Below, one piece after another: positions 1-64,000 of a stretch of DNA of 64,000 nucleotides. Under the pieces are notes generated by a model that was not told the origin of the DNA, searched no databases, and worked only from the letters and a program-made list of their open reading frames with translations. The first letter of the stretch is position 1. Every line of letters begins with the position of its first letter. This stretch comes from Cyanobium sp. CH-040. GTDB taxonomy: Bacteria > Cyanobacteriota > Cyanobacteriia > PCC-6307 > Cyanobiaceae. The position numbers were made by a program, and so were the translations under genes. The stretch lies in assembly GCF_024346135.1 (NCBI RefSeq), contig NZ_JAGQCJ010000011.1, positions 1 through 64,000 of the forward strand. Reading direction: 5' to 3'.

Positions 1-359
1 GCGTGGCCTGGCGGGCACCGCCTGTCGCGGCCCTGAAGCTGCTGGCGGAGCTGCAGGAGCTGGAGCGGCGCTTCGCCCGCCGCCGGCGCGAGCGCTGGGG
101 CCCGCGCAGCCTCGATCTCGACCTGCTCTGGTGGGGCGACCTGCGCTGCCGCGGCGGCGCCCTGGAGCTGCCCCACCCGCGGCTCATCGAGCGCAGCTTC
201 GTGCTGGCACCGCTGGCGGCGATCGATGCCGGCCTGGTGCCGCCCGGGGCAGACCCCGGCAGTGGTGCGTCTGCGGCCGCCTTGCTGGCCAGCCTGCAGC
301 CGGGCAGGGCCGAGGACGCCCCCCAGCGGCTGGCGGGCCGCCCCGGCTGGCCTGACTAG
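1..359 (+). CDS. folK: 2-amino-4-hydroxy-6-hydroxymethyldihydropteridine pyrophosphokinase (HPPK), C-terminal part
   Basis: Transfers pyrophosphate from ATP to hydroxymethyldihydropterin in cytosolic folate synthesis. The gene is cut by the left edge of the window: about 117 residues remain of a family that usually has about 160. The HPPK signature is intact (RWGPRSLDLDLL, near residue 31), followed by the typical PHPRL and RSFVLAPL segment. A GTG at position 3 is simply the first in-frame possible start and is not thought to be the real one. The next gene begins 37 bp downstream on the same strand. Confidence 0.9.
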   Translation, partial: VAWRAPPVAALKLLAELQELERRFARRRRERWGPRSLDLDLLWWGDLRCRGGALELPHPRLIERSFVLAPLAAIDAGLVPPGADPGSGASAAALLASLQPGRAEDAPQRLAGRPGWPD

Positions 360-396
360 CCTGCAGGCCGGCAGCCGGACTCGGGAGGTGGAAGGG

Positions 397-876
397 ATGG
401 CCAGCGCCGCCGACCGGGCCCACATGCGCCAGGCGATCGCCCTGATGCGTCAGGCGGGGGTCGTGGAGCGCACGGGCGGGCCCTTCGGCGCGGTGGTGGT
501 GCGCGACGGGGTGGTGCTGGGGGCCGCCGGCAACAGCGTGCTGCGCGACCACGACCCCACCGCCCACGCCGAGGTGAACGCCATCCGCCAGGCCTGCCGG
601 GCCCTCGGCAGCCACGACCTCAGGGGCGCCGTGCTCTACGCCAGCGGCGAATGCTGCCCGATGTGTTACGCGGCGGCCTACTGGGCCCGGATCAGCAAGG
701 TGTATTTCGCCTCCTTCTGGAGCGACTACGCCGACCTGTTCGACGACGTCCGCATCCACGCTGACATGGCCCGGCCGGCCGGCGAGCGTCAGCTGGCCCC
801 CGAGCCGCTGCTGCGTGCGGAGGCCCTGCCGGTATGGGAGGAGTTCCGCCGGCTGCAGGACGGCGCCTGCTACTGA
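397..876 (+). CDS. Nucleoside/guanine deaminase of the cytidine deaminase-like fold
   Basis: A 159-residue zinc hydrolase expected to deaminate a purine or pyrimidine base or nucleoside. Zinc ligands and the proton shuttle are visible: HAE at residues 57-59 and a Cys-Pro-Met-Cys pair at 87-90. The residue before the first cysteine is another Cys where Pro is usual. The ATG at 397 was chosen because the family similarity begins there; the longer open frame upstream runs into folK. It follows folK and precedes a Nudix hydrolase on the same strand. The substrate (guanine, tRNA adenosine or other) cannot be told from sequence alone, although the single-domain size and the spacing resemble guanine deaminases. 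Confidence 0.8.
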   Translation: MASAADRAHMRQAIALMRQAGVVERTGGPFGAVVVRDGVVLGAAGNSVLRDHDPTAHAEVNAIRQACRALGSHDLRGAVLYASGECCPMCYAAAYWARISKVYFASFWSDYADLFDDVRIHADMARPAGERQLAPEPLLRAEALPVWEEFRRLQDGACY

Positions 877-978
877 AGGGCAGCCGCTGCGCAAGACAGG
901 GGGGAGCACGGCTTCCTGACGGGGGCGCGGACGCCACCGGGCCTGAGCGATGCTGAGCCCAGCAACACCCTGCCCCCG

Positions 979-1539
979 ATGGCGCCCCTGCCGCCCCCCG
1001 AGCCCGCGCGCCACCTGGAGACCACCGCTGCCCTCGATGCCCGCAAGCTGCGCTTCGAGATCAACCGGGTGGAGCTGCCGATGGGGGTGGAGGGCCACTT
1101 CGGCGTGATCAGACACCCCGGCGCCTCGCTGGCGGTGCCGGTGCTCGACGACGGCCGGGTGGTGATCCTGCGCCAGTACCGCTTCGCCGTGGCCACCCGG
1201 CTGCTGGAGTTTCCGGCCGGCACCCTCGACCCGGGCGAGACGCCCCTGAGCACCATGCAGCGCGAGCTGCAGGAGGAGGCGGGCTACAGCGCCGCGCGCT
1301 GGGATCCCCTGGGAGCGATGCTCCCCTGTCCGGGGTACTCCGACGAGGTGATCCACCTGTTCCTGGCCCGGGAGCTGCGGGAGCTGAGCGAGCGGCCCGC
1401 CGGTGACGACGACGAGGACCTGGAGGTGCTGCTGATGGAGCCGGGAGAGCTGGATGGGGCCCTGGCCAGCGGCGATGAATACCTCGACGGCAAGAGCGTG
1501 ACCGCCTGGCTGCGGGCCAAGCAGCTGCTGGGGCTCTGA
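979..1539 (+). CDS. Nudix hydrolase, ADP-ribose pyrophosphatase-like
   Basis: A 186-residue protein with a complete Nudix box at about residues 81-103 (G-x5-E-x7-R-E-x2-E-E-x-G), the Mg-binding site for cleaving nucleoside diphosphate-X compounds. The sheet before the box (LAVPVLDDGR, VVILRQYR) is like ADP-ribose pyrophosphatases, so that is the best substrate guess. The ATG at 979 gives a normal length. It lies 19 bp upstream of the photolyase gene on the same strand, so the two may be co-transcribed. Confidence 0.85.
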   Translation: MAPLPPPEPARHLETTAALDARKLRFEINRVELPMGVEGHFGVIRHPGASLAVPVLDDGRVVILRQYRFAVATRLLEFPAGTLDPGETPLSTMQRELQEEAGYSAARWDPLGAMLPCPGYSDEVIHLFLARELRELSERPAGDDDEDLEVLLMEPGELDGALASGDEYLDGKSVTAWLRAKQLLGL

Positions 1540-1558
1540 TGGACAGCCGAAGCGATCC

Positions 1559-3103
1559 ATGACCCCACCCCGCTGGCTGTTCTGGCACCGCCGCGACCTG
1601 CGCCTGAGCGACAACCTGGGCCTGGCCGCCGCAGCCCGCGCCACCCCGGCGGTGACCGGGGTGTTCGTGCTCGATCCGGCCATCCTCGACGCGAGGGCGC
1701 CGGCGGAGATCCCGGGCGACCTGCCCGCCGTGGCGCCGGCGCGGCTGTGGTTTCTGCAGGAGAGCCTGCGGGAACTGGCCGGGAGCTGGCGGGCGGCGGG
1801 CAGCCGGCTGCTGATCCTGCGGGGCGATCCCGAGCAACTCCTGCCGCGCCTGGCCGAAGCCCTCGGCGCCGCGGTGGTGGCCTGGAACCGCGACGTGGAG
1901 CCCTTCGCCCGCGTGCGTGACCGGCGGGTGGCGCGGGCCCTGCAGGCCAAGGGGCGCAGGGTGCTGGCGGGCTGGGACCAGCTGCTGGTGGAGCCGGAGG
2001 CGCTGACCACCGGCGCCGGCGAGCCCTACCGGGTCTACGGCCCCTACTGGCGCAGCTGGCGCCGGCGGGTGGAGCAGCTGGAGGGCCTCGGTTCAGCCGC
2101 CTCGGGTGGCCTGGATCCCCTGCCGGCACCGTGCTCCCTGATCGACTGCGATCCCACCCACCTGGGCGGATTGCCCCAGGTGAGCCTGGAGCCGGGAGCG
2201 CCGAACTGGCTGAATCACGGCTTCTCAGGCGTCGACCTCTGCCCCTGCCGCCCGGGTGAAACAGCAGCCCAGCAGCGACTGGCGGCCTTCTGCACGGGGC
2301 GGGGCCAGGCAGGCCTCGGCGGCAGCGGCCGCTCCGCTCCCCTGCTGGCCTACGACGAGGGCCGCAACATCCCGGGCGAAACGGGCACCTCGGCGCTGAG
2401 TGCGGCCCTGAAGTTCGGCACGCTCAGCCCCCGCCAGGCCTGGGCGGCGGCCCAGCAGGCCCGGCAAACCGTGGCGGCGCTGGGGGGCGCCCAGGAGGCC
2501 CTGGCCTCAATCCAGGTGTGGGAGCAGGAGCTGGCCTGGCGCGAGTTCTACCAGCAGGCCCTGTTCCACTTCCCCGAGCTGGCCGACGGGCCCTACCGGC
2601 CCCAGTGGCGCGCCTTCCCCTGGGAGAACGACTCCGAGCGCTTCGCCGCCTGGCGCCAGGGGCTCAGCGGCATGCCGATCATCGATGCCGCCATGCGCCA
2701 GCTCAATGAGAGCGGCTGGATGCACAACCGCTGCCGCATGATCGTGGCCTCCTTCCTGGTGAAGGACCTGATCTGCGACTGGCGCTGGGGCGAGGGCGCC
2801 TTCATGGCCCGGCTGGTGGATGGCGATCTGGCCGCCAACAACGGCGGCTGGCAGTGGAGCGCCAGCAGCGGCATGGATCCCAAGCCCCTGCGGATCTTCA
2901 ACCCGGCCACCCAGGCCTCGAAGTTCGACGCCGAAGCGCGCTACATCCGCCGCTGGCTGCCGGAGCTGAAGCACGTGGGCACCCGCGATCTGCTCAGCGG
3001 CGAGATCGCCCCGCTGGAGCGGCGCGGCTACCCGGCGCCGCTGGTGAACCACAAGCAGCAGCAGGCCCGCTTCAAGGCGCTGTACGCCACCATTCGCGGC
3101 TGA
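1559..3103 (+). CDS. phrA: Deoxyribodipyrimidine photolyase (class I CPD photolyase)
   Basis: Repairs UV-induced cyclobutane pyrimidine dimers using light and reduced FAD. The 514-residue protein has the standard order: an N-terminal alpha/beta antenna domain (WHRRDLRLSDN near residue 9; PYWRSWRRR near 164) and a C-terminal FAD-binding helical domain with the family signatures WMHNRCRM and ANNGGWQWSASSG at about residues 385-440. Start ATG at 1559. A second, differently organised photolyase homologue lies at 5520-6989 on the other strand. The gene ends 3 bp from the convergent DegT aminotransferase gene. Confidence 0.93.
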   Translation: MTPPRWLFWHRRDLRLSDNLGLAAAARATPAVTGVFVLDPAILDARAPAEIPGDLPAVAPARLWFLQESLRELAGSWRAAGSRLLILRGDPEQLLPRLAEALGAAVVAWNRDVEPFARVRDRRVARALQAKGRRVLAGWDQLLVEPEALTTGAGEPYRVYGPYWRSWRRRVEQLEGLGSAASGGLDPLPAPCSLIDCDPTHLGGLPQVSLEPGAPNWLNHGFSGVDLCPCRPGETAAQQRLAAFCTGRGQAGLGGSGRSAPLLAYDEGRNIPGETGTSALSAALKFGTLSPRQAWAAAQQARQTVAALGGAQEALASIQVWEQELAWREFYQQALFHFPELADGPYRPQWRAFPWENDSERFAAWRQGLSGMPIIDAAMRQLNESGWMHNRCRMIVASFLVKDLICDWRWGEGAFMARLVDGDLAANNGGWQWSASSGMDPKPLRIFNPATQASKFDAEARYIRRWLPELKHVGTRDLLSGEIAPLERRGYPAPLVNHKQQQARFKALYATIRG

Positions 3104-3106
3104 GGA

Positions 3107-4255
3107 TCAGGCCGCCAGGGGCTGCTGGGCCGCCACCAGGCTGTGCAGCACCTCGATCACCCGTTGCTGGCGGGCCTCGCCCAGCTCGGGGAAGATCGGC
3201 AGGCTGAGCACCTCCCCGCAGAGGCGCTCGGTGAGCGGCAGCGACCCGGGTCCATAGCCGAGCCCGGCGTAGGCGGGCTGGCGGTGGATCGGGATCGGGT
3301 AATAGATGATCGTGTTCACACCGGCCTCCTGGAGCTGCTCCTTGAGGCGATCACGGGCGCTGGGGACAGGAGCCGCAGCGGCGGAGCTCACCCGCAGCAC
3401 GTACTGGTTCCAGCTGTGACCCTCCGGGCCGGGATCGGGCAGCTGCAGGCCCGGCAGTCCGGCGAGCTGTCGGCTGTAGCGGGCAGCCAGAGCACGGCGG
3501 GATTCGAGCCAGCGGCTCAGGTGCGGCAGCTTCACCGCCAGCACGGCGGCCTGGATGGCATCAAGGCGGCTGTTGTAGCCGAGGGCGGTGTGCAGGTAGC
3601 GGCGCGGCATGCCATGCACCGCCAGCTCGCGCACGCGCCGGGCGAGCTCGGGATCCCGGCAGGTGACGGCCCCGCCGTCGCCGGCGCCGCCGAGGTTCTT
3701 GGTGGGGAAGAAGCTGAAGCAGCCGGCGTCCCCCCAGCTGCCCACCGGCCGCCCAGCCCAGCGGGCGCCGGTGGCCTGGGCGCAGTCCTCGATCACGTGC
3801 AGGCCGTGGCGCCCGGCGATGGCGCACACCCGCTCCATGTCCACCGGCCGGCCGAACAGGTGCACCGGCAGCAGGGCACGGGTGGCGGGGGTGATGGCGG
3901 CCTCGAGCTGGTCGAGGTCGATCAGGTAGCTGCCCTCCTCCACCTCCACGAACACCGGCGTGGCACCGACGGCGCTGATCGCCTCGGCCGTGGCGAAGAA
4001 ACTGAAGGAGGTGGTGATCACCTCGTCGCCGGGGCCGATGCCCAGGCCGCGCAGCGCCAGCACCAGGGCGTCGGTGCCGCTGTTGCAGCCCACGGCGTGG
4101 GGCACCCCGCAGGCGGCGGCGAAGGCGGCCTCGAAATCGGCTGTGGTGGCCCCACCGATGTACTGGCCACTGCGCAGCACCTCAAGCACCGCCTGGTCGA
4201 GCTCAGCGCCGAGTTCCTGGAGCTGCTCTCCGAGGCTGAAGGGGGGCACGTTCAT
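3107..4255 (-). CDS. DegT/DnrJ/EryC1/StrS family PLP-dependent sugar aminotransferase
   Basis: Members of this fold-type I family transaminate nucleotide-linked keto sugars for LPS or capsule precursors. The 382-residue protein shows the sugar aminotransferase features: NSGTDAL near residue 58, the PLP-contacting VIEDCAQ at 154-160, and the Schiff-base lysine K186 in FFPTKNLGG. The ATG start at 4255 gives the usual length. It stands alone on the minus strand, 33 bp downstream of the thioredoxin-like gene. The actual sugar is not determined; the UDP-sugar genes at 11.5-14.9 kb suggest surface polysaccharide, but this link is inference. Confidence 0.88.
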   Translation of the reverse strand: MNVPPFSLGEQLQELGAELDQAVLEVLRSGQYIGGATTADFEAAFAAACGVPHAVGCNSGTDALVLALRGLGIGPGDEVITTSFSFFATAEAISAVGATPVFVEVEEGSYLIDLDQLEAAITPATRALLPVHLFGRPVDMERVCAIAGRHGLHVIEDCAQATGARWAGRPVGSWGDAGCFSFFPTKNLGGAGDGGAVTCRDPELARRVRELAVHGMPRRYLHTALGYNSRLDAIQAAVLAVKLPHLSRWLESRRALAARYSRQLAGLPGLQLPDPGPEGHSWNQYVLRVSSAAAAPVPSARDRLKEQLQEAGVNTIIYYPIPIHRQPAYAGLGYGPGSLPLTERLCGEVLSLPIFPELGEARQQRVIEVLHSLVAAQQPLAA

Positions 4256-4288
4256 GGCGGAAACCTTAAGCGGGCCAGGCGATGGCCA

Positions 4289-4933
4289 TCACCGGGCCCA
4301 TTCCGGTTCCTCACCTGGATGCCACTTGATGTTGCAGCCGATCGCCGGCCGCTGCTCCGCCGCCACCGGCTCGCCGGCCAGCACCGCGGCGATGGCGGCG
4401 CGGATGTCACGGCCGTCGAGGGGACTGTCGTTGCCGGGACGGCTGGCGTCGAACTGGCCCCGGTACACCAGCCGCGACACACCATCGGCCGCCGGGGCGA
4501 ACAGGAAGGGATCGGGGGTGCAGGCGGCCCGGAAGGCGCGGGCCAGGGCCTGGCGCCCGTCGTAGAGGTAGGGGAAGCGCCAGCCCTGGCGTTCGGCCTG
4601 GGCCCGCAGGCCCTCGGGGCCGTCCTGGGGGTGGGTGGCGGTGCTGTTGCTGGAGATCGCCAGCAGCGCCAGCGTTGGCTGCGGTTCAGCGGGGCCGTGG
4701 GCGGCCCGACTGGCGAAATCGGCCTGCAGCCGTGTGATCTCCGGCTCCACGTGCTTCACGAACGGACAGTGGGCACAGATGAAGAGCACCAGCAGGGGGC
4801 CCTGCGCCAGGGTTTGCGGCTGCAGCGGCTCGCCGCTCACCTGGCGGGCGTGGCCGGCCTCCAGCTCCGCCGTGATCGCCGCGAACGGCAGCGCCGTGCC
4901 AAGGGGAAGCATGGTGGAGGGCGTCAGAGCCAT
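4289..4933 (-). CDS. Thioredoxin-fold peroxiredoxin-like protein
   Basis: A 214-residue thioredoxin-fold protein of the AhpC/TSA-like group seen in many cyanobacteria. The N-terminal half has a strand (LLVLFICAHCPFVKH) carrying a Cys-Ala-His-Cys site, where classical thioredoxins have CGPC. Further on, the segments with ISSNS, GWRFPYLYDG and TPDPFLF match redoxin proteins. The ATG at 4933 is preferred over an upstream in-frame TTG at 4948. The substrate is unknown; a thiol-disulfide or peroxide-linked role is inferred from the fold. It is transcribed away from the lipoprotein gene that starts 18 bp to the right on the other strand. Confidence 0.75.
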   Translation of the reverse strand: MALTPSTMLPLGTALPFAAITAELEAGHARQVSGEPLQPQTLAQGPLLVLFICAHCPFVKHVEPEITRLQADFASRAAHGPAEPQPTLALLAISSNSTATHPQDGPEGLRAQAERQGWRFPYLYDGRQALARAFRAACTPDPFLFAPAADGVSRLVYRGQFDASRPGNDSPLDGRDIRAAIAAVLAGEPVAAEQRPAIGCNIKWHPGEEPEWAR

Positions 4934-4951
4934 GGGGCCGTTCCGCAAGCA

Positions 4952-5542
4952 ATGCCAGCCGCCAAGTTAGGGAGGTCGCAGCCCAGAATCCGCCGGGGAT
5001 CGCCGCCGCTGGCGCCGGCCGGCCTGCTGGCGAAGGCGGTGGTGCCGGCCGTGGCCGCCCTGCTGGCCGGCGGCTGCGTGCCGGCCCACCGCCACCCCAC
5101 CTGGGCGGTCTATCCGCTGCAGCGGCGCACCCCCCACGACGGCCTGGCGGTGGTGAACCAGCCCGACGGCTACGGCCTGCACATCTGGATCGACACCGAC
5201 ACCAGCCAGAGCGGGGTCTGCCAGCCGCGCTGGCGGCCCGACGCTGCCCGGCTGTTCAACGGCAACGGCAGCGCGCCGTTCAGTTCGGGGCTCGCCACCC
5301 GGGAGGAGTTCTTCGCCGCCGTGGCCCGCGGCGAGGTGCGCAGCGCCCTGCGGCGCGAGAGCGAGGCCCTCTGCCGCAGCCGCGATCCCCGCCGCAGCTT
5401 CCGCTGGCTGGAACCACCGCGCCGCGCCGAGGAGGTGACCGCCGAGAGCTTCCCGCTGCTGCAGGAAGAGGATCTGCTCAGCGATCCCAAGGCGGTGGAG
5501 GAGCAGGAGAATCGCCTGGTCAACCCGGGCCGGCCGGACTGA
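4952..5542 (+). CDS. Hypothetical lipoprotein
   Basis: A 196-residue protein of unknown function. Residues 1-42 look like a lipoprotein signal: positively charged start, hydrophobic AVVPAVAALLAGG, then a lipobox-like LAGGC with Cys42 as the likely lipidated residue. The mature part has a compact region (WAVYPLQRR, GLHIWIDTD) and a charged, Glu-rich tail. I chose ATG 4952 because the signal peptide follows it; the same frame is open far upstream but only opposite other genes. The stop overlaps the 3' end of the convergent photolyase-like gene by 23 bp. No domain was recognised. Confidence 0.65.
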   Translation: MPAAKLGRSQPRIRRGSPPLAPAGLLAKAVVPAVAALLAGGCVPAHRHPTWAVYPLQRRTPHDGLAVVNQPDGYGLHIWIDTDTSQSGVCQPRWRPDAARLFNGNGSAPFSSGLATREEFFAAVARGEVRSALRRESEALCRSRDPRRSFRWLEPPRRAEEVTAESFPLLQEEDLLSDPKAVEEQENRLVNPGRPD

Positions 5543-6989
5543 ACCCCGCCCACACCAGCGGCTCGGCCCGGCGCCAGTAGCGCGAGAAGCGGCCCAGGTC
5601 CGGGGCTCCGGCGCCCTCCAGCGGCAGGGCCACGAACGGCTCAGGCTCCAGCACCTGCAGCGGCAGGGCGGCCGCCAGCCGCCGGGCGATGGCCGTGAAG
5701 CGGGGATCCACGGCCCGGCTGGTGACGATGCCGTCAGCGCCGGCCGCGGCCGCGGCGGCCAGCAGCTCGGCGGCCACGTCGCCCTCACGCACGGTCACCG
5801 GCAGCTCCGCCACGCAGTCGCGCAGGAAGCGCTGCCGCCCCGGCGCCAGCGGCTGACCGCCTGTGGTGGCGGTGCGGCCGGCGATCAGTTCGGCGTCGAA
5901 CACGAACAGCGCCGGCGCGCCGGGGTGGGCTTCGAGGGCCGGATTGGCAGGGCCCAGGGCCTCGCCATGCACCCACACCAGCGGCCGGCGCGGCGGCCCC
6001 GAGGCGGGGGCAAGCGGGGCGGCAGGCGCGACAGGCGGGACGATCCGCGTCGCCTTCACGGCGGCTGCGGCTGCGGGTTGGGTGGCGGGTTCGGGGGCGG
6101 GTTCGGGGGCGGGTTCACCGGCAGAGCGGGGGGAGTCCTGCGTTTCGCCAGTCCGGAACAGGCGGGCCTGCAGCACCTCGTAGGAGGCCTCGAACGGGCA
6201 TCCATCGCCGGCCAGGTGGCAGCCGGCGCAGAAGCGCCCGCCGCTGAAGCGCTCCAGGTTGGCGCGGTTGAAGATGTAGGGCTTGCTGCTGAAGCTGCTG
6301 GCCAGCCACTGCCAGCTGAGGTTGTTGCTGGCCGGGTCGCCGTCCAGCAGGTGCTGCAGAAACCAGGCGGCACCGGCCTGCCAGCGCACCCGGCGCCAGT
6401 GCACCACGTAGCTGGCCAGCCACATCCGGGCGTGATTGTGCAGCCAGCCGGTGGCCATCAGCTCGGCGGCGAAGGCATCGATGCACACCAAGCCGGTGCG
6501 ACCTTCGCCGATGTCGGGGGGCAGCTCCGGGGCATAGGTCTCGGCGGGGTGCCCGGTGCGGAGCGGTTCGAGGTCGTGCCAGATGCCGTCGCCCAGCTGG
6601 CGCCAGAGCCGTTGCCAGTAGTCGCGCCAGCCCAGCTCGTTGATCAGCTTGCCGGCCAGCCGCTGCGCCTCCGACCGCCGCTCGGGCTCCGCGTAGCCCC
6701 GCTCCCGCAGCCACTGGAACACGGCCTCGCGCACCTCGGCCAGGGTGAGCACCCCATGGCGGATGTAGGGCGAGAGCCGGGTCACGGCCCCATCGAGGTG
6801 GTTGCGGGTGGCGCCGTAGGCCTGCGGATCGAGGGCCGCCAGGCGCCGCTCGGCTTCCCGGCGGCCGCCGGGCCAGGAGCCGGGACGGCCCACGCCGGCG
6901 GCTGGGGGAGAATCGCCGCCAGACAGCGGTGGCCGCTGGGATGCACCTGACGCCACCGGCTCTGAGCCCGTTCCTCCACCTCCTCCCAT
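5520..6989 (-). CDS. Domain-swapped photolyase/cryptochrome homologue (FAD domain first)
   Basis: A protein of about 489 residues whose N-terminal part is a photolyase FAD-binding domain: TRNHLDGAVTRLSPYIRHG, WLHNHARMW and LLDGDPASNNLSWQW are clear family motifs. After a Pro/Glu/Ala linker comes a C-terminal Rossmann-like domain resembling the normally N-terminal antenna domain (LVWVHGE, FVFDAEL, VREGD, then FSRYWRRAE). The domain order is thus reversed relative to the phrA product. The FAD part ends with a Cys-x2-Cys-x6-Cys cluster (about 6196-6235). The start is uncertain: the ATG at 6989 overlaps the fabI start codon, and GTG codons at 6956 or 6893 are possible. Whether it repairs DNA, senses light or does neither is unknown. 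Confidence 0.82.
   Translation of the reverse strand: MGGGGGTGSEPVASGASQRPPLSGGDSPPAAGVGRPGSWPGGRREAERRLAALDPQAYGATRNHLDGAVTRLSPYIRHGVLTLAEVREAVFQWLRERGYAEPERRSEAQRLAGKLINELGWRDYWQRLWRQLGDGIWHDLEPLRTGHPAETYAPELPPDIGEGRTGLVCIDAFAAELMATGWLHNHARMWLASYVVHWRRVRWQAGAAWFLQHLLDGDPASNNLSWQWLASSFSSKPYIFNRANLERFSGGRFCAGCHLAGDGCPFEASYEVLQARLFRTGETQDSPRSAGEPAPEPAPEPATQPAAAAAVKATRIVPPVAPAAPLAPASGPPRRPLVWVHGEALGPANPALEAHPGAPALFVFDAELIAGRTATTGGQPLAPGRQRFLRDCVAELPVTVREGDVAAELLAAAAAAGADGIVTSRAVDPRFTAIARRLAAALPLQVLEPEPFVALPLEGAGAPDLGRFSRYWRRAEPLVWAGFSPAGPG
6084..6116. repeat. 12-bp tandem repeat within the photolyase-like gene
   Basis: A unit reading ggcgggttcggg on the plus strand occurs 2.75 times in tandem. 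On the coding (minus) strand it encodes a Pro-Ala-Pro-Glu type repeat, which makes the flexible linker between the two swapped domains. Such repeats often vary in copy number between strains. Confidence 0.8.
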
Positions 6990-7770
6990 GCTCCTCGATC
7001 TGCGCGGCAAGAAGGCCCTCGTCACCGGCATCGCCAACAACAAGTCGATCGCCTGGGGCATCGCCCAGCAGCTGCATGCGGCCGGCGCCGAGCTGGGGGT
7101 CACCTACCTGCCGGATGAGAAGGGCCGCTTCGAGGGCAAGGTGCGCGAGCTCACCGCACCCCTGGCGCCCAGCCTGTTCGAGCCCCTGAACGTGCAGGAG
7201 CCGGCCCAGATCGAGGCGGTGTTCCAAAAAGTTCAGCAGCAGTGGGGCTCGATCGACGTGCTGGTGCACTGCCTGGCCTTCGCCGGCAAGGAGGAGCTGA
7301 TCGGCGACTACTCCGCCATCTCCCCGGAGGGCTTCGCCCGGGCCCTGGAGGTGAGCGCCTATTCCCTGGCCCCCCTCTGCCGCTTCGCCAAGCCCCTGTT
7401 CAATCCCGGCGGCAGCGTGATCACCCTCAGCTACCTGGGCGCTGAGCGCGCCATCCCCAACTACAACGTGATGGGCGTGGCCAAGGCGGCCCTGGAGGCC
7501 TCGGTGCGCTACCTGGCCGCCGAGCTGGGCCCCGACAAGCAGGTGCGCGTGAACGCCATCAGCGCCGGCCCGATCCGCACATTGGCGAGCTCGGCCATCG
7601 GCGGCATCCTCGACATGATCCACAACGTGGAGGAGAAGGCCCCCCTGCGCCGCACCGTCACCCAGGACGAAGTCGGCGGCACCGCCGCCTTCCTGGCCAG
7701 CCCCCTGGCCTCCGGCATCACCGGCCAGGTGATCTATGTGGATGCGGGGTATTGCATCACGGGGATGTGA
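6988..7770 (+). CDS. fabI: Enoyl-[acyl-carrier-protein] reductase (NADH), FabI type
   Basis: Catalyses the last step of each fatty acid elongation round. The 260-residue SDR protein has the FabI-type nucleotide site (VTGIANNKSIAWGIA, residues 12-26), the catalytic pair Tyr159 and Lys166 (Tyr-x6-Lys) and the C-terminal YVDAGYCITGM end typical of cyanobacterial FabI. The ATG at 6988 lies in a CATG palindrome that would also supply a start for the divergent photolyase-like gene. Its last 14 bp overlap the convergent PIN-domain gene. Confidence 0.96.
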   Translation: MLLDLRGKKALVTGIANNKSIAWGIAQQLHAAGAELGVTYLPDEKGRFEGKVRELTAPLAPSLFEPLNVQEPAQIEAVFQKVQQQWGSIDVLVHCLAFAGKEELIGDYSAISPEGFARALEVSAYSLAPLCRFAKPLFNPGGSVITLSYLGAERAIPNYNVMGVAKAALEASVRYLAAELGPDKQVRVNAISAGPIRTLASSAIGGILDMIHNVEEKAPLRRTVTQDEVGGTAAFLASPLASGITGQVIYVDAGYCITGM

Positions 7771-8191
7771 GCGGGTTGCGGAAGCGGAGCCCCGGGAAAC
7801 GGCGGAAATCACTGTCGGCCGAGCAGAGTGTGCAGTCGTGCTCGATCGCCAGCGCCGCCAGATGCGCATCTCTGGTGGGATGGCCGGCGGTGCCGGCCTC
7901 CTGGATCAACAGACGCAGCACGCTCCAGTGACTCGGGCCCGGCTGCACCACCTCCACCATTGGATGCCGCAGCCAGCCCTCCACCAGCGCCAGGGCCTGG
8001 GAAGGGCTGAGGGGCCGCAGCATCAGCCGGCTGTGGGTGCTGATCCGCAGCACGGCCAGCACCACACTCCAGGGAAGGGCGATCGCCTCATCGCCGTTGA
8101 AGGTGGCCTCCAGCCAGTCCTTGGCCTGGGCGTGCTGAGGAACGTCCTGGAGCGAGCTGTAAAGCCAGAGATTGGTGTCGATCAGGATCAC
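7757..8191 (-). CDS. PIN-domain toxin (VapC family)
   Basis: A 144-residue PIN-domain ribonuclease, the toxic half of a VapBC-type module; such toxins cleave tRNA or rRNA. Acidic metal ligands are visible: Asp5 in LIDTN, Asp108 in TRDAHLAALA and Asp126/Asp128 in SADSDF. The start overlaps the antitoxin stop by 4 bp (ATGA), the usual coupling of these pairs. The 3' end overlaps fabI by 14 bp on the other strand. The target cannot be inferred. Confidence 0.88.
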   Translation of the reverse strand: MILIDTNLWLYSSLQDVPQHAQAKDWLEATFNGDEAIALPWSVVLAVLRISTHSRLMLRPLSPSQALALVEGWLRHPMVEVVQPGPSHWSVLRLLIQEAGTAGHPTRDAHLAALAIEHDCTLCSADSDFRRFPGLRFRNPLTSP

Positions 8192-8454
8192 CGGCCCTGC
8201 CGCAGCTTCTCGATGAGAAGGTCATCCTCCAGGGCTGCGGCCAGCTGATTGGCTTTGGTGAGATCCACCCCCGGGGCCAGGGCGCCGATCGAGAACGTGG
8301 GGCAGCGGTAGGGCTCCCGCTGCGGGGACGCTGGCTGATGGAGACCTGCCCGCAGGGTGTCGTTCACCACCTGCTTGAAGGGCTTGCCGGTGTCGAGGGC
8401 CTTCTGGCGCAGCTGCCGCAGCAGGGCGTCGTCGATCGTGAGGGTGGTGCGCAT
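8188..8454 (-). CDS. Antitoxin of the VapBC-type pair
   Basis: An 88-residue protein directly upstream of the PIN toxin and overlapping it by 4 bp. The N-terminus ([19 protein letters not shown]) is a ribbon-helix-helix-like DNA-binding segment, and the C-terminus is expected to wrap around the toxin. The internal ATG at 8454 is preferred to an upstream start at 8475 because the beta strand begins there. These antitoxins normally repress their own promoter, which should lie in the gap before hisB (about 8455-8576). Confidence 0.8.
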
Positions 8455-8576
8455 GGCATCAAGATGCGTCCACAATGGGCATCATGGCATCATTGGTGGC
8501 CTGGGGCCGTTGTGCGCGCAGCAGCCGGCTTCGGCATGATCAAAGGGCCTTGATCGCCGCCCCCACCAGGGTCCCC

Positions 8577-9209
8577 ATGCAGAACGGCACCGCCAGCCCG
8601 CCAGCCCGCAGCGGCGAGATCCACCGCGTCACCGGCGAAACCGACGTGCGCGTGCAGCTCAACCTGGATGGCACGGGCCGGTGCCAGGCGAGCACCGGTG
8701 TGCCGTTTCTGGATCACATGCTCCACCAGATCAGCAGCCACGGCCTGATCGACCTGGAGATCCGGGCCACGGGCGACACCCACATCGACGATCACCACAC
8801 CAACGAGGACGTGGGCATCGCCCTGGGCCAGGCCCTCGCCCAGGCCCTGGCTGACCGGCGGGGCATCCAGCGCTTCGGGCACTTCGTGGCGCCCCTGGAT
8901 GAGGCCCTGGTGCAGGTGGCCCTCGACTGCTCCGGCCGACCCCACCTGAGCTTCGACCTCGCCATCCCGGCCCAGAAGATCGGCAGCTACGACACCGAGC
9001 TGGTGAAGGAGTTCTTCGTGGCGGTGGTGAACAACAGCGGCCTCACCCTGCACATCCGCCAGCTGGCGGGGGCCAACTCGCACCACATCGTGGAGGCCTG
9101 CTTCAAGGCCTTCGCCCGTGCCCTGCGCATGGCCACCGAGATCGACCCGCGGCGGGCCGGAGCCGTGCCCAGCAGCAAGGGGGTGCTGGAGCGGGCCGGC
9201 GCCGCCTGA
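8577..9209 (+). CDS. hisB: Imidazoleglycerol-phosphate dehydratase
   Basis: Dehydrates imidazole-glycerol phosphate in histidine synthesis. The 210-residue single-domain enzyme has the manganese-binding signatures: [16 protein letters not shown] near residue 42, [11 protein letters not shown] near residue 72 and [17 protein letters not shown] near residue 163. The ATG at 8577 gives the expected N-terminus; the frame is open further upstream but without family similarity. It stands alone, not in a his operon, as is common in cyanobacteria. Confidence 0.95.
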
Positions 9210-9231
9210 GCCTCGGCGCCCTCGGCGGGCC

Positions 9232-10062
9232 TCAGTGGAGGGCCGGCCGGGCCCAGAGGAAGAGGCCGTGGTGCTCGGCGGCGGCCATGGTCTGCTCGGC
9301 GTCAAGCAGCAGGGCACCGCGGGCCTCCCAGGCGATGCCGGCCAGCCCGGCGGCGGCCGCCTTGGCCACGGTCACGGGACCGATGGCCGGCAGGTCCATG
9401 CGCCGGTCCTGGTGGGTCTTGGGCGCCTTGTAGAGTACGCCCGTACGGATCCCCTCCGGCGGGCGGTCGCGGGTGCTGGCCACCCACTCGAGCATGGCAT
9501 CGGTGCCCGGCAGCGACTCGGTGGCCAGGCACAGCCCACCGGCCACCACCGCCCCCTGGCCCACGTCCACCGCCGAGATCGCCTCGACGATGTCGGCCGC
9601 CCGCTGCACATCGGCGCGGTCGGCCTCACTGGGCACGCGGCTGGCGTAGAGGCCCGGCTCCGGCAGCAGGTGGGGGGCCACCTCCTCCACGCCCACCACC
9701 TCCAGGCCCAGCTCCTCGATGATCTCGGCCAGGGCCCGCAGCGAGGCGTCATCACCCTTGCGCAGGGAGGCCAGGATCCGTGGGGCGGCCATCAGCGTGG
9801 AGCCCTCGAAGCGCAGGGGATTGAGGGCGCGCGGCCGCTGGAACTTGCCCACCATCACCACCTGGCGGATGCCGCGCTGCTCCAGGGAGCGGAAGAAGGA
9901 GATCGCCCGCTCGAAGTAGAAGTCCTCGACCTCCTCCAGCTCCACCTCCACCCCGTGGGGGCGGCAGCAGATGTGCTCGCGCCCGGAGGCCTCCAGGGCG
10001 CGGGAGAGCATGCGGGGCAGCACTCCGGCACCGGCGATGATGGCGAGGGTCGGATCTCCCAT
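9232..10062 (-). CDS. lpxI: UDP-2,3-diacylglucosamine pyrophosphatase, LpxI family
   Basis: LpxI hydrolyses UDP-2,3-diacylglucosamine to lipid X in lipid A synthesis in bacteria that lack LpxH. The 276-residue protein has the DUF1009/LpxI layout: an N-terminal LAIIAGAGVLP segment, a middle VGKFQRP segment and a C-terminal domain with VAGGLCLATES, DLPAIGPVTV and LAGIAWEARGALLLD. The ATG at 10062 was chosen because homologues begin just before the IIAG strand; an in-frame GTG lies at 10110. Cyanobacteria make a simplified lipid A, so the role is plausible. It is convergent with hisB. Confidence 0.85.
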   Translation of the reverse strand: MGDPTLAIIAGAGVLPRMLSRALEASGREHICCRPHGVEVELEEVEDFYFERAISFFRSLEQRGIRQVVMVGKFQRPRALNPLRFEGSTLMAAPRILASLRKGDDASLRALAEIIEELGLEVVGVEEVAPHLLPEPGLYASRVPSEADRADVQRAADIVEAISAVDVGQGAVVAGGLCLATESLPGTDAMLEWVASTRDRPPEGIRTGVLYKAPKTHQDRRMDLPAIGPVTVAKAAAAGLAGIAWEARGALLLDAEQTMAAAEHHGLFLWARPALH

Positions 10063-10150
10063 CCGGGCCGGCAGCTGCGGCAGACGGTCTGGGGCAGTCA
10101 ACTGCCGCACCCGAGCGCAGTGCCGCTGGTAGTGGACAGGTGCTGGGGCG

Positions 10151-11434
10151 TCATGCCGCCGGCCCCTCTCCCGCCCGCCGTGCCCCCACCACCGCGATCA
10201 GGCCGTCGACGCCCAGCCGCTGCTCGGCTGCATCGCCGCGCAGATCCTTGAGCAGCGCCACCCCTTCGCCGGCCTCCATGTCGCCGATCACGGCGGCGAA
10301 ACGGGCGCCGGAGCGGTCGGCGCGGCGCAGCTGCTTGCCGAAGGCGGCGCCGCTGGCATCCAGCTCCACCGCCAGTCCGGCGGCGCGGCAGCGGCGGGCC
10401 AGGGGCAGGGCTGCCGCTTCACCAGCCTCACCCCGGCTCGCCACATAGAGATCCAGGGCCGGCGGGGCGACGGGCTGCTGCTCCGCCTGGCTGAGCAGCA
10501 GCACCAGCCGCTCCAGGCCCAGGGCCCAGCCGATCGCCGGCGTGGGGGACCCGCCCAGCTGCTGCACCAGGCCGTCGTAGCGGCCGCCGCCGCAGACGGT
10601 GGCCTGGGCGCCCAGCTGGCTGCTGGTGATCTCGAAGGCGGTGTGGCTGTAGTAGTCGAGGCCGCGCACCAGGCGGGGATTGAGCTCGAAGGGAATGCCC
10701 AGGGCCTCCAGACCCAGGCGCACCCGGGCGAAGCGCTCGTGGCTCTCGCCGCTGAGGGCATCGGCCAGGGTGGGGGCGCCGGCCAGCAGGGCCTGGGTGG
10801 CGGGCACCTTGGAGTCGAGCACCCGCAAGGGGTTGGCGTGGATGCGGGCCTGGGAGTCGGGATCGAGCTGCTCGCGGTGGGCCTCCAGCCAGGCCACCAG
10901 CTCGCCGCGGTAGCGGAGACGGTCGTCGGGGCTGCCGAGGGTGTTGATCTCCAGGGCCAGGCCGCCCACGCCCAGGTCGGCGAGCAGGTCCCAGGCGATG
11001 GCGATCGCCTCCACGTCGCTGCGGGGATCGGCGAAACCCAGCAGCTCCAGGCCGATCTGGTGGAACTGGCGCTGGCGGCCGGCCTGGGGCCGCTCGTAGC
11101 GGAACATCGGCCCGCCGTACCAGAGCCGCTGGGGGCCCTGGCTGAGCAGGCCGTGCTGAATGGCGGCGCGCACCACCGAGGCGGTGCCTTCGGGCCGCAG
11201 GGTGCAGCTGCGCTCGCCGCGGTCGAGGAAGGTGTACATCTCCTTGCCCACCACGTCGGTGGCCTCGCCGATGCCACGGGCGAACAGCTCGGTGACCTCC
11301 AGCAGCGGCGTGCGGATCTCCTGCACGGCCGCCCGCTGGAAATGGAGGCGGGCGGTGGCCTCCACGTGCTGCCACAGGCCCGTGACCTCGGGCAGCAGGT
11401 CGACCATGCCGCGCAGGCTCTGGAGCGAAGACAA
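10151..11434 (-). CDS. hisS: Histidine--tRNA ligase
   Basis: Charges tRNA-His. The 427-residue class II synthetase shows motif 2 ([12 protein letters not shown]), the histidine-binding [14 protein letters not shown], the glycine-rich [10 protein letters not shown] and motif 3 (GWALGLERL), followed by a C-terminal anticodon-binding domain. The start is a TTG at 11434; the next in-frame ATG would remove the conserved LQSLRGM N-terminus, so the TTG is favoured. It is 88 bp upstream of lpxI on the same strand. Confidence 0.94.
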
Positions 11435-11491
11435 ACCGGAGGCGCTCAGGTGGGCACGAGTCTGCCTGGCGGCACTCAGCCCCGGCAGCGC

Positions 11492-12523
11492 TCACCCATG
11501 GTGCTCGCGGTACCAGGAAGCGAAGCGCTCCACGCCCTCCTCCAGCGGCGTGAACGGCCGGAACCCCACCCAGGCCTCCAGCAGCGCCGTGTCGGCGGCG
11601 GTGGCCTCCACGTCGCCCGGCTGCAGGGGACGGAACTTCTTCACCGCCTCGCGGCCCAGGGCCCGTTCCAGCACGGCGATGAAGTGCAGCAGCTCCACCG
11701 GCTGGCTGTTGCCGATGTTGAAGATCCGGTGCGGCGCCCAGCTGGTGGCCGGATCGGGGGCGGCGGGATCAAACGTGGGATCGGCCGTGGCCGGCTTGTC
11801 GAGGCAGCGGATCACTCCTTCCACCACATCCTCGATGTAGGTGAAATCGCGCCGCATGCGGCCCTGGTTGAACACCTGGATCGGCTCACCGGCCAGGATC
11901 GCGCGGGCGAACAGCATCGGCGCCATGTCCGGCCGGCCCCAGGGCCCGTACACCGTGAAGAAGCGCAGACCCGTGGCCGGCAGCCCGTAGAGGTGGCTGT
12001 AGCTGTGGGCCATCAGTTCGTTGGCCTTCTTGGTGGCTGCATAGAGGCTCACCGGGTGGTTCACCGGCTGACGTTCGCTGAAGGGCAGGTTGGTGTTGCC
12101 CCCATACACCGAACTGCTGGAGCTGTACACCAGATGGGCCACCCCGTGGTGGCGGCAGGCCTCGAGGATGGAACCGAAGCCCACCAGATTGCTCTGGATG
12201 TAGGCCGTCGGGTTGTCGATCGAGTGGCGCACGCCGGCCTGGGCCGCCAGGTGGATCACCCGGTCTGGCCGCTCGCGGGCGACCAGGTCGGCCACGGCGG
12301 CGCCGTCGCTGATGTCGAGCTGGTGGAAGCGCCAGGCCTCGGCGCCGCTGCCAGCCTCGGCGGCGGCCGCGACGCGCTCGAGCCGGGCCCGCTTGAGGGC
12401 GGGGTCGTAGTAGGCGTTGAGGTTGTCGAGGCCCACCACCGTCTCACCCCGCTGCAGCAGGCGCTGGGCCACGGCGGCGCCGATGAAGCCCGCGGCACCG
12501 GTGACGAGCACGGGGCGGGCCAT
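11492..12523 (-). CDS. UDP-glucuronate 4-epimerase-like NAD-dependent epimerase
   Basis: Expected to interconvert UDP-glucuronate and UDP-galacturonate for surface polysaccharide. The 343-residue extended SDR has GAAGFIG near residue 9, the SSSSSVYGGN active-site strand and the catalytic Tyr-x3-Lys in SLYAATKKANELM. The sequence style (NAYYDPALKRARL, FFTVYGPWGRPDMA) is that of UDP-glucuronate epimerases rather than GalE. Its ATG shares one base with the stop of uxs (TGATG), so translation is probably coupled. It is the last gene of a ugd-uxs-epimerase operon, which fits the substrate assignment. Confidence 0.9.
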   Translation of the reverse strand: MARPVLVTGAAGFIGAAVAQRLLQRGETVVGLDNLNAYYDPALKRARLERVAAAAEAGSGAEAWRFHQLDISDGAAVADLVARERPDRVIHLAAQAGVRHSIDNPTAYIQSNLVGFGSILEACRHHGVAHLVYSSSSSVYGGNTNLPFSERQPVNHPVSLYAATKKANELMAHSYSHLYGLPATGLRFFTVYGPWGRPDMAPMLFARAILAGEPIQVFNQGRMRRDFTYIEDVVEGVIRCLDKPATADPTFDPAAPDPATSWAPHRIFNIGNSQPVELLHFIAVLERALGREAVKKFRPLQPGDVEATAADTALLEAWVGFRPFTPLEEGVERFASWYREHHG

Positions 12524-13482
12524 CAGGGCCTGACGCAGTCCGCGTCCAGCAGCGAGCGGAACCAGGCGATGGTGGGCTCCAGGCCCTCGTCCAGCTTCAC
12601 CTGGGGCTCCCAGCCCAGCTCGGCGCGGGCCAGATCGATCAGCGGCTGGCGCTGGGTGGGATCATCGGCCGGCAGTGGCTTACAGATCAGGTCCAGCTGG
12701 GGGTTGATCCGCTCGCGCACCCGTTCGGCCAGCTGGCGGATCGTGAATTCGCCGGGATTGCCGATGTTCATCGGGCCGGTGTGCTCACCGTTCATCAGCC
12801 GGATCAGACCCTCCACCAGATCATCCACGTAGCAGAAGGAGCGGGTCTGGCTGCCGTCGCCGTAGAGGGTGAGCGGCTCGCCGCGCAGGGCCTGCACGAT
12901 GAAGTTGCTCACCACCCGGCCGTCGTCGGGCAGCATGCGCGGGCCGTAGGTGTTGAAGATCCGCGCCACCCGGATCTCGGTTCCGTGCATGCGCCGGTAG
13001 TCGAAGCAGAGGGTTTCGGCGATGCGCTTGCCCTCGTCGTAGCAGCTGCGGATGCCGATGGTGTTGACGCAGCCGCGGTAGCTCTCGGGCTGGGGGTGCA
13101 CCTCGGGATCGCCGTACACCTCCGATGTGCTGGCCAGCAGCAACCGTGCGCCCACCCGCCGCGCCAGACCGAGCATGTTGTAGGTGCCGAGAAAACTCGT
13201 CTTGGCCGTCTTGATCGGGTTGAACTGGTAGTGCACCGGCGAGGCCGGGCAGGCCAGGTGCCAGATCCGGTCCACCTCCAGGCGGATCGGCTCGGTGACG
13301 TCATGGCGGATCAGCTCGAAGCGCGGGTGACCGATCCACTGGGCGATGTTGCTCTTGCGGCCGGTGAAGTAGTTGTCGAGGCAGATCACCTCCTCGCCGG
13401 CCTCCATCAACCGGTCCACCAGGTGCGAGCCCACGAAGCCGGCACCGCCGGTCACCAGGTTGCGGGTTGGAGAGGCGGGCAT
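12523..13482 (-). CDS. uxs: UDP-glucuronate decarboxylase (UDP-xylose synthase)
   Basis: Converts UDP-glucuronate to UDP-xylose with bound NAD. The 319-residue SDR shows GGAGFVGSH near residue 12, the [16 protein letters not shown] segment and the catalytic SCYDEGKR, all hallmarks of bacterial and plant UXS. The gene sits between ugd, which makes its substrate, and the UDP-glucuronate epimerase; the gap to ugd is 3 bp and the gap to the epimerase is negative. UDP-xylose would feed LPS or exopolysaccharide synthesis. Confidence 0.93.
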
Positions 13483-13485
13483 GGC

Positions 13486-14925
13486 TCAGCCCTCCCCCAC
13501 GCGCCACACGTGCAGGCCCGCCGCCCGTGCCGCCGCTGCATCGGCCTTGGCCCGCGCGTCGAACAGCCAGGCCGGCTGGCGCATCACCGCCGCCAGCGCC
13601 GCCCAGTCCAGCGCCGCGAACTGCTGCCATTCGGTGAGCAGCAGCAGCGCATCGGCGCCGCTGGCGGCCTGGGTGGCATCCGGCACCAGCCGCCAGCTGC
13701 CCTCACCCCCGTCCTGGCCCTCGCCGGCCGGGGGCTGGCCCAGGTCGAGGGCGATCTGCCGCTCGCTCACCTTGGGATCGAGGATCTGCAGCACCGCCCC
13801 CTCCTCCAGCAGATCGCGGCAGATGCGGATCGCCGGTGATTCGCGCGTGTCGTTGGTGTCGGCCTTGAAGGCGAAGCCGAGCACGCCGATGCGTTTGCCC
13901 GTCACCGTGCCGAACAATTTGGTCACCACCAGCCGGGCGATGCGCCGCTGCTGCCAGGTGTTGAGCGTCACCACCTGCTCCCAGTAGGCCGCCACCTCCT
14001 CCAGCCCGTAGTGGCGGCACAGGTACACCAGGTTGAGGATGTCCTTCTGGAAGCAGCTTCCCCCGAAGCCCGGGCCGGCATTGAGGAACTTCGGCCCGAT
14101 GCGGCTGTCGGCCCCGATCGCCCGCGCCACCTCGCGCACATTCGCGCCGGTGGCCTCACAGAAGGCGGCGATGCCGTTGATCGAGCTGATCCGCTGGGCC
14201 AGGAAGGCGTTGGCGGTGAGCTTGCTCAGCTCGCTGCTCCACAGGTTCGTGTTGAGGATGCGCTCGGCCGGCACCCACTGGCCGTAGATGGCCGCCAGGG
14301 CCGCGATCGCTTCCGGGTCCTCACCGCCGATCAGCACCCGGTCGGGATCCTCCAGATCCTCGATCGCCGTGCCCTCGGCCAGGAACTCGGGGTTGGAGAG
14401 CACCGCGAACGTGCGCTCGCCGTTGCCGCCGGGGGCACCGGCGGGGGCCGCCGCCAGGATCGCCTTCACCGCCTCGGCGGTGCGCACTGGCAGGGTGCTC
14501 TTCTCCACCACGATCGTGTGGCCCCGGGCCGCCCTGGCCACGGTGCGGGCGCTGGCCTCCACCCACTTGAGGTCACTGGCCTGCCCAGCACCCAGGCCCT
14601 TCTGCTTGGTGGGGGTGTTCACCGACAGGAACACCATGTCGGCGGCGGCGATCGCCGGCTCGACCTCGGTGCTGAAGTGCAGGTTGCGGCCCCGGCAGCG
14701 GCCCACCACCGCATCCAGACCGGGCTCGTACACCGGCAGCTGGCGGAGGTCGGGATCGTTCCAGGCGGCGATCCGCTCGGCGTTGAGATCCACCACCGTC
14801 ACCTGCACGTCCGGGCAGCGGTCGGCGATCACCGCCATCGTCGGCCCGCCCACGTAGCCCGCACCGATGCAGCAGATATGGCGGATGCGACGTCCAGCCA
14901 CATCCCAGTTCCCGTTTCCGCTCAC
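13486..14925 (-). CDS. ugd: UDP-glucose 6-dehydrogenase
   Basis: Oxidises UDP-glucose to UDP-glucuronate with two NAD molecules. The 479-residue protein resembles the longer animal-type enzymes: GAGYVGGPTMAVIA dinucleotide site near residue 22, SVNTPTKQKG, VEKSTLPV, and the catalytic cysteine in GFGGSCFQKD. The start is a GTG at 14925; the ICCIGAGYVG core follows in the expected place. First enzyme of the minus-strand nucleotide-sugar operon, supplying both downstream enzymes. Confidence 0.95.
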   Translation of the reverse strand: MSGNGNWDVAGRRIRHICCIGAGYVGGPTMAVIADRCPDVQVTVVDLNAERIAAWNDPDLRQLPVYEPGLDAVVGRCRGRNLHFSTEVEPAIAAADMVFLSVNTPTKQKGLGAGQASDLKWVEASARTVARAARGHTIVVEKSTLPVRTAEAVKAILAAAPAGAPGGNGERTFAVLSNPEFLAEGTAIEDLEDPDRVLIGGEDPEAIAALAAIYGQWVPAERILNTNLWSSELSKLTANAFLAQRISSINGIAAFCEATGANVREVARAIGADSRIGPKFLNAGPGFGGSCFQKDILNLVYLCRHYGLEEVAAYWEQVVTLNTWQQRRIARLVVTKLFGTVTGKRIGVLGFAFKADTNDTRESPAIRICRDLLEEGAVLQILDPKVSERQIALDLGQPPAGEGQDGGEGSWRLVPDATQAASGADALLLLTEWQQFAALDWAALAAVMRQPAWLFDARAKADAAAARAAGLHVWRVGEG

Positions 14926-14951
14926 GCCATCCGACCGTTGTCCCGGCGACG

Positions 14952-15863
14952 CTACGACGAACCCTCCGGCCTGTCCGGGGCACGGATGACGACCCAGTCG
15001 ATGCGGTCGATGGGCCCAACGGAGCGGAACTCGCCCTCTCCCACACTCACCTCCAGCAGATCGGGCCGTCCCGCCAGGAGGCGCAGGCCCTCGCCGATCG
15101 GCAGGCTGCGCGTCTCACCGTCCTGGAAGGTGTTCACGAGCACCGTCTCACCGGTGAGGGTCTGCACCTCGATCCAGCACTCACCGTTGAAGCGCAGACG
15201 CAGCTGCGGCTCCTGATCGGGATCAGGCTGTGACGCCGGCTTGGGAGCGCTGGCTGGGCCGGGAGTGGGAGCAGCCGCCTGAGGAGCGGCGGGGGTGGCC
15301 AGCTGAGGCCCTCGGGAGCGCCGCCACAGCCCCAGGCCCGCCACGAGGGCAGCCACGGCGAGGGTGGTGATGGCGGCCGTCAGCAGCAGGCGCGTCCGGG
15401 AGGACGCGGACGGCTCAACTGCGGCAGCGCTGCCGCGACCGCGAAGACCGGCGAGGAGCTGGAGCCACCAGCCGTGGGACGGCGCCAGGGCGCTGGGCGG
15501 CTCCGGGGGCTTGGCCACCGCGACTGCTGCGGGAAGGGCCGCAGGCTGCGAAGCGGCAGCCAGGGCATGGCGGATCTGGTCCTGGAGGGCCTGCTGCTCA
15601 TCCAGCAGACGGCGGATGTCCTGGGCGACATCATGCAGCTGATGGCGGAACTTACCTTCGTAGATCGAGGGCAGCTCCTCGATGAGTCCCTGGTACTCCT
15701 CCAATTCGGCCTTGACGCGGGTGAGCTCCTGCTCGAGCTCAGCGACGGAAGGCTCCTCGATCGGAGGACCGGGCGAAGACTCGGGGACGGGAGGCTGGGC
15801 CACTGAAACGGCGTGTTGGGACAGGGACAGGACGGAAGCGCGAAGCGGCGCAGCCGGCGCCAT
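14952..15863 (-). CDS. Membrane protein with coiled coil and RodZ-like C-terminal domain
   Basis: A 303-residue single-pass protein of unknown role. Residues about 38-110 are charged and helical (ELEQELTRVKAELEEYQ), probably a coiled coil; residues about 155-182 form one membrane helix (LLLTAAITTLAVAALVAGLGLW); a Pro/Ala linker follows. The C-terminal 75 residues (LRLRFNGECWIEVQT, GETRSLPIGEGLRLLAGRP, LLEVSVGEGE) resemble the DUF4115 periplasmic domain of the cell-shape protein RodZ, but RodZ's N-terminal helix-turn-helix is absent. It is 26 bp upstream of ugd on the same strand, so a link to cell-surface polysaccharide export or envelope shape is possible; this is inference. Confidence 0.7.
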   Translation of the reverse strand: MAPAAPLRASVLSLSQHAVSVAQPPVPESSPGPPIEEPSVAELEQELTRVKAELEEYQGLIEELPSIYEGKFRHQLHDVAQDIRRLLDEQQALQDQIRHALAAASQPAALPAAVAVAKPPEPPSALAPSHGWWLQLLAGLRGRGSAAAVEPSASSRTRLLLTAAITTLAVAALVAGLGLWRRSRGPQLATPAAPQAAAPTPGPASAPKPASQPDPDQEPQLRLRFNGECWIEVQTLTGETVLVNTFQDGETRSLPIGEGLRLLAGRPDLLEVSVGEGEFRSVGPIDRIDWVVIRAPDRPEGSS

Positions 15864-15928
15864 GGGCAGGTCACCCCGAAGCTAACCGCTAAGACGCAGC
15901 GCGCACAGCGAAGAAAGCACCGCTGTGA

Positions 15929-15958
15929 TTGACGTTGATTTGAAGGGCCATCTATGTT
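15929..15958 (+). promoter_or_regulatory. Candidate sigma-70-type promoter of the unknown gene at 15979
   Basis: TTGACG (15929-15934) and TATGTT (15953-15958) are separated by 18 bp, a good match to the housekeeping consensus in a divergent intergenic gap. The predicted transcript start is about 14 nt before the ATG at 15979, so the leader would be very short and no Shine-Dalgarno sequence is seen. Confidence 0.4.
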
Positions 15959-15978
15959 GACAGAAACCCGGTGTGAGC

Positions 15979-16860
15979 ATGGCCACCATCACCCGTCTGC
16001 TTGGCAAACCTCCGGAGAGCGGCAACATTCGCTTTCGCCAGACCTATATCCGGCGGGACGGCGATGATCGCTTCGTGATGCGCCGGCCAAGCGATTTCTA
16101 CACAAGCATCTTCGCCTATGGAGGCCGGGGCAAGAACACAGTGGAACTGCCGTTTTCAAGCAGTGACATCAACTATTCTTCTCTCACCCGCGCCGGCACC
16201 GCAACGATCCAGCTCTCCACGCCATCAGGCGAATTCCAGAGCATTCAGGTGAGCGGAATCCGCAAAATCGAGCTGCTCGATCAGGATCTGCTTGTGAATC
16301 AGCTGTACCGCAGCACGTTTGGCACCAGCATCCCGAGGGCACCTGCAGCGAGCAGAACCCGTTGGATCACCAACGGACGCTGGGATGGAACCACAAAAAC
16401 AGGAGAGCTTGACACCCTCACCGGCAAGGGCTCCGGGGCCAATAACTTCTACCTCAGCCGGGCGAACAACGACGCCATCATTCAGGGCTCCAGGTCTGAA
16501 CGCGTCGTTGACACCTTGTTCTTCGATGAATATGCTGGCGAGGTGGATGTGTTTCTGCGCGATCGCGGCCGCGCCAACATCCGCGTGAACTTTACGGCAA
16601 CCACCACCGGAGACGACGACACCTCGACCGAGGCGAGCCGCTCAGCCCTGTTCAAGACAAAAAATCTTGAGCGGATCGTGCTGCGCGACGCTTATTTCGA
16701 GCGACGCAACAACCGCTGGCGCAGCTTTGACAACACACCGCTGAATCCGTTCGGAGGGACCGCGAGCCTTCCGGGGGCAGAGCCTCCACTGATCCCGCGT
16801 CAACCAAAGACCATCTTCCAGCCGATACCGGACGACATCTTCACACCGATACCTACTTAG
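15979..16860 (+). CDS. Hypothetical beta-strand-rich protein
   Basis: A 293-residue protein not recognised from any family. It has visibly lower G+C than its neighbours, no signal peptide and almost no Cys. The sequence is rich in short polar strands with Gly/Asn turns (AYGGRGKNTVEL, LTGKGSGANNFYL, DRGRANIRVNF), which recalls the repetitive folds of secreted RTX-like or beta-roll proteins, but no full calcium-binding nonapeptide repeat is present. The tail is Pro-rich. ATG 15979 was chosen over a GTG two codons upstream. It is convergent with pilQ, with an inverted repeat between them. Export by a C-terminal signal is possible but unproven. Confidence 0.7.
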   Translation: MATITRLLGKPPESGNIRFRQTYIRRDGDDRFVMRRPSDFYTSIFAYGGRGKNTVELPFSSSDINYSSLTRAGTATIQLSTPSGEFQSIQVSGIRKIELLDQDLLVNQLYRSTFGTSIPRAPAASRTRWITNGRWDGTTKTGELDTLTGKGSGANNFYLSRANNDAIIQGSRSERVVDTLFFDEYAGEVDVFLRDRGRANIRVNFTATTTGDDDTSTEASRSALFKTKNLERIVLRDAYFERRNNRWRSFDNTPLNPFGGTASLPGAEPPLIPRQPKTIFQPIPDDIFTPIPT

Positions 16861-16884
16861 TCAACAGGTCGGCATGTAAAGAAC

Positions 16885-16917
16885 GGCTGATGCCCCTGTC
16901 AGACAGAAGCATCAGCC
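16885..16917. terminator. Inverted repeat between convergent genes, probable bidirectional terminator
   Basis: Arms GGCTGATGC (16885-16893) and GCATCAGCC (16909-16917) pair perfectly over 9 bp with a 15-nt loop that can pair further (CTGTC and GACAG). It lies 25 bp after the stop of the unknown gene and 62 bp after the pilQ stop on the other strand. There is no strong T-run on either side, so rho-independent action is likely weak. Confidence 0.5.
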
Positions 16918-16978
16918 ATAGCCCTTTACCAGAGCTCTTCAACTACATCCCGATCCCTTCTTGATAAGAACGTTCCAG

Positions 16979-19213
16979 TCAGGACCCAGGCGCACCAGGG
17001 GCACCGAGTAGATCACGCACGGTGTTGCTTGAGGGCTGGAATCCATACCCGAACATGCCGCCATCATCATCATTGATGATGCGGGGCGTCACCATGATCA
17101 CCAGCTCGCGCTTCTCGCGTTGGTTGGTGGTGGCCCGGAAGAACTGACCGATCAGGGGGATATCGCCAAGGATCGGCCACTTGGACACTTCGGAGCGTGT
17201 GAAATCCGAAATTACACCGGTGAGGATCAGGGTCTGACCATCGCGGACCCGCAGGGCTCCGGTGTCCAGACTGCGGATGGTGAGGATGTTCAGTGGCGCA
17301 CCACAACCTTCTGGGGCAGGCTGCTGATCAACAACCGCAGAGACACTTGGCGACAACGTGAAGGTGACGAAACCGTTGTCGTCAATCTTTTCAACCCTGG
17401 CACCCAGCACCAGTCCAGCGGTGGCGAGCTCAGGCGTGCACCCGACTGTTCCTTCAGTGGCCACATTTTCATAGTTGACTACCACATTAGTGCCAACACG
17501 CACCACGCCTTCATTCGCCCTCCGCCGGCCAATCGGGGAATCAATGCTGATATCGCGGATACCCTGCGCGACATCATCCTCAACCTCAGTAACACCAGTT
17601 TCAGAGCCTCCTCGCAAGAGAGAGGCATTTTCCTGAAGGATCAGGGTGGGGCTCGCCAGAAGCTTGGTGTTTCTCGAGATGATCTGAGCTCTCAGGAAAT
17701 TGAAGAACTCATTTTCCGGGTAGGCGAGACCTGGGTTGGGAGCAGGATCACTAAAACCAGCGCTTGGGTTTACCTGAGCAAGATTTGGCCGGAACGCAGG
17801 CGGGAGTGCACGACCAAAAGCTCCCAGCAGAGAGCCCCGATCATTGACGATGAACGTGTCGCCCCAGCGAATGGCGAAGCTGTTGTCGAACTCCGAATTG
17901 TTGCCGAGATCCACATCCAGGATCTTCAGGGAAAGCGCCACCTGACGCTGCCGCAGATCCAACTGCTTCAGATACTGTTCGCCGATGGCCACGATGCTGG
18001 GCGAGCCGATCATCGTGATCGTGCCCAGACGGGTGTCGGTGGTGGCCCTCAGGCCCACCAGGGGTCCCCGGGAGGCGCCGAACTCCCGCACCTGGGTGAC
18101 GGCCTGGGTCTGGGTGGTCTGGGACGCGTTACTGCGGGCCACAAGCTCGGATTCGGTCACACCGGAGGTCACGGAGGTGAGAATCGTGTCCGTCTTGGTG
18201 ATGGTGGCGCCCAGGTTGGCCAGGTAATCGGCCGCTGCGTTGGGGCCCACCTGATTGAGGCGATACACCCGGGAAACCTGGGGGCCGATCCCACTGCCGA
18301 GGGCATTCGGCCCCGCAAAGATCACATTGCCTTCGCGCTTGCCCTGCAGACCGGCCGAGAGGAGGGTGGTGTTGATGGCCGTGGCGTAGCTCTCGTTGCG
18401 GAAGGCCACCGAAATGGGCCGCGACCCGGGCGAGGGGGTGGTACCTGGAGCGCCCTGACTGGAAACCGGATCCTCCACGTAGGCGAAGCCATAGCCCCCC
18501 AGCTGGGCCAGGGCCATCAGGGCATCCTTGGCGGGGGCATTCCTGAGGGTCATCGTCACCGGTGGGCCGGAGACGTTGAGGTAGCCGGGCGCACGCATCG
18601 TCATCGTGCCCACTGCCATGTCGCCCAGTGGCGGGGCCACGGCCCGGGGCTGCAGCGGCGGCGCGTAGGTGGGCAGCGGCACGGCGCCGGGCTGGGTGAG
18701 GTTCGGCCGGTTCACCTGCAGCCGGGCCTGGGGCACCGGCGAGGCGAAGGTGAGGATCAGATCGCGCCCGTCGGAGCTCACCACCGGCCGGCCCAGGGTC
18801 ATGCCAGGGGCCGCATCCACCTGCAGCAGGTAGGAGGTGCCCGAGCCCGCAAGACTCACCGACTGAAGACCAAGCTCGGGAAACGACAGCTGCTGCGGAC
18901 CGCTGCGCAAACCGGAAGGCGCCGCCAGCACCAGACGCCCCTGCCAGCCCGACGGCGTGGTGGACTGCTGCAGCTGGGGGCTGGCGCCGGCACCCTCGAT
19001 CACCAGCTCCACCGCGTCGGGAAAGCGGCGCACGTTCAGCTGGAGAGGGCCGGCGTCGGCCCGGGGCGACTGTTGCGAGGCAGATGGCCGGGGTGCGCTC
19101 TCCCCGCGCCGGAACGCCTGGGCATGGGCCTGGCCCTCGGCCAGCACCAGGCTGGTGGTGGTGCCGGCAGCCAGCACCGCAGCCAGGAATCGAGAGCGAC
19201 GGAAGCTGGACAC
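16979..19213 (-). CDS. pilQ: Type IV pilus secretin
   Basis: Forms the outer-membrane pore through which the type IV pilus or competence pilus passes. The 744-residue protein has a signal peptide (residues 1 to about 32, ending AHA), an AMIN-like peptidoglycan-binding region (LQLNVRRFPDAVELVIEG), an STN/N0 region (MTLRNAPAKDALMALAQLGGYG), and the C-terminal secretin domain with VRDGQTLILTGVI, WPILGDIPLIGQFF and RELVIMVTPRII. The GTG at 19213 was chosen because a good signal peptide follows; an in-frame TTG at 19288 abuts pilO and would add 25 residues. Last gene of pilM-N-O-Q; no pilP is seen. Confidence 0.94.
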   Translation of the reverse strand: MSSFRRSRFLAAVLAAGTTTSLVLAEGQAHAQAFRRGESAPRPSASQQSPRADAGPLQLNVRRFPDAVELVIEGAGASPQLQQSTTPSGWQGRLVLAAPSGLRSGPQQLSFPELGLQSVSLAGSGTSYLLQVDAAPGMTLGRPVVSSDGRDLILTFASPVPQARLQVNRPNLTQPGAVPLPTYAPPLQPRAVAPPLGDMAVGTMTMRAPGYLNVSGPPVTMTLRNAPAKDALMALAQLGGYGFAYVEDPVSSQGAPGTTPSPGSRPISVAFRNESYATAINTTLLSAGLQGKREGNVIFAGPNALGSGIGPQVSRVYRLNQVGPNAAADYLANLGATITKTDTILTSVTSGVTESELVARSNASQTTQTQAVTQVREFGASRGPLVGLRATTDTRLGTITMIGSPSIVAIGEQYLKQLDLRQRQVALSLKILDVDLGNNSEFDNSFAIRWGDTFIVNDRGSLLGAFGRALPPAFRPNLAQVNPSAGFSDPAPNPGLAYPENEFFNFLRAQIISRNTKLLASPTLILQENASLLRGGSETGVTEVEDDVAQGIRDISIDSPIGRRRANEGVVRVGTNVVVNYENVATEGTVGCTPELATAGLVLGARVEKIDDNGFVTFTLSPSVSAVVDQQPAPEGCGAPLNILTIRSLDTGALRVRDGQTLILTGVISDFTRSEVSKWPILGDIPLIGQFFRATTNQREKRELVIMVTPRIINDDDGGMFGYGFQPSSNTVRDLLGAPGAPGS

Positions 19214-19290
19214 TGCGAGAACCGGTGAAGTGAAAAAAATGTACCGAGAGCGAACGGTTGAAACAGCCGAGAAAGCCGGATTGTTCAACC

Positions 19291-20085
19291 TCAGGAAGGG
19301 GCCTCAGCGGCAGGGGCAGCAGGGGCCTGGCCCGGCTGCACAGGGTTGGCAGGCGCCGCTCCCTCTGGTGCGGGGGTGTAGTAGGTGAGCTGCAGCTTCA
19401 GCTGCGGCACCGTGGGCTTGGGTGCGTTGGCCGCCGGGGCGGGCGCCCCGGGCGGGGGCGGCACTTCCACCAGGGAGATTGCGAAATTGCTGGGCACCAC
19501 CAGCAGGCTCAGCCGCTCCACCGCTCGCATGAAGGCCAGCAGACTGGGATAGCGCCCCTGGGCTGAAAGCACCACCGATTCCGACTTCAGACCGGCGGCT
19601 TCGAGGGGAGATCTGGGCTTGGCCGCCTCGGCTCCCTCTCCAGCCTTCTCAGCCCCTGCCTGATTCGGGGGAGCGGCACCACCCTGAGCGGCAGGCTCGG
19701 CAGGCGGCGGCGCAGCCACCATCGGTTCGAACAGATCGAGCTGAACGCCGTTGCGGCGCGCCTCCCGGTCCAGCTGGGCCAGGAAGGTCTGGAACTCGCC
19801 GCTGCCCTGGATCAGAGTGAGAATCTTCTGCCGCCGCTGCTCGGCCTGCTCCTGATCCTGGGAGGTCTTGGCCAGCTGGTCCCGCAGCAGGGGCAGCCGC
19901 TGCTCCAGATCGCGGGCCTGCTCGATGCGGCCGGATTTCTCCCGCAGGCTCAACCACTGGGGAACAACGAGGGCTCCGAACACCAGGGCCGACAGCACCG
20001 CCCCAACGCCGATGGGCACGCCGAGCAGCAGCCGGCGCTGGAGCAGTTCCTGATCCCTGTCGACGGTCTGCTGAAGGTTGGTCAT
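19291..20085 (-). CDS. pilO: Type IV pilus assembly protein PilO
   Basis: A 264-residue bitopic inner-membrane protein of the pilus alignment subcomplex. A short cytoplasmic N-terminus is followed by one membrane helix (about residues 22-42), a coiled coil (residues 47-90, rich in Glu, Gln and Arg), then a ferredoxin-like periplasmic domain interrupted by an Ala/Pro/Gly-rich insertion at about 125-155 and a Pro/Ala-rich tail. The start overlaps the pilN stop by 4 bp, indicating translational coupling. PilN and PilO form a heterodimer that connects PilM to the secretin. Confidence 0.85.
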   Translation of the reverse strand: MTNLQQTVDRDQELLQRRLLLGVPIGVGAVLSALVFGALVVPQWLSLREKSGRIEQARDLEQRLPLLRDQLAKTSQDQEQAEQRRQKILTLIQGSGEFQTFLAQLDREARRNGVQLDLFEPMVAAPPPAEPAAQGGAAPPNQAGAEKAGEGAEAAKPRSPLEAAGLKSESVVLSAQGRYPSLLAFMRAVERLSLLVVPSNFAISLVEVPPPPGAPAPAANAPKPTVPQLKLQLTYYTPAPEGAAPANPVQPGQAPAAPAAEAPS

Positions 20086-20801
20086 TGCAGGAGGCCCTCC
20101 TGCTGGAGCAGGGCCAGGCGCCGGGCCAGGCCATCGGATCCCAGTTCCTCGAGGATCACCTTCTCGGCGGCCGGGGGAATGGCCGGCCGGAAGCCCACCT
20201 GCAGCTCGAAGTCCACCGCGTCGGCTGCAGATACCTGGGTGCCGGAACCGGATGCCGGCGCCTGACGGGAACCCTTCACCAGCCGCACCGCGTTGGGATC
20301 CACCAGCGGCGATCGCCGCAGATCGAGCTGCAGGGCATTGATGCGCTCGAAGGCCTGCGGGTCGCGGGCCACGCCCTTCATGGTGATCCCGCCGCCCGCC
20401 TCGCTGGCATCGGTGAGCTGCACGCCCTGGGGCACCCGCAGCTGGATGTCACGCATCAGTGCGGAGCCGGAGCGGGAACTCACCAGACCCTTCACCAGTT
20501 CCTGGTTGGCCATGTTGAGCTGGTTGAGACGGGCGCGCTCGGTCTGCAGGCGGGATTCGAACTGCTCCACCTCCGCCTCCAGGGTGGAGATCCGGTCCAG
20601 CTGGGCGGAAACCATGGCGGAACGCAGGCCGAGCAGCGCCGCCACGCCCAGGGTCAGACCCAGCAGGGCAGCGCCGATGATCGTTCCCTTGAGCAGGGTC
20701 TCCCGGGTCTGGGCTGCGGCCTCCCGGGGCTCGGGCAGCCCCAGTTCCTGACGCTTCTCCCAGAGCAGATCGAAGGGTGTGGTGCCCGTGGTCGTGCTCA
20801 T
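20082..20801 (-). CDS. pilN: Type IV pilus assembly protein PilN
   Basis: A 239-residue bitopic protein with a cytoplasmic N-terminus (FDLLWEKRQELGLPEP), a membrane helix at about 37-60, a coiled coil at about 68-105 and a periplasmic ferredoxin-like fold (VPQGVQLTDASEAGGGITMKGVARDP). Order and overlaps (4 bp with pilM and 4 bp with pilO) match PilN of cyanobacterial pilMNO operons. The N-terminal cytoplasmic stretch would contact PilM. Confidence 0.85.
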   Translation of the reverse strand: MSTTTGTTPFDLLWEKRQELGLPEPREAAAQTRETLLKGTIIGAALLGLTLGVAALLGLRSAMVSAQLDRISTLEAEVEQFESRLQTERARLNQLNMANQELVKGLVSSRSGSALMRDIQLRVPQGVQLTDASEAGGGITMKGVARDPQAFERINALQLDLRRSPLVDPNAVRLVKGSRQAPASGSGTQVSAADAVDFELQVGFRPAIPPAAEKVILEELGSDGLARRLALLQQEGLLQ

Positions 20802-21676
20802 CTTGCCTGCTCCAGCATTCCCAGACCCCGCAGATGCAGCGAACCGTAGTCGCCGCGGTCGGCGATTTCCAGCGGGAGCCCCAGCTGCTCCTCGATGGCG
20901 CCACCGCCCTCGAGCGGTTCAGCCAGGATCAGCCGCACACCGGAGGCGCCCAGCGCGCTGCGGCAGAAGCCGAGCGCCTGGCGCAGCACGGGAATGAGCT
21001 GATCGATCGCCAGGGGCAGGATGCGCTCGTATTCCGGAATGCCGTCGCGCCACACCACCAGCTGGCAGTCGCTGGTGGTGGGCTGGAGCAGCGCCACCAG
21101 CTCTCCGGGGGTGGCCTGCTCGAGCGTCGGTTGCAGGGCGGCCATCAGCGCGGCCTGGGCGGGGATCAGGTGGCGCAGGTTGCCGCCGGCGATGGCGAAC
21201 ACGTCGATCCAGGCCTCCACCGCCGCGCGCGCGGCACCGGCGAGCAGCGAACAGGAGCCCGTGCCCGGCAGGGGGCGCACATCCAGAAAGGCCTCAGTGA
21301 GGGCAAAGGGCAGGCCCAGGTTCGAGCCGCGGGCGCGCAGCGCCGCCACCGGGTCTGCGGGTTCGCGGCGGTCAGGCCACTGGATCACCCGCCACTCGCT
21401 CAGCACCCGCGGCAGCGCCACCACCAGGCCGGCGTAGGGACGGCTGTGCTCCAGCAGCAGGTCGCCGATGAAGTCACCCAGGGCGTCACGCACCACCGGC
21501 ACCCCATCGCGCAGGGTGCGTGCCGGCACCGGCGCCGTCCAGAGCGGCTCCAAGGGGTTGCCGGCCTTGAGCGCCTGGCCGATCAGCAGCTGGGGCTGGC
21601 TGAAGTCGAGCAGCAGCGTCTGGGGGAAGAGTTCCGCCCGCAGCGGCAGCCACCGCTCCCTGATCCCGGACAGCAC
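20798..21676 (-). CDS. pilM: PilM-like actin-fold type IV pilus assembly protein
   Basis: Assigned mainly by position directly upstream of pilN (4-bp overlap). The protein (about 292 residues) has no membrane segment, consistent with cytoplasmic PilM. It is divergent: parts of an actin-like fold are recognisable (PYAGLVVALPRVLSEWRVIQW, LLQPTTSDCQLVVWRDG, and a C-terminal ASGVRLILAEPLEGG), but the ATP-binding motifs of PilM/FtsA are not obvious. The start is doubtful: a GTG at 21676 avoids overlapping pyrD, while a TTG at 21763 or a GTG at 21751 would extend into it. Confidence 0.7.
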   Translation of the reverse strand: MLSGIRERWLPLRAELFPQTLLLDFSQPQLLIGQALKAGNPLEPLWTAPVPARTLRDGVPVVRDALGDFIGDLLLEHSRPYAGLVVALPRVLSEWRVIQWPDRREPADPVAALRARGSNLGLPFALTEAFLDVRPLPGTGSCSLLAGAARAAVEAWIDVFAIAGGNLRHLIPAQAALMAALQPTLEQATPGELVALLQPTTSDCQLVVWRDGIPEYERILPLAIDQLIPVLRQALGFCRSALGASGVRLILAEPLEGGGAIEEQLGLPLEIADRGDYGSLHLRGLGMLEQAR

Positions 21677-21716
21677 CAAGGGTCGGCTGTGCGAATGGGC
21701 AGAACCTACCCGAGTT

Positions 21717-22910
21717 TCAGCGCCATGCCAGCCCCGAGCCGACAGCTTCACCAATGTGCGCAAGGCCGTGCCGATCGAGCTGCCGGCCCAGACCCTCCAG
21801 AATCCCCGGCACCAGCGCCGGGCCCCGGTAGATCCAGCCCGTGTACAGCTGCACCAGGGAGGCGCCGGCGGCGATCCGCTCCCAGGCCGCCTCGGCGGAA
21901 TCGATCCCGCCCACGCCGATCAGCGGCAGGGCCGGCCCGGCGGTGGCCCGCAGGCGGCGCAGCACCTCCAGGGCCCGCTGGCGCAGGGGGGCGCCGCTCA
22001 GTCCACCGGCCTCCTCGGCCAGGGTGCGGCCGGTCTGGGGCAACCGCCTCTCCTCCAGCCCGAGCCGGTCCAGGCTGGTGTTCACGGCGATCACACCGGC
22101 CAGCCCCTCCTGAAAGGCCAGCCGGGCGATGGCGTCGATGGCGTCATCCTCCAGGTCGGGGGCGATCTTCACCAGCAGCGGCGGACATCCCGGCAGGCGC
22201 CGCAGCCGCTCCACCAGCCGCCGCAGCAGCACCTCGTCCTGCAGGTCCCGCAGCCCCGGGGTGTTGGGCGAGCTCACGTTGATCACCGCGTAGTCAGCCA
22301 GGGGCGCCAGCACCTCCAGCGAGGCGGCGTAGTCGTCGGGCGCCTGCTCCAGCGGGGTGGTCTTCGACTTGCCCAGGTTGATGCCCAGCACCGCCGGGCG
22401 CTGGCCGGGCGGCGCCAGGCGCTGGCGCTCCAGCAGACGCCGGCAGGCCTGGGCACCGCGGTTGTTGAAGCCCATGCGGTTGAGGGCCGCCCGCTCGGCC
22501 GCCAGGCGGAACAGGCGCGGGCGCGGATTGCCGCCCTGGGCATGCCAGGTGATCGTGCCCAGCTCGGCGAAGCCGAAGCCGAACAGGTGCCAGATGGCGG
22601 CGGCGACGCCGTTCTTGTCGAAACCGGCCGCCAGGCCCACGGGATTGGCGAAGCGGCAGCCGAACAGGGTCTGCTCCAGCCGCGGATCCTGGTGGCGCAG
22701 TTCGGCGCCGAGCCCGGCCAGCACCCCGCTCACCAGCGGCCAGTCGCGCCGCAGCGACGCCTGGGCCAGGGCCGCCAGGCTGAGCTGGCTGAGCTGCTCG
22801 GCGTCGGCGCCCTCGTCCCGGCTGAGCAACGGACCGACGAGGCGTTCGTAGAGCGGACCGGTGCGCCGCCCGTCGGCTCCATCGCCTGGCCTCGCCATCG
22901 CCTGCTTCAC
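21717..22910 (-). CDS. pyrD: Dihydroorotate dehydrogenase (quinone)
   Basis: Oxidises dihydroorotate to orotate in pyrimidine synthesis, passing electrons to quinone at the membrane. The 397-residue class 2 enzyme has the N-terminal helical extension, [15 protein letters not shown] near residue 87, NRMGFNNRG, the catalytic serine in [18 protein letters not shown] and the phosphate-binding LIGVGGI plus LVQLYTG. The start overlaps the rnhA stop by 4 bp (ATGA). The stop is close to or inside the 5' end of pilM. Confidence 0.95.
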
Positions 22911-23680
22911 TCCGCCAGCCCCTGCCGCTGCGGCAATCCTGGCGTCCCGCGCCGCAGGCGCCAGCGGCCGTCAGCCAGGGGCTCCACCTGCCAGTCGCGC
23001 CAGGTCCAGGCCGCGCTGCGGCGCTCGAGGCTGCTCAGGGGCTGCTGCACCAGCTGGGCCAGCTCCACCAGGGTGAGGCCATGGCCGCCGCTGGCGAGCC
23101 GGTCAGCCAGCTCCAGGCGGCTGAGCAGCCGCTGCAGCTCCGCCGGGGCGGGATCGTCGGCGCCGCCGGCAGGGCCGGCGGGCGTGGCGGGCGTGGCGGG
23201 AGTGGAGAGGGTGGCCAGCCGGGGCCGCTGACCACGGGAGAAGGCGACGGCGATGGCATCGCAGCGGTCGTTGTCCGGATCGCCGCTGTGGCCGCGCACA
23301 TGCCGCAGGGGCACATCCGGCAGGCGGGCACGGTCGAGCTGCTCCCACAGATCGCGGTTGAGCACGGGCGCTCCGGCGGCCGTGCGCCAGCCCTTGCGCT
23401 TCCAGCCCGCCAGCCACTGGCCCAGGCCGTCCACCAGATAGCGGCTGTCGGTGCGGATCACCAGATCGGGGTGGCGGGGCAGGGACCGCAGGGCCTCCAT
23501 CAGGGCCAGGGCGGCCGTCAGCTCCATGCGGTTGTTGGTGGTGGCGGGCTCGGCCCCGCCGAACTCCTGCTGCGAACCATCCTCGAAGCGGATCAGGGCG
23601 CCCCAGCCGCCCGGCCCCGGATTGCCGCTGCAGGCGCCGTCGCAGGCCGCAGCCACCACCCGCAGAGGCTCATTCGCCAC
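22907..23680 (-). CDS. rnhA: Ribonuclease HI with C-terminal extension
   Basis: Degrades the RNA strand of RNA-DNA hybrids. Residues 1 to about 150 form a complete RNase HI domain with catalytic Asp14 ([11 protein letters not shown]), Glu (NRMELTAAL), Asp ([11 protein letters not shown]) and the [13 protein letters not shown] motif. A further 100 or so residues follow: an Ala/Pro/Thr linker and a helical region ([16 protein letters not shown]) ending in a Trp-rich strand segment. Standard RNase HI is about 155 residues, so the tail is extra; its role is unknown. Overlaps pyrD by 4 bp. Confidence 0.93.
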
Positions 23681-23749
23681 TGGACAAATCCCCGTTCTCG
23701 GCTAGACAGACTGCCTGATCTTCACCAGGCCCCCGGGGCAGAAGCACAC

Positions 23750-24571
23750 ATGTCCCTCAGGTTTCCGGCTCCCAGCATCCCGTCCATCCGGTTCGGGCGC
23801 CGCCACCTGGCCGCCGCGGCCGCCACGGCGCTGCTGGCGCCGGCCCTGCCCCAGCAGCTGGCGAGGGCGGCCGCACCCTTCGGCAGCACCCCGGTCGAGG
23901 CCGACCGCGTCATCGCCCTGGCCCAGCCGCTCAGCGGCGGCCGCTGGAACCTGGTGGTGCTGGAGCAGCTGCAGCCGGCGCCCCCCTGCTGGCGCCGCAA
24001 CGCCGATGGCACGGTGGACAGCTTCGAGACCCACCAGCCCGCCAGCGTCTGCGGCCGCTTCGCCTCCAGCAACGACTTCTCACTGCGAATCGCCGGCGAC
24101 GATCTGCGTCACCCCTGGCGCCTCCGGCTGGAGAGCCGCAACGACCAGCTGGAGCTGCTGGCCACCAGCCCGGAGAGCCCCACACCGCTGGTGGTGGGCA
24201 GCGGACCGGTCGCCGGCGACAGGCCGGTGGCTCTGGATCTTGCCGATGGCTGGACCCTGGAGCGGCGTCAGTTCGAGGGCCGCAGCCTGAACCATCTCTA
24301 TCTGTCGAACGCCGAGCCCCTGCCGGTGCTGCTGGCCCGGGCCAATGCCGGCAACGGCCTGCTGCTCGGCCGGGCCACGCCGCCGCCGCCGCCCCCCAGC
24401 CCCCTGCAGGCCGCCACCAGCCTCGCGGCCGCGCCCCGCACCGGTTCCCGGCTGTCGCGCCTGGAGAGTCTGCGGCTGGGCCGTTCCGCTGACCGCTCCC
24501 CCGCAGAGGAGTCCGGCCAGCTCTCCGGCAGCGGCGTGATCGCCCTGCAGGTGGTTCCCTACCGCCCCTGA
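23750..24571 (+). CDS. DUF3747 domain-containing exported protein
   Basis: A 273-residue cyanobacteria-specific protein. Residues 1 to about 42 are a long signal sequence with an Arg-Arg pair before the hydrophobic stretch, so the Tat route is possible. The mature part matches DUF3747: AQPLSGGRWNLVVLEQ, a PPCWRRNADGTVDSFE segment, VCGRFASSNDFSLRIAGDDL and GWTLERRQFEGRSLNHLYL. Two Cys residues (in PPCW and VCGRF) could pair outside the cytoplasm. The Ala/Pro/Ser-rich tail looks disordered. Function is unknown; periplasmic or surface location is inferred. Start ATG 23750. Confidence 0.82.
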   Translation: MSLRFPAPSIPSIRFGRRHLAAAAATALLAPALPQQLARAAAPFGSTPVEADRVIALAQPLSGGRWNLVVLEQLQPAPPCWRRNADGTVDSFETHQPASVCGRFASSNDFSLRIAGDDLRHPWRLRLESRNDQLELLATSPESPTPLVVGSGPVAGDRPVALDLADGWTLERRQFEGRSLNHLYLSNAEPLPVLLARANAGNGLLLGRATPPPPPPSPLQAATSLAAAPRTGSRLSRLESLRLGRSADRSPAEESGQLSGSGVIALQVVPYRP

Positions 24572-24599
24572 GCCCAGTTGAGCGAGTGTCCTCCGCCCC

Positions 24600-24628
24600 T
24601 TGCCCGGCCCAGGTCCACCCCCTAGCTT
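24600..24628 (+). promoter_or_regulatory. Candidate promoter of the Yfr2-like sRNA
   Basis: TTGCCC (24600-24605) and TAGCTT (24623-24628) are spaced by 17 bp. The predicted start about 7 nt after the -10 box falls at 24635, exactly where the structured, conserved-looking RNA begins. Confidence 0.5.
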
Positions 24629-24634
24629 GCCCTT

Positions 24635-24733
24635 GTGTGAGGAGTGCGGAACGACCACTCCGGGGTCGAAACGAGGACAGACTCCCGGAGCTCGTTCCAA
24701 TCTTCAGCCCTGCCTTCGGCGGGGTTTTTTTTT
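24635..24733 (+). ncRNA. Candidate small RNA, Yfr2-family-like
   Basis: About 99 nt with its own promoter and terminator. It starts with GTGTGAGGAGT (24635-24645), the exact complement of the unpaired ACUCCUCACAC motif of the cyanobacterial sRNA Yfr1. Then comes a two-part hairpin: GGAACGA with TCGTTCC (24648-24654 and 24692-24698) and CTCCGGG with CCCGGAG (24658-24664 and 24684-24690), with a 19-nt loop containing cgaaacgaggacag. It ends in a strong terminator. A structured stem-loop with a GAAAC-type loop and a 3' terminator is what I know of the Yfr2 (Cyano-1) family; the family name is an inference not checked against a covariance model. Confidence 0.6.
24708..24733 (+). terminator. Rho-independent terminator of the sRNA
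   Basis: CCCTGCC and GGCGGGG pair over 7 positions (one G-U) around a 3-nt loop and are followed by nine T residues. It would end the sRNA and any readthrough from the DUF3747 gene. Confidence 0.85.
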
Positions 24734-24952
24734 GCCTGGGCGTTGTGTTGACCAGGCGGTCGCCCTGGCTTGGTGGTGGCCCCGTTCTGGTGGTCGCCCC
24801 GATCTGCCCTGGCGCTGCTCCAGGCCCTGGGCAACGGCTGAGGGCAAAAGCTGAGGGCATGAAAAAGCCGGCCCCTGATGGGACCGGCACGGCCGCTGCC
24901 GGTGGCAGCGATGCCGATCAGAGCGCCGATCAGAGCACTGGGGCGATCACTA
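24734..24952. other. Intergenic region between the sRNA and rplL
   Basis: No gene is seen here. The stretch holds the terminator of the minus-strand rplJ-rplL unit (24862-24888). The rest is GC-rich with no convincing open frame or further structure. Confidence 0.6.
24862..24888 (-). terminator. Rho-independent terminator of rplJ-rplL
   Basis: Read on the minus strand, GCCGGTCCC and GGGGCCGGC form a 9-bp stem (one G-U) with the loop ATCA, followed by five T residues. It is 64 bp after the rplL stop and matches a strong intrinsic terminator for an abundant transcript. Confidence 0.88.
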
Positions 24953-25342
24953 TCACTTGATGGTGACCTTGCCGCCGGCCTCCTCGATGGCCTTCTTGAG
25001 GGCTTCGGCGTCGGCCTTGGAGATGCCCTCCTTGACGGCCTTGGGAGCAGCCTCCACGAGGGCCTTGGCGTCGCCCAGGCCCAGGCCGGTGGCTTCGCGC
25101 ACGGCCTTGAGCACCTTGATCTTGGCGGCGGCGTCGAAGCCGTCGAGGATCACGTCGAATTCGGTCTTCTCCTCAACGGCTTCAGCGGCAGCCCCACCGG
25201 CGGCGGGAGCGGCCATCACGACGCCGGCGGAAGCGGCGGCGGAAACACCGAAGGCCTCCTCGATCTGCTTGACGAGCTCGGAGGCTTCCAGCAGCGAGAG
25301 GGTCTTGAGTTGGTCGAGAATCTGGTCAGTGGTAGCGGACAT
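24953..25342 (-). CDS. rplL: 50S ribosomal protein L7/L12
   Basis: Forms the flexible ribosomal stalk that recruits translation GTPases. The 129-residue protein has the N-terminal dimerisation helices (residues 1-32), an Ala/Gly hinge (35-54) and the conserved C-terminal domain ([25 protein letters not shown] and [12 protein letters not shown]). It follows rplJ by 77 bp on the minus strand and is ended by a strong terminator. Confidence 0.98.
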
Positions 25343-25419
25343 GGTTGGGAATCAGCAACAGATCTGTGGAAAACAGTCGGATCGAAGGAGCGCGGCGGGA
25401 CCGGTGACGGCGGCTGGCC

Positions 25420-25953
25420 TCAGGAGGCCGAACCCTCGCCCTCGGCGTGCTGGCGGAGCGCCCGGGCGAGACCGGAGGGAACCTCGTTGATGCCCACGGC
25501 AACCTTGGTGGCCACGGCGTTGATCGCACCGGCGATCTGGGCCATGAGCACCTCCTTGGAGGGCAGATCCCCGATGGCCTTGATGTCGTTCTGGGAGAGG
25601 AGCTTGCCTTCGAACAGGCCTCCCTTCACCTCCGACTTCTTGGTGTCCTTCTGGAAGGACTGCAGGGCCTTCACCGCACCGCCGACGTCGCCCTTGACGA
25701 GCACGAAGGCGTTGGTGCCGGTGAGCAGGGATTCGAGGTCCGACCAGGCGCTGTCACCATCAATGGCCCGGCGCATCAAGGTGTTCTTGGTCACCTTGCA
25801 GATGCCGTTGCTGGCCTGCAGACGGGTGCGCAGGTCAGACATCTCCTTGATGGTCAGGCCCTTGTAATCGAGGACCAGCGCCATTTCGGCTTCACCGAGG
25901 AGCCCCTTGAGCTCTTCGACGATCTGTTGCTTGTTCTCCAGAGTGCGGCCCAT
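25420..25953 (-). CDS. rplJ: 50S ribosomal protein L10
   Basis: Base of the ribosomal stalk, binding 23S rRNA and L12 dimers. The 177-residue protein has the expected N-terminus ([18 protein letters not shown]), the [14 protein letters not shown] segment and the C-terminal helix that holds L12. The internal ATG at 25953 is preferred to one 12 codons upstream, as homologues begin here. It is usually directly behind rplA; here about 4.6 kb separate them, so it must have its own promoter. Confidence 0.97.
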
Positions 25954-26180
25954 GGGATGAGGAACGGATCGGGGGAACAAGCTGGGCATGCGGCCCTGGA
26001 CGGTGGCCGGGGAGATTCAGGGAATCACCGCCCGGACCTCGAGGCCGCTGCACGTTCCGCTGCCGATCCGCTCGCCGGCGGCATGGCGCCGCTGCTGCAC
26101 GGGAGGCTGAAACCTGTCGCGTTCACCTCGGCGGGACTTACGCCTGGGCGATGCGCTGGCCGAGGACCGGTCGACGGATC
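25954..26180 (-). promoter_or_regulatory. rplJ 5' region, candidate L10 autoregulatory leader
   Basis: A gap of about 250 bp upstream of rplJ with several GC-rich inverted segments and a small hairpin (GATTC and GAATC) near 26012-26024. In bacteria this position commonly holds the L10 leader, an mRNA element bound by L10-L12. I see parts that could fit (a CCTCCCGTGCAGCAG stretch on the minus strand) but cannot fold or align it reliably. Confidence 0.3.
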
Positions 26181-26212
26181 GCCCAGACAACCTGCTGTCT
26201 GGGGTCGGGCGC

Positions 26213-27331
26213 GTGCCCGTGCCGGATGAATCGGCTCTGTCAAACTACCCCATCGGCCGCACCGCCTTGCCCCGCCCGGAGCAGCCCAGCGTGACGCCTG
26301 CTGCAACAGCCACCACAGCCGGCCAGGAGCCCCCTTCGGTGATCGGGCTGTGGCGAGAGGGCGAACGGAGCCTGCTCGAATCCCTGCTCGATCTGGAACG
26401 CCGCTCAGGGGCGGTTCGCGCAGCAGGCCACGGCAAACGGTTGCAGGAGCGACTGGAGCAGGTGCCTGCCGCAGCGCTGAGCCCCTGGATCTATCTCCTC
26501 TACTACCGCATCGGCCAGTGCGTCCTCAGCGGGCGCCAGCCATCGGCGCGGCTGGAGTTGCTGCTCGACTGGCTGGGCTGCGAGCTGCCTCAGGGCCCTC
26601 CGGCCTCCGGGGTGGTGAGCTTCGCAGACGCCGGCAGGCCGGAGTGGCAGTGGCGGGACCTGCTGGAGCTCTTCCAGGAGGGGGGGGATTTCGTCGCCGA
26701 CCTGGAAGGGCCGGACACCGCTGAGACCGACCGCTGGCGTGAGGCGATCACCGCGGCACGCTCCCTGATCGCCGGGGTGGATCCTGCCCTCCACGGTCTG
26801 ATGGAACAGCTTCAGAGCCAGGTGGTGCTGACCATGCCGGGCGAGCGGGCCAGGCGGGCCGGGACGAGCTTCGGCGGGGCCACCACCTTCTTCTTCCGCG
26901 GCGGCTCGCTGATCAACTGCGCCGCCCGGCTCGAACCGGCCCAGCTGCTGGAGCGGCTCGTGCACGAATTCGCCCACACCGAACTGTTCGTGATCGGGCA
27001 GGATTCACGCCTCTGCCGCAACGACGACGATGAGCGCCACCAGGTGCTGATCCGTCCGGACCCCCGGCCGATGCACGGCATCATCCACGCGCTGTATGTG
27101 AGTGCGCGCTGCGCCGAGCTGTTCCGCCGCCTGCTCGCTGCGGAGCTGCCCGGGGACACGCCAGGGCAAGGCCCCCGCGATGGGATCAGGGCCATGCTCG
27201 AGCGGGTGACGGCCCTGGGGCGATCCGCCCTGGAGGCCGTGCAGAAACACGGCCAGCTCACCGAAACGGGCGCCGGGGTGGTGGCTGTGAGCCGGGCGCG
27301 GCTCGACCTCAGCGGCGCTGATGGGCGCTGA
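26213..27331 (+). CDS. HExxH-motif putative peptide-modification protein (aKG-HExxH peptide hydroxylase-like)
   Basis: A protein of up to 372 residues with a metal site HEFAH at residues 251-255 inside LLERLVHEFAHTELFVIG, and a later RPMHGIIHALYVSARCAELFRRLL (residues 285-308) that may bring the third ligand. This pairing is typical of the HExxH-motif family found in RiPP gene clusters, some of which act as iron/2-oxoglutarate peptide beta-hydroxylases rather than proteases. The N-terminal 200 residues are helical. The GTG at 26213 is only the first possible start; GTGs at 26219, 26291 and 26340 are alternatives. The 3' end overlaps the convergent carrier-protein gene by 23 bp. The substrate is probably the small peptide encoded at 27673 (inference). 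Confidence 0.65.
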   Translation: MPVPDESALSNYPIGRTALPRPEQPSVTPAATATTAGQEPPSVIGLWREGERSLLESLLDLERRSGAVRAAGHGKRLQERLEQVPAAALSPWIYLLYYRIGQCVLSGRQPSARLELLLDWLGCELPQGPPASGVVSFADAGRPEWQWRDLLELFQEGGDFVADLEGPDTAETDRWREAITAARSLIAGVDPALHGLMEQLQSQVVLTMPGERARRAGTSFGGATTFFFRGGSLINCAARLEPAQLLERLVHEFAHTELFVIGQDSRLCRNDDDERHQVLIRPDPRPMHGIIHALYVSARCAELFRRLLAAELPGDTPGQGPRDGIRAMLERVTALGRSALEAVQKHGQLTETGAGVVAVSRARLDLSGADGR

Positions 27332-27593
27332 TCGCATCCAGAAGCTCGCGCACCGACTTCATCAGCAACACGTCGTCGGGGGTGAGTGGCACGCCGTGAT
27401 CGAGCTCGAGATGCAGGCACACCTCCATCAGCCCCAGGCTTTCAAGGCCCAGCTCCTCCAGTGCCATCGTTTCGGCCTGGGATCGCAGCTGCGCGATCAC
27501 GGCATCGATGTCGGCGCCAGGCACCGACTGGGCCAGCAGGCTGTCGACCAGAGCATCGAGGGCCTGGGCGCGCTCAGGTGCGGGATCGGGCAC
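27309..27593 (-). CDS. Acyl/peptidyl carrier protein
   Basis: A 94-residue carrier protein. The four-helix layout and the phosphopantetheine attachment site are visible: Ser52 in LGLESLGLMEV, with Glu where Asp is most common. It is separate from the fatty-acid ACP, which is not in this window. It is convergent with the HExxH gene and divergent from the small peptide gene, and lies next to an adenylate-forming enzyme that could load it. The acyl or aminoacyl cargo is unknown. Confidence 0.82.
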   Translation of the reverse strand: MPDPAPERAQALDALVDSLLAQSVPGADIDAVIAQLRSQAETMALEELGLESLGLMEVCLHLELDHGVPLTPDDVLLMKSVRELLDAISAHQRR

Positions 27594-27672
27594 GGTGCGC
27601 CATGGGCGGAGCCGGGGATGGAGGCTTGACTGGCAAGGTTAATCTGAACGTCCATCCCTATCTCACAGGGTC

Positions 27673-27921
27673 ATGCCCGAACTGTTCGGATTCCGGCTTC
27701 TTCAGGAGCAGCCAGGGCTGGTGGCAGCCCTGCAGATCGCCGAGGACTTCCCCCTGCTCGCCATCCCCGAGGCCGCCACCACGGCCACCCATTCCGCCCT
27801 CTCAGCCAAGGTGGGGGCAGATGAACCCCCCGGCGGCAAGAACAAATCCGGTGGCGGTGACGGCACCAACCCTGGGGGCGGCGGCAACCCCGATGGCAAG
27901 GATAACCCTGGCACACCCTGA
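27673..27921 (+). CDS. Small Gly/Asn/Asp/Pro-rich peptide, candidate modified-peptide precursor
   Basis: An 82-residue protein with two halves. Residues 1 to about 50 look like a leader (MPELFGFRLLQEQPGLVAAL, acidic and amphipathic). The C-terminal 30 residues are very rich in Gly, Asn, Asp, Lys and Pro (GGKNKSGGGDGTNPGGGGNP and onward), a low-complexity core-like region. A terminator follows about 80 bp downstream, before the enzyme genes, as seen where a precursor needs higher expression than its enzymes. No Cys is present. Precursor status is an inference from size, composition and the neighbouring HExxH enzyme. Confidence 0.6.
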   Translation: MPELFGFRLLQEQPGLVAALQIAEDFPLLAIPEAATTATHSALSAKVGADEPPGGKNKSGGGDGTNPGGGGNPDGKDNPGTP

Positions 27922-28003
27922 GCTTGGGTCACAGGCTCCTGAGGCTTCCGACCCAGGGACCTGTGGCGGTGAACCAGAGGCCTGGCGGTATCAACCCCTC
28001 CCA

Positions 28004-28027
28004 TCCAGCCCACGGGCTGGATTTTTT
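28004..28027 (+). terminator. Rho-independent terminator after the small peptide gene
   Basis: TCCAGCC and GGCTGGA pair over 7 bp around the loop CACG and are followed by six T residues. It lies between the peptide gene stop (27921) and the adenylate-forming enzyme start (28047), and so would attenuate transcription into the downstream enzymes. Confidence 0.85.
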
Positions 28028-28046
28028 GTTTCCAGACACTGGCTGC

Positions 28047-29546
28047 ATGGCCCGATCCCACGGACCCCCACACCTGGCCACCGTCCTACCTGACCTCCTG
28101 ATCACGGCCATCGCTCAAGCCTCGCTGGACTGGGCCGGCCATGTCTGGGAGCCCGGCCGCTTCGCCACACGCGCCCTCGAGTTCCGGCGGACACTGCAGG
28201 AGTGGCTTCCCGAGGCAGGCAGTGGAGGCCAGCCGGTGCGCCTGGGAATCCTGGCCGGAGAGCACATCCACCACCTCGCCGCCTTGGTGGGCGTGCTGCT
28301 GGGGGGATGGACCCAGGCCCTGGTGCCCCTGGGAATCACCTCCAGTGAACGCTGCACCCTGCGGCGACGCTACGGACTCACCCATCTGCTCAGCGATCAT
28401 CCGGGAGGGGGCGGCTGGGCGGACGCCATCCCGCTCGGCGAGCCTCTCGCCGGCTGGCAACTGCACGCCCTGCCTCCTCTGCAGGCAAGCCCTTCAGCGA
28501 TCCATGCGGACGCGCTGTTTCTGAGCCTGAGTTCCGGCACAAGCTCCGGACAGGGCAGCCTGAACTGCAGAACGGCGGCGGATCTGCTCTGGAGCCTGCA
28601 GGGGGTGGACTGGTCGCCCTACCGCCTGCTGCAGCGCCCCCTGCTCGGCACAAGCATGCAGTACGCCAATGCCCGCATGTTCAAGCTGTTCCACCTGCTG
28701 CAGGGTCACCACCTGATCCTGCGGGATTTCGACGATCCCTTCCGGCCCGAGCACTTCGAAGCCGGGGCACAGTCCTGCACCTTCGACCCTGGGGCATTGC
28801 GCTCCTGTCTGCGGCTCGGGCAGCTGCAGCGCTGCCCGGCCGACTTCCTCTGCGTGGTGGGGGCCGACCACGTGCCCATGGATCTGCGCCGTGCCGTCGC
28901 CGACCTGGGGCGTCCCCGCGTCGGGGTGGTCTACGCCACCAGCCAGACCGGACCGCTCACCTGGCTGCCACCGGAGGAACTGCTGGATGAACCGGAATCC
29001 CTCGGCCGGCCCCTGGCGAATGTGGTGCTGGAACCGATCGACGACACTGCCCCCCTGCTCAGGGACGGGCTGGAATTCCGGGAAATGAGGGTGCGCAAGA
29101 CCTGGCACATCCGCCCGCCCGGTCAACCCGGAGCCGCCCCCGTGCCGGTGAAGGTGGTGGAGGGATTCAACCCGAACGACCTGCTGGCCCGCTCCCCCTC
29201 CGGCCAGATCATCTTCGGCGGACGCGCCAACGACGTCTTCCTGTTCCGCAGCCTGCTGGTGTCACCCCTGGAGATCGAGGAGGTGCTCCGCGCCCAGCCG
29301 GAGGTGCTGGACTGCGCCGGCTTCGGGGCCCCGTCGCCCCACTACGGGGCCGTGCCGATGGCGGCCGTGGTGCTGCGGCCAGGCGTGGATCCCCAGGAGA
29401 CCTCAGACCGTCTGCGCCGGCTGGCCCGGGAGCAGCTGGGTGTGCGCTCTCCCAAGAAGATCGTGGTGCTGCCGGATGATCTGCCCCGGGGGCCCACGGG
29501 CAAGCCCCTGCGGCGGGTGCTGGCGGACGCCCACCGCCTCGGCTGA
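28047..29546 (+). CDS. Adenylate-forming enzyme (acyl/aminoacyl ligase family)
   Basis: A 499-residue member of the ANL superfamily that activates a carboxylate as an acyl-adenylate and passes it to a thiol. Visible motifs: P-loop variant LSLSSGTSSGQGS, VVYATSQTGPL in place of the usual YGxTE, the hinge region GGRANDVFLFRSLLVSPLEIEE, and the catalytic lysine in PTGKPLRRVL near the C-terminus. The core motifs deviate from typical acyl-CoA synthetases, so the substrate cannot be read. ATG 28047, 20 bp after a terminator, was chosen; an upstream in-frame start would span the terminator. The natural acceptor is the carrier protein encoded at 27309-27593 (inference). Confidence 0.75.
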   Translation: MARSHGPPHLATVLPDLLITAIAQASLDWAGHVWEPGRFATRALEFRRTLQEWLPEAGSGGQPVRLGILAGEHIHHLAALVGVLLGGWTQALVPLGITSSERCTLRRRYGLTHLLSDHPGGGGWADAIPLGEPLAGWQLHALPPLQASPSAIHADALFLSLSSGTSSGQGSLNCRTAADLLWSLQGVDWSPYRLLQRPLLGTSMQYANARMFKLFHLLQGHHLILRDFDDPFRPEHFEAGAQSCTFDPGALRSCLRLGQLQRCPADFLCVVGADHVPMDLRRAVADLGRPRVGVVYATSQTGPLTWLPPEELLDEPESLGRPLANVVLEPIDDTAPLLRDGLEFREMRVRKTWHIRPPGQPGAAPVPVKVVEGFNPNDLLARSPSGQIIFGGRANDVFLFRSLLVSPLEIEEVLRAQPEVLDCAGFGAPSPHYGAVPMAAVVLRPGVDPQETSDRLRRLAREQLGVRSPKKIVVLPDDLPRGPTGKPLRRVLADAHRLG

Positions 29547-29569
29547 TTGCCCCTCCCCCCCGACCCCCC

Positions 29570-30586
29570 GTGTTGAACCCCGTCAGCGACACCCAGCACC
29601 TGCCCTGGGCAGACCTGGAGGAGGAACTCCTGCAGGAATCCCCTCAGCAGTGGTATGAACGGATCCGGGCGGTTGATTCCAACAACCTGGTGAACCTGCA
29701 CCGGATGGTGATCAACCGCTTCGCCACTCCGGCCGAACTGCAGGCCTGCCTGGAGGCCCACCGCCGCGACGGCTCCCCCTGGCCCAGCATGCGCAACTGG
29801 GAGTTTCAGGCGAGCACCTTCGTTCCGGGGCTGATCGACGAACCGCAACCCATCCGCCGCCATCGCTGGGAAGCCGCGGGCTTCCACTTCTATGCCTACG
29901 GGCACGAGACCGCCGGCACAGAGCGTCCCTGTCTGATCGGCCTGCCGGGGGACTACGGCCTGCTGATGGCGCCGGGACCGTTCGTGATCGAGGCGTTGGC
30001 CAGGCTGGGATGGGACCTGATCCTGGTGCGCCGGCAGCGCCGGGAATCATTTCTGGCCGGAGACGGCGCCCGGCTTCTGGAACTGTCGGACGCTCTGCAG
30101 GCAACGCTGCCCGGCATCTCCGGTTCCCTGGGTGCTGGCGACGGCAGACGCTGCGCGGTGCTGGGCAGCAGCACAGGCGCTCTGGCGGCTCTGGTGCTGG
30201 CGGAACAGCTGGGCGCTCGCCGTGGCATCGCCCTCTGCGCCCTGGCCAGTGAGGCGATGCTGCGGCCCGGTGATGGTGTGCTCGACCGCTGTCGTCATCC
30301 TGAGGCGGAAGCCAGCGCAGGCCCGAGCAATCTTCTGCTGGTCTACCCGGCGGAGCACGACCAGGACCGTGATCACGCCCTGCGGATTGCGTCGTACTAC
30401 CGCACCCGCTCACCGCGGCCCGGCAGCCTCACCCTGAGGGGGTACGAGGGCTGCCACGGCCACACGCTGCACCGGGATCTGGTGGAGCAAGGGTGGACCC
30501 TCACCGAGATCCACCGCCACCTTCTGGAGCAGGCCCCGCTTCCCCCGATCCGCTGCCGGGAGGAGCGGCTCATCCCTCCTGCTTGA
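29570..30586 (+). CDS. Alpha/beta-hydrolase-like protein
   Basis: A 338-residue protein with an alpha/beta-hydrolase core: the nucleophile elbow Gly-Ser-Ser-Thr-Gly (Ser201) in [20 protein letters not shown], a [14 protein letters not shown] strand before it, and a C-terminal [11 protein letters not shown] holding the likely catalytic His. About 100 extra residues at the N-terminus ([21 protein letters not shown]) are not recognised. It follows the adenylate-forming enzyme by 23 bp. It could be a thioesterase or acyltransferase releasing a product from the carrier protein. Start GTG 29570 (TTG next to it). The end overlaps rplA by 17 bp on the other strand. Confidence 0.7.
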
Positions 30587-31277
30587 GGTCCTGCAGGGCG
30601 GCGAAGTCCACCTGCACCGAGGGGCCCATGGTGGAGGTCACGTAGAGGGAGCGCCAGTAGCGGCCCTTGGCACCGCTGGGCTTGTTGCGGTCGATGGTTT
30701 CCTGCAGGGCCTTGAGGTTGTCGAGCAGCTTGGCCACGTCGAAGCTGGCCTTGCCGAAGCGCACGTGCACGATGCCGGTGCGGTCGGCGCGGAACTCCAG
30801 CTTGCCGGCCTTGAACTCGGCGATGGCGCCGGCCAGGTCGGTGGTGACGGTGCCGGCCTTGGGGTTGGGCATCAGGCCGCGGGGACCGAGCACCCGGCCC
30901 AGCTTGGCCACCTTGGGCATCATGTCCGGGGTGGCGATCAGCAGGTCGAAGTCCATCGCACCGCCGGCGATGCTCTCCACCAGGTCGTCGTCGCCGGCCA
31001 GGTCGGCCCCAGCGGCCTTGGCGGCGGCGACCGCTTCACCGCGGGCGATCACGGCGATGCGGATGGTCTGACCCGTGCCGTGGGGCAGGGCCACTGTGGT
31101 GCGCAGTTGCTGGTCGGTGTACTTGGGGTCGATGCCCAGGCGCACGTGGGCTTCGATCGTCTCGTCGAACTTGGCGGTGGCGTTGGCCTTCACCAGCTCG
31201 AGAGCCTCGAGCGGGGCATAGGCCTGATCGGCCACCTTGGCGGCCAGGTCGGAGTAGCGCTTGGAAACTTTGGGCAT
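30570..31277 (-). CDS. rplA: 50S ribosomal protein L1
   Basis: Binds 23S rRNA at the E-site stalk and commonly represses its own operon. The 235-residue protein is full length and highly conserved ([42 protein letters not shown]). It follows rplK by 98 bp on the minus strand. The next gene in most genomes, rplJ, is displaced by the inserted block. Confidence 0.98.
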
Positions 31278-31375
31278 GGCAGGAATGGGGTGCGGGCGAA
31301 CCGGTGCTGGGCCTCAGGCCCGGCCGGATCTCCCCCGGTGAATGGATGGAAGGGATGGTGTCTGAACCAGCAGGC

Positions 31376-31801
31376 TCAGTCGTTCACGGCGACGCCCATG
31401 TTGCGGGCGGTGCCTTCGATGATGCGCATGGCCGACTCCACGCTGGTGCAGTTGAGGTCGGGCAGCTTGGTCTTGGCGATCTCCTCGAGCTGGGCGCGGG
31501 AAATGGCACCCACCGCTCCCTTGGAAGAGGTGGCGGCACCCTTCTCGATGCCGGCGGCCTTGGAGATCAGCACCGAGGCGGGCGGGGTCTTGGTGATGAA
31601 GGTGAAGCTGCGGTCCTCGAAGACCGAGATCTCCACCGGAATCACATAACCGGCCTTGTCCTGGGTGCGGGCGTTGTACTCCTTGCAGAACGCCATGATG
31701 TTGACGCCATGCTGACCGAGGGCAGGGCCCACGGGCGGCGCCGGGTTGGCTTTGCCGGCCTGGAGGGCCAGCTTGATCACGGCTACGACTTTCTTGGCCA
31801 T
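31376..31801 (-). CDS. rplK: 50S ribosomal protein L11
   Basis: Part of the GTPase-associated centre of the large subunit. The 141-residue protein matches the family over its length ([33 protein letters not shown]-like C-terminal region). It lies between nusG (105 bp) and rplA (98 bp) on the minus strand. Confidence 0.98.
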
Positions 31802-31906
31802 CGTCTGGGGCTACGGGGCAACTCTGCGGATCACCCCCATCGCCGGGGGTGTGGCGGAAACGGCCGCCCTCCGCAGGGAGACGGCCGCTGAGCGAAGGCC
31901 GGGGCC

Positions 31907-32569
31907 TCAGCTCTGCTTGCTGATCTGGGAGAACTCGAGCTCCACGGGGGTTTCCCGGCCGAAGATCGAGAGCAGGGCCTTGAGCTTGTTGCGCTCGCCG
32001 CTCACCTCGATCACCTCGCCCTGGAAGTCCTTGAACGGACCGGCGGTGACCAGGATCTGATCGCCCTCGGCCAGGTCGACCTTCACCACAGGCTTCTTCT
32101 CGGCCGCCCGCTTGAAGATGCGGTCCACCTCCTGGCGGGACAGGGGCCGGGGCTTGATGTGGCCCCGGGCCCGGGCGGTGGCGCGGCGCTCCTCGGCCCC
32201 CACGAAATTGATCACGTTGGGGGTGCTGCGCACCGCCATCATCGTGTCCTCATCGAGCACCATGCGCACCAGCACATAGCCGGGGAACACCTTCTCCTCG
32301 GTGCTGGTGCGGTTGCCGTCCTTCTTGATCTTCACCCCCGGGGTCTGGGGGATCTCGATCTCGAGGATGCGGTTGTCCACGCCCAGGGTGACGGCCCGCT
32401 GCTCCAGGGTGGCCTTCACCTTCTTCTCGCAGCTGGAGGCCACCTGCACGGCATACCAGCGGGCCACCTGACGCTTCTCCGCAGGCTCGGCCGTCGCGCT
32501 GAGGGCGGCATCAGGGGCGGCATCAAGGGCGGTGGATGTCTCGGGCAGGATCTCGGACACGGTGTTCAC
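31907..32569 (-). CDS. nusG: Transcription termination/antitermination protein NusG
   Basis: Binds RNA polymerase to affect elongation, pausing and transcription-translation coupling. The 220-residue protein has an acidic N-terminal extension of about 35 residues, the NGN domain (RWYAVQVASSCEKKVKATLEQ, VFPGYVLVRM) and a C-terminal KOW domain (GDQILVTAGPFKDFQGEV). It uses a GTG start at 32569. It is 37 bp downstream of secE, the standard arrangement. Confidence 0.97.
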   Translation of the reverse strand: MNTVSEILPETSTALDAAPDAALSATAEPAEKRQVARWYAVQVASSCEKKVKATLEQRAVTLGVDNRILEIEIPQTPGVKIKKDGNRTSTEEKVFPGYVLVRMVLDEDTMMAVRSTPNVINFVGAEERRATARARGHIKPRPLSRQEVDRIFKRAAEKKPVVKVDLAEGDQILVTAGPFKDFQGEVIEVSGERNKLKALLSIFGRETPVELEFSQISKQS

Positions 32570-32606
32570 AGGAGAAGTCGGGGTCGGCGGCTGGCGGACG
32601 GCGGAA

Positions 32607-32930
32607 TCAGCGGAACAGCTGGGAGGCGGCCCAGCCGAAGAAGCGGTCGATGGCGGCGATGGCGGCGGCCGACAGGCCCACCATCAGGATCACGGCCACC
32701 GACTCGCTGAACAGCTGCTGGCGACTCGGCCAGACCACCCGGCGCAGTTCATCGAGGGTGGCGGCGGCGAACCCCCCACCCGAGGCGGCGGCATCGGCCG
32801 CGGCCCCCTGAACCGCAAGGGGCTCCGTGGCCGTGGCCGGGTCCTGACTTGGCTGGGCGGGCTGGGTCGCGTCGGGCTCCACGGCGGGCTCGGCTGGGGA
32901 TGACGTCTGGGCGTCTGGACAATCGACCAC
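32607..32930 (-). CDS. secE: Preprotein translocase subunit SecE
   Basis: Small clamp subunit of the SecYEG channel. The 107-residue protein has a long acidic, Ala/Pro-rich N-terminal stretch and then the conserved amphipathic helix (LDELRRVVWPSRQQLFSES) and one membrane helix (VAVILMVGLSAAAIAAI). The GTG start at 32930 lies 1 bp after the clpB stop, so translation of the two may be coupled. Homologues are often about 80 residues, so a later start is possible. Confidence 0.92.
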   Translation of the reverse strand: MVDCPDAQTSSPAEPAVEPDATQPAQPSQDPATATEPLAVQGAAADAAASGGGFAAATLDELRRVVWPSRQQLFSESVAVILMVGLSAAAIAAIDRFFGWAASQLFR

Positions 32931-32931
32931 C

Positions 32932-35715
32932 CTACCGGAGGGCCTGGAAGCGAAGCTCCTCGCCAGCGGCGTCGGCGAGCTCGACCCTCACGCCACCGGC
33001 GCCGCTGAAGCGCTCGGCCAGCAGCTCGGTGGCCAGGGGGTTCTCGATGCGGCGGCGCAGCACCCGCCGCAGCGGCCGGGCCCCGTACTCCGGCTCGTAG
33101 CCCTGCTTCGCCAGCGCCTGCACCACCGGCTCCTCCACCACCAGCTCCAGGTTCTGCTCGGCCAGCAGGGCCCCCAGCTCGGCCAGCTGCAGGCGCACGA
33201 TGCGCTGCAGGTCGGCGGGGGAGAGCGGGCGGAAGCGGATCACCTCGTCGATGCGGTTGAGGAATTCCGGCCGGAACTGGCTGGCCAGGGCGGCCTCGAC
33301 GGCCTGCTCCAGCTGCCGCTCGCGCTGGTCGGGATCCCCTCCCGCCCGCGCGTTGTCGAGAATCGCCCGGCTGGCCAGGTTGCTGGTCATGATCACCACG
33401 GTGTGGCGGAAGTCCACCGTGCGGCCCTGGGAGTCGGTGAGGCGGCCGTCATCGAGCACCTGCAGCAGCAGGTTGAACACCTCCGGGTGGGCCTTCTCCA
33501 CCTCGTCGAGCAGCAGCACGGCGTAGGGGCGGCGGCGCACGGCCTCGGTGAGCTGGCCGCCCTCCTCGTAGCCCACATAGCCCGGAGGGGCGCCCACCAG
33601 CCTGGCCACGGCGTTGCGCTCCATGAACTCGCTCATGTCGAGCCGCACCAGCGCCTCCTCCTCGTCGAACAGGGCCGCCGCCAGGGCCTTGGCCAGTTCG
33701 GTCTTGCCCACACCGGTGGGGCCGAGGAACAGGAACGAACCCACCGGCCGGGTGGGGGCCTGCATGCCGGCCCGGGCCCGGCGGATCGCCGCCGCCACCG
33801 CCGCCACCGCCTCCCCCTGGCCGATCACCCTCTCCTCCAGCCGGGCCTCCAGCTCCAGCAGCTTCTGGCGTTCGCCCGCCAGCAGGCGCTGCACCGGGAT
33901 GCCGGTCCAGCGGCCCACCACATCGGCGATGTCACCCGCCTCCACCTGCTCGCGCAGGATCGACTCACCGCTGCGCTGGTCCGCCAGCTGCTCGGCCTCG
34001 AGGGCCTCGCGGCGCTGCTGCACCGCCTGCAGCCGGTCCACCTGCAGCCGGGCCGCCTCCTCCCAGGCCCCGTCGCGCTCGGCCTCGGCGATGGCCTGGC
34101 GCAGATCCTCCTCCCGCTGGAACAGCTCGCGCAGCTCCGCCAGCTGCTCCCGCTCCCGGCGCCAGCGTTCCTGCACCCGCTGCAGGGCCTCGGTGGCCCG
34201 CTGCCGCTGCTGCTGCAGCGCCACCCGCTCGGCCTGGGGCGCCGCCTCCGCGGACAGCAGGGCCAGCTCCACCCGGCGCAGTTCGGATTCGGCCTCCTCC
34301 ACCGGCTGGGGCTTGGAGGTCACCTCCATGCGCAGCTGGGCGGCGGCCTCGTCGATCAGGTCGATGGCCGAATCGGGCAGGCAGCGGTCGCTGATGTAGC
34401 GGTCGGCGAGGCGGGCGGCCGCCACCAGCGCGGCATCGCTGATGGTGACGCCGTGGTGCAGCTCGTAGCGCTCCTTGAGGCCGCGCAGGATCGCCACACT
34501 GGTCTCCAGGTCGGGTTCGCGCACGATCAGCTGCTGGAAGCGCCGCTCCAGGGCCGCATCCTTGGCGATGCTGCGGCGGTAGTCGTCGGGGGTGGTGGCG
34601 CCGATGCAGCGCAGCTCCCCCCGGGCCAGGGCCGGCTTGAGGATGCTGCCGGCATCGGCGCTGGAGCGGTCGCTGCTCACCACGGTGTGCAGCTCGTCGA
34701 TGAACAGGATCACGCCCGGCTCGGCGTCGCGCACCTCCGCCAGCACGGCGCGCAGGCGCTCCTCGAACTGGCCGCGGAACTTGGCGCCGGCGATCAGGGC
34801 GCCCAGATCGAGCGCCACCAGGCGCTGCCCCAGCAGGGCCTCAGGCACCTCCCCGGCGACGATGCGCTGGGCCAGCAGCTCCACCACGGCGGTCTTGCCC
34901 ACGCCGGGCTCCCCCAGCAGCACGGGGTTGTTCTTGCTGCGCCGCGAGAGCACCTGGATCAGGCGCCGGATCTCGGCGTCGCGGCCGATCACCGGATCCA
35001 GCTCGCCGCCGCGGGCCGCGGCGGTGAGGTCGCGGCCGTAGCGCTCGAGAGCGGTGGGCTCGGCCTCCTCGGGCTGGAGCTGCGGCCCCGGCTCCGGCGC
35101 CGCCTCCGTGGCCCCGCGGACGGCGGCGGGAGGCGGGGCACTGGAGGGAGCATCGATCCAGGCATCCGCCGCACGCTGCGCAGGCGCGGCAGGGCGGACG
35201 GGCAGGCGGGGCGGGGCGGGCCCGGCGGGTTCCGAGGCCGGCCCGGCGGTGCGCAGGCAGCGCAGCAGTTGCTCCTCCGCCAGCCCCTCGGCGGCCAGGA
35301 GCGACGCGCCGATGCGCGGTTCGTCCAGCAGCGCCAGCAGCAGGTGAGGAACGTCGATCAGCCGCGAGCCCCAGGCGGCCCGGCGCCGGTCGGACGCCTC
35401 GAGCAGATCCTCCAGGGCGTCGCCGATGTAGAGGTCGCCGCCCGCCCCCCCCGGCTGCTCCAGGCAGAAGCCCTCCACGGCATCCAGCAGCCGGTCGGCG
35501 TCGATCGGCAGCCGCTCCACCCAGCCGGCGAAGCGCCGATCCAGCAGCAGGGCCTGGAGCAGGTGCTCCACGTCCATGGCGCCATGGCGCCAGCGCCGGG
35601 CCGTGTCCTGGCTGGCGAGCAGCAGCTCCCAGGCGTCGTCGCTGAAGCGCTCGGGATCGCTGGTGAGGGTGGCGGGCAGGCGCTCGTCGGCGGCGGCGGG
35701 GGAGTCGGTGCGCAT
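32932..35715 (-). CDS. clpB2: ClpB-type AAA+ disaggregase (second cyanobacterial ClpB)
   Basis: A 927-residue ring ATPase related to ClpB, which extracts polypeptides from aggregates with DnaK. It has two AAA+ modules (Walker A GEPGVGKT near residue 270 and GPTGVGKT near residue 670), a middle coiled-coil domain rich in Arg, Glu and Gln (about 470-590) and the C-terminal [15 protein letters not shown] end. The N-terminal domain (about 1-150) is divergent and followed by a Pro/Ala linker of about 60 residues, unlike the housekeeping ClpB. The stop is 1 bp from the secE start; gloA is directly upstream. Confidence 0.9.
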
Positions 35716-35716
35716 C

Positions 35717-36115
35717 TCAGGCGGCGGCGCGGGAGCTGAGCTCGATCAGCTCCACCTTGTAACCGTCCGGATCCTCCACGAAGGCAATCACGGTGCTGCC
35801 GTGCTGCTTGGGGCCCGGTTCGCGCACCACCCGGCCGCCCTTGGCGCGGATCCGTTCGCACACGCCGTGGATGTCATCCACCCCCAGGGCGATGTGGCCG
35901 TAGGCATTGCCCAGCTCGTAGCTGGCGGTGTCCCAGTTGTGGGTGAGCTCGAGCACGGCGTGGTCGCTCTCGTCGCCGTAGCCCACGAAGGCCAGGGTGA
36001 AGCGGCCGGCGGGATAGTCCTTGCGGCGCAGCAGGCGCATGCCCAGCACCTCGGTGTAGAAGGCCAGGGAGCGCTCCAGATCCCCCACCCGGAGCATGGT
36101 GTGCAGCAGGCGCAT
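35717..36115 (-). CDS. gloA: Lactoylglutathione lyase (glyoxalase I)
   Basis: Converts the methylglyoxal-glutathione hemithioacetal to lactoylglutathione. The 132-residue protein has the expected metal ligands: His5 ([11 protein letters not shown]), Glu in [10 protein letters not shown], His in [10 protein letters not shown] and Glu in KVELIEL. The ATG at 36115 gives the typical N-terminus; the frame is open further upstream without similarity. It is 1 bp upstream of clpB2 on the same strand, so the two are probably co-transcribed. Confidence 0.95.
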
Positions 36116-36202
36116 GGGTCGGTGGCGGGGTGGTGGAACGGTGAACAGGTGGCGGAACCGCAGCAGGCCGGCGGTGGCGGGGGTGCAGCGCGGCGGGGCT
36201 GA

Positions 36203-37603
<1,401 letters not shown>

Positions 37604-37605
37604 GT

Positions 37606-37622
37606 GCGCCCCTAAGGGGCGC
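37606..37622. terminator. GC-rich hairpin between eno and the ABC1 kinase gene
   Basis: GCGCCCC and GGGGCGC form a perfect 7-bp stem with the loop TAA, just after the eno stop and overlapping the stop codon of the convergent kinase gene. There is no T-run, so it may only mark the 3' ends or stabilise them. Confidence 0.45.
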
Positions 37623-39300
37623 CGCCGATCCCCGGCAGCTGATCGAGCCGGCCGTCACGCCGCAGGCGGGCCTGGAGCTTGAGCCAGCTGAGGCTCACCG
37701 GCGCGGCCAGCACCAGGGGCACCGCCACCAGGGCCGGCCGGGTGCTCACGGCCAGCAGGGCGGCCGCCACGGCCAGGCCGGCCAGCAGCATCGACTGGCC
37801 GGCGCTCTGCTGAGCCAGGGCCAGCCGGCGCAGCAGACGGTCGGTCTCGCCGGCGCGGATCTGCACCTGCAGATCCCCCTGCTCGATGCGCGAGAGGCTC
37901 TCGTCGAGGCGGCGGGGGATGCCCAGGGCGCGGCTGCCCACCTCGGCGGCCTGGCGGGAGATCTCACCGATCAGGGCAGAACCGCCGAGGCTGCCGCGCG
38001 AACCCGCTCCACCACTTGAGGTCATCAGGGGCAGGAGGTAGGGACGGGCTATCGACACCAGGCTAAAGCCGGGATCGAGGCTGCGCCCCACGCCCTCGAA
38101 GGTGGAGAGGGCCCGCATCACGAAGATCAGCTCCGGCGGCAGCCGGAAGGGCTGCCCGTAGACAAGCGAATAGAGGTCCCCCGAGAGCTTGTTGATCACG
38201 TTGGCGGAGAAGGGCGGCGTCAGCGCCTCGGTGAGCATCACGCGCACCAGCCGCCGCACCGGCCCCGGATCCACCCCCGCCGCGATCACGCCGGCGGCCT
38301 GCAGTTCCTCCACCAGGGCGCCGGCGTCGCGGGCAGCCGCAGCCCGCACCATCCGGCCCAGGCGTGAGCGCAGGCGGCCCGACAGCTGCCCCATCATCCC
38401 GAAGTCGTAGTAGATGAGGGCCCCGTCGGGGGCCACCGCCAGGTTGCCCGGGTGGGGGTCGGCGTGGAAGAAGCCGAAGCGCACCAGCTGCTGCAGGTAG
38501 CTGGCGGCCCCCTTCTCGGCCACCCTGCCCGGATCGATGCCCGCCTCCAGCAGGGCTTCACGGTCAGTGACCTTGATGCCCGGCACGTAATCCAGGCAGA
38601 GCACGCGCCGGGAGCTGAGTTCCCAGATCACCGCCGGGATGCGGATGCCGGGGTCATCGAGGAACTGCTGGCGGAAGCGGGCGGCGTGCTCGGCCTCCAG
38701 GCGGAAGTCCAGTTCCCGCAGCAGCACGCGCCGGCATTCCTTGGCGATGCCCACCCAGTCGCGGCCCCGGCCCCAGTGGGGATGGCGCTGGACCAGGGCG
38801 GCCACCTGCTGCAGCACCTCCAGATCCAGCCGGAACAGGTGCTCCAGGCCGGGACGCTGCACCTTCAGCACCACCTGGCGGCCGCTGCGCAGGCTGGCGC
38901 GGTGCACCTGGGCCAGGCTGGCGGATCCCAGCGGCGTGGGATCGAGGTCGATGATCTCGGCGCAGCGCTCGGCCAGTTCCGCCTCCAGCAGCTCCTGCAC
39001 CACGGCGAAGGGGAAGGCGGGCACCCGGTCCTGCAGCAGGGCCAGCTCCTCCACCAGCTCGGCGGGCAGCACATCGGGCCGGGCCGAGAGCAGCTGGCCG
39101 AGCTTGATGAAGGCCGAACCCAGCGCCAGAAATTCGGCGGTGAGCCAGCGGGCCCGCCGGCGGGCCCGCTGGGAGCGGCGCTCGGGGGTGGAACCACCGG
39201 GATAGGTCCAGCTCTGGCCGTCCCACCAGAGCCCCAGGCTCAGCCGCAGGGCCAGCCACCAGATGCGCAGTGGTCGCCAGAGCAGGGGTCTGCCGATCAC
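37612..39300 (-). CDS. ABC1/UbiB-family atypical protein kinase
   Basis: A 562-residue AarF/ABC1/UbiB protein; members bind ATP and support quinone or lipid metabolism at membranes. The family-specific KxGQ motif is in [15 protein letters not shown], with the invariant lysine in [21 protein letters not shown] and the metal-binding YYDFGMMG. A hydrophobic pair at the C-terminus (about residues 500-545) suggests membrane anchoring. The GTG start overlaps the stop of the upstream small gene (GTGA). Cyanobacterial homologues have been tied to prenylquinone and tocopherol metabolism, but the target here is unknown. Confidence 0.93.
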
Positions 39301-39656
39301 GGCGTCTGATCGAGGCGTCGGCTGAATCCCGCCACCTGGGCCCGCAGGGCATCGATGCGGTCCTGCAGTTCCGCCGCTGAAACGTGGGGATCGCTGCCGA
39401 CCGCCGCAGCGCCGGACGTGGCCGTCTCCGGCTGGGAGCCGCTGGCCTGGGATGGGTCGTGGGCGGAGGGGCCTCGCTCCAGCCGCTCGGCCTCCTGTTC
39501 CACCTCCTCCCAGAACAGACGCAGCTCCCGCCGCCAGAGCTCGGGAGCGTCCTGCAGGGCCACGGCGGCGTTCGCAGCCGCATCCAGCAGACCGCTGCCG
39601 AGTCGGGCCCCCAGTCGGGCGAAGGCCGCCTGCATCAGGCTCTGAGGCGCTGGCAT
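39297..39656 (-). CDS. Conserved-looking hypothetical protein upstream of the ABC1 kinase
   Basis: A 119-residue soluble protein of unknown function. The N-terminal half is helical (MQAAFARLGARLGSGLLDAA, then LWRRELRLFWEEVEQEAERL), followed by a Ser/Ala/Pro linker and a C-terminal helix (AAELQDRIDALRAQVAGFSRRL) that may form a coiled coil. It overlaps the ABC1 kinase start by 4 bp, which implies co-translation and perhaps a partner role. ATG 39656 was picked because the upstream part of the frame has no coding character. Confidence 0.7.
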   Translation of the reverse strand: MPAPQSLMQAAFARLGARLGSGLLDAAANAAVALQDAPELWRRELRLFWEEVEQEAERLERGPSAHDPSQASGSQPETATSGAAAVGSDPHVSAAELQDRIDALRAQVAGFSRRLDQTP

Positions 39657-39699
39657 CGGGACCGGCTGCAGCTGCAGGAACTGTGGCAGATGGAACCGC

Positions 39700-40173
39700 T
39701 CAGGGTGTGATGGGCCCAGGCGGCGGGGCCGGCAGCTCAGGCGGGGGCGGCGGGTCGGCGGCCGGGGGAGGAGCGGGGTCAGGCAGCAGCGGGGGAGCCG
39801 GCGCGGGTTCGAGATCCCGGTCGAGATCGTCCGCCAGGCTCTCGCGCCGGCGCTCGGCCTCCATCTCCCTGTCGCGGCGTGCCCGCTCCTCCTCGGCCTT
39901 GCGCTGCTGCTCCTGCTGCTCCAGCACACCGAGATCACCGCGCAGCGGCCGCGGCTCCTCACCCAGCTTGAGGCGCAGGCTGTCGAGACTGGTGCCCGGG
40001 AACTGCCGCATCCGGAACGGTTCCGAGAGCCGCCCGCCGCGCGGCAGCTCCAGTTGCATCAGGCGCTGCACCACGCCGTAGCCCAGGCCGAAACAGACCC
40101 CGGCCACCAGCGCCAGGCGCCAGGGGGACGGCATCCGGGCGGGAGTGGAGCGAACGGGAGCGGAACTCGCCAT
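39700..40173 (-). CDS. Hypothetical single-pass membrane protein with Pro-rich tail
   Basis: A 157-residue protein: short N-terminus, one membrane helix at about residues 18-36 (WRLALVAGVCFGLGYGVV), a charged helical region (EQQEQQRKAEEERARRDREM and onward, about 86-115) and a C-terminal tail of about 35 residues that is mostly Pro, Ala and Leu. No family was recognised. It is 10 bp downstream of argJ on the same strand and 43 bp upstream of the small gene that precedes the ABC1 kinase. Confidence 0.65.
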   Translation of the reverse strand: MASSAPVRSTPARMPSPWRLALVAGVCFGLGYGVVQRLMQLELPRGGRLSEPFRMRQFPGTSLDSLRLKLGEEPRPLRGDLGVLEQQEQQRKAEEERARRDREMEAERRRESLADDLDRDLEPAPAPPLLPDPAPPPAADPPPPPELPAPPPGPITP

Positions 40174-40183
40174 GGGGGAGAGG

Positions 40184-41437
40184 CTACGTCGTGTAATCGG
40201 CGTTGATGCGCACGTACTGATCCGAGAGGTCGCAGCCCCAGGCCACGCCCGCTCCGGGGCCGGCACCCACCACCAGGCGGATCAGCACCGTGTCGCCGCC
40301 GGGACCGCTGCCGCCCAGGTAGGTGCCGGCGGCCCGCTCGCGCAGGTAGGCCGCGGCGGCGGGACGGTCGAAGACCAGCGGCTGGCCGGCGGCGATCAGC
40401 TGGTGCTCCCCCAGCCACAGGGCCACCGCAGTGGGATCGAAGGGCACCCCGGCTCGGCCGGCGGCGGCCACGATCCGGCCCCAGTTGGGGTCGCGGCCAT
40501 GCACGGCGCACTTCACCAGCGACGAACCGCAGACGGTGCGGGCGATGGCGCGGGCACCAGCGTCATCTGCCGCCCCCTCGACCTGCACCTCGATCAGGCA
40601 GGTGGCGCCCTCGCCGTCGCGGGCGATCGCCCGGGCCAGGTGCTGCGACACCGCCGTCAGGCCGGCCTCCAGCGCCTCGAAGTGCTCGGGGCTCAGGGGC
40701 TCACCGGCTGCAAACGCCAGGAACGTGTCGTTGGTGCTGGTGTCGCCGTCCACCGTGATCGCGTTGAAGGAGCGATCCACCGCCCGCTGCACCATGCCCT
40801 GCCACACCTCGGCCGGCACGCTGGCATCGCAGGTGAGATAGCCCAGCATCGTGGCCATGTTGGGGTGGATCATTCCCGAGCCCTTGGCCATGCCGCCGAT
40901 GCGCACGCGGCGGCCGCCCAGACTGGCTTCCAGGGAGATCTGTTTCTCCACCAGATCCGTGGTGAGGATCGCCTGGGCCGCCGCCGCGCCCCCCTCCGGG
41001 CTGAGGGCCGCCACCAGCGGGTCGAGGCCGGCCAGCAGGGTGTCCATGGGGATCGGCACGCCGATCACGCCCGTGGAGCAGATCAGCACCTCCTCGGGCG
41101 CCAGGCCCAGGCGCTCGGCCGCCGCGGCCGTGGCGGTGAGGCTGTCGGCCAGGCCCCGCTCGCCGGTGCAGGCGTTGGCCTGGCCGGAATTGGTGAGCAC
41201 GGCGCGGGCGTGGCCACCGCTGGCCGCCAGCCGCTCAGCGCAGAGGTCGACGCAGGCGGCCCGCACCAGGGAGGTGGTGAAGGTGCCGGCGCAGACGGCT
41301 CCGGGTGGGGCCAGCAGCAGGGAGAGATCCGGGTTGCCCGAGGCCTTGAGGCCGGCGGTCACCGCGGCGGCCTGAAAACCTTCGGGGGCGGTGATGCCGC
41401 CGGGGATCAGGGTCCAGGGGTGGGGGCTGGGAGTCAA
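40184..41437 (-). CDS. argJ: Bifunctional glutamate N-acetyltransferase/amino-acid acetyltransferase
   Basis: Recycles the acetyl group between N-acetylornithine and glutamate in arginine synthesis. The 417-residue precursor self-cleaves into two chains before the nucleophilic Thr in HPNMATML, which is present. Other signatures: GVAAPEGF-like ITAPEGFQAA, TNSGQANACTG, KGSGMI, and the C-terminal INADYTT end. No ATG lies in a suitable place; a TTG at 41437 yields a normal N-terminus and avoids overlapping the divergent MpaB-CoaE gene, so I prefer it. Confidence 0.93.
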   Translation of the reverse strand: MTPSPHPWTLIPGGITAPEGFQAAAVTAGLKASGNPDLSLLLAPPGAVCAGTFTTSLVRAACVDLCAERLAASGGHARAVLTNSGQANACTGERGLADSLTATAAAAERLGLAPEEVLICSTGVIGVPIPMDTLLAGLDPLVAALSPEGGAAAAQAILTTDLVEKQISLEASLGGRRVRIGGMAKGSGMIHPNMATMLGYLTCDASVPAEVWQGMVQRAVDRSFNAITVDGDTSTNDTFLAFAAGEPLSPEHFEALEAGLTAVSQHLARAIARDGEGATCLIEVQVEGAADDAGARAIARTVCGSSLVKCAVHGRDPNWGRIVAAAGRAGVPFDPTAVALWLGEHQLIAAGQPLVFDRPAAAAYLRERAAGTYLGGSGPGGDTVLIRLVVGAGPGAGVAWGCDLSDQYVRINADYTT

Positions 41438-41537
41438 GGCGGGGAGGCCGGGGCCGGTGAAGCCATCCTGAAACGCGGGCGGGCCGCCGTGCCCCCGCCC
41501 AGACTGGGCCGGCAGCGACGGGGCAGTGGAACGGCCG

Positions 41538-42995
<1,458 letters not shown>

Positions 42996-43140
42996 GCCAC
43001 GTTCAGCCGCTGGACAGCGCCATCAGGCCGAACAGCGTGCGTCCACAGAGCTCGATGCAACCATGCTGTGACGGCTGGCGCTGCCCGCCCCTGGGTACAC
43101 CAGGCGAGGCAGAGCCGACACCATCCCCCGGGGGAACGCC

Positions 43141-43749
43141 ATGCAGATCGCCAGCCTGTTCCCGATTCCGGTGGGCAGCTTTCAGCTCGGTCGACCACTG
43201 ACCACAGCCGAGCTGGCGTGCGTCAACGGCCTGCCGACCAGGGCCAATGAGGGCAATAAGACCAGTCGGAATTCCAGGGTTCTTGACGAACCTGACCTGA
43301 ACGCCGTCAAGAACTTCATTGAAGCGTCTTTACAGAGTTTCCTGGGCCACGTATATAACCCCAGCAGCCCATGCGGGATACGCATTACTCAGAGCTGGTG
43401 CAATTATGCCGAACGTGGAGGCTTCCATCTGCGACACTCACATGCCAACAGCTTTCTGTCGGGCGTCTTCTATTTCATGGCCGATCCTGAGCGAGACTCG
43501 ATTCGATTTTTCCGCCACGACCACCAGGCCTACAAGTTTCCACCCAAACAGTGGAATCACTGGATTGCCGAGTCCTGCTGGTTTGCCGTAAGCCCCGGGG
43601 ACCTGCTGATCTTTCCCTCATCCCTTGCCCACAGGGTGGATCCGATTCCGGATGAACGGATGCGCCTCAGCCTGGCATTCAACACCTTTCCCACTGGAGA
43701 ACTGGGCGACGAGGGTGATCTCACGCTGCTGCGCCTGGGAGAGCCCTGA
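43141..43749 (+). CDS. Putative 2OG-Fe(II) oxygenase
   Basis: A 202-residue protein of the TIGR02466-like 2-oxoglutarate dioxygenase group. The cupin strand order is visible: HLRHSHANSFLSGVFYFM with the iron-binding His/Asp region, then WFAVSPGDLLIFPSSLAHRVDP with the distal His, and RLSLAFNTFPTGELG with Arg for 2-oxoglutarate. Its substrate is unknown. The gene has lower G+C than its neighbours, a possible sign of transfer. The N-terminal IASLFPIPVG start supports ATG 43141. It is convergent with a prolyl-hydroxylase-like gene. Confidence 0.75.
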   Translation: MQIASLFPIPVGSFQLGRPLTTAELACVNGLPTRANEGNKTSRNSRVLDEPDLNAVKNFIEASLQSFLGHVYNPSSPCGIRITQSWCNYAERGGFHLRHSHANSFLSGVFYFMADPERDSIRFFRHDHQAYKFPPKQWNHWIAESCWFAVSPGDLLIFPSSLAHRVDPIPDERMRLSLAFNTFPTGELGDEGDLTLLRLGEP

Positions 43750-43780
43750 ACCGGACATCCAGCAGTACAAAGCCGGCTGC

Positions 43781-44449
43781 TCAGTCAGCACTGCGGGGAT
43801 GCTGACGAAACCACTTGGTGATGATGTACTTGACGCCGCGCACGACTTTCAGCGAGCCGTGCAGAGTATAGGGATTGCCACGACCATCGGCGTGGAGATT
43901 ATTCCAGGCAAGGGCCACGCCAGGCAGCGGCTCAAAGCGTCGGCCCAGCCGATGAAAGATCGTCTGCCCACCCTCCTCAACAGCATTGAGATAGATCATC
44001 ACGGTCCATGTACGCTGGCCCAGAGGTATCAGCTGGTCACGGGCCACGGGATCGTCGGGCGAAAACCAGTCGGTATGGCCTCCATAGGACTGGCCAGGTT
44101 CGTAACGCTGACCCTGAAGAGGGTCAGAGTAAATCGGATCGATGCCGATCAGTTCAGCACAACGTCTGTCGATCCTGGCAGCCAGATCCGGTTCCCAGTA
44201 GGCCAGATAGCAGGTCTGACTGGTGCGGTGATCGGAAATCCCCTTGGCAGTCTTGGAACGTTCGAGATTGCGATCAATTGCCTCGATCAGCTCCCGGCAT
44301 TCGCGGCGACTCAACATCCCTGGAATCTCGTAGATCTGAGCCAGGGGTGTATCGAGACGCCAGGCCCTCGGCCGGTGCTCCGGCCGGGTCAGAGGCGGCG
44401 CCATCATGGCCTGGAAGAGGAAATCCGAGTCCAGGGGTGCTGCGGTCAT
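43781..44449 (-). CDS. Prolyl 4-hydroxylase-like 2OG-Fe(II) oxygenase
   Basis: A 222-residue dioxygenase of the prolyl 4-hydroxylase alpha-subunit family. Iron ligands: His and Asp in SYGGHTDWF and the distal His in YTLHGSLKV; the 2-oxoglutarate-binding Lys is likely that in VKYIITKWFR. The segments ISDHRTSQTCYL and TVMIYLNAVEEGGQTIF are typical. Its ATG shares one base with the gatB stop (TGATG), implying coupled translation, though no functional link with gatB is known. The substrate, a protein proline or another residue, is unknown. Confidence 0.88.
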   Translation of the reverse strand: MTAAPLDSDFLFQAMMAPPLTRPEHRPRAWRLDTPLAQIYEIPGMLSRRECRELIEAIDRNLERSKTAKGISDHRTSQTCYLAYWEPDLAARIDRRCAELIGIDPIYSDPLQGQRYEPGQSYGGHTDWFSPDDPVARDQLIPLGQRTWTVMIYLNAVEEGGQTIFHRLGRRFEPLPGVALAWNNLHADGRGNPYTLHGSLKVVRGVKYIITKWFRQHPRSAD

Positions 44450-45933
44450 CACCCTTTCAGCTTCTGGCTGAGGATCTGGTTGGCCAGCTTGGGATCGGCC
44501 TTGCCACCGGTCTTCTTCATCAACTGGCCCACGAAGAAGCCCTGGAGCTTGGTCTTGCCGCCCCGGAAGGCCTCCACCTCCTCGGGATGGGCCGCCAGCA
44601 GCTCCTCCACGATCGCCGTGATCGCGGCGGGATCGCTGATCATGCCCAGGCCGCGCTCCTCCACGATCGCCTTGGGCGAGCCCCCCTGCTCCAGCAGCCC
44701 GGGCAGGATCTCCTTGGCGATCTTGCCGCTGATCACCCCGCCCTCGATCATCCCCACCATCTCCGCCAGCTGCTCGGGCCGGAAGGGCAGCTGGGCGTAG
44801 GAGAGCCGGTTGGCGTTCACGTGGGCGGCGATGTCGCCGGTGATCCAGTTGGCCGCCGCCTTCGGATCGGCGCCGGCAGCCACCACGGCCTCGAAGTAGT
44901 CGGCCATTGGCCGCTCGTCGGTGAGCACGCGGGCGTCGTACTGGGAGAGGCCCAGCTGCTCGGCGTAGCGGTGACGCTTGGCAGCCGGCAGCTCCGGCAG
45001 CTCGGCGCGCCAGCTCTCCCGGCGCTCGGCACTCACCTCGATCGGGCCGAGATCGGGCTCGGGGAAATAGCGGTAATCGCTGCTGCCCTCCTTGGAGCGC
45101 ATGCTCTTGGTGAGCTGCTTGCCCTCATCCCAGAGGCGCGTCTCCTGCACCACCGGCTCACCGGACTCGTAGGCCTTGATCTGGCGCTGGATCTCGTAGT
45201 CGCAGGCCTTCTGGATGGCGGAGAAGGAGTTCATGTTCTTGATCTCCACCTTCGTGCCGAAGGGGGCATCGGGGCCACGCCGCACCGAGATGTTGACGTC
45301 ACAGCGCAGCGATCCCTCCTGCATGTTGCCGTCGCTCACCCCCAGATAGCGCATGATCCGGCGGATCTCCGAGGCATACTCGGCGGCCTCGCGGCCGGTG
45401 CGCAGATCGGGCTTGCTGACGATCTCCGCCAGGGCCACGCCAGCGCGGTTGTAGTCCACCAGCGAGTGGGTGGAGCCGGCCAGGCGGTCGCTGCCGGCGT
45501 GCACGAGCTTGCCGGCATCTTCCTCCATGTGCAGGCGCTCGATGCCGATCTTCTTGACATAGGTGTCCTTACCCTTTTCCGCCACCTCCACTTCGATCCA
45601 GCCGTCTTCGGCGATCGGCTCGTCGTACTGGGAGATCTGGTAGTTCTTGGGCAGGTCAGGATAGAAATACTGCTTGCGGTCGAACTTGCTGTGTTCGGCG
45701 ATTCTGAGGTTGAGGGCCAGCGCGGCCTTCACCGCATACTCCAGCACCGTCTGATTGAGCACCGGCAGGGTGCCCGGCAACCCGCACACCACCGGATCGA
45801 TGTGGGTGTTGGGGTCGTCGCCGAAGGCGGTGGAGGCGCAGGTGAAGATCTTGCTGGCGGTGCCCAGCTGCACGTGGGTCTCCAGGCCGATCACGGCCTC
45901 CCAGTCCCCTTGCTGCGCCACCTGCCCTGCCAT
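44449..45933 (-). CDS. gatB: Aspartyl/glutamyl-tRNA(Asn/Gln) amidotransferase subunit B
   Basis: Subunit of GatCAB, which converts Glu-tRNA-Gln (and Asp-tRNA-Asn) to the amidated form; needed as cyanobacteria lack glutaminyl-tRNA synthetase. The 494-residue protein has the N-terminal VIGLETHVQLGTASKIF, YFYPDLPKNYQISQYD, the GSLRCDVNISVR motif and the C-terminal tRNA-binding GatB/YqeY domain (about 345-490). Start ATG 45933. Confidence 0.97.
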   Translation of the reverse strand: MAGQVAQQGDWEAVIGLETHVQLGTASKIFTCASTAFGDDPNTHIDPVVCGLPGTLPVLNQTVLEYAVKAALALNLRIAEHSKFDRKQYFYPDLPKNYQISQYDEPIAEDGWIEVEVAEKGKDTYVKKIGIERLHMEEDAGKLVHAGSDRLAGSTHSLVDYNRAGVALAEIVSKPDLRTGREAAEYASEIRRIMRYLGVSDGNMQEGSLRCDVNISVRRGPDAPFGTKVEIKNMNSFSAIQKACDYEIQRQIKAYESGEPVVQETRLWDEGKQLTKSMRSKEGSSDYRYFPEPDLGPIEVSAERRESWRAELPELPAAKRHRYAEQLGLSQYDARVLTDERPMADYFEAVVAAGADPKAAANWITGDIAAHVNANRLSYAQLPFRPEQLAEMVGMIEGGVISGKIAKEILPGLLEQGGSPKAIVEERGLGMISDPAAITAIVEELLAAHPEEVEAFRGGKTKLQGFFVGQLMKKTGGKADPKLANQILSQKLKG

Positions 45934-45979
45934 GCCCGTTCCCGGTCGCTCCGCCCGATCCTATGGACAGGGGGGCCGG

Positions 45980-46387
45980 TCAGGCCCGATCCGGATCGCC
46001 GCTGCTGGACTGCGATGCTCTGCGCTGCATGGAATCGAGATAGGCGTCGAGTTCGGCCGCGCTGGCGAACACCGAGCCCACATCCACGGCAGCCACGATG
46101 TCGAACACCTTCTGCACGGCCGGCTGGGTGTCCACGAACAGGGTGCGGCCCTGCCGCTCCCGCATCGTCTTCTGCGCGGCAAAGAGCGAGCGCAGTCCCA
46201 TGCTGCTGATGTAGGCCAGCCGGGCGAGATTGAACACCAGCAGGTCGAACGGCTCCAGCCAGAGCGGCAGCAGCTGCTGATCCAGCTGCGCTGCCGACTC
46301 GTTGTCAAGACGGCCTTCGAGGCTCACCGTGCGAACGGCCTGGTTCTGGCCGTTCCCAGGCTTGCCGATGGCGACGGAGAGAGCCAT
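45980..46387 (-). CDS. STAS-domain anti-sigma factor antagonist
   Basis: A 135-residue STAS protein. The fold is visible: a first strand (VRTVSLEGRLDNESAAQLDQQ), LLVFNLARLAYISSMGLRSLFAA with the phosphorylatable Ser (ISSMG) and a helical C-terminus. These antagonists bind anti-sigma kinases and release the partner when dephosphorylated. The kinase-like gene lies 43 bp upstream on the same strand, so the two probably form a partner-switch pair. ATG 46387 chosen because the fold begins there. Confidence 0.88.
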   Translation of the reverse strand: MALSVAIGKPGNGQNQAVRTVSLEGRLDNESAAQLDQQLLPLWLEPFDLLVFNLARLAYISSMGLRSLFAAQKTMRERQGRTLFVDTQPAVQKVFDIVAAVDVGSVFASAAELDAYLDSMQRRASQSSSGDPDRA

Positions 46388-46430
46388 GACAGCAGCGCCG
46401 GTGTGATCCGGAGGCACGTGCCCGCCAAGC

Positions 46431-46898
46431 CTAGAGTGGATGCTCGGCGCCGGCCTCCGGCTGCGCCGGCCGCTGAGGCCCGGGGGCTGCCGGCGAGCGC
46501 TTGCGGAGGGTGAGGACGTTGCGGCCGTCGCGATAGGCATAGGCCATTTCATCGGTCAGGCTGCGCAACAGATGCACCCCCAGGCCTCCCGCTCTGCGCA
46601 CCTCCAGAGGAGCGCTCAGGTCCGGCGGGGGAGCCGCGCAGGGATCGAAGGGCCGGCCGCGGTCCTCCACCCGCAGTTCCACACCGTCGCCATGGAACCG
46701 GCCATCGATGCGGATGGACTCCGCCGCCTGAGGGGGCGATCCGTGCTGGACGATGTTCATGAGCACCTCCTCGGCCAGCAGCCGCCATTCGCCCCGATCC
46801 TCATCGCTCACCCCCTCGGAGCCGAGCCAGGCCTCGAGCGCATGGAGGGCACCGGGGATCTCGTCCGGGTGCCCGGTCAGTCGCAGCGTGAAGCCCAT
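46431..46898 (-). CDS. Anti-sigma regulatory factor, HATPase/RsbW-like kinase
   Basis: A 155-residue GHKL ATPase of the RsbW/SpoIIAB type. The N box is in WRLLAEEVLMNIVQHG (Glu and Asn for Mg-ATP), the G1 box in LRVEDRGRPFDP and the G2 region in RRAGGLGVHLLRSL. Such kinases phosphorylate their STAS antagonist; the STAS gene follows on the same strand. A PP2C phosphatase that would complete the switch is not in the window, nor is an obvious sigma factor. ATG 46898. Confidence 0.88.
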   Translation of the reverse strand: MGFTLRLTGHPDEIPGALHALEAWLGSEGVSDEDRGEWRLLAEEVLMNIVQHGSPPQAAESIRIDGRFHGDGVELRVEDRGRPFDPCAAPPPDLSAPLEVRRAGGLGVHLLRSLTDEMAYAYRDGRNVLTLRKRSPAAPGPQRPAQPEAGAEHPL

Positions 46899-47142
46899 GG
46901 CCGCCCTTGCATTGGGACCTTGACGTGCCGGCCGGTCGCACGGGTCACTTGGGGTGGATGCTATGAGCCCTGGGTCGCCAGCCTGCCGTTGACCCCGGGC
47001 TGAGAACGGTGCGCCTTGCCGGCGCATGGCCCTTGCTGCCGCATGGCCCATCCCGCCATCGAGGCTCGCAGACGGCACAGTGACAGGGGGCTTGGCAGTG
47101 GACGTGGCAGGGGATGTGGCAGGGGACGTGAAAGTGGACGCG

Positions 47143-48267
47143 ATGGCCGGGGACACGATCCTCATCCTCGGCGGTGGACTGATGGGCCTGGCCATCGCTC
47201 ACCGCCTGGCCCGCCGCCGACGGGCCGTGACGGTGCTGAGCCGGGACCGCCGGGAAGCGGCGGGCTTCGTGGCCGCCGGCATGCTGGCGCCCCACGCCGA
47301 AGGCCTCAGCGGCGCGTTGCTGGCCCTGGGGGAAGCCAGCCTGGCGCGGATCCCGGCCTGGGTGGAGCAGGTGGAAGCCGACAGCGGTCTCCGCTGCGGA
47401 CTGCGCCCCTGCGGCATCGTCGTTCCCTTCACCGACGTCGCCGAAGCCCAGGCCTATCCCACCGCCAGCCATGGCGCGCTGCTGGACCGCAGCGCCCTGG
47501 AGCGCGAGGTGCCCGGCATCGGACCGGCCTGGCGGGCGGGGCTGCTGTTCGAGCAGGACGGCCAGATCGACAACCGCCGCCGGCTGATGCGGGCCCTGGA
47601 ACGCGCCTGCGTGGGCCTCGGGGTGGGCTTCGGGGAAGGGAGCGAGGTGGAGGCGCTGCAGCGGGACGGCTCCGGTGCCCTGGCGGGTGTCGCCCTGCGC
47701 CGGGCCGACGGCGCCCGGATCACCCTGCCCTGCCGGCAGGCGGTGCTGGCCTGCGGGGCCTGGAGCGCCCGGCTTCTGCCCGCGCTGCCGGTGTTCCCGG
47801 TGAAGGGCCAGATGCTGTCGCTGCAGGGGCCACGCCAGGCCCTGCGGCGGGTGGTGTTCGGCCCGGGCACCTATCTGGTGGGCCGCGAGGATGGACTGCT
47901 GGTGGTGGGGGCCACCAGCGAACCGGAGGCCGGCTTCGCGGCCGGCCTCACGCCCGGCGGCCAGCGGCAGCTGGAGGAGGGCATCGCCGCCCTGCTGCCG
48001 GAGGCGTCCCGCTGGCCGCCGATGGAACGCTGGTGGGGCTTCCGCCCCTGCACGCCGGATGAGGGGCCCCTGCTGGGTCCGGGACCGATTCCCGGGCTGC
48101 TGCTGGCCACCGGCCATCACCGCAACGGCGTGCTGCTGGCAGCCCTCACCGCCGAGCTGGTGGCGGCCCAGGCGCTCGATGAGGCGCTGCCGGCTGCAGA
48201 CGACGAGCTGCTGCGTGCGTTCCGCTGGGATCGCTTCGCCGCTCCGCTCAGAACAGGCGGGGGATGA
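47143..48267 (+). CDS. thiO: FAD-dependent glycine oxidase (thiazole synthesis)
   Basis: Oxidises glycine to iminoglycine for the thiazole ring of thiamine. The 374-residue protein begins with an FAD-binding ILILGGGLMGLAIAHRLA site and has the DAO-family segments GFVAAGMLAPHAEG, GQIDNRRRLMRAL, VFPVKGQMLSLQG and the C-terminal ATGHHRNGVLLAALTAEL. ATG 47143 is preferred; a frame extending upstream to 47026 encodes a low-complexity Val/Ala/Gly/Asp repeat and has no similarity. The end overlaps the convergent FecR-domain gene by 20 bp. Confidence 0.87.
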   Translation: MAGDTILILGGGLMGLAIAHRLARRRRAVTVLSRDRREAAGFVAAGMLAPHAEGLSGALLALGEASLARIPAWVEQVEADSGLRCGLRPCGIVVPFTDVAEAQAYPTASHGALLDRSALEREVPGIGPAWRAGLLFEQDGQIDNRRRLMRALERACVGLGVGFGEGSEVEALQRDGSGALAGVALRRADGARITLPCRQAVLACGAWSARLLPALPVFPVKGQMLSLQGPRQALRRVVFGPGTYLVGREDGLLVVGATSEPEAGFAAGLTPGGQRQLEEGIAALLPEASRWPPMERWWGFRPCTPDEGPLLGPGPIPGLLLATGHHRNGVLLAALTAELVAAQALDEALPAADDELLRAFRWDRFAAPLRTGGG

Positions 48268-49123
48268 AACCGGGCAACGGATAGCCCCCGGGGAGGCGGC
48301 TGCCGCCGGGGACGCTGGGAATGCGCACGCCCGGAACATTCGCGCGGATGTAGGTATCGAGGGCGCCCATCGCCGGCAGAGGCAGCCGGAATCCCTCGAA
48401 CAGGGGGCCGTTGAGGATGCTGGTGTAGTCGCCGGCAGCCAGCTGCAGCAGGGTGATCACGACCCCCTCAGGCGACAGCTGCAGGCGCTGGCCCGCCGCC
48501 ACCGTCACCGGGCTCGCCTGCGGGTCCGGCTCCCCATCCTGCAGCGGCGTGACCTCCACCGTCCCCTCCAGCACCGAGAGCTCCGCTGCCCCCTGCTCGT
48601 CCACCTCCAGCACGTAGTTCGTGCCGCGCACGCTCATCCGCGCCGAGCGGGTACAGCCCGCCTGGGGGCCTGAAACGAGGATCTGGCCCCGGTCGAGCTG
48701 GAAGCAAGCGGCGCCCAGCTGCAGGCGGGACAGGCGATTGATGCGGCCCACCGCACCGTTCTGAAACTGCAGCTGGCCGCGGCTGTTGCGGGTGCTGATC
48801 GCCTGGGGAGCCGCCGCGCGCTGCTTGACGCGCGCCTGCTGCTGATCGATGTAGAGCTCCTTGCCGTCGAGGATCTCCTGGACCACGGCGCTCGTGGCCG
48901 GGGCGGGGGCTGGCGCGGCCTGCGCCGGCTGGGCGCCGATCCAGGCGGCTGAACCCAGCGCGAGCGTGAGGGGAATGGCGCCATACCGGCAGGCGGAACG
49001 GCGAGCCGACTGGACGGCTGGTCCATGGCTGCGCGCCGCGGAGGGCCTAGGACGACGCCTCAGGAGCGCCAGGGCCAGGTTGCGGAAGGCCAGGTCGGGG
49101 ATGGGAAGGTCGTGGCAGGCCAT
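48248..49123 (-). CDS. Exported FecR-domain protein 1
   Basis: A FecR-domain protein of about 291 residues. After a long N-terminus a signal-like stretch (AIPLTLALGSAAWIGAQPAQA) is followed by a DGKELYID segment, then the FecR fold (RGQLQFQNGAVGRINRLS; SVRGTNYVLEVDEQG; LSVLEGTVEV). Cys140 and Cys157 flank a CFQLDRGQILVSGPQAGC stretch and could form a disulfide; the FecR protein at 59033 has the same pair. The ATG at 49123 overlaps the CHASE2 cyclase gene by 77 bp, so the start is doubtful. The tail is Pro/Gly rich. Probably periplasmic; no FecA/FecI genes are near, so iron signalling is not indicated. Confidence 0.78.
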   Translation of the reverse strand: MACHDLPIPDLAFRNLALALLRRRPRPSAARSHGPAVQSARRSACRYGAIPLTLALGSAAWIGAQPAQAAPAPAPATSAVVQEILDGKELYIDQQQARVKQRAAAPQAISTRNSRGQLQFQNGAVGRINRLSRLQLGAACFQLDRGQILVSGPQAGCTRSARMSVRGTNYVLEVDEQGAAELSVLEGTVEVTPLQDGEPDPQASPVTVAAGQRLQLSPEGVVITLLQLAAGDYTSILNGPLFEGFRLPLPAMGALDTYIRANVPGVRIPSVPGGSRLPGGYPLPGFIPRLF

Positions 49124-51011
49124 AGACCGTGACGTCACCCACGCCCTTCAGCGGCCAGCATCCCATGGATTCGAGGGGCAGGGTGCCCGCCACGAGCTCG
49201 GCGGTGGTCTGATCGCAGAGCAGGGCCGCATCCGGGAACTGGCGGGTGAGGCTCTCCAGGCGGGCCGCCAGATTCACGGTTTCGCCGATCACGGTGAATT
49301 CCATGCGCCGGGGGCTGCCGATCTGGCCGGCCACCACCGTGCCGCTGGCCAGGCCCACACCATTGGCGATGGGCTCCTCGCCGCTCGCCTGCCAGCGGTC
49401 ATTGAGACGCTGCAGGGCCTCCCCCATCGCCAGGGCACAGCGCACGGCAGCAACCGCCTCGTCGTGCAGGCCGCGGCTCAGCGGCGAGCCGAAGACGGCC
49501 ACCACACAATCGCCGATGAATTTGTCGATCGTGCCGCCGTGGGCCGTGATCACCTCCACCATCTCGGCGAGGTAGGTGTTCAGCTGGGCCACCAGGGCAC
49601 CGGTCTGCCCCGCCGCCGAGCGACGCATGGTCATGGTGGTGAAACCCTTGATGTCGCAGAACAGCACGGTGACCGTCAGCGGCTTGCCCCGCAGGATCGT
49701 CTCCGCCTCCTCCGGTGTGGCCAGGATCTCCGCGACCACGCTCGGGGCCACATAGCGCTCGAAGGTGCGGCGCAGCCGGCGGCGCTCCCGGCCCTCCAGG
49801 CGATAGGCATCCACCCCGTGCACCGCCGCCAGGGCCACCAGGGCGGTGACGGGCGGCAGCAGCGGCAACCAGCGATGCGTCCAGCGCAGTGCCCCCCAGG
49901 CCACCAGCACCTGCAACGCCAGCAATGCCGTCAGCAGCCCGGCCCGCCTGCCGGCCTGGCTGCTCTGCCGCTGCAGCACCAGGGCCGCGAGCGCCACCGG
50001 TGCCATCGCCAGCGCGGCGCGACCCCAGGGGTTGGCCGGCCACGGCGCCAGACCATCGCCGGCCAGCGAATTGGCCGTGGCCGTGGCCAGGGTCTCCAGG
50101 CCTGAAAGGGGCCCGAAGGGTGTGGGCAGCCCCACGCCCCCCTGGGCCACCACCGGCCCCACCAGCACCACCGCACCAGCGACGCGCGGGCGCAGCGGGT
50201 GACGCCCCCACCGGGATGGGTCCAGCACTTCCCAGGCGGAGATCCGCGCAAAACGGGGCTCGGCCCCGTAGACATTGAGTTCGCGCCGGCGATCGGGCTG
50301 GCGGCTGGCCAGCCCGGCCTGGGCGAGCACGGTGGTGCTGAGGGCCGGGAACGGCTCCAGCTGCTGGGCGGGCAACAGCACGGACCCGAAGAACTCCGGA
50401 TGGCGCAGGGGTTCCCCGCCGCCCGGCGGGAGGATGTTGGCCAGGCCGAGTCCCGGATGGTCCACCACAGACCCGGGCTGGGCCAGGGCGGCGGAGAAGG
50501 ACTCGGGGAGCACGAGGGCCAGGCCGGTGCCGGCCTGGGAGTCCTGGGTCTCGGTGACTTCGGCGGCCAGGGCCACATGGCCGCGATGGCGGTGCAGAGC
50601 CGCCCTCAGGGCCGCGTCATCGGCGGCGCCACGGCCACTGGCTCCCTCGAAGACCACGTTGATCGCCACGGCCCGGGCGCCGGCGGCCCGCAGCCGCTCG
50701 ATCAGCTCGGCGTAGCGGGCCCGGGGCCAGGGGAGGGTGCTGGTTCCGGCGGCCCAGGGAGGCGGTTCGGGTTCTGCGGCGAACCAGGCTCCCTGTTGCA
50801 GGCTGGCATCGTCGATGGCCACCAGCACCACGTTGGCTGGAACGGGCCGGCCCCCCCGCAGGCGCAGAAGCTCGGCCTCCACGATCCGCTCCCAGCCCCG
50901 CCAGAGGCGCGGCGGCCAGCCCGCCAGCAACCCGGCGACGGCCACGAACCCCACCGAGATCAGGGGCAAGCGCGCCTGTCGCGACAGCGTTCGCGCCGTC
51001 GGGAGAGGCAT
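49047..51011 (-). CDS. CHASE2-domain class III adenylate cyclase 1
   Basis: A 654-residue membrane cyclase. A first membrane helix (about 15-32) is followed by an extracytoplasmic CHASE2 sensor (about 55-310: VVLVAIDDASL, LPWPRARYAELIERLRAAGA, VLVGPVVAQGG), two or three membrane helices (about 332-400) and a cytoplasmic cyclase domain (about 440-620). Catalytic residues are present: Asp453 and Asp501 for metals, Lys497 and Thr573 for adenine choice, Asn580 and Arg584 for the transition state. So cAMP is the expected product. Its ATG shares one base with the stop of cyclase 2 (TGATG). Confidence 0.92.
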   Translation of the reverse strand: MPLPTARTLSRQARLPLISVGFVAVAGLLAGWPPRLWRGWERIVEAELLRLRGGRPVPANVVLVAIDDASLQQGAWFAAEPEPPPWAAGTSTLPWPRARYAELIERLRAAGARAVAINVVFEGASGRGAADDAALRAALHRHRGHVALAAEVTETQDSQAGTGLALVLPESFSAALAQPGSVVDHPGLGLANILPPGGGEPLRHPEFFGSVLLPAQQLEPFPALSTTVLAQAGLASRQPDRRRELNVYGAEPRFARISAWEVLDPSRWGRHPLRPRVAGAVVLVGPVVAQGGVGLPTPFGPLSGLETLATATANSLAGDGLAPWPANPWGRAALAMAPVALAALVLQRQSSQAGRRAGLLTALLALQVLVAWGALRWTHRWLPLLPPVTALVALAAVHGVDAYRLEGRERRRLRRTFERYVAPSVVAEILATPEEAETILRGKPLTVTVLFCDIKGFTTMTMRRSAAGQTGALVAQLNTYLAEMVEVITAHGGTIDKFIGDCVVAVFGSPLSRGLHDEAVAAVRCALAMGEALQRLNDRWQASGEEPIANGVGLASGTVVAGQIGSPRRMEFTVIGETVNLAARLESLTRQFPDAALLCDQTTAELVAGTLPLESMGCWPLKGVGDVTVYGLPRPSHPRPGLPQPGPGAPEASS

Positions 51012-52801
51012 CAGCGCATCCCCCGCAGGCCGTACACCGCCACCGGTTCCGGCCAGCCCTTGAGGCGGTGTTCTCCCAGCGGTTCCACATCGAGCTGGCC
51101 GGGCAGTGCCGCGAGGACGGCCCCGCTGATCAGCACGGGAAACTGCGGAAACTGACGGGTGAGTCCCTCCAGCCGGCTGGCCAGGTTCACACTGGCGCCG
51201 ATCACGGTGTACTCCAGACGCTGGCTGGAGCCCAGATTGCCAGCGATCACCTCACCCAGATGGATGCCGATGCCCTGGTGCAGGCTGGGCAGCCCCTGGG
51301 CCGCCAGGTCGGCATTGAGGCGCGCCAGGCTGGCCTGCATCGCCAGGGCGGCCCGCACGGCCGCTCTCGCCTCCTCCGCGTCTCCACGGCTGCGGGGAAC
51401 GCCGAACTCAGCCATCAGGGCATCGCCGATGAACTTGTCGAGCAGCCCGTTCTCGGCGATCACGGCCGAGGCGATCGTCTCGAAGTAGCGGTTCAGCAGC
51501 GCGAACAGCTCCGCCGGCTCCAGCTGGGCACTGAGGGGCGTGAAATCAACGAGATCGGTGAACAGCACGGCACAACGGGCCCGGGAGCCACCCAGCTGGG
51601 TGCCCAGCGGGCCAGGCTCCCGCAGGATGTCGGCCAGCAGTGCCGGCGACACACGGCAGGCCAGCACCTGGTGAAGGTAGGTGCGCTCCCGGTTCTCCAG
51701 CCGCCACTGGCCGAGGGCGCGGCCGCCCCCGCCGAGCAGGGGTGCCGCCACCAGGGCAGACACCGGCAGCCACCAGCCTGCCAACCAGGCCAGGGCAGCG
51801 GCCGCGAGAGCGGCGACAGCCAGGAGCACTGCCGTTGTGGCCGTGCCGGCCGCCAGCGCCGGCCGCCCCAGCAGGGCCAGCCCCAGGCCGCCCCAGCCCA
51901 GCAGCACCACCACCGTCGCCAGGCCAGGCAGGGACCGGAAACCCCGGTCCTGCAGCACCGTGGCCAGGGCCGCCGCCTGCAGCTCGACGCTGCTGAGCGG
52001 GCCGTAAGGGGAGGGACGCCGATCGGAGAGCCGCGATGGGGTGCGGCCGAGCAGCACGATCCGATCCCGCCAGAAGCCTGGGGGCTGCTGTTGCACCTGC
52101 CAGGCCGGCACCACCGCCACCGAGCCGGCCGGACCGATGAAGTCGAGCCCCAGGGGAGACAGGGGGGGTTGGCGCGCCGCCGCTGCGAAGGCCAGGGCGG
52201 GGGGATGGGGCGGGGGAAACTCGGCCAGGGCCTGGCGCTGCCAGCGGCGGCCGGGGAGCGCCTCGATCGCCCCTGTGGCCCCCTCCAGCAGAGCGTCATG
52301 GCCCAACCCGCCCAGGGAATACACCGGCCTGCGCAGCCGCACCAGGTCCACTCCCGTGGCGGGATCCGTCTCCGCTCCATAGCCAGCCACCAGCACCACC
52401 CGATCCCGCCACGGGGTCAGTCGCTGCAGGAACGCCCGGTCGTCCGCGGCACCGAAATGGCTGGGATGGGGGTAGAGCAGGGTGAAGACCACCTGCCGTG
52501 CCCCCTGGTCCAGCACCGCGGCGGCCAGGTCGGCCTGGAGCTGCCGCGGCCAGGGCCAAGGCCCCATCCTTCGCCAGAGCGGCGAGGCAGCGATCTCCTC
52601 GGGCGTGAGGCGGTCCGCCAGGGCCACCGAATCCTGATCCACATCGAGGATGACCAGTTCGGGGGGAGGACGTCGCGGCCCCCGCAGACGAAACATCACG
52701 GACGAAAACATCCCGTCGCCCGCTTCCAGCCAGGGTGCACCCACCAGGGCGGCCAGCAGCAGCACCCTCCAGCCCTGCCGCAGCGGTGTGGCGCTGACCA
52801 T
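51011..52801 (-). CDS. CHASE2-domain class III adenylate cyclase 2
   Basis: A 596-residue membrane cyclase with the same plan: N-terminal helix, CHASE2 sensor (about 45-285: LVILDVDQDSVAL, PWPWPRQLQADLAAA, RIVLLGRTPSRLSD), membrane helices (about 290-355) and a cyclase domain (about 400-580). Metal Asp416 and Asp460, base-selecting Lys456 and the Thr in LEYTVIGASVNLASRLE, plus Asn and Arg of the last motif, are intact, so adenylate cyclase activity is likely. The start is in a TGATG overlap with the FecR-domain gene upstream, and the stop in another with cyclase 1 downstream. Confidence 0.92.
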   Translation of the reverse strand: MVSATPLRQGWRVLLLAALVGAPWLEAGDGMFSSVMFRLRGPRRPPPELVILDVDQDSVALADRLTPEEIAASPLWRRMGPWPWPRQLQADLAAAVLDQGARQVVFTLLYPHPSHFGAADDRAFLQRLTPWRDRVVLVAGYGAETDPATGVDLVRLRRPVYSLGGLGHDALLEGATGAIEALPGRRWQRQALAEFPPPHPPALAFAAAARQPPLSPLGLDFIGPAGSVAVVPAWQVQQQPPGFWRDRIVLLGRTPSRLSDRRPSPYGPLSSVELQAAALATVLQDRGFRSLPGLATVVVLLGWGGLGLALLGRPALAAGTATTAVLLAVAALAAAALAWLAGWWLPVSALVAAPLLGGGGRALGQWRLENRERTYLHQVLACRVSPALLADILREPGPLGTQLGGSRARCAVLFTDLVDFTPLSAQLEPAELFALLNRYFETIASAVIAENGLLDKFIGDALMAEFGVPRSRGDAEEARAAVRAALAMQASLARLNADLAAQGLPSLHQGIGIHLGEVIAGNLGSSQRLEYTVIGASVNLASRLEGLTRQFPQFPVLISGAVLAALPGQLDVEPLGEHRLKGWPEPVAVYGLRGMR

Positions 52802-53529
52802 CAGCGGCTGAAACCCAGCTCCTTCTCGATCACCGGCAGGGTCTCCATCGGTGCCGCAAAGCCATTCAGGAGGATGCTGCGAGCCCTGCGGCTGTCGAGT
52901 TCCGCGCGGCTGAGGCGGCGGGGGGGCTGCCAGCCGGGCTGTTCGCCGTCGGCGGTGGGGGAGGAGAGATAGCTGAGCTGTTCGCCGCTGTTCAGGGTCA
53001 CCTGCTGGCCGGCATCCGTGCTCACCTGCACAGCCCCCTCCCAGCTGAACACCCGCACCTCCGTGTCGGTGGCTTCGATGAACACGGTCGTGCCCACGAT
53101 CGACGCTGTGGCCACCCGGGTCCTCACCCGCAGGGGCGTGCCGCCCTTCCGGCCCGGATTCACCCAGGCGATGATCTGGCCGCGCTGGAGGTCCAGGGTG
53201 CTGCCGGCCAGTCGCAGGACGGCATCGCCACCGAGGCGGAAGCTGCGCCCATCCGGGAGCTGTACCTGCAGACGGCCCGGTGTTGCGGTGCGCAGCACGG
53301 TCTCACCCAGCAGCCCCTGTCCGGTCCGGGCTGGGGTCTCAACCCGGCCGGGAAGCTTCACGAACGCCGGGCGGGTGGGCACATCCACCACCTTGGGTGG
53401 CCGCACCTGCGCCGATGCTCCCGCGCCCACGGCAAGCGCAAGGGTGACGCAGACCACACTTCCGCTCAACAACGGCAGGGCCGCGACCCGGGGAAGAGAC
53501 AACAAGGCTGAAGACGCCGAAGACGGCAC
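52801..53529 (-). CDS. Exported FecR-domain protein 2
   Basis: A 242-residue protein with a signal peptide of about 40 residues (VCVTLALAVGAGASA end) and a FecR domain (GLLGETVLRTATPGRLQV; LPDGRSFRLGGDAVLRL; LQRGQIIAWVNPGR; TASIVGTTVFIEATDTEVRVF; GAVQVS and LNSGEQLSYL). It lacks the Cys pair of the other two FecR proteins. First gene of a coupled FecR-cyclase-cyclase-FecR series. Likely a periplasmic partner of the CHASE2 sensors (inference). Confidence 0.85.
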   Translation of the reverse strand: MPSSASSALLSLPRVAALPLLSGSVVCVTLALAVGAGASAQVRPPKVVDVPTRPAFVKLPGRVETPARTGQGLLGETVLRTATPGRLQVQLPDGRSFRLGGDAVLRLAGSTLDLQRGQIIAWVNPGRKGGTPLRVRTRVATASIVGTTVFIEATDTEVRVFSWEGAVQVSTDAGQQVTLNSGEQLSYLSSPTADGEQPGWQPPRRLSRAELDSRRARSILLNGFAAPMETLPVIEKELGFSR

Positions 53530-53541
53530 CAGCCTGGCGAG

Positions 53542-54000
53542 TCAGCCCTCGCTGCGCCAGACCTGATCGGCAGGGGTCCAGTCGCTCAGCTCGGCGGGCT
53601 GGAACCACAGGCCGATCTCGAATTCGGCGGTCTCGGGGGCGTCGGAACCGTGGATCACGTTGCGGCCGATGTTCACGGCCAGGTCGCCACGGATCGTGCC
53701 GGGCTCTGCCTCCAGGGGCTTGGTGGCGCCGATCAGCTTGCGGGCGCTGGCGATCACGCCGTCGCCCTCCCACACCATCGCCACCACCGGGCCGGAGGTG
53801 ATGAACTCCACCAGGCCGGCGAAGAAGGGGCGCTCACGGTGCACGCCGTAGTGGCTCTCGGCCAGCTCGCGGCTGGGGGTGAGCTGCTTGAGGCCCACCA
53901 GCTTGAAGCCCTTGCGCTCGAAGCGCCCCAGGATCTCGCCCACCAGGCCGCGCTGAACGCCATCGGGCTTGATGGCGATGAAGGTGCGTTCGGCGGCCAT
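53542..54000 (-). CDS. ndk: Nucleoside diphosphate kinase
   Basis: Balances nucleoside triphosphate pools by phosphate transfer through a His. The 152-residue protein has the conserved N-terminus ([20 protein letters not shown]), the [22 protein letters not shown] segment and the active-site His in [15 protein letters not shown] 54000 was chosen because the family begins there. It is 12 bp upstream of the FecR gene on the same strand and could be co-transcribed with it. Confidence 0.97.
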
Positions 54001-54195
54001 GGATGCGCGGTCGGGAGTCCAGCCCATGGTCCGCGTCAGCAGGCCCCCTTGGCAAGCAAGCCCGACCCGGCCGGTGCTGGCCGGATGGTCACGGTCTCTC
54101 CGGCAGCGGCTGCTCGGGATGCGGCCCCTCTCCATGCCCCAGGCTGCCGTGCTGCCTAGATTCCAGCGGCCGGTTCCTCCTTTCGTCCGCGGCCG

Positions 54196-56205
54196 ATGGT
54201 GCTTGCCGATCCGCGCCGCTCCGAGACCGGCGTCCACCCCAGTGCCTCGAGCTGGACCGCCAGCGACGGCGCCGCCCTCTACGGACTGGATCGCTGGGGT
54301 GACCCTTACTTCTCCGTGAATGCGCGGGGCCACGTGATGGTGCAGCCCCGCGGCGACCGCGGCGGCTCCCTGGATCTGGTGGAGCTGGTGGAGCAGCTGC
54401 AGGGGCGCGACCTCAGCCTGCCGCTGCTGATCCGCTTCGACGACATCCTCGAGGACCGGCTGGAGCGCCTTCATGGCGCCTTCGAACGGGCCATCGCCCA
54501 GTACGGCTACCCCGGCCGTTACCAGGGCGTGTTCCCGGTGAAGTGCAACCAGCAGCGCCACGTGGTGGAGCAGCTGGTGGAGAGCGGCCGCCGCTGGCAC
54601 TTCGGTCTGGAGGCGGGCAGCAAGGCCGAGCTGCTGATCGCCCTCTCGCTGCTGGATGACCCCGACGCCCTGCTGATCTGCAACGGCTACAAGGACCGGC
54701 GCTTCATCGAGACGGCCATCCTGGCCCGCCAGCTGGGCCGCCAGCCGGTGGTGGTGATCGAGCAGGCCGACGAGGTGCCGCGGATCATCGCCGCCAGCCA
54801 TGAGCTCGGCGCCGCTCCCCTGATCGGCATCCGCGCCAAGCTCGCCACCCGCAGCACGGGCCGCTGGGGCAGCTCGGTGGGGGAGCGGGCCAAGTTCGGC
54901 CTGTCGGTGCCGCAGCTGCTGAGCTGTGTGGAGGCCCTGCGCCAGGCCGGCCTGCTGGGCGACCTGCGCCTGCTGCACTTCCACATCGGCAGCCAGATCA
55001 ACGACATCGCCGTGCTCAAGGACGCCCTGCAGGAGGCCGGGCGGATCTACGTGGAGCTCACCCGGCTGGGGGCGCCGATGGGGTACCTCGACGTGGGCGG
55101 CGGCCTGGGCATCGACTACGACGGCAGCCGCACCGCCAGCGCCGCCTCCAAGAACTACTCACTGCAGAACTACGCCAACGACGTGGTGGCCACGGTGCGC
55201 GAGTGCTGCGAGCCCCACGGCGTCACCCCGCCCACCCTGGTGAGCGAGAGCGGCCGGGCGCTGGCCAGCCACTTCTCCGTGCTGGTGTTCAACGTGCTCG
55301 GGGCCGCGTCCCTGGCGGGGCAGGTGCCCGAGGCCGCCGGGGAGGAGGCGCTGATCCTGCGCAACCTGCGCGAAACCCTCCATGCCATCGAGACCTGGCC
55401 GGCAGCGGCCGGCGAGGGTGGCGCCGATGCGGGGGGCGGCGCCGGCGCTCTCGAGCCTCTGCAGGAGGCCTGGAACGACGCGCTCAAGTTCCGCGATGAC
55501 GCCCTGGCGGCCTTCCGGCTGGGCTATCTGAGCCTGCCGGAGCGGGGCAAGGCGGAGCAGCTCTCCTGGGCCTGCTGCCGGGCGATCGCCCGTCACCTGG
55601 CGGCAATGCCGGCCGGCACCGCGGTGCCGGAGGAGCTGCGCACGCTCCCGGCCGTGCTGGCCGGCACCTACTACGCCAACCTCTCGGTGTTCCGCTCCGC
55701 TCCCGACACCTGGGCGATCGACCAGCTGTTTCCGGTGCTGCCCCTGCAGCGCCTCGACGAGCGGCCCACACGGCTCGGCAGCTTCGCCGACCTCACCTGC
55801 GACTCCGACGGCAAGCTGGCCCGCTTCATCGACCGGGGCCAGGTGAAACCCCTGCTGGAACTCCACGCGCTGCGGCCGGGAGAGCCCTACTGGATGGGGC
55901 TGTTTCTGGCCGGCGCCTACCAGGAGGTGATGGGCAACCTGCACAACCTCTTCGGCAGCACCAATGCGGTGCACATCCGCCTGGCCGCCGGAGGCGGCTA
56001 CCAGGTGGACCATGTGGTGCGCGGGGACACCAACGCCGAGGTGCTGGAGGCGATGGAACACGACCCCGCGCTGCTGCTGGAGCGGCTGCGGGTGGCCAGC
56101 GAGACGGCCATCGCCAGTGGCCGCCTGGGCATCGGCGACGCCAGACGGCTGATGGCCCATCTCAGGTCCAGCCTGGAGCAGACGACCTACCTGGAAGAAG
56201 GCTGA
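54196..56205 (+). CDS. speA: Biosynthetic arginine decarboxylase
   Basis: Decarboxylates arginine to agmatine for polyamine synthesis. The 669-residue PLP enzyme has the SpeA features: the Schiff-base Lys in [39 protein letters not shown] and [16 protein letters not shown], and a long C-terminal part ([37 protein letters not shown]). An insertion rich in Gly/Ala (around residues 405-418) is not usual. The start ATG 54196 gives family length. Divergent from ndk, sharing a 195-bp gap. Confidence 0.96.
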
Positions 56206-56229
56206 AGAGGCCGCGAGCGGCGGATCGCC

Positions 56230-56613
56230 TCACACTCCCCGGAGCAGGCCGGAGCTGCCGAGCCAGCCGTTGGCAAGAATCAGGACGACCCAGAGGGCCT
56301 TGCAGCAGATGTGCAGCATCTGATCGAGGCCGAGGCTGTACCGGTGACGACATTTTCCATGGTCGATCAGCATGTGCAGCAGCCACTCACCCAGCCCCAG
56401 CCATGCCACACCGGTGATCACCGCGACCAGAAAACCATGAATGGCCGCATGGGACGTGAGCCACCACTGCCAGGGCAGGGTGTGGGCCTTGCCGCGGCAC
56501 TTCTCCACGGCCATGCGATCACTCTGGAGGCCGAAGTCGCCGACGAAATGACCCATCACCAGCAGCGCGAACACCTGAAGCCCAGCCAGGACATCAGCGC
56601 TGGGGTCGGACAT
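56230..56613 (-). CDS. DUF3307 membrane protein
   Basis: A 127-residue integral membrane protein with about three hydrophobic segments. The DUF3307 pattern is present: LLVMGHFVGDFGLQSDRMAVEK near the N-terminus, WWLTSHAAIHGFLVAVITG in the middle and HMLIDHGKCR toward the end; the His/Asp clusters could bind a metal. Function unknown. ATG 56613 preferred over an upstream start at 56688 because it precedes the first membrane segment directly. It sits between speA and the SIMPL gene and is co-directional with the latter. Confidence 0.85.
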   Translation of the reverse strand: MSDPSADVLAGLQVFALLVMGHFVGDFGLQSDRMAVEKCRGKAHTLPWQWWLTSHAAIHGFLVAVITGVAWLGLGEWLLHMLIDHGKCRHRYSLGLDQMLHICCKALWVVLILANGWLGSSGLLRGV

Positions 56614-56684
56614 CACGCGACGGTGGAATCTGGGTATTTTGCCCCCCCCGCAAGCGCCTGTCTGCAGCAACTGCAGCGGACAGC

Positions 56685-57413
56685 TCAACGCACACAGAAG
56701 CGCGCCATCAGTTCAAGGCGATCCACCGGATCGGGCAGTTCGGCCGGATCGAACGGCGGCGCCGCCGCTGCGTCCAGGGCTGCCCGGGCCAGGGGAACGG
56801 GCCTGAAGCCCGACTGAATCTGCACCTGCAGGGGCACAGGCGCCCCCCCCAGACCCATGGCCTGCACCATCTCCCGGGCCTGGGCCAGGGCATCCTGATA
56901 GGCGGCCCGCAGCAGCTGCCGCCTCACCGCCGGATCGGCGCTGGCATCCGCCTGCGGCGTCACCGGTGCCAGGCGCACCCCCGGCAGCCCCCCCACCTCC
57001 CGCACGAGGGACTGGAGGCGGGCCGGGGCCACCACCCCGCTCACCCGCAGGCTGGCGCTGGTTAGGGCGGGACGGCCGCGCTGCGCCGGCCTGGTGTACG
57101 TCGCCGGGGAGGTGACCTCCAGGTCCTGCACCGCAAGGCGCTGGAGGGTGGAGCGCACCGCGGCGAGCCGCTGCTGCAGGGCACCGAGGGCCTCGTCCGC
57201 CGTGCCGGCCTCCGCCTCCAGGCCGAGGCTGAAGCCGAGCCGCTGGATATCGCGTTTCAGTTCGGCACTGCCCTGAGCTTCCAGGAGGGTGCCGTCGCAG
57301 CGCAGCTGCACCTGCTGGGCCAGCGCGGGGGAGAGCGGCGCAGCGCTGCCGAGCAGGGCGGTGAGGATGAACAGGGCGGAACGGAACGGCAGCCGCAGCA
57401 GCGAAGAAACCAT
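56685..57413 (-). CDS. SIMPL (DUF541) domain periplasmic protein
   Basis: A 242-residue exported protein: signal peptide of about 32 residues (ALFILTALLGSAAPLSPALA), then a SIMPL/DUF541 domain of alternating helices and strands (LGFSLGLEAEAGTADEALGAL; SASLRVSGVV; LQSLVREVGGLPG; AAYQDALAQAREMVQAMGL). Members form periplasmic or outer-membrane oligomers; the function is poorly known. ATG 57413 was chosen because the signal peptide follows; a TTG five codons upstream is weaker. Confidence 0.85.
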   Translation of the reverse strand: MVSSLLRLPFRSALFILTALLGSAAPLSPALAQQVQLRCDGTLLEAQGSAELKRDIQRLGFSLGLEAEAGTADEALGALQQRLAAVRSTLQRLAVQDLEVTSPATYTRPAQRGRPALTSASLRVSGVVAPARLQSLVREVGGLPGVRLAPVTPQADASADPAVRRQLLRAAYQDALAQAREMVQAMGLGGAPVPLQVQIQSGFRPVPLARAALDAAAAPPFDPAELPDPVDRLELMARFCVR

Positions 57414-57538
57414 GGACCGAAGCGTCAACCGGGGTCACGCACCGATCTACCACCGTTTCGGCGGATCCAATTAGCGTTCCGCCGGACCATGCGCTGCCGC
57501 AGGTTCACCCGCCACCCCCAGATCCGTTCGCCGTCCGG

Positions 57539-59017
57539 ATGTCCCTCCCGCAGGTGTGGCTCACCGCCGTCGTTCTCATCACCCTGCTGCTGCCCCTGCA
57601 GCACCTGGCCCGCCGCCTGACACTGCCGGACCTGCCCGTACGGCTGGCGGCGGCGGCCCTGCTGGCCTGGGCCCTGGTGTCATCCCTGCCGCAGGGGTTG
57701 CCCCCGGACCCCTACCGCCCCTGGGTCCTGATCGCCGACAAGCTGCTGTTCAGCTACCTCGGGATCCGGCTGCTGATCTGGCTCGTCCTGGAACTGCCTC
57801 CGGCCCTGGGCTGGCAGCGGCCTCCTCCTCAGATCCTCGTGCAGCTGCTGATGCTCGCCGGATCCTCGCTGGCGACGGTGATCGTGCTGCGGGAACTGGC
57901 CCGCTTCGATGTCGTGGGGCTGGTGACCACCTCGGCGGTGCTCACGGCCGTGCTGGGCCTGGCGGCGCAGGAACCGCTCAAGGACCTCCTGGCAGGCCTG
58001 GAACTCCAGTTCGATGACGTCTTCAAGGTGGGGGACTTCATCCAGGTGGGTGACCACCACCTGGGGATGGTGGTGTCGGTGGACTGGCACGACACCTGTC
58101 TGCGGGATGTGTCGGGCTCACTGGTGGTGATTCCCAACACCATGGTCACCGAGGCGGTGGTGAAGAACTTCTGCCGCTTCGGCAGCATGGGCAACCGCTT
58201 CACCATCGGCCTCGACTACGCCCTGCCTCCGGCCCAGGCCCGATCCCTGATCCTCGATGTGCTGCGACGGAACAGCCGTGTGCTGTCCACTCCGGCTCCG
58301 GCGGTGCGGGCGGAGAGCTTCGGCGAGAGCGCGATCAGCTACGAGATCCTGGTGTTCCAGCGTCCCGGAAACCTCTCTGATCTGCTCGAGCTGCGCAGCG
58401 AACTGCTCGGCCAGATCTGGTATGCGCTGGAACGCAACGGCCAGAGCGTGCCGTACCCGGTGCGGGAGCTCAGGCCCAGGCGGACACCACTGGATTCCAA
58501 CCATCCCACTCGCCTGGAGACGGGAGAGCGCATGGCCCTGCTCAGGCACAACCCCCTCTTCGGTGCCCTCAGTGAGGAGGAACTCACCAGCCTGGCCCAT
58601 CAGGCCCGGTGCCTGCGCTTTTCACCCGGCGAAGCGGTGGTTCGGGAGGGCGACCCCGGCCAGTCGCTGTATCAGCTGGTGAGCGGAAGGGTGGAGGTGC
58701 GCAAGCAGCAGAAGGGGGGAGAGGTGCTGTCCGTGGCGCAGCTGAACCCCGGCGACATCTTCGGCGAGATGTCCCTGCTCAGCGGCAGCCCCCGAAGCGC
58801 CAGCGTTCAGGCCATCGATGAATGCGTGCTCCTGAAGGTCGCCCAGGACGACATCGCCCCCCTGCTGCAGGGCAACCCGGGGCTGATGGATGAGCTGGCC
58901 CGCCTGGTGACGGCGCGCCGGCATCAACTGGACGATCTCAGCACCGAGTCGGTGCAGGCCCAGGAGAACCAGCTGCTGCGGCGCATGCAGCAGATCTTCA
59001 GCACGGTGATCTGGTGA
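57539..59017 (+). CDS. MscS-family channel with C-terminal cyclic-nucleotide-binding domain
   Basis: A 492-residue protein of the bacterial cyclic-nucleotide-gated (bCNG) channel type. Three hydrophobic segments (about 5-23, 65-88, 98-118) are followed by the MscS pore helix and beta domain (residues about 127-230: VLGLAAQEPLKDLLAGLEL; FKVGDFIQVGDHHLGMV; VVIPNTMV). Residues about 335-450 form a cyclic-nucleotide-binding domain with the phosphate-binding cassette at 408-423 (FGEMSLLSGSPRSASV), including Glu410 and Arg419, so it should bind cAMP or cGMP. Known bCNG channels such as the Synechocystis one open with cAMP and respond poorly to tension. It lies within the cyclase/FecR region. Confidence 0.92.
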   Translation: MSLPQVWLTAVVLITLLLPLQHLARRLTLPDLPVRLAAAALLAWALVSSLPQGLPPDPYRPWVLIADKLLFSYLGIRLLIWLVLELPPALGWQRPPPQILVQLLMLAGSSLATVIVLRELARFDVVGLVTTSAVLTAVLGLAAQEPLKDLLAGLELQFDDVFKVGDFIQVGDHHLGMVVSVDWHDTCLRDVSGSLVVIPNTMVTEAVVKNFCRFGSMGNRFTIGLDYALPPAQARSLILDVLRRNSRVLSTPAPAVRAESFGESAISYEILVFQRPGNLSDLLELRSELLGQIWYALERNGQSVPYPVRELRPRRTPLDSNHPTRLETGERMALLRHNPLFGALSEEELTSLAHQARCLRFSPGEAVVREGDPGQSLYQLVSGRVEVRKQQKGGEVLSVAQLNPGDIFGEMSLLSGSPRSASVQAIDECVLLKVAQDDIAPLLQGNPGLMDELARLVTARRHQLDDLSTESVQAQENQLLRRMQQIFSTVIW

Positions 59018-59032
59018 CCCCTCATCCAGGAG

Positions 59033-59815
59033 TCATTCGCAGTTGGCGATCGACTCCTGGATGCGCTCGGCGACGCCCTCAGGAAGCTGGAGCTTGTCGT
59101 CGGTGAACCGGTTCAGGGCTGCCAGCAGCTGGCTGCGGCTCATCACCGCCTGGCGCTGAAACTCGCCGTCGCTGCTGAACTGCGCCACCTCACAGCCGCA
59201 GATGTAGGTGGTGCGGCCACTGGGGTCCCCGTCGGTGATCTCCACCGACCTCCGGGGCAGGGGAGCCTTCGGAGCCGAGCCACTGCCCGCGTCGGCCGCA
59301 GGCTGGCGTGGCCTCTGCTCCTCGAAGCCTCCCGGGTCTCCCACATGGGCCACCCCCTCCAAGGTGATCACGTTGTAGGAATCCAGATCGCGCTGGACGA
59401 TCGTGGTCGTGCCCATCACCCCCAGCACCTTGGTGCCGAGGCAGGTTCGCTGCGGACCACTCATCAGCACCGCACCGCGATCAAGGCGCAGGCACTGGCT
59501 GCCGACGTTGAGCACGCTGGAGCGGCCCAGGAAACCCACCGTGCGCCCGTCGAAGAGCAGCTCGGCCCGGCTGCGGCCGGTGCGCAGCTGCTGACCGGAG
59601 CGGGCGGTGTCGTTGACCTTGGCGGTGCGCCCGTTGATGAACACCTCCTTGCCGTCGATCAGGCGGACAACCCGGGCGGACTGGATGACCGACGCCTGGG
59701 CGATCGCTGCCGGCGCCAGGGCGGCAGCAGCGGCTGCGGCCAAGGCCAAGGTTGCTGCAGAGCGACCAGCCAGAGCCAGGGCGCTGGATGACTTCAGAAC
59801 GAAATGCATTGCCAT
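59033..59815 (-). CDS. Exported FecR-domain protein 3
   Basis: A 260-residue protein with a long Ala-rich signal peptide (ATLALAAAAAAALAPAAIA) and a FecR domain: DGKEVFINGRTAKV, GQQLRTGRSRAELLF, GSQCLRLDRGAVLMSGPQRTC, GTTTIVQRDLDSYN. Cys108 and Cys125 match the Cys pair of FecR protein 1, so the two are paralogues. A C-terminal region of about 90 residues (TYICGCEVAQFSSDGEFQ) has two more Cys. ATG 59815 was chosen because the signal peptide follows. It is 34 bp downstream of cyclase 3 on the same strand, and convergent with the MscS channel gene. Confidence 0.85.
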   Translation of the reverse strand: MAMHFVLKSSSALALAGRSAATLALAAAAAAALAPAAIAQASVIQSARVVRLIDGKEVFINGRTAKVNDTARSGQQLRTGRSRAELLFDGRTVGFLGRSSVLNVGSQCLRLDRGAVLMSGPQRTCLGTKVLGVMGTTTIVQRDLDSYNVITLEGVAHVGDPGGFEEQRPRQPAADAGSGSAPKAPLPRRSVEITDGDPSGRTTYICGCEVAQFSSDGEFQRQAVMSRSQLLAALNRFTDDKLQLPEGVAERIQESIANCE

Positions 59816-59849
59816 GGAAGGGCAGACAGCCAGTGTCCCGCTGCTGATC

Positions 59850-61784
59850 CTAGGCAGAAGGGGACACAAGGGCAGCGTCATCATCTCGCGTGGCCATATC
59901 CCCATCCCGACAACCGTTCACAGCGAACAGTTCCTGCATTCCCTGGCCACGGATCTCATACTCACCGAGAGACTGAATGATCCATTCGGGCCTGGCTTGC
60001 CGGGCCACAGCATCGTTCACGACCACATCGCCGTCAACACTCTTGGCCACAGCTTCGAGCCGGCTGGCCATGTTCACCGTATCTCCGATGATGGTGTAGT
60101 CCATCCGGCTGGCACAACCGATGTTGCCGCTGATCACCGGACCTGCCGACAGCACAATCACCTGCTGCCAGGGTTCGCGGCCCTCATCGATCCAGCGCTG
60201 ATTGAGCTCCGCCACCTCAGACTTGATATCCATCACAGCTTCGAGGGCGGCCTGAACTTCTTCTGCGGGGCCCCGTGTCAGAGGCACCCCGAACACCGCA
60301 AGGACAGCGTCACCCATGTATTTGTCGATAGTGGCTCCGTGCCGCTGGAGAACCGACACGACCACCGCGAAGTATTCGTTCAACTGGGCCACCAACTCGG
60401 TGGCCAGCCCCTCCCGGTTCATGCGGCTCGTGGCCTGGGTGAAGCCCCGGACATCGCAGAGAAACACGACCACATCGGACATCCGGCCGCCGAGAAGTTC
60501 ATCAGCCTCCTCGGGCTGACTGGCGATCTGCGCCGCCACCGCTGGAGAGAGATAGCGCTCGAGCATGCGGCGCAGCCGAAGTCTGCTGAGCTGCAGACGC
60601 ACGGTGGCGTCCCCAGCACTCACCAGACCGGTGGCGAGCGTGACCCCCGAGAGGCCCAGCAGCACAATGCCCATGCCCTGTGCACTGAGCAGAATCAGAG
60701 CCAGCAGTGCCATGCTGCCGGCCATGAGTGCCAGCGCACCCAGCCTCACCTGGGGTCGCTCCCAACGCACCGAAAGCAGGCCGAGCATCAGGATCCCCAC
60801 GCCAAGCACCGGGGCCCATAACCCGGAGGTGTAGGGCACGAACAGGGCTCGCCCCTCGAGGCGGTTGGCGATCTCAGCAGCATGAATCTCCACGCCGGGC
60901 ATCCCCTCGGCACCAGCGAAAGCCGTCCGGTGGATGTCCTGAAGCACGCTGGCGGTAGGTCCGATCACCACCACCTGGCCTCTGAGGTCACCGCTCTCAA
61001 GCAGACGCTGGTAGCTGGCTGTCTCCAGCAGATCCCAGACGGGAATTGTAGGAATCGTCCGGGCTGGTCCATAGGGGTCGACCAGCGGTCGCCAGGAAGC
61101 GGCCAGCCGCGGAGGAGGCAGCTCCTGCAAGCCGCCCTTCTCAATCAGGCGATCTGCCAGACCTGGCGGCACGTCGAGGAGACCACTCCGCTGCAACTGG
61201 CTGGCGTAGGTAGTGGGCCGCAGTCGGATGTAACCGTCGGAGTCCTGAAGCCCGTTGAGGAGCCCTGCGGACTCAGCACCGGCGGCATCTGCGAGCAGCG
61301 GAAGGGGTGTGCTCAGGGTGAGTCCTCCAACCCGGCCGCGGCTCTCCAGCACCTGGGCTCCAAGCACAAGCTTTCCGCGATACCGGCTGAGCGCCTGGGC
61401 GAAGGCGGCATCGTCCTCGAAACCATGGCTGCTGGGGCCGCTGAAGAGAAGGTCGAAGGCCACAGCCTTGACACCGGCCGCAAAGAGTCGGTCGAGAATC
61501 CGGCTATAGATCGCCCTGGGCCATGGCCAGCTCACCAGCCGACGCAGCTCAGGATCCTCACTGAGGTCGGCATTGGCCCCCTGAGTCAGGCTGTAGTCGT
61601 CAATACCGACGATCACAATGCCTCCTGGAGGCCTCCGGGGTCCCCGCAGCTCCTGTGTTCGCGTGGCGGCCATCAGTTGCCACTGGTCATAGGCATCCGA
61701 GAACAAACCAAAACCAAGGGCGCAGGCTGAGGCCCAGACCACGAACACCCCATGGCGACGAAGAAACCGGCCAAGACTCGGCAT
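59850..61784 (-). CDS. CHASE2-domain class III adenylate cyclase 3
   Basis: A 644-residue membrane cyclase: N-terminal helix (about 12-29), CHASE2 sensor (about 50-315: IVIVGIDDYSLTQGA, SWPWPRAIYSRILDRL, DDAAFAQALSRY, VVVIGPTASVLQDIH), three membrane helices (about 320-392) and a cyclase domain (about 430-610). Asp444 and Asp492 (metals), Lys488 and the Thr in MDYTIIGDTVNMASRLE (adenine choice) and the final Asn/Arg pair are all present. It is the fullest CHASE2 of the three and is directly upstream of FecR protein 3. Confidence 0.93.
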   Translation of the reverse strand: MPSLGRFLRRHGVFVVWASACALGFGLFSDAYDQWQLMAATRTQELRGPRRPPGGIVIVGIDDYSLTQGANADLSEDPELRRLVSWPWPRAIYSRILDRLFAAGVKAVAFDLLFSGPSSHGFEDDAAFAQALSRYRGKLVLGAQVLESRGRVGGLTLSTPLPLLADAAGAESAGLLNGLQDSDGYIRLRPTTYASQLQRSGLLDVPPGLADRLIEKGGLQELPPPRLAASWRPLVDPYGPARTIPTIPVWDLLETASYQRLLESGDLRGQVVVIGPTASVLQDIHRTAFAGAEGMPGVEIHAAEIANRLEGRALFVPYTSGLWAPVLGVGILMLGLLSVRWERPQVRLGALALMAGSMALLALILLSAQGMGIVLLGLSGVTLATGLVSAGDATVRLQLSRLRLRRMLERYLSPAVAAQIASQPEEADELLGGRMSDVVVFLCDVRGFTQATSRMNREGLATELVAQLNEYFAVVVSVLQRHGATIDKYMGDAVLAVFGVPLTRGPAEEVQAALEAVMDIKSEVAELNQRWIDEGREPWQQVIVLSAGPVISGNIGCASRMDYTIIGDTVNMASRLEAVAKSVDGDVVVNDAVARQARPEWIIQSLGEYEIRGQGMQELFAVNGCRDGDMATRDDDAALVSPSA

Positions 61785-63191
61785 GATGAGGAACGGCTCA
61801 GCTGAATGGGAATCGTGGACAGGAAGCTGCGCAGGACTGCGGCAACTAAGGAAAGGATACCGAGGTTCGCAACAGCCAGCCTGGCAACACCCAACGAGGC
61901 AACAGTTTCGCGGTCAGCCGACGTGCTGACGACGCACTGATGCAATGGTTACTGATGCGATCACGCACTGGAAACAACGGTCATCAAGTCATGGTCAATG
62001 CCACCAGAGCGAACCGAGATTCATGGGCGATGCCTGATCCAAGGGCTGCCCCGAGATGATGCAGAGCCAATACGTCTAGCGAAGTAATCGCCGGACAAGA
62101 TTGACACAGTGACTGGGCAGCCAAGACAGCAAGCCAGCCGCTGACAAGGCCACCTGAATTCAGGCTTGAGCAATCAGAATGACACAGACGCATATCGAGG
62201 AACATCGCTGATCGCCGAAACAGTGATATTGCGTCGAGATCACAGGAGAGATAGCAGGAAACTGGGCTCGAGAGACTGAAGTCAAAGACAATGAAGCAGC
62301 AGAAGGGTATCAGTCGCAGGCAAGATAAGCTGGCAGCCCTACTACTGACAGCCGAAAGACCCACGAACGAGTAAAGACCCCTAAACGAAGGAGCTCACGT
62401 GTCAGCCCATGACAAGAAGGATCTCATGCCAGAGCGAGCTGAATATGAACAGGGCGGCGCAGCTGGCAGAGGCGCGAAAGTCAGGGCCAAGGCAACAGAG
62501 AGGCAGAGGAATTCAGATGCAAGCTCAAGGCAGACAGGACAGAGACAATTCAGACAATGATTGGCGCAGCCGATCAAGATAATCATGAGCAAAGCTGAGA
62601 CTCCGAGCAAGATCCACAGGCCAATGACTATGAGACAGAAGGGTCGCATGACGAAGGGAAATGCAGGACCGCAGCAGCTGATCAGCTGGGTACTAGCCGT
62701 GGCGAGCAGACTGTGACTAGAGAGAATGCTCAGAACGCCATGGAGTCGCTATGGCTACACGCGCGCTGAGGCAAGTCTTTGGTCAAGGATCTTGCCGAAC
62801 AACTCATCAAACAAGATGGAGCCAATGGCAGAATCGACGCTGTCAGACTCAGAACTTCATCAAGGCAAGAACGAGCCAACAGGCTCCACAAAGTATCGGC
62901 CGATACAGCAGTGACCCAATCAAGTTGCAAAGGAATGTAACAAAGAGGGAGGTTTGCATTAAGGAACTGCGAAACACACGAGAAAGCAATAGCATGCGGT
63001 AGCTTGCGTTTGAGTCAGCATGCATGGCTGAAGCCGATGGAACAGACAAACAAGCGGAATCAGAAAGCAGAATCAGAGCTAGTCACGAGAATCACAAGCC
63101 AAAAGATTACTGGTTCCCATGACTTGAACAGGGCAGCCAAAAACATCAGTGACCACTGAACAGCAGTCATTCGCACAAGCCACCTTCACCA
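61785..63191. other. 1.4-kb stretch without a credible gene, lower G+C
   Basis: Base composition falls clearly below that of the rest of the window. Open frames here are short, Ser/Cys/Leu-rich and lack ribosome-binding sites. The best is at 62395-62649 on the minus strand (84 residues, two hydrophobic stretches starting FCLIVIGLWILLGVSALLMI), which could be a small membrane protein but has no other support. No tRNA, insertion sequence or clear promoter was seen. It may be a remnant of transferred DNA. Confidence 0.55.
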
Positions 63192-64000
63192 ATGAACGCA
63201 CTCGACTTCACCTTTTCGGATCTAATTTCCGGATATGTCACAAATTACGATCCAGCTCGATTAATCGTCAGCGTCAAAACCTCGGATGGACGCAGCTACG
63301 AGGGTAAAATAACCGGTAATACCTACGCAAAACAGACCAATAACTTGAATGAAGGATGGATTGATTGCGGCAGCGAACTGAACAGGCTGCTGGTGCCAGG
63401 GCAAATGGTTTTTCTATACGGGACATTCTTCCCAGAAGAAACAACCAGCTTTGAGATTAACTATATCGTTTTTGCAAGTGAAGGGAGAGAAGCATACCGC
63501 TACACTGAAAAGGGATGGTGGGTGCAGCAGATTGCTTGCATTGGACAAAGCTACCTCAAGTGGCAGTTTGGCTATCCCGAGTCAGAAATTGACTACAATA
63601 ACTACAGAACACTAATCAATCTGACGGGGGCAAAGTCTCAGGGCGATTACCTTCAGGAAACAGATACAATTTCAAGAATGGTATATGGCATGGCATCTGC
63701 CTATATGCTGACAGGTAAAGATGAGTTCCTGGAGGCAGCAGAGAAGGGCACGAACTATTTGCGTGACAAAATGAGATTTGTCGACACTGATACCGGAATG
63801 ATTTACTGGTATCACGGATTAAAGGTCGGCATCGATCAACAGGAGCAGAAGCTGCTTGTCTCAGAGTTTGGAGACGATTACGACTGCATTCCGGCCTATG
63901 AACAGATCTATGCGCTTGCGGGCCCAGTGCAGACTTATCGAATCACCGGAGATCCGCGCATTCTGGATGACGCCCAAAAAACAGTTGATTTGTTCAGTGA
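63192..64000 (+). CDS. Possible alpha/alpha-barrel (AGE- or glycosidase-like) protein, 3' end beyond window
   Basis: At least 269 residues, running off the right edge. Residues 1 to about 95 form a beta-rich domain (LIVSVKTSDGRSYEGKI; LVPGQMVFLYGTFF). From about 110 the sequence is made of paired helices (TISRMVYGMASAYMLTGKDE; EAAEKGTNYLRDKM; AYEQIYALAGPVQTYRITGD) with a YWYHGLKV turn, the pattern of alpha/alpha toroids found in N-acylglucosamine 2-epimerases and several glycosidases. The assignment is tentative. The gene is much poorer in G+C than the housekeeping genes, suggesting transfer. ATG 63192; no clear Shine-Dalgarno. Confidence 0.6.
   Translation, partial: MNALDFTFSDLISGYVTNYDPARLIVSVKTSDGRSYEGKITGNTYAKQTNNLNEGWIDCGSELNRLLVPGQMVFLYGTFFPEETTSFEINYIVFASEGREAYRYTEKGWWVQQIACIGQSYLKWQFGYPESEIDYNNYRTLINLTGAKSQGDYLQETDTISRMVYGMASAYMLTGKDEFLEAAEKGTNYLRDKMRFVDTDTGMIYWYHGLKVGIDQQEQKLLVSEFGDDYDCIPAYEQIYALAGPVQTYRITGDPRILDDAQKTVDLFS

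Follow-up and report, generated by a model that had tools for sequence, protein, structure and literature searches.

A single gene of the Yfr2 family of small RNAs was identified at positions 24635–24733 of the analyzed window (the whole 64,000-nucleotide stretch) of Cyanobium sp. CH-040. A fold is predicted for its RNA, a gene for Yfr1 is present in the same genome, and the 5′ end of the Yfr2 RNA shows an exact, conserved complementarity to the Yfr1 motif. The reading that we favor, with a probability of about 0.85, is that this single Yfr2 is transcribed from its own promoter, pairs with Yfr1 over 12 bp, sequesters it, and so frees the mRNA targets of Yfr1. The coordinates of the features are given in Table 1.

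Table 1. Features of the Yfr2 locus of Cyanobium sp. CH-040 and related features elsewhere in the genome (positions refer to the window unless a contig is named).
Feature	Coordinates	Strand	Remarks
DUF3747 protein gene, 273 aa	23750–24571	+	co-directional, upstream; PF12565, 117.9 bits; start codon chosen by eye
Conserved upstream element CAGTTGAGCGAGTGTCC	24575–24591	+	starts 60 bases before the inferred start; possible regulator site
−10 box TAGCTT (fits TAnnnT)	24623–24628	+	position shared by 77 of 79 exact-complement loci
Yfr2-family sRNA gene	24635–24733	+	about 99 nt; −10 box used to infer the 5′ end, terminator to infer the 3′ end
Yfr1-pairing segment GUGUGAGGAGUG	24635–24646	+	perfect 12-bp complement of CH-040 Yfr1
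Main hairpin	24648–24698	+	7-bp lower stem, internal loop, bulged upper stem, 12-nt loop GAAACGAGGACA
Intrinsic terminator	24706–24733	+	stem-loop 24706–24726, nine T 24725–24733
rplL (ribosomal protein L7/L12)	24953–25342	−	convergent neighbor; NCBIfam TIGR00855, 146.2 bits
Yfr1 (RF01116)	253640–253698 (contig C1)	−	62.4 bits
GntR-family protein, 329 aa	739–1728 of L134 (contig C21)	−	candidate yfr2 regulator

The sequence-only reading had proposed a Yfr2-like sRNA and named a search with the Rfam Yfr2/Cyano-1 covariance model as one of its checks. This search (Infernal) revealed a match of RF01701 (Cyano-1, the Yfr2 motif) at 24631–24703 on the forward strand that spanned the whole model and scored 48.3 bits, above the gathering score of 41 (E-value = 2.7 × 10−5 for the window and 2.9 × 10−7 for the genome). 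The covariance model supports the assignment of the segment to the Yfr2 family, the Cyano-1 motif being the hallmark of Yfr2 RNAs according to the Limnospira paper (PMC8400943). The CH-040 RNA shares with the family the 5′ GUGUGAGGAG, a 12-nt loop on an interrupted stem, and a terminator of its own, and it is an ordinary member of this known family of cyanobacterial sRNAs. Its transcript probably starts at 24635, the 5′ end corresponding to the first G of GUGUGAGG. No second RF01701 match was found in the genome at E ≤ 10, and a loop-pattern search of the genome revealed no second Yfr2, the sole other loop match having three mismatches; one copy was thus found in CH-040, whereas MED4 has four. 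Weak matches to other sRNA families at the locus were all below the gathering score and lay mostly over the terminator. A match of the Yfr1 model on the opposite strand (13.9 bits, below the gathering score) was attributed to the shared motif, with which it overlaps.

The minimum free energy (MFE) of the 99-nt RNA was −48.2 kcal/mol (z = −4.04), and none of 200 dinucleotide shuffles folded as well. The two-part hairpin with 7-bp arms (GGAACGA/UCGUUCC in the lower stem) and the nine-T terminator, both of which had been read from the letters, were confirmed, as was the conserved 12-nt loop on a bulge-interrupted stem that is described as a Yfr2 feature in PMC2662882. In the consensus fold of 21 genomes (CH-040, 11 of its genus, and nine of its family), 6 of the 20 pairs of the hairpin and terminator were changed on both sides with pairing kept, nucleotides 1–14 were unpaired, and the loop region GGTCGAAAC(G/A)AGGACAGACTC varied about as little as the 5′ end. 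In the MFE fold of the CH-040 RNA alone, six bases of the motif were paired with UCUUCA; the opening of nucleotides 1–12 costs 5 kcal/mol (from −48.2 to −43.2 kcal/mol), which is already counted in the binding energy of the duplex given below.

The partner, which was to be located in the same genome, is present in canonical form with the exact complementary motif: one Yfr1 was found over the gathering score of RF01116, and its motif region reads CACACUCCUCACACCC. The segment ACUCCUCACAC lies between two stem-loops, the arrangement expected of RF01116, with a mean unpaired probability of 0.80, the corresponding value for the 11-nt motif of Yfr2 being 0.49 (both in lone folds). The flanking ORFs, named by eye from their translations, encode a thioredoxin with a WCGPC site and an IMP dehydrogenase, so that the locus agrees with the published guaB–trxA location of Yfr1 (PMC6778093). 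The exact undecamer ACTCCTCACAC was found in all 51 Yfr1 sequences compared, which were drawn non-randomly from the 129 genomes with a match; this unpaired, ultraconserved stretch of Yfr1 has been known since 2007 (PMC2190773).

The 5′ end of Yfr2, GUGUGAGGAGU, complements the Yfr1 undecamer exactly, as had been noticed from the sequence, and the complementarity reaches 12 bp, GUGUGAGGAGUG of Yfr2 matching CACUCCUCACAC of Yfr1 perfectly. It should be noted that the letters themselves are of little statistical weight. The sequence GTGTGAGGAGT at 24635–24645 (+) was the sole match in the window at one mismatch or fewer, and at least one such match occurred in 62 of 100 shuffled windows; consequently, the 11-mer alone is within chance, and the surrounding RNA is the significant part. 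Similarly, the genome contains ACTCCTCACAC twice, once in Yfr1 and once on the opposite strand of the Yfr2 5′ end, against three times for the reversed control, so that this count is also within chance; the weight lies in the fact that both sites are the conserved segments of these two sRNAs. A search for the exact letters revealed no third carrier of the Yfr1 motif in the genome, whereas in MED4 Yfr10 is such a third carrier.

The duplex that the sequence-only reading had called for was predicted by RNAcofold with all 12 pairs and a binding energy of −16.4 kcal/mol after subtraction of both lone folds; among 500 dinucleotide shuffles of Yfr2 (mean −5.7, sd 2.8), none reached this value. The structure-blind duplexfold did not separate the real RNA from shuffled ones, 270 of 500 shuffles being as good. 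When Yfr1 and Yfr2 of the same genome were cofolded, 41 of the 42 pairs of RNAs (CH-040 included) formed a motif-to-motif duplex of 8 bp or more. Since Yfr1 is invariant in the 51 sequences, compensatory changes of the kind that would prove the contact cannot occur among them.

Matches at E ≤ 0.01 were found in 138 of 149 genomes for RF01701 and in 129 of 149 for RF01116, CH-040 included in both. A match of the Yfr1 model was missing in 20 of the 149 genomes, 18 of which still had a Cyano-1 match; these 20 include some incomplete assemblies as well as four single-contig genomes of 99–100% completeness (G022, G050, G076, and G088). The length of the longest exact complement to Yfr1 was determined in 67 Yfr2 loci, a non-random selection among the RF01701 matches listed that consisted mostly of the best-scoring ones or those of the nearest relatives, 25 of them being compared with the Yfr1 of CH-040 in place of their own; L027 and L033, from genomes already represented, and L035, with an uncertain offset near a contig end, were omitted. 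This length was 6 nt in 2 loci, 8 in 7, 9 in 12, 10 in 11, 11 in 4, 12 in 20, 13 in 3, and 14 in 8. Thus, an exact match of at least 11 nt, present in 35 of the 67 loci, characterizes part of the Yfr2 family, the remaining 32 having 10 nt or fewer. The Yfr2 pattern with the exact 11-mer was found at 79 places in the genomes of 84,980 species, all of them in cyanobacteria, mostly Synechococcus and Cyanobium, and in 78 of these the match extended to 12 letters. As these 79 loci were chosen by the exact 11-mer, the true tests are the twelfth letter and the surroundings alone.

Comparison of the surroundings revealed that the locus is fixed in Cyanobium-like relatives, where Yfr2 faces rplL and usually lies 3′ of a DUF3747 gene. 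The convergent rplL was found in 19 of the 21 genomes and in 70 of the 72 exact-complement loci for which sufficient DNA was available; the DUF3747-type gene preceded Yfr2 in 20 of the 21 genomes and in 59 of 71 such loci. In print, by contrast, yfr2 genes are described at unconserved loci (PMC6778093), and very little synteny is reported (PMC2190773). No paper naming Yfr2 together with rplL was found in a search of a limited library of articles.

The promoter claimed in the sequence-only reading stood in its −10 half and fell in its −35 half. A TAnnnT was present at the exact −10 position in 77 of the 79 exact-complement loci and in 39 of the 67 more diverse ones. The proposed −35 box, TTGCCC, has four of six consensus letters by eye; TTG[AC] occurred at this place in 8 of the 67 loci, and a consensus promoter scan near Yfr2 returned no site at 9/12. 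Further upstream lies a conserved element, CAGTTnnnnnAGnGnCC, whose first base lies 58–63 bases upstream of the 5′ G of the Yfr2 RNA, and the feature should best be extended upstream to 24575 to take it in. At least 8 of its 10 fixed letters were found in 61 of 78 exact-complement loci, whereas 1 of 441 control places within these loci scored as high, the score being the best of 11 offsets near the expected position; this contrast is somewhat overstated, because the 21 genomes in which the element was first seen overlap the exact-complement loci tested and the loci are related. The pattern CAGTTNNNNNAGNGTCC had one match in the 2.9 Mb genome (24575–24591), and so did its reversed control, so that the position of the element, rather than its rarity, is the evidence. 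An initial, stricter form was present within 100 bases upstream in 30 of the 67 diverse loci (mononucleotide shuffles: mean 1.2, maximum 5) and failed in five of the seven genomes that belong to the same class but not to the family, as well as in 32 of the 60 other loci; the element is therefore not universal. It lies about 60 bases before the RNA and may serve as a binding site for a regulator.

Upstream of five Yfr2 copies from smaller-genome relatives (L014, L017, L028, L031, and L125), an almost perfect inverted repeat of the AACTGnCACnGTGnCAGTT type was seen by eye, and the CH-040 element at 24575–24591 resembles one half-site of it; a dimeric regulator may use such a repeat as its operator. 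In three other copies (L015, L020, and L122, from genomes G082, G041, and G021, respectively), the same CAGTT-type inverted repeat was observed in the −35/−10 region, away from −60, and a repeat so close to the RNA start would suit repression there over activation. The yfr2 promoters of marine picocyanobacteria are reportedly GntR-regulated through a CGRE1 motif, the regulator being PMM1637. CH-040 likewise has a conserved upstream element and a GntR-family protein, a candidate regulator of yfr2. This protein of 329 aa was the sole one of its family found over the Pfam cut-off in the genome, and no NCBIfam model matched it at cut-off.

The sequence-only reading had implied that the pairing of Yfr1 with Yfr2 was new. 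In fact, a paper of 2008 (PMC2518516) already proposed that Yfr2-type RNAs pair with the Yfr1/Yfr10 motif, and such pairing was shown in 2019 with RNAs of Prochlorococcus MED4: as reported in PMC6778093, Yfr1 and Yfr2 each recover the other in pull-downs, and Yfr2 also recovers Yfr10, restores a Yfr1-repressed GFP fusion in Escherichia coli, and loses its cleavage by RNase E upon pairing. For the Nostoc RNAs, a Yfr1–Yfr2 gel shift was reported in 2020 (PMC6974561). The central idea of pairing is known biology. The pairs of MED4 and Nostoc PCC 7120 involve the same two families and the same segments, the duplex of CH-040 being a predicted one; the MED4 pair, as given in PMC2518516, needs a bulge and a mismatch, whereas the complement in CH-040 is perfect.

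By the mechanism that we propose, the Yfr2 gene would yield an RNA of about 99 nt from its own promoter, the 5′ end of which would form 12 bp with ACUCCUCACAC, an exposed segment of Yfr1. Titration of Yfr1 would then release the mRNAs that it otherwise binds, Yfr2 might be shielded from RNase E by the same pairing, and other targets would be contacted separately, through the conserved 12-nt loop. In CH-040, intracellular binding, titration, and protection from RNase E are expected by analogy with the Prochlorococcus and Nostoc RNAs, and the same analogy suggests that Yfr2 would be induced by nitrogen or light stress.

The conservation of the loop, which about equals that of the 5′ end in the 21 genomes, may also be read in another way, namely, that Yfr2 acts mainly through the 12-nt loop on mRNAs or antisense RNAs and that pairing with Yfr1 mainly switches Yfr2 off. 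This possibility is somewhat doubtful but has several observations on its side: in PMC6778093, MED4 Yfr2 is reported to pull down 302 mRNAs, with 48% of the peaks antisense, the authors of that paper consider that Yfr2 cleaved by RNase E could still regulate through its loop alone, and the Cyano-1 match is kept in 18 of the 20 genomes without a Yfr1 match. However, the exact Yfr1 complement is kept in the lineage although the consensus fold does not require it.

It is very unlikely that the GAGGAG 5′ end lures the ribosome or a CsrA-like protein as a Shine–Dalgarno-like or ANGGA-type decoy, with the Yfr1 match as a by-product of both RNAs acting on Shine–Dalgarno sequences. The GGA motifs are indeed repeated in Yfr2, and Voss et al. 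raised the comparison with RsmA (PMC2662882), but that same paper describes RsmA/RsmE homologues as not identifiable in cyanobacteria, the 12-nt match to Yfr1 exceeds the Shine–Dalgarno length, and physical pairing of Yfr1 with Yfr2 is reported in PMC6778093 and PMC6974561. Hardly any weight is given to 24635–24733 being a 5′ leader or a coding transcript rather than an independent sRNA: the next gene, rplL, faces the RNA, which ends in a terminator and contains no ATG, and a TGA directly follows the first GTG, even though frames from GTG at 24637 and 24644 extend through the terminator and PMC2662882 reports a mapped start common to two Synechocystis Yfr2 genes and their downstream genes.

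With titration of Yfr1 by a single Yfr2 as the preferred reading, CH-040 represents an unusually clean case, in which the one Yfr1 and the one Yfr2 found match perfectly over 12 bp and no further exact carrier of the motif was found. Three modest points are added here: the perfect match of two RNAs each found in one copy, a locus that is retained across the lineage, and the conserved upstream element. Because the circuit is single-copy, a cultured Cyanobium-type strain would suit testing of the effect of Yfr2 on Yfr1 by the removal of one gene. We tentatively suggest that, in picocyanobacteria of the Cyanobium/Synechococcus type, the Yfr2 gene that pairs perfectly with Yfr1 may be fixed opposite rplL, and that its promoter element, half of the dyad seen in the smaller-genome relatives, may be widely shared in the family and serve one regulator, possibly the GntR-family protein. 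If so, Yfr2 would be the dedicated RNA output of this regulator beyond the marine strains, and the fixed locus together with the conserved upstream element offers a starting point for finding the regulator of yfr2.
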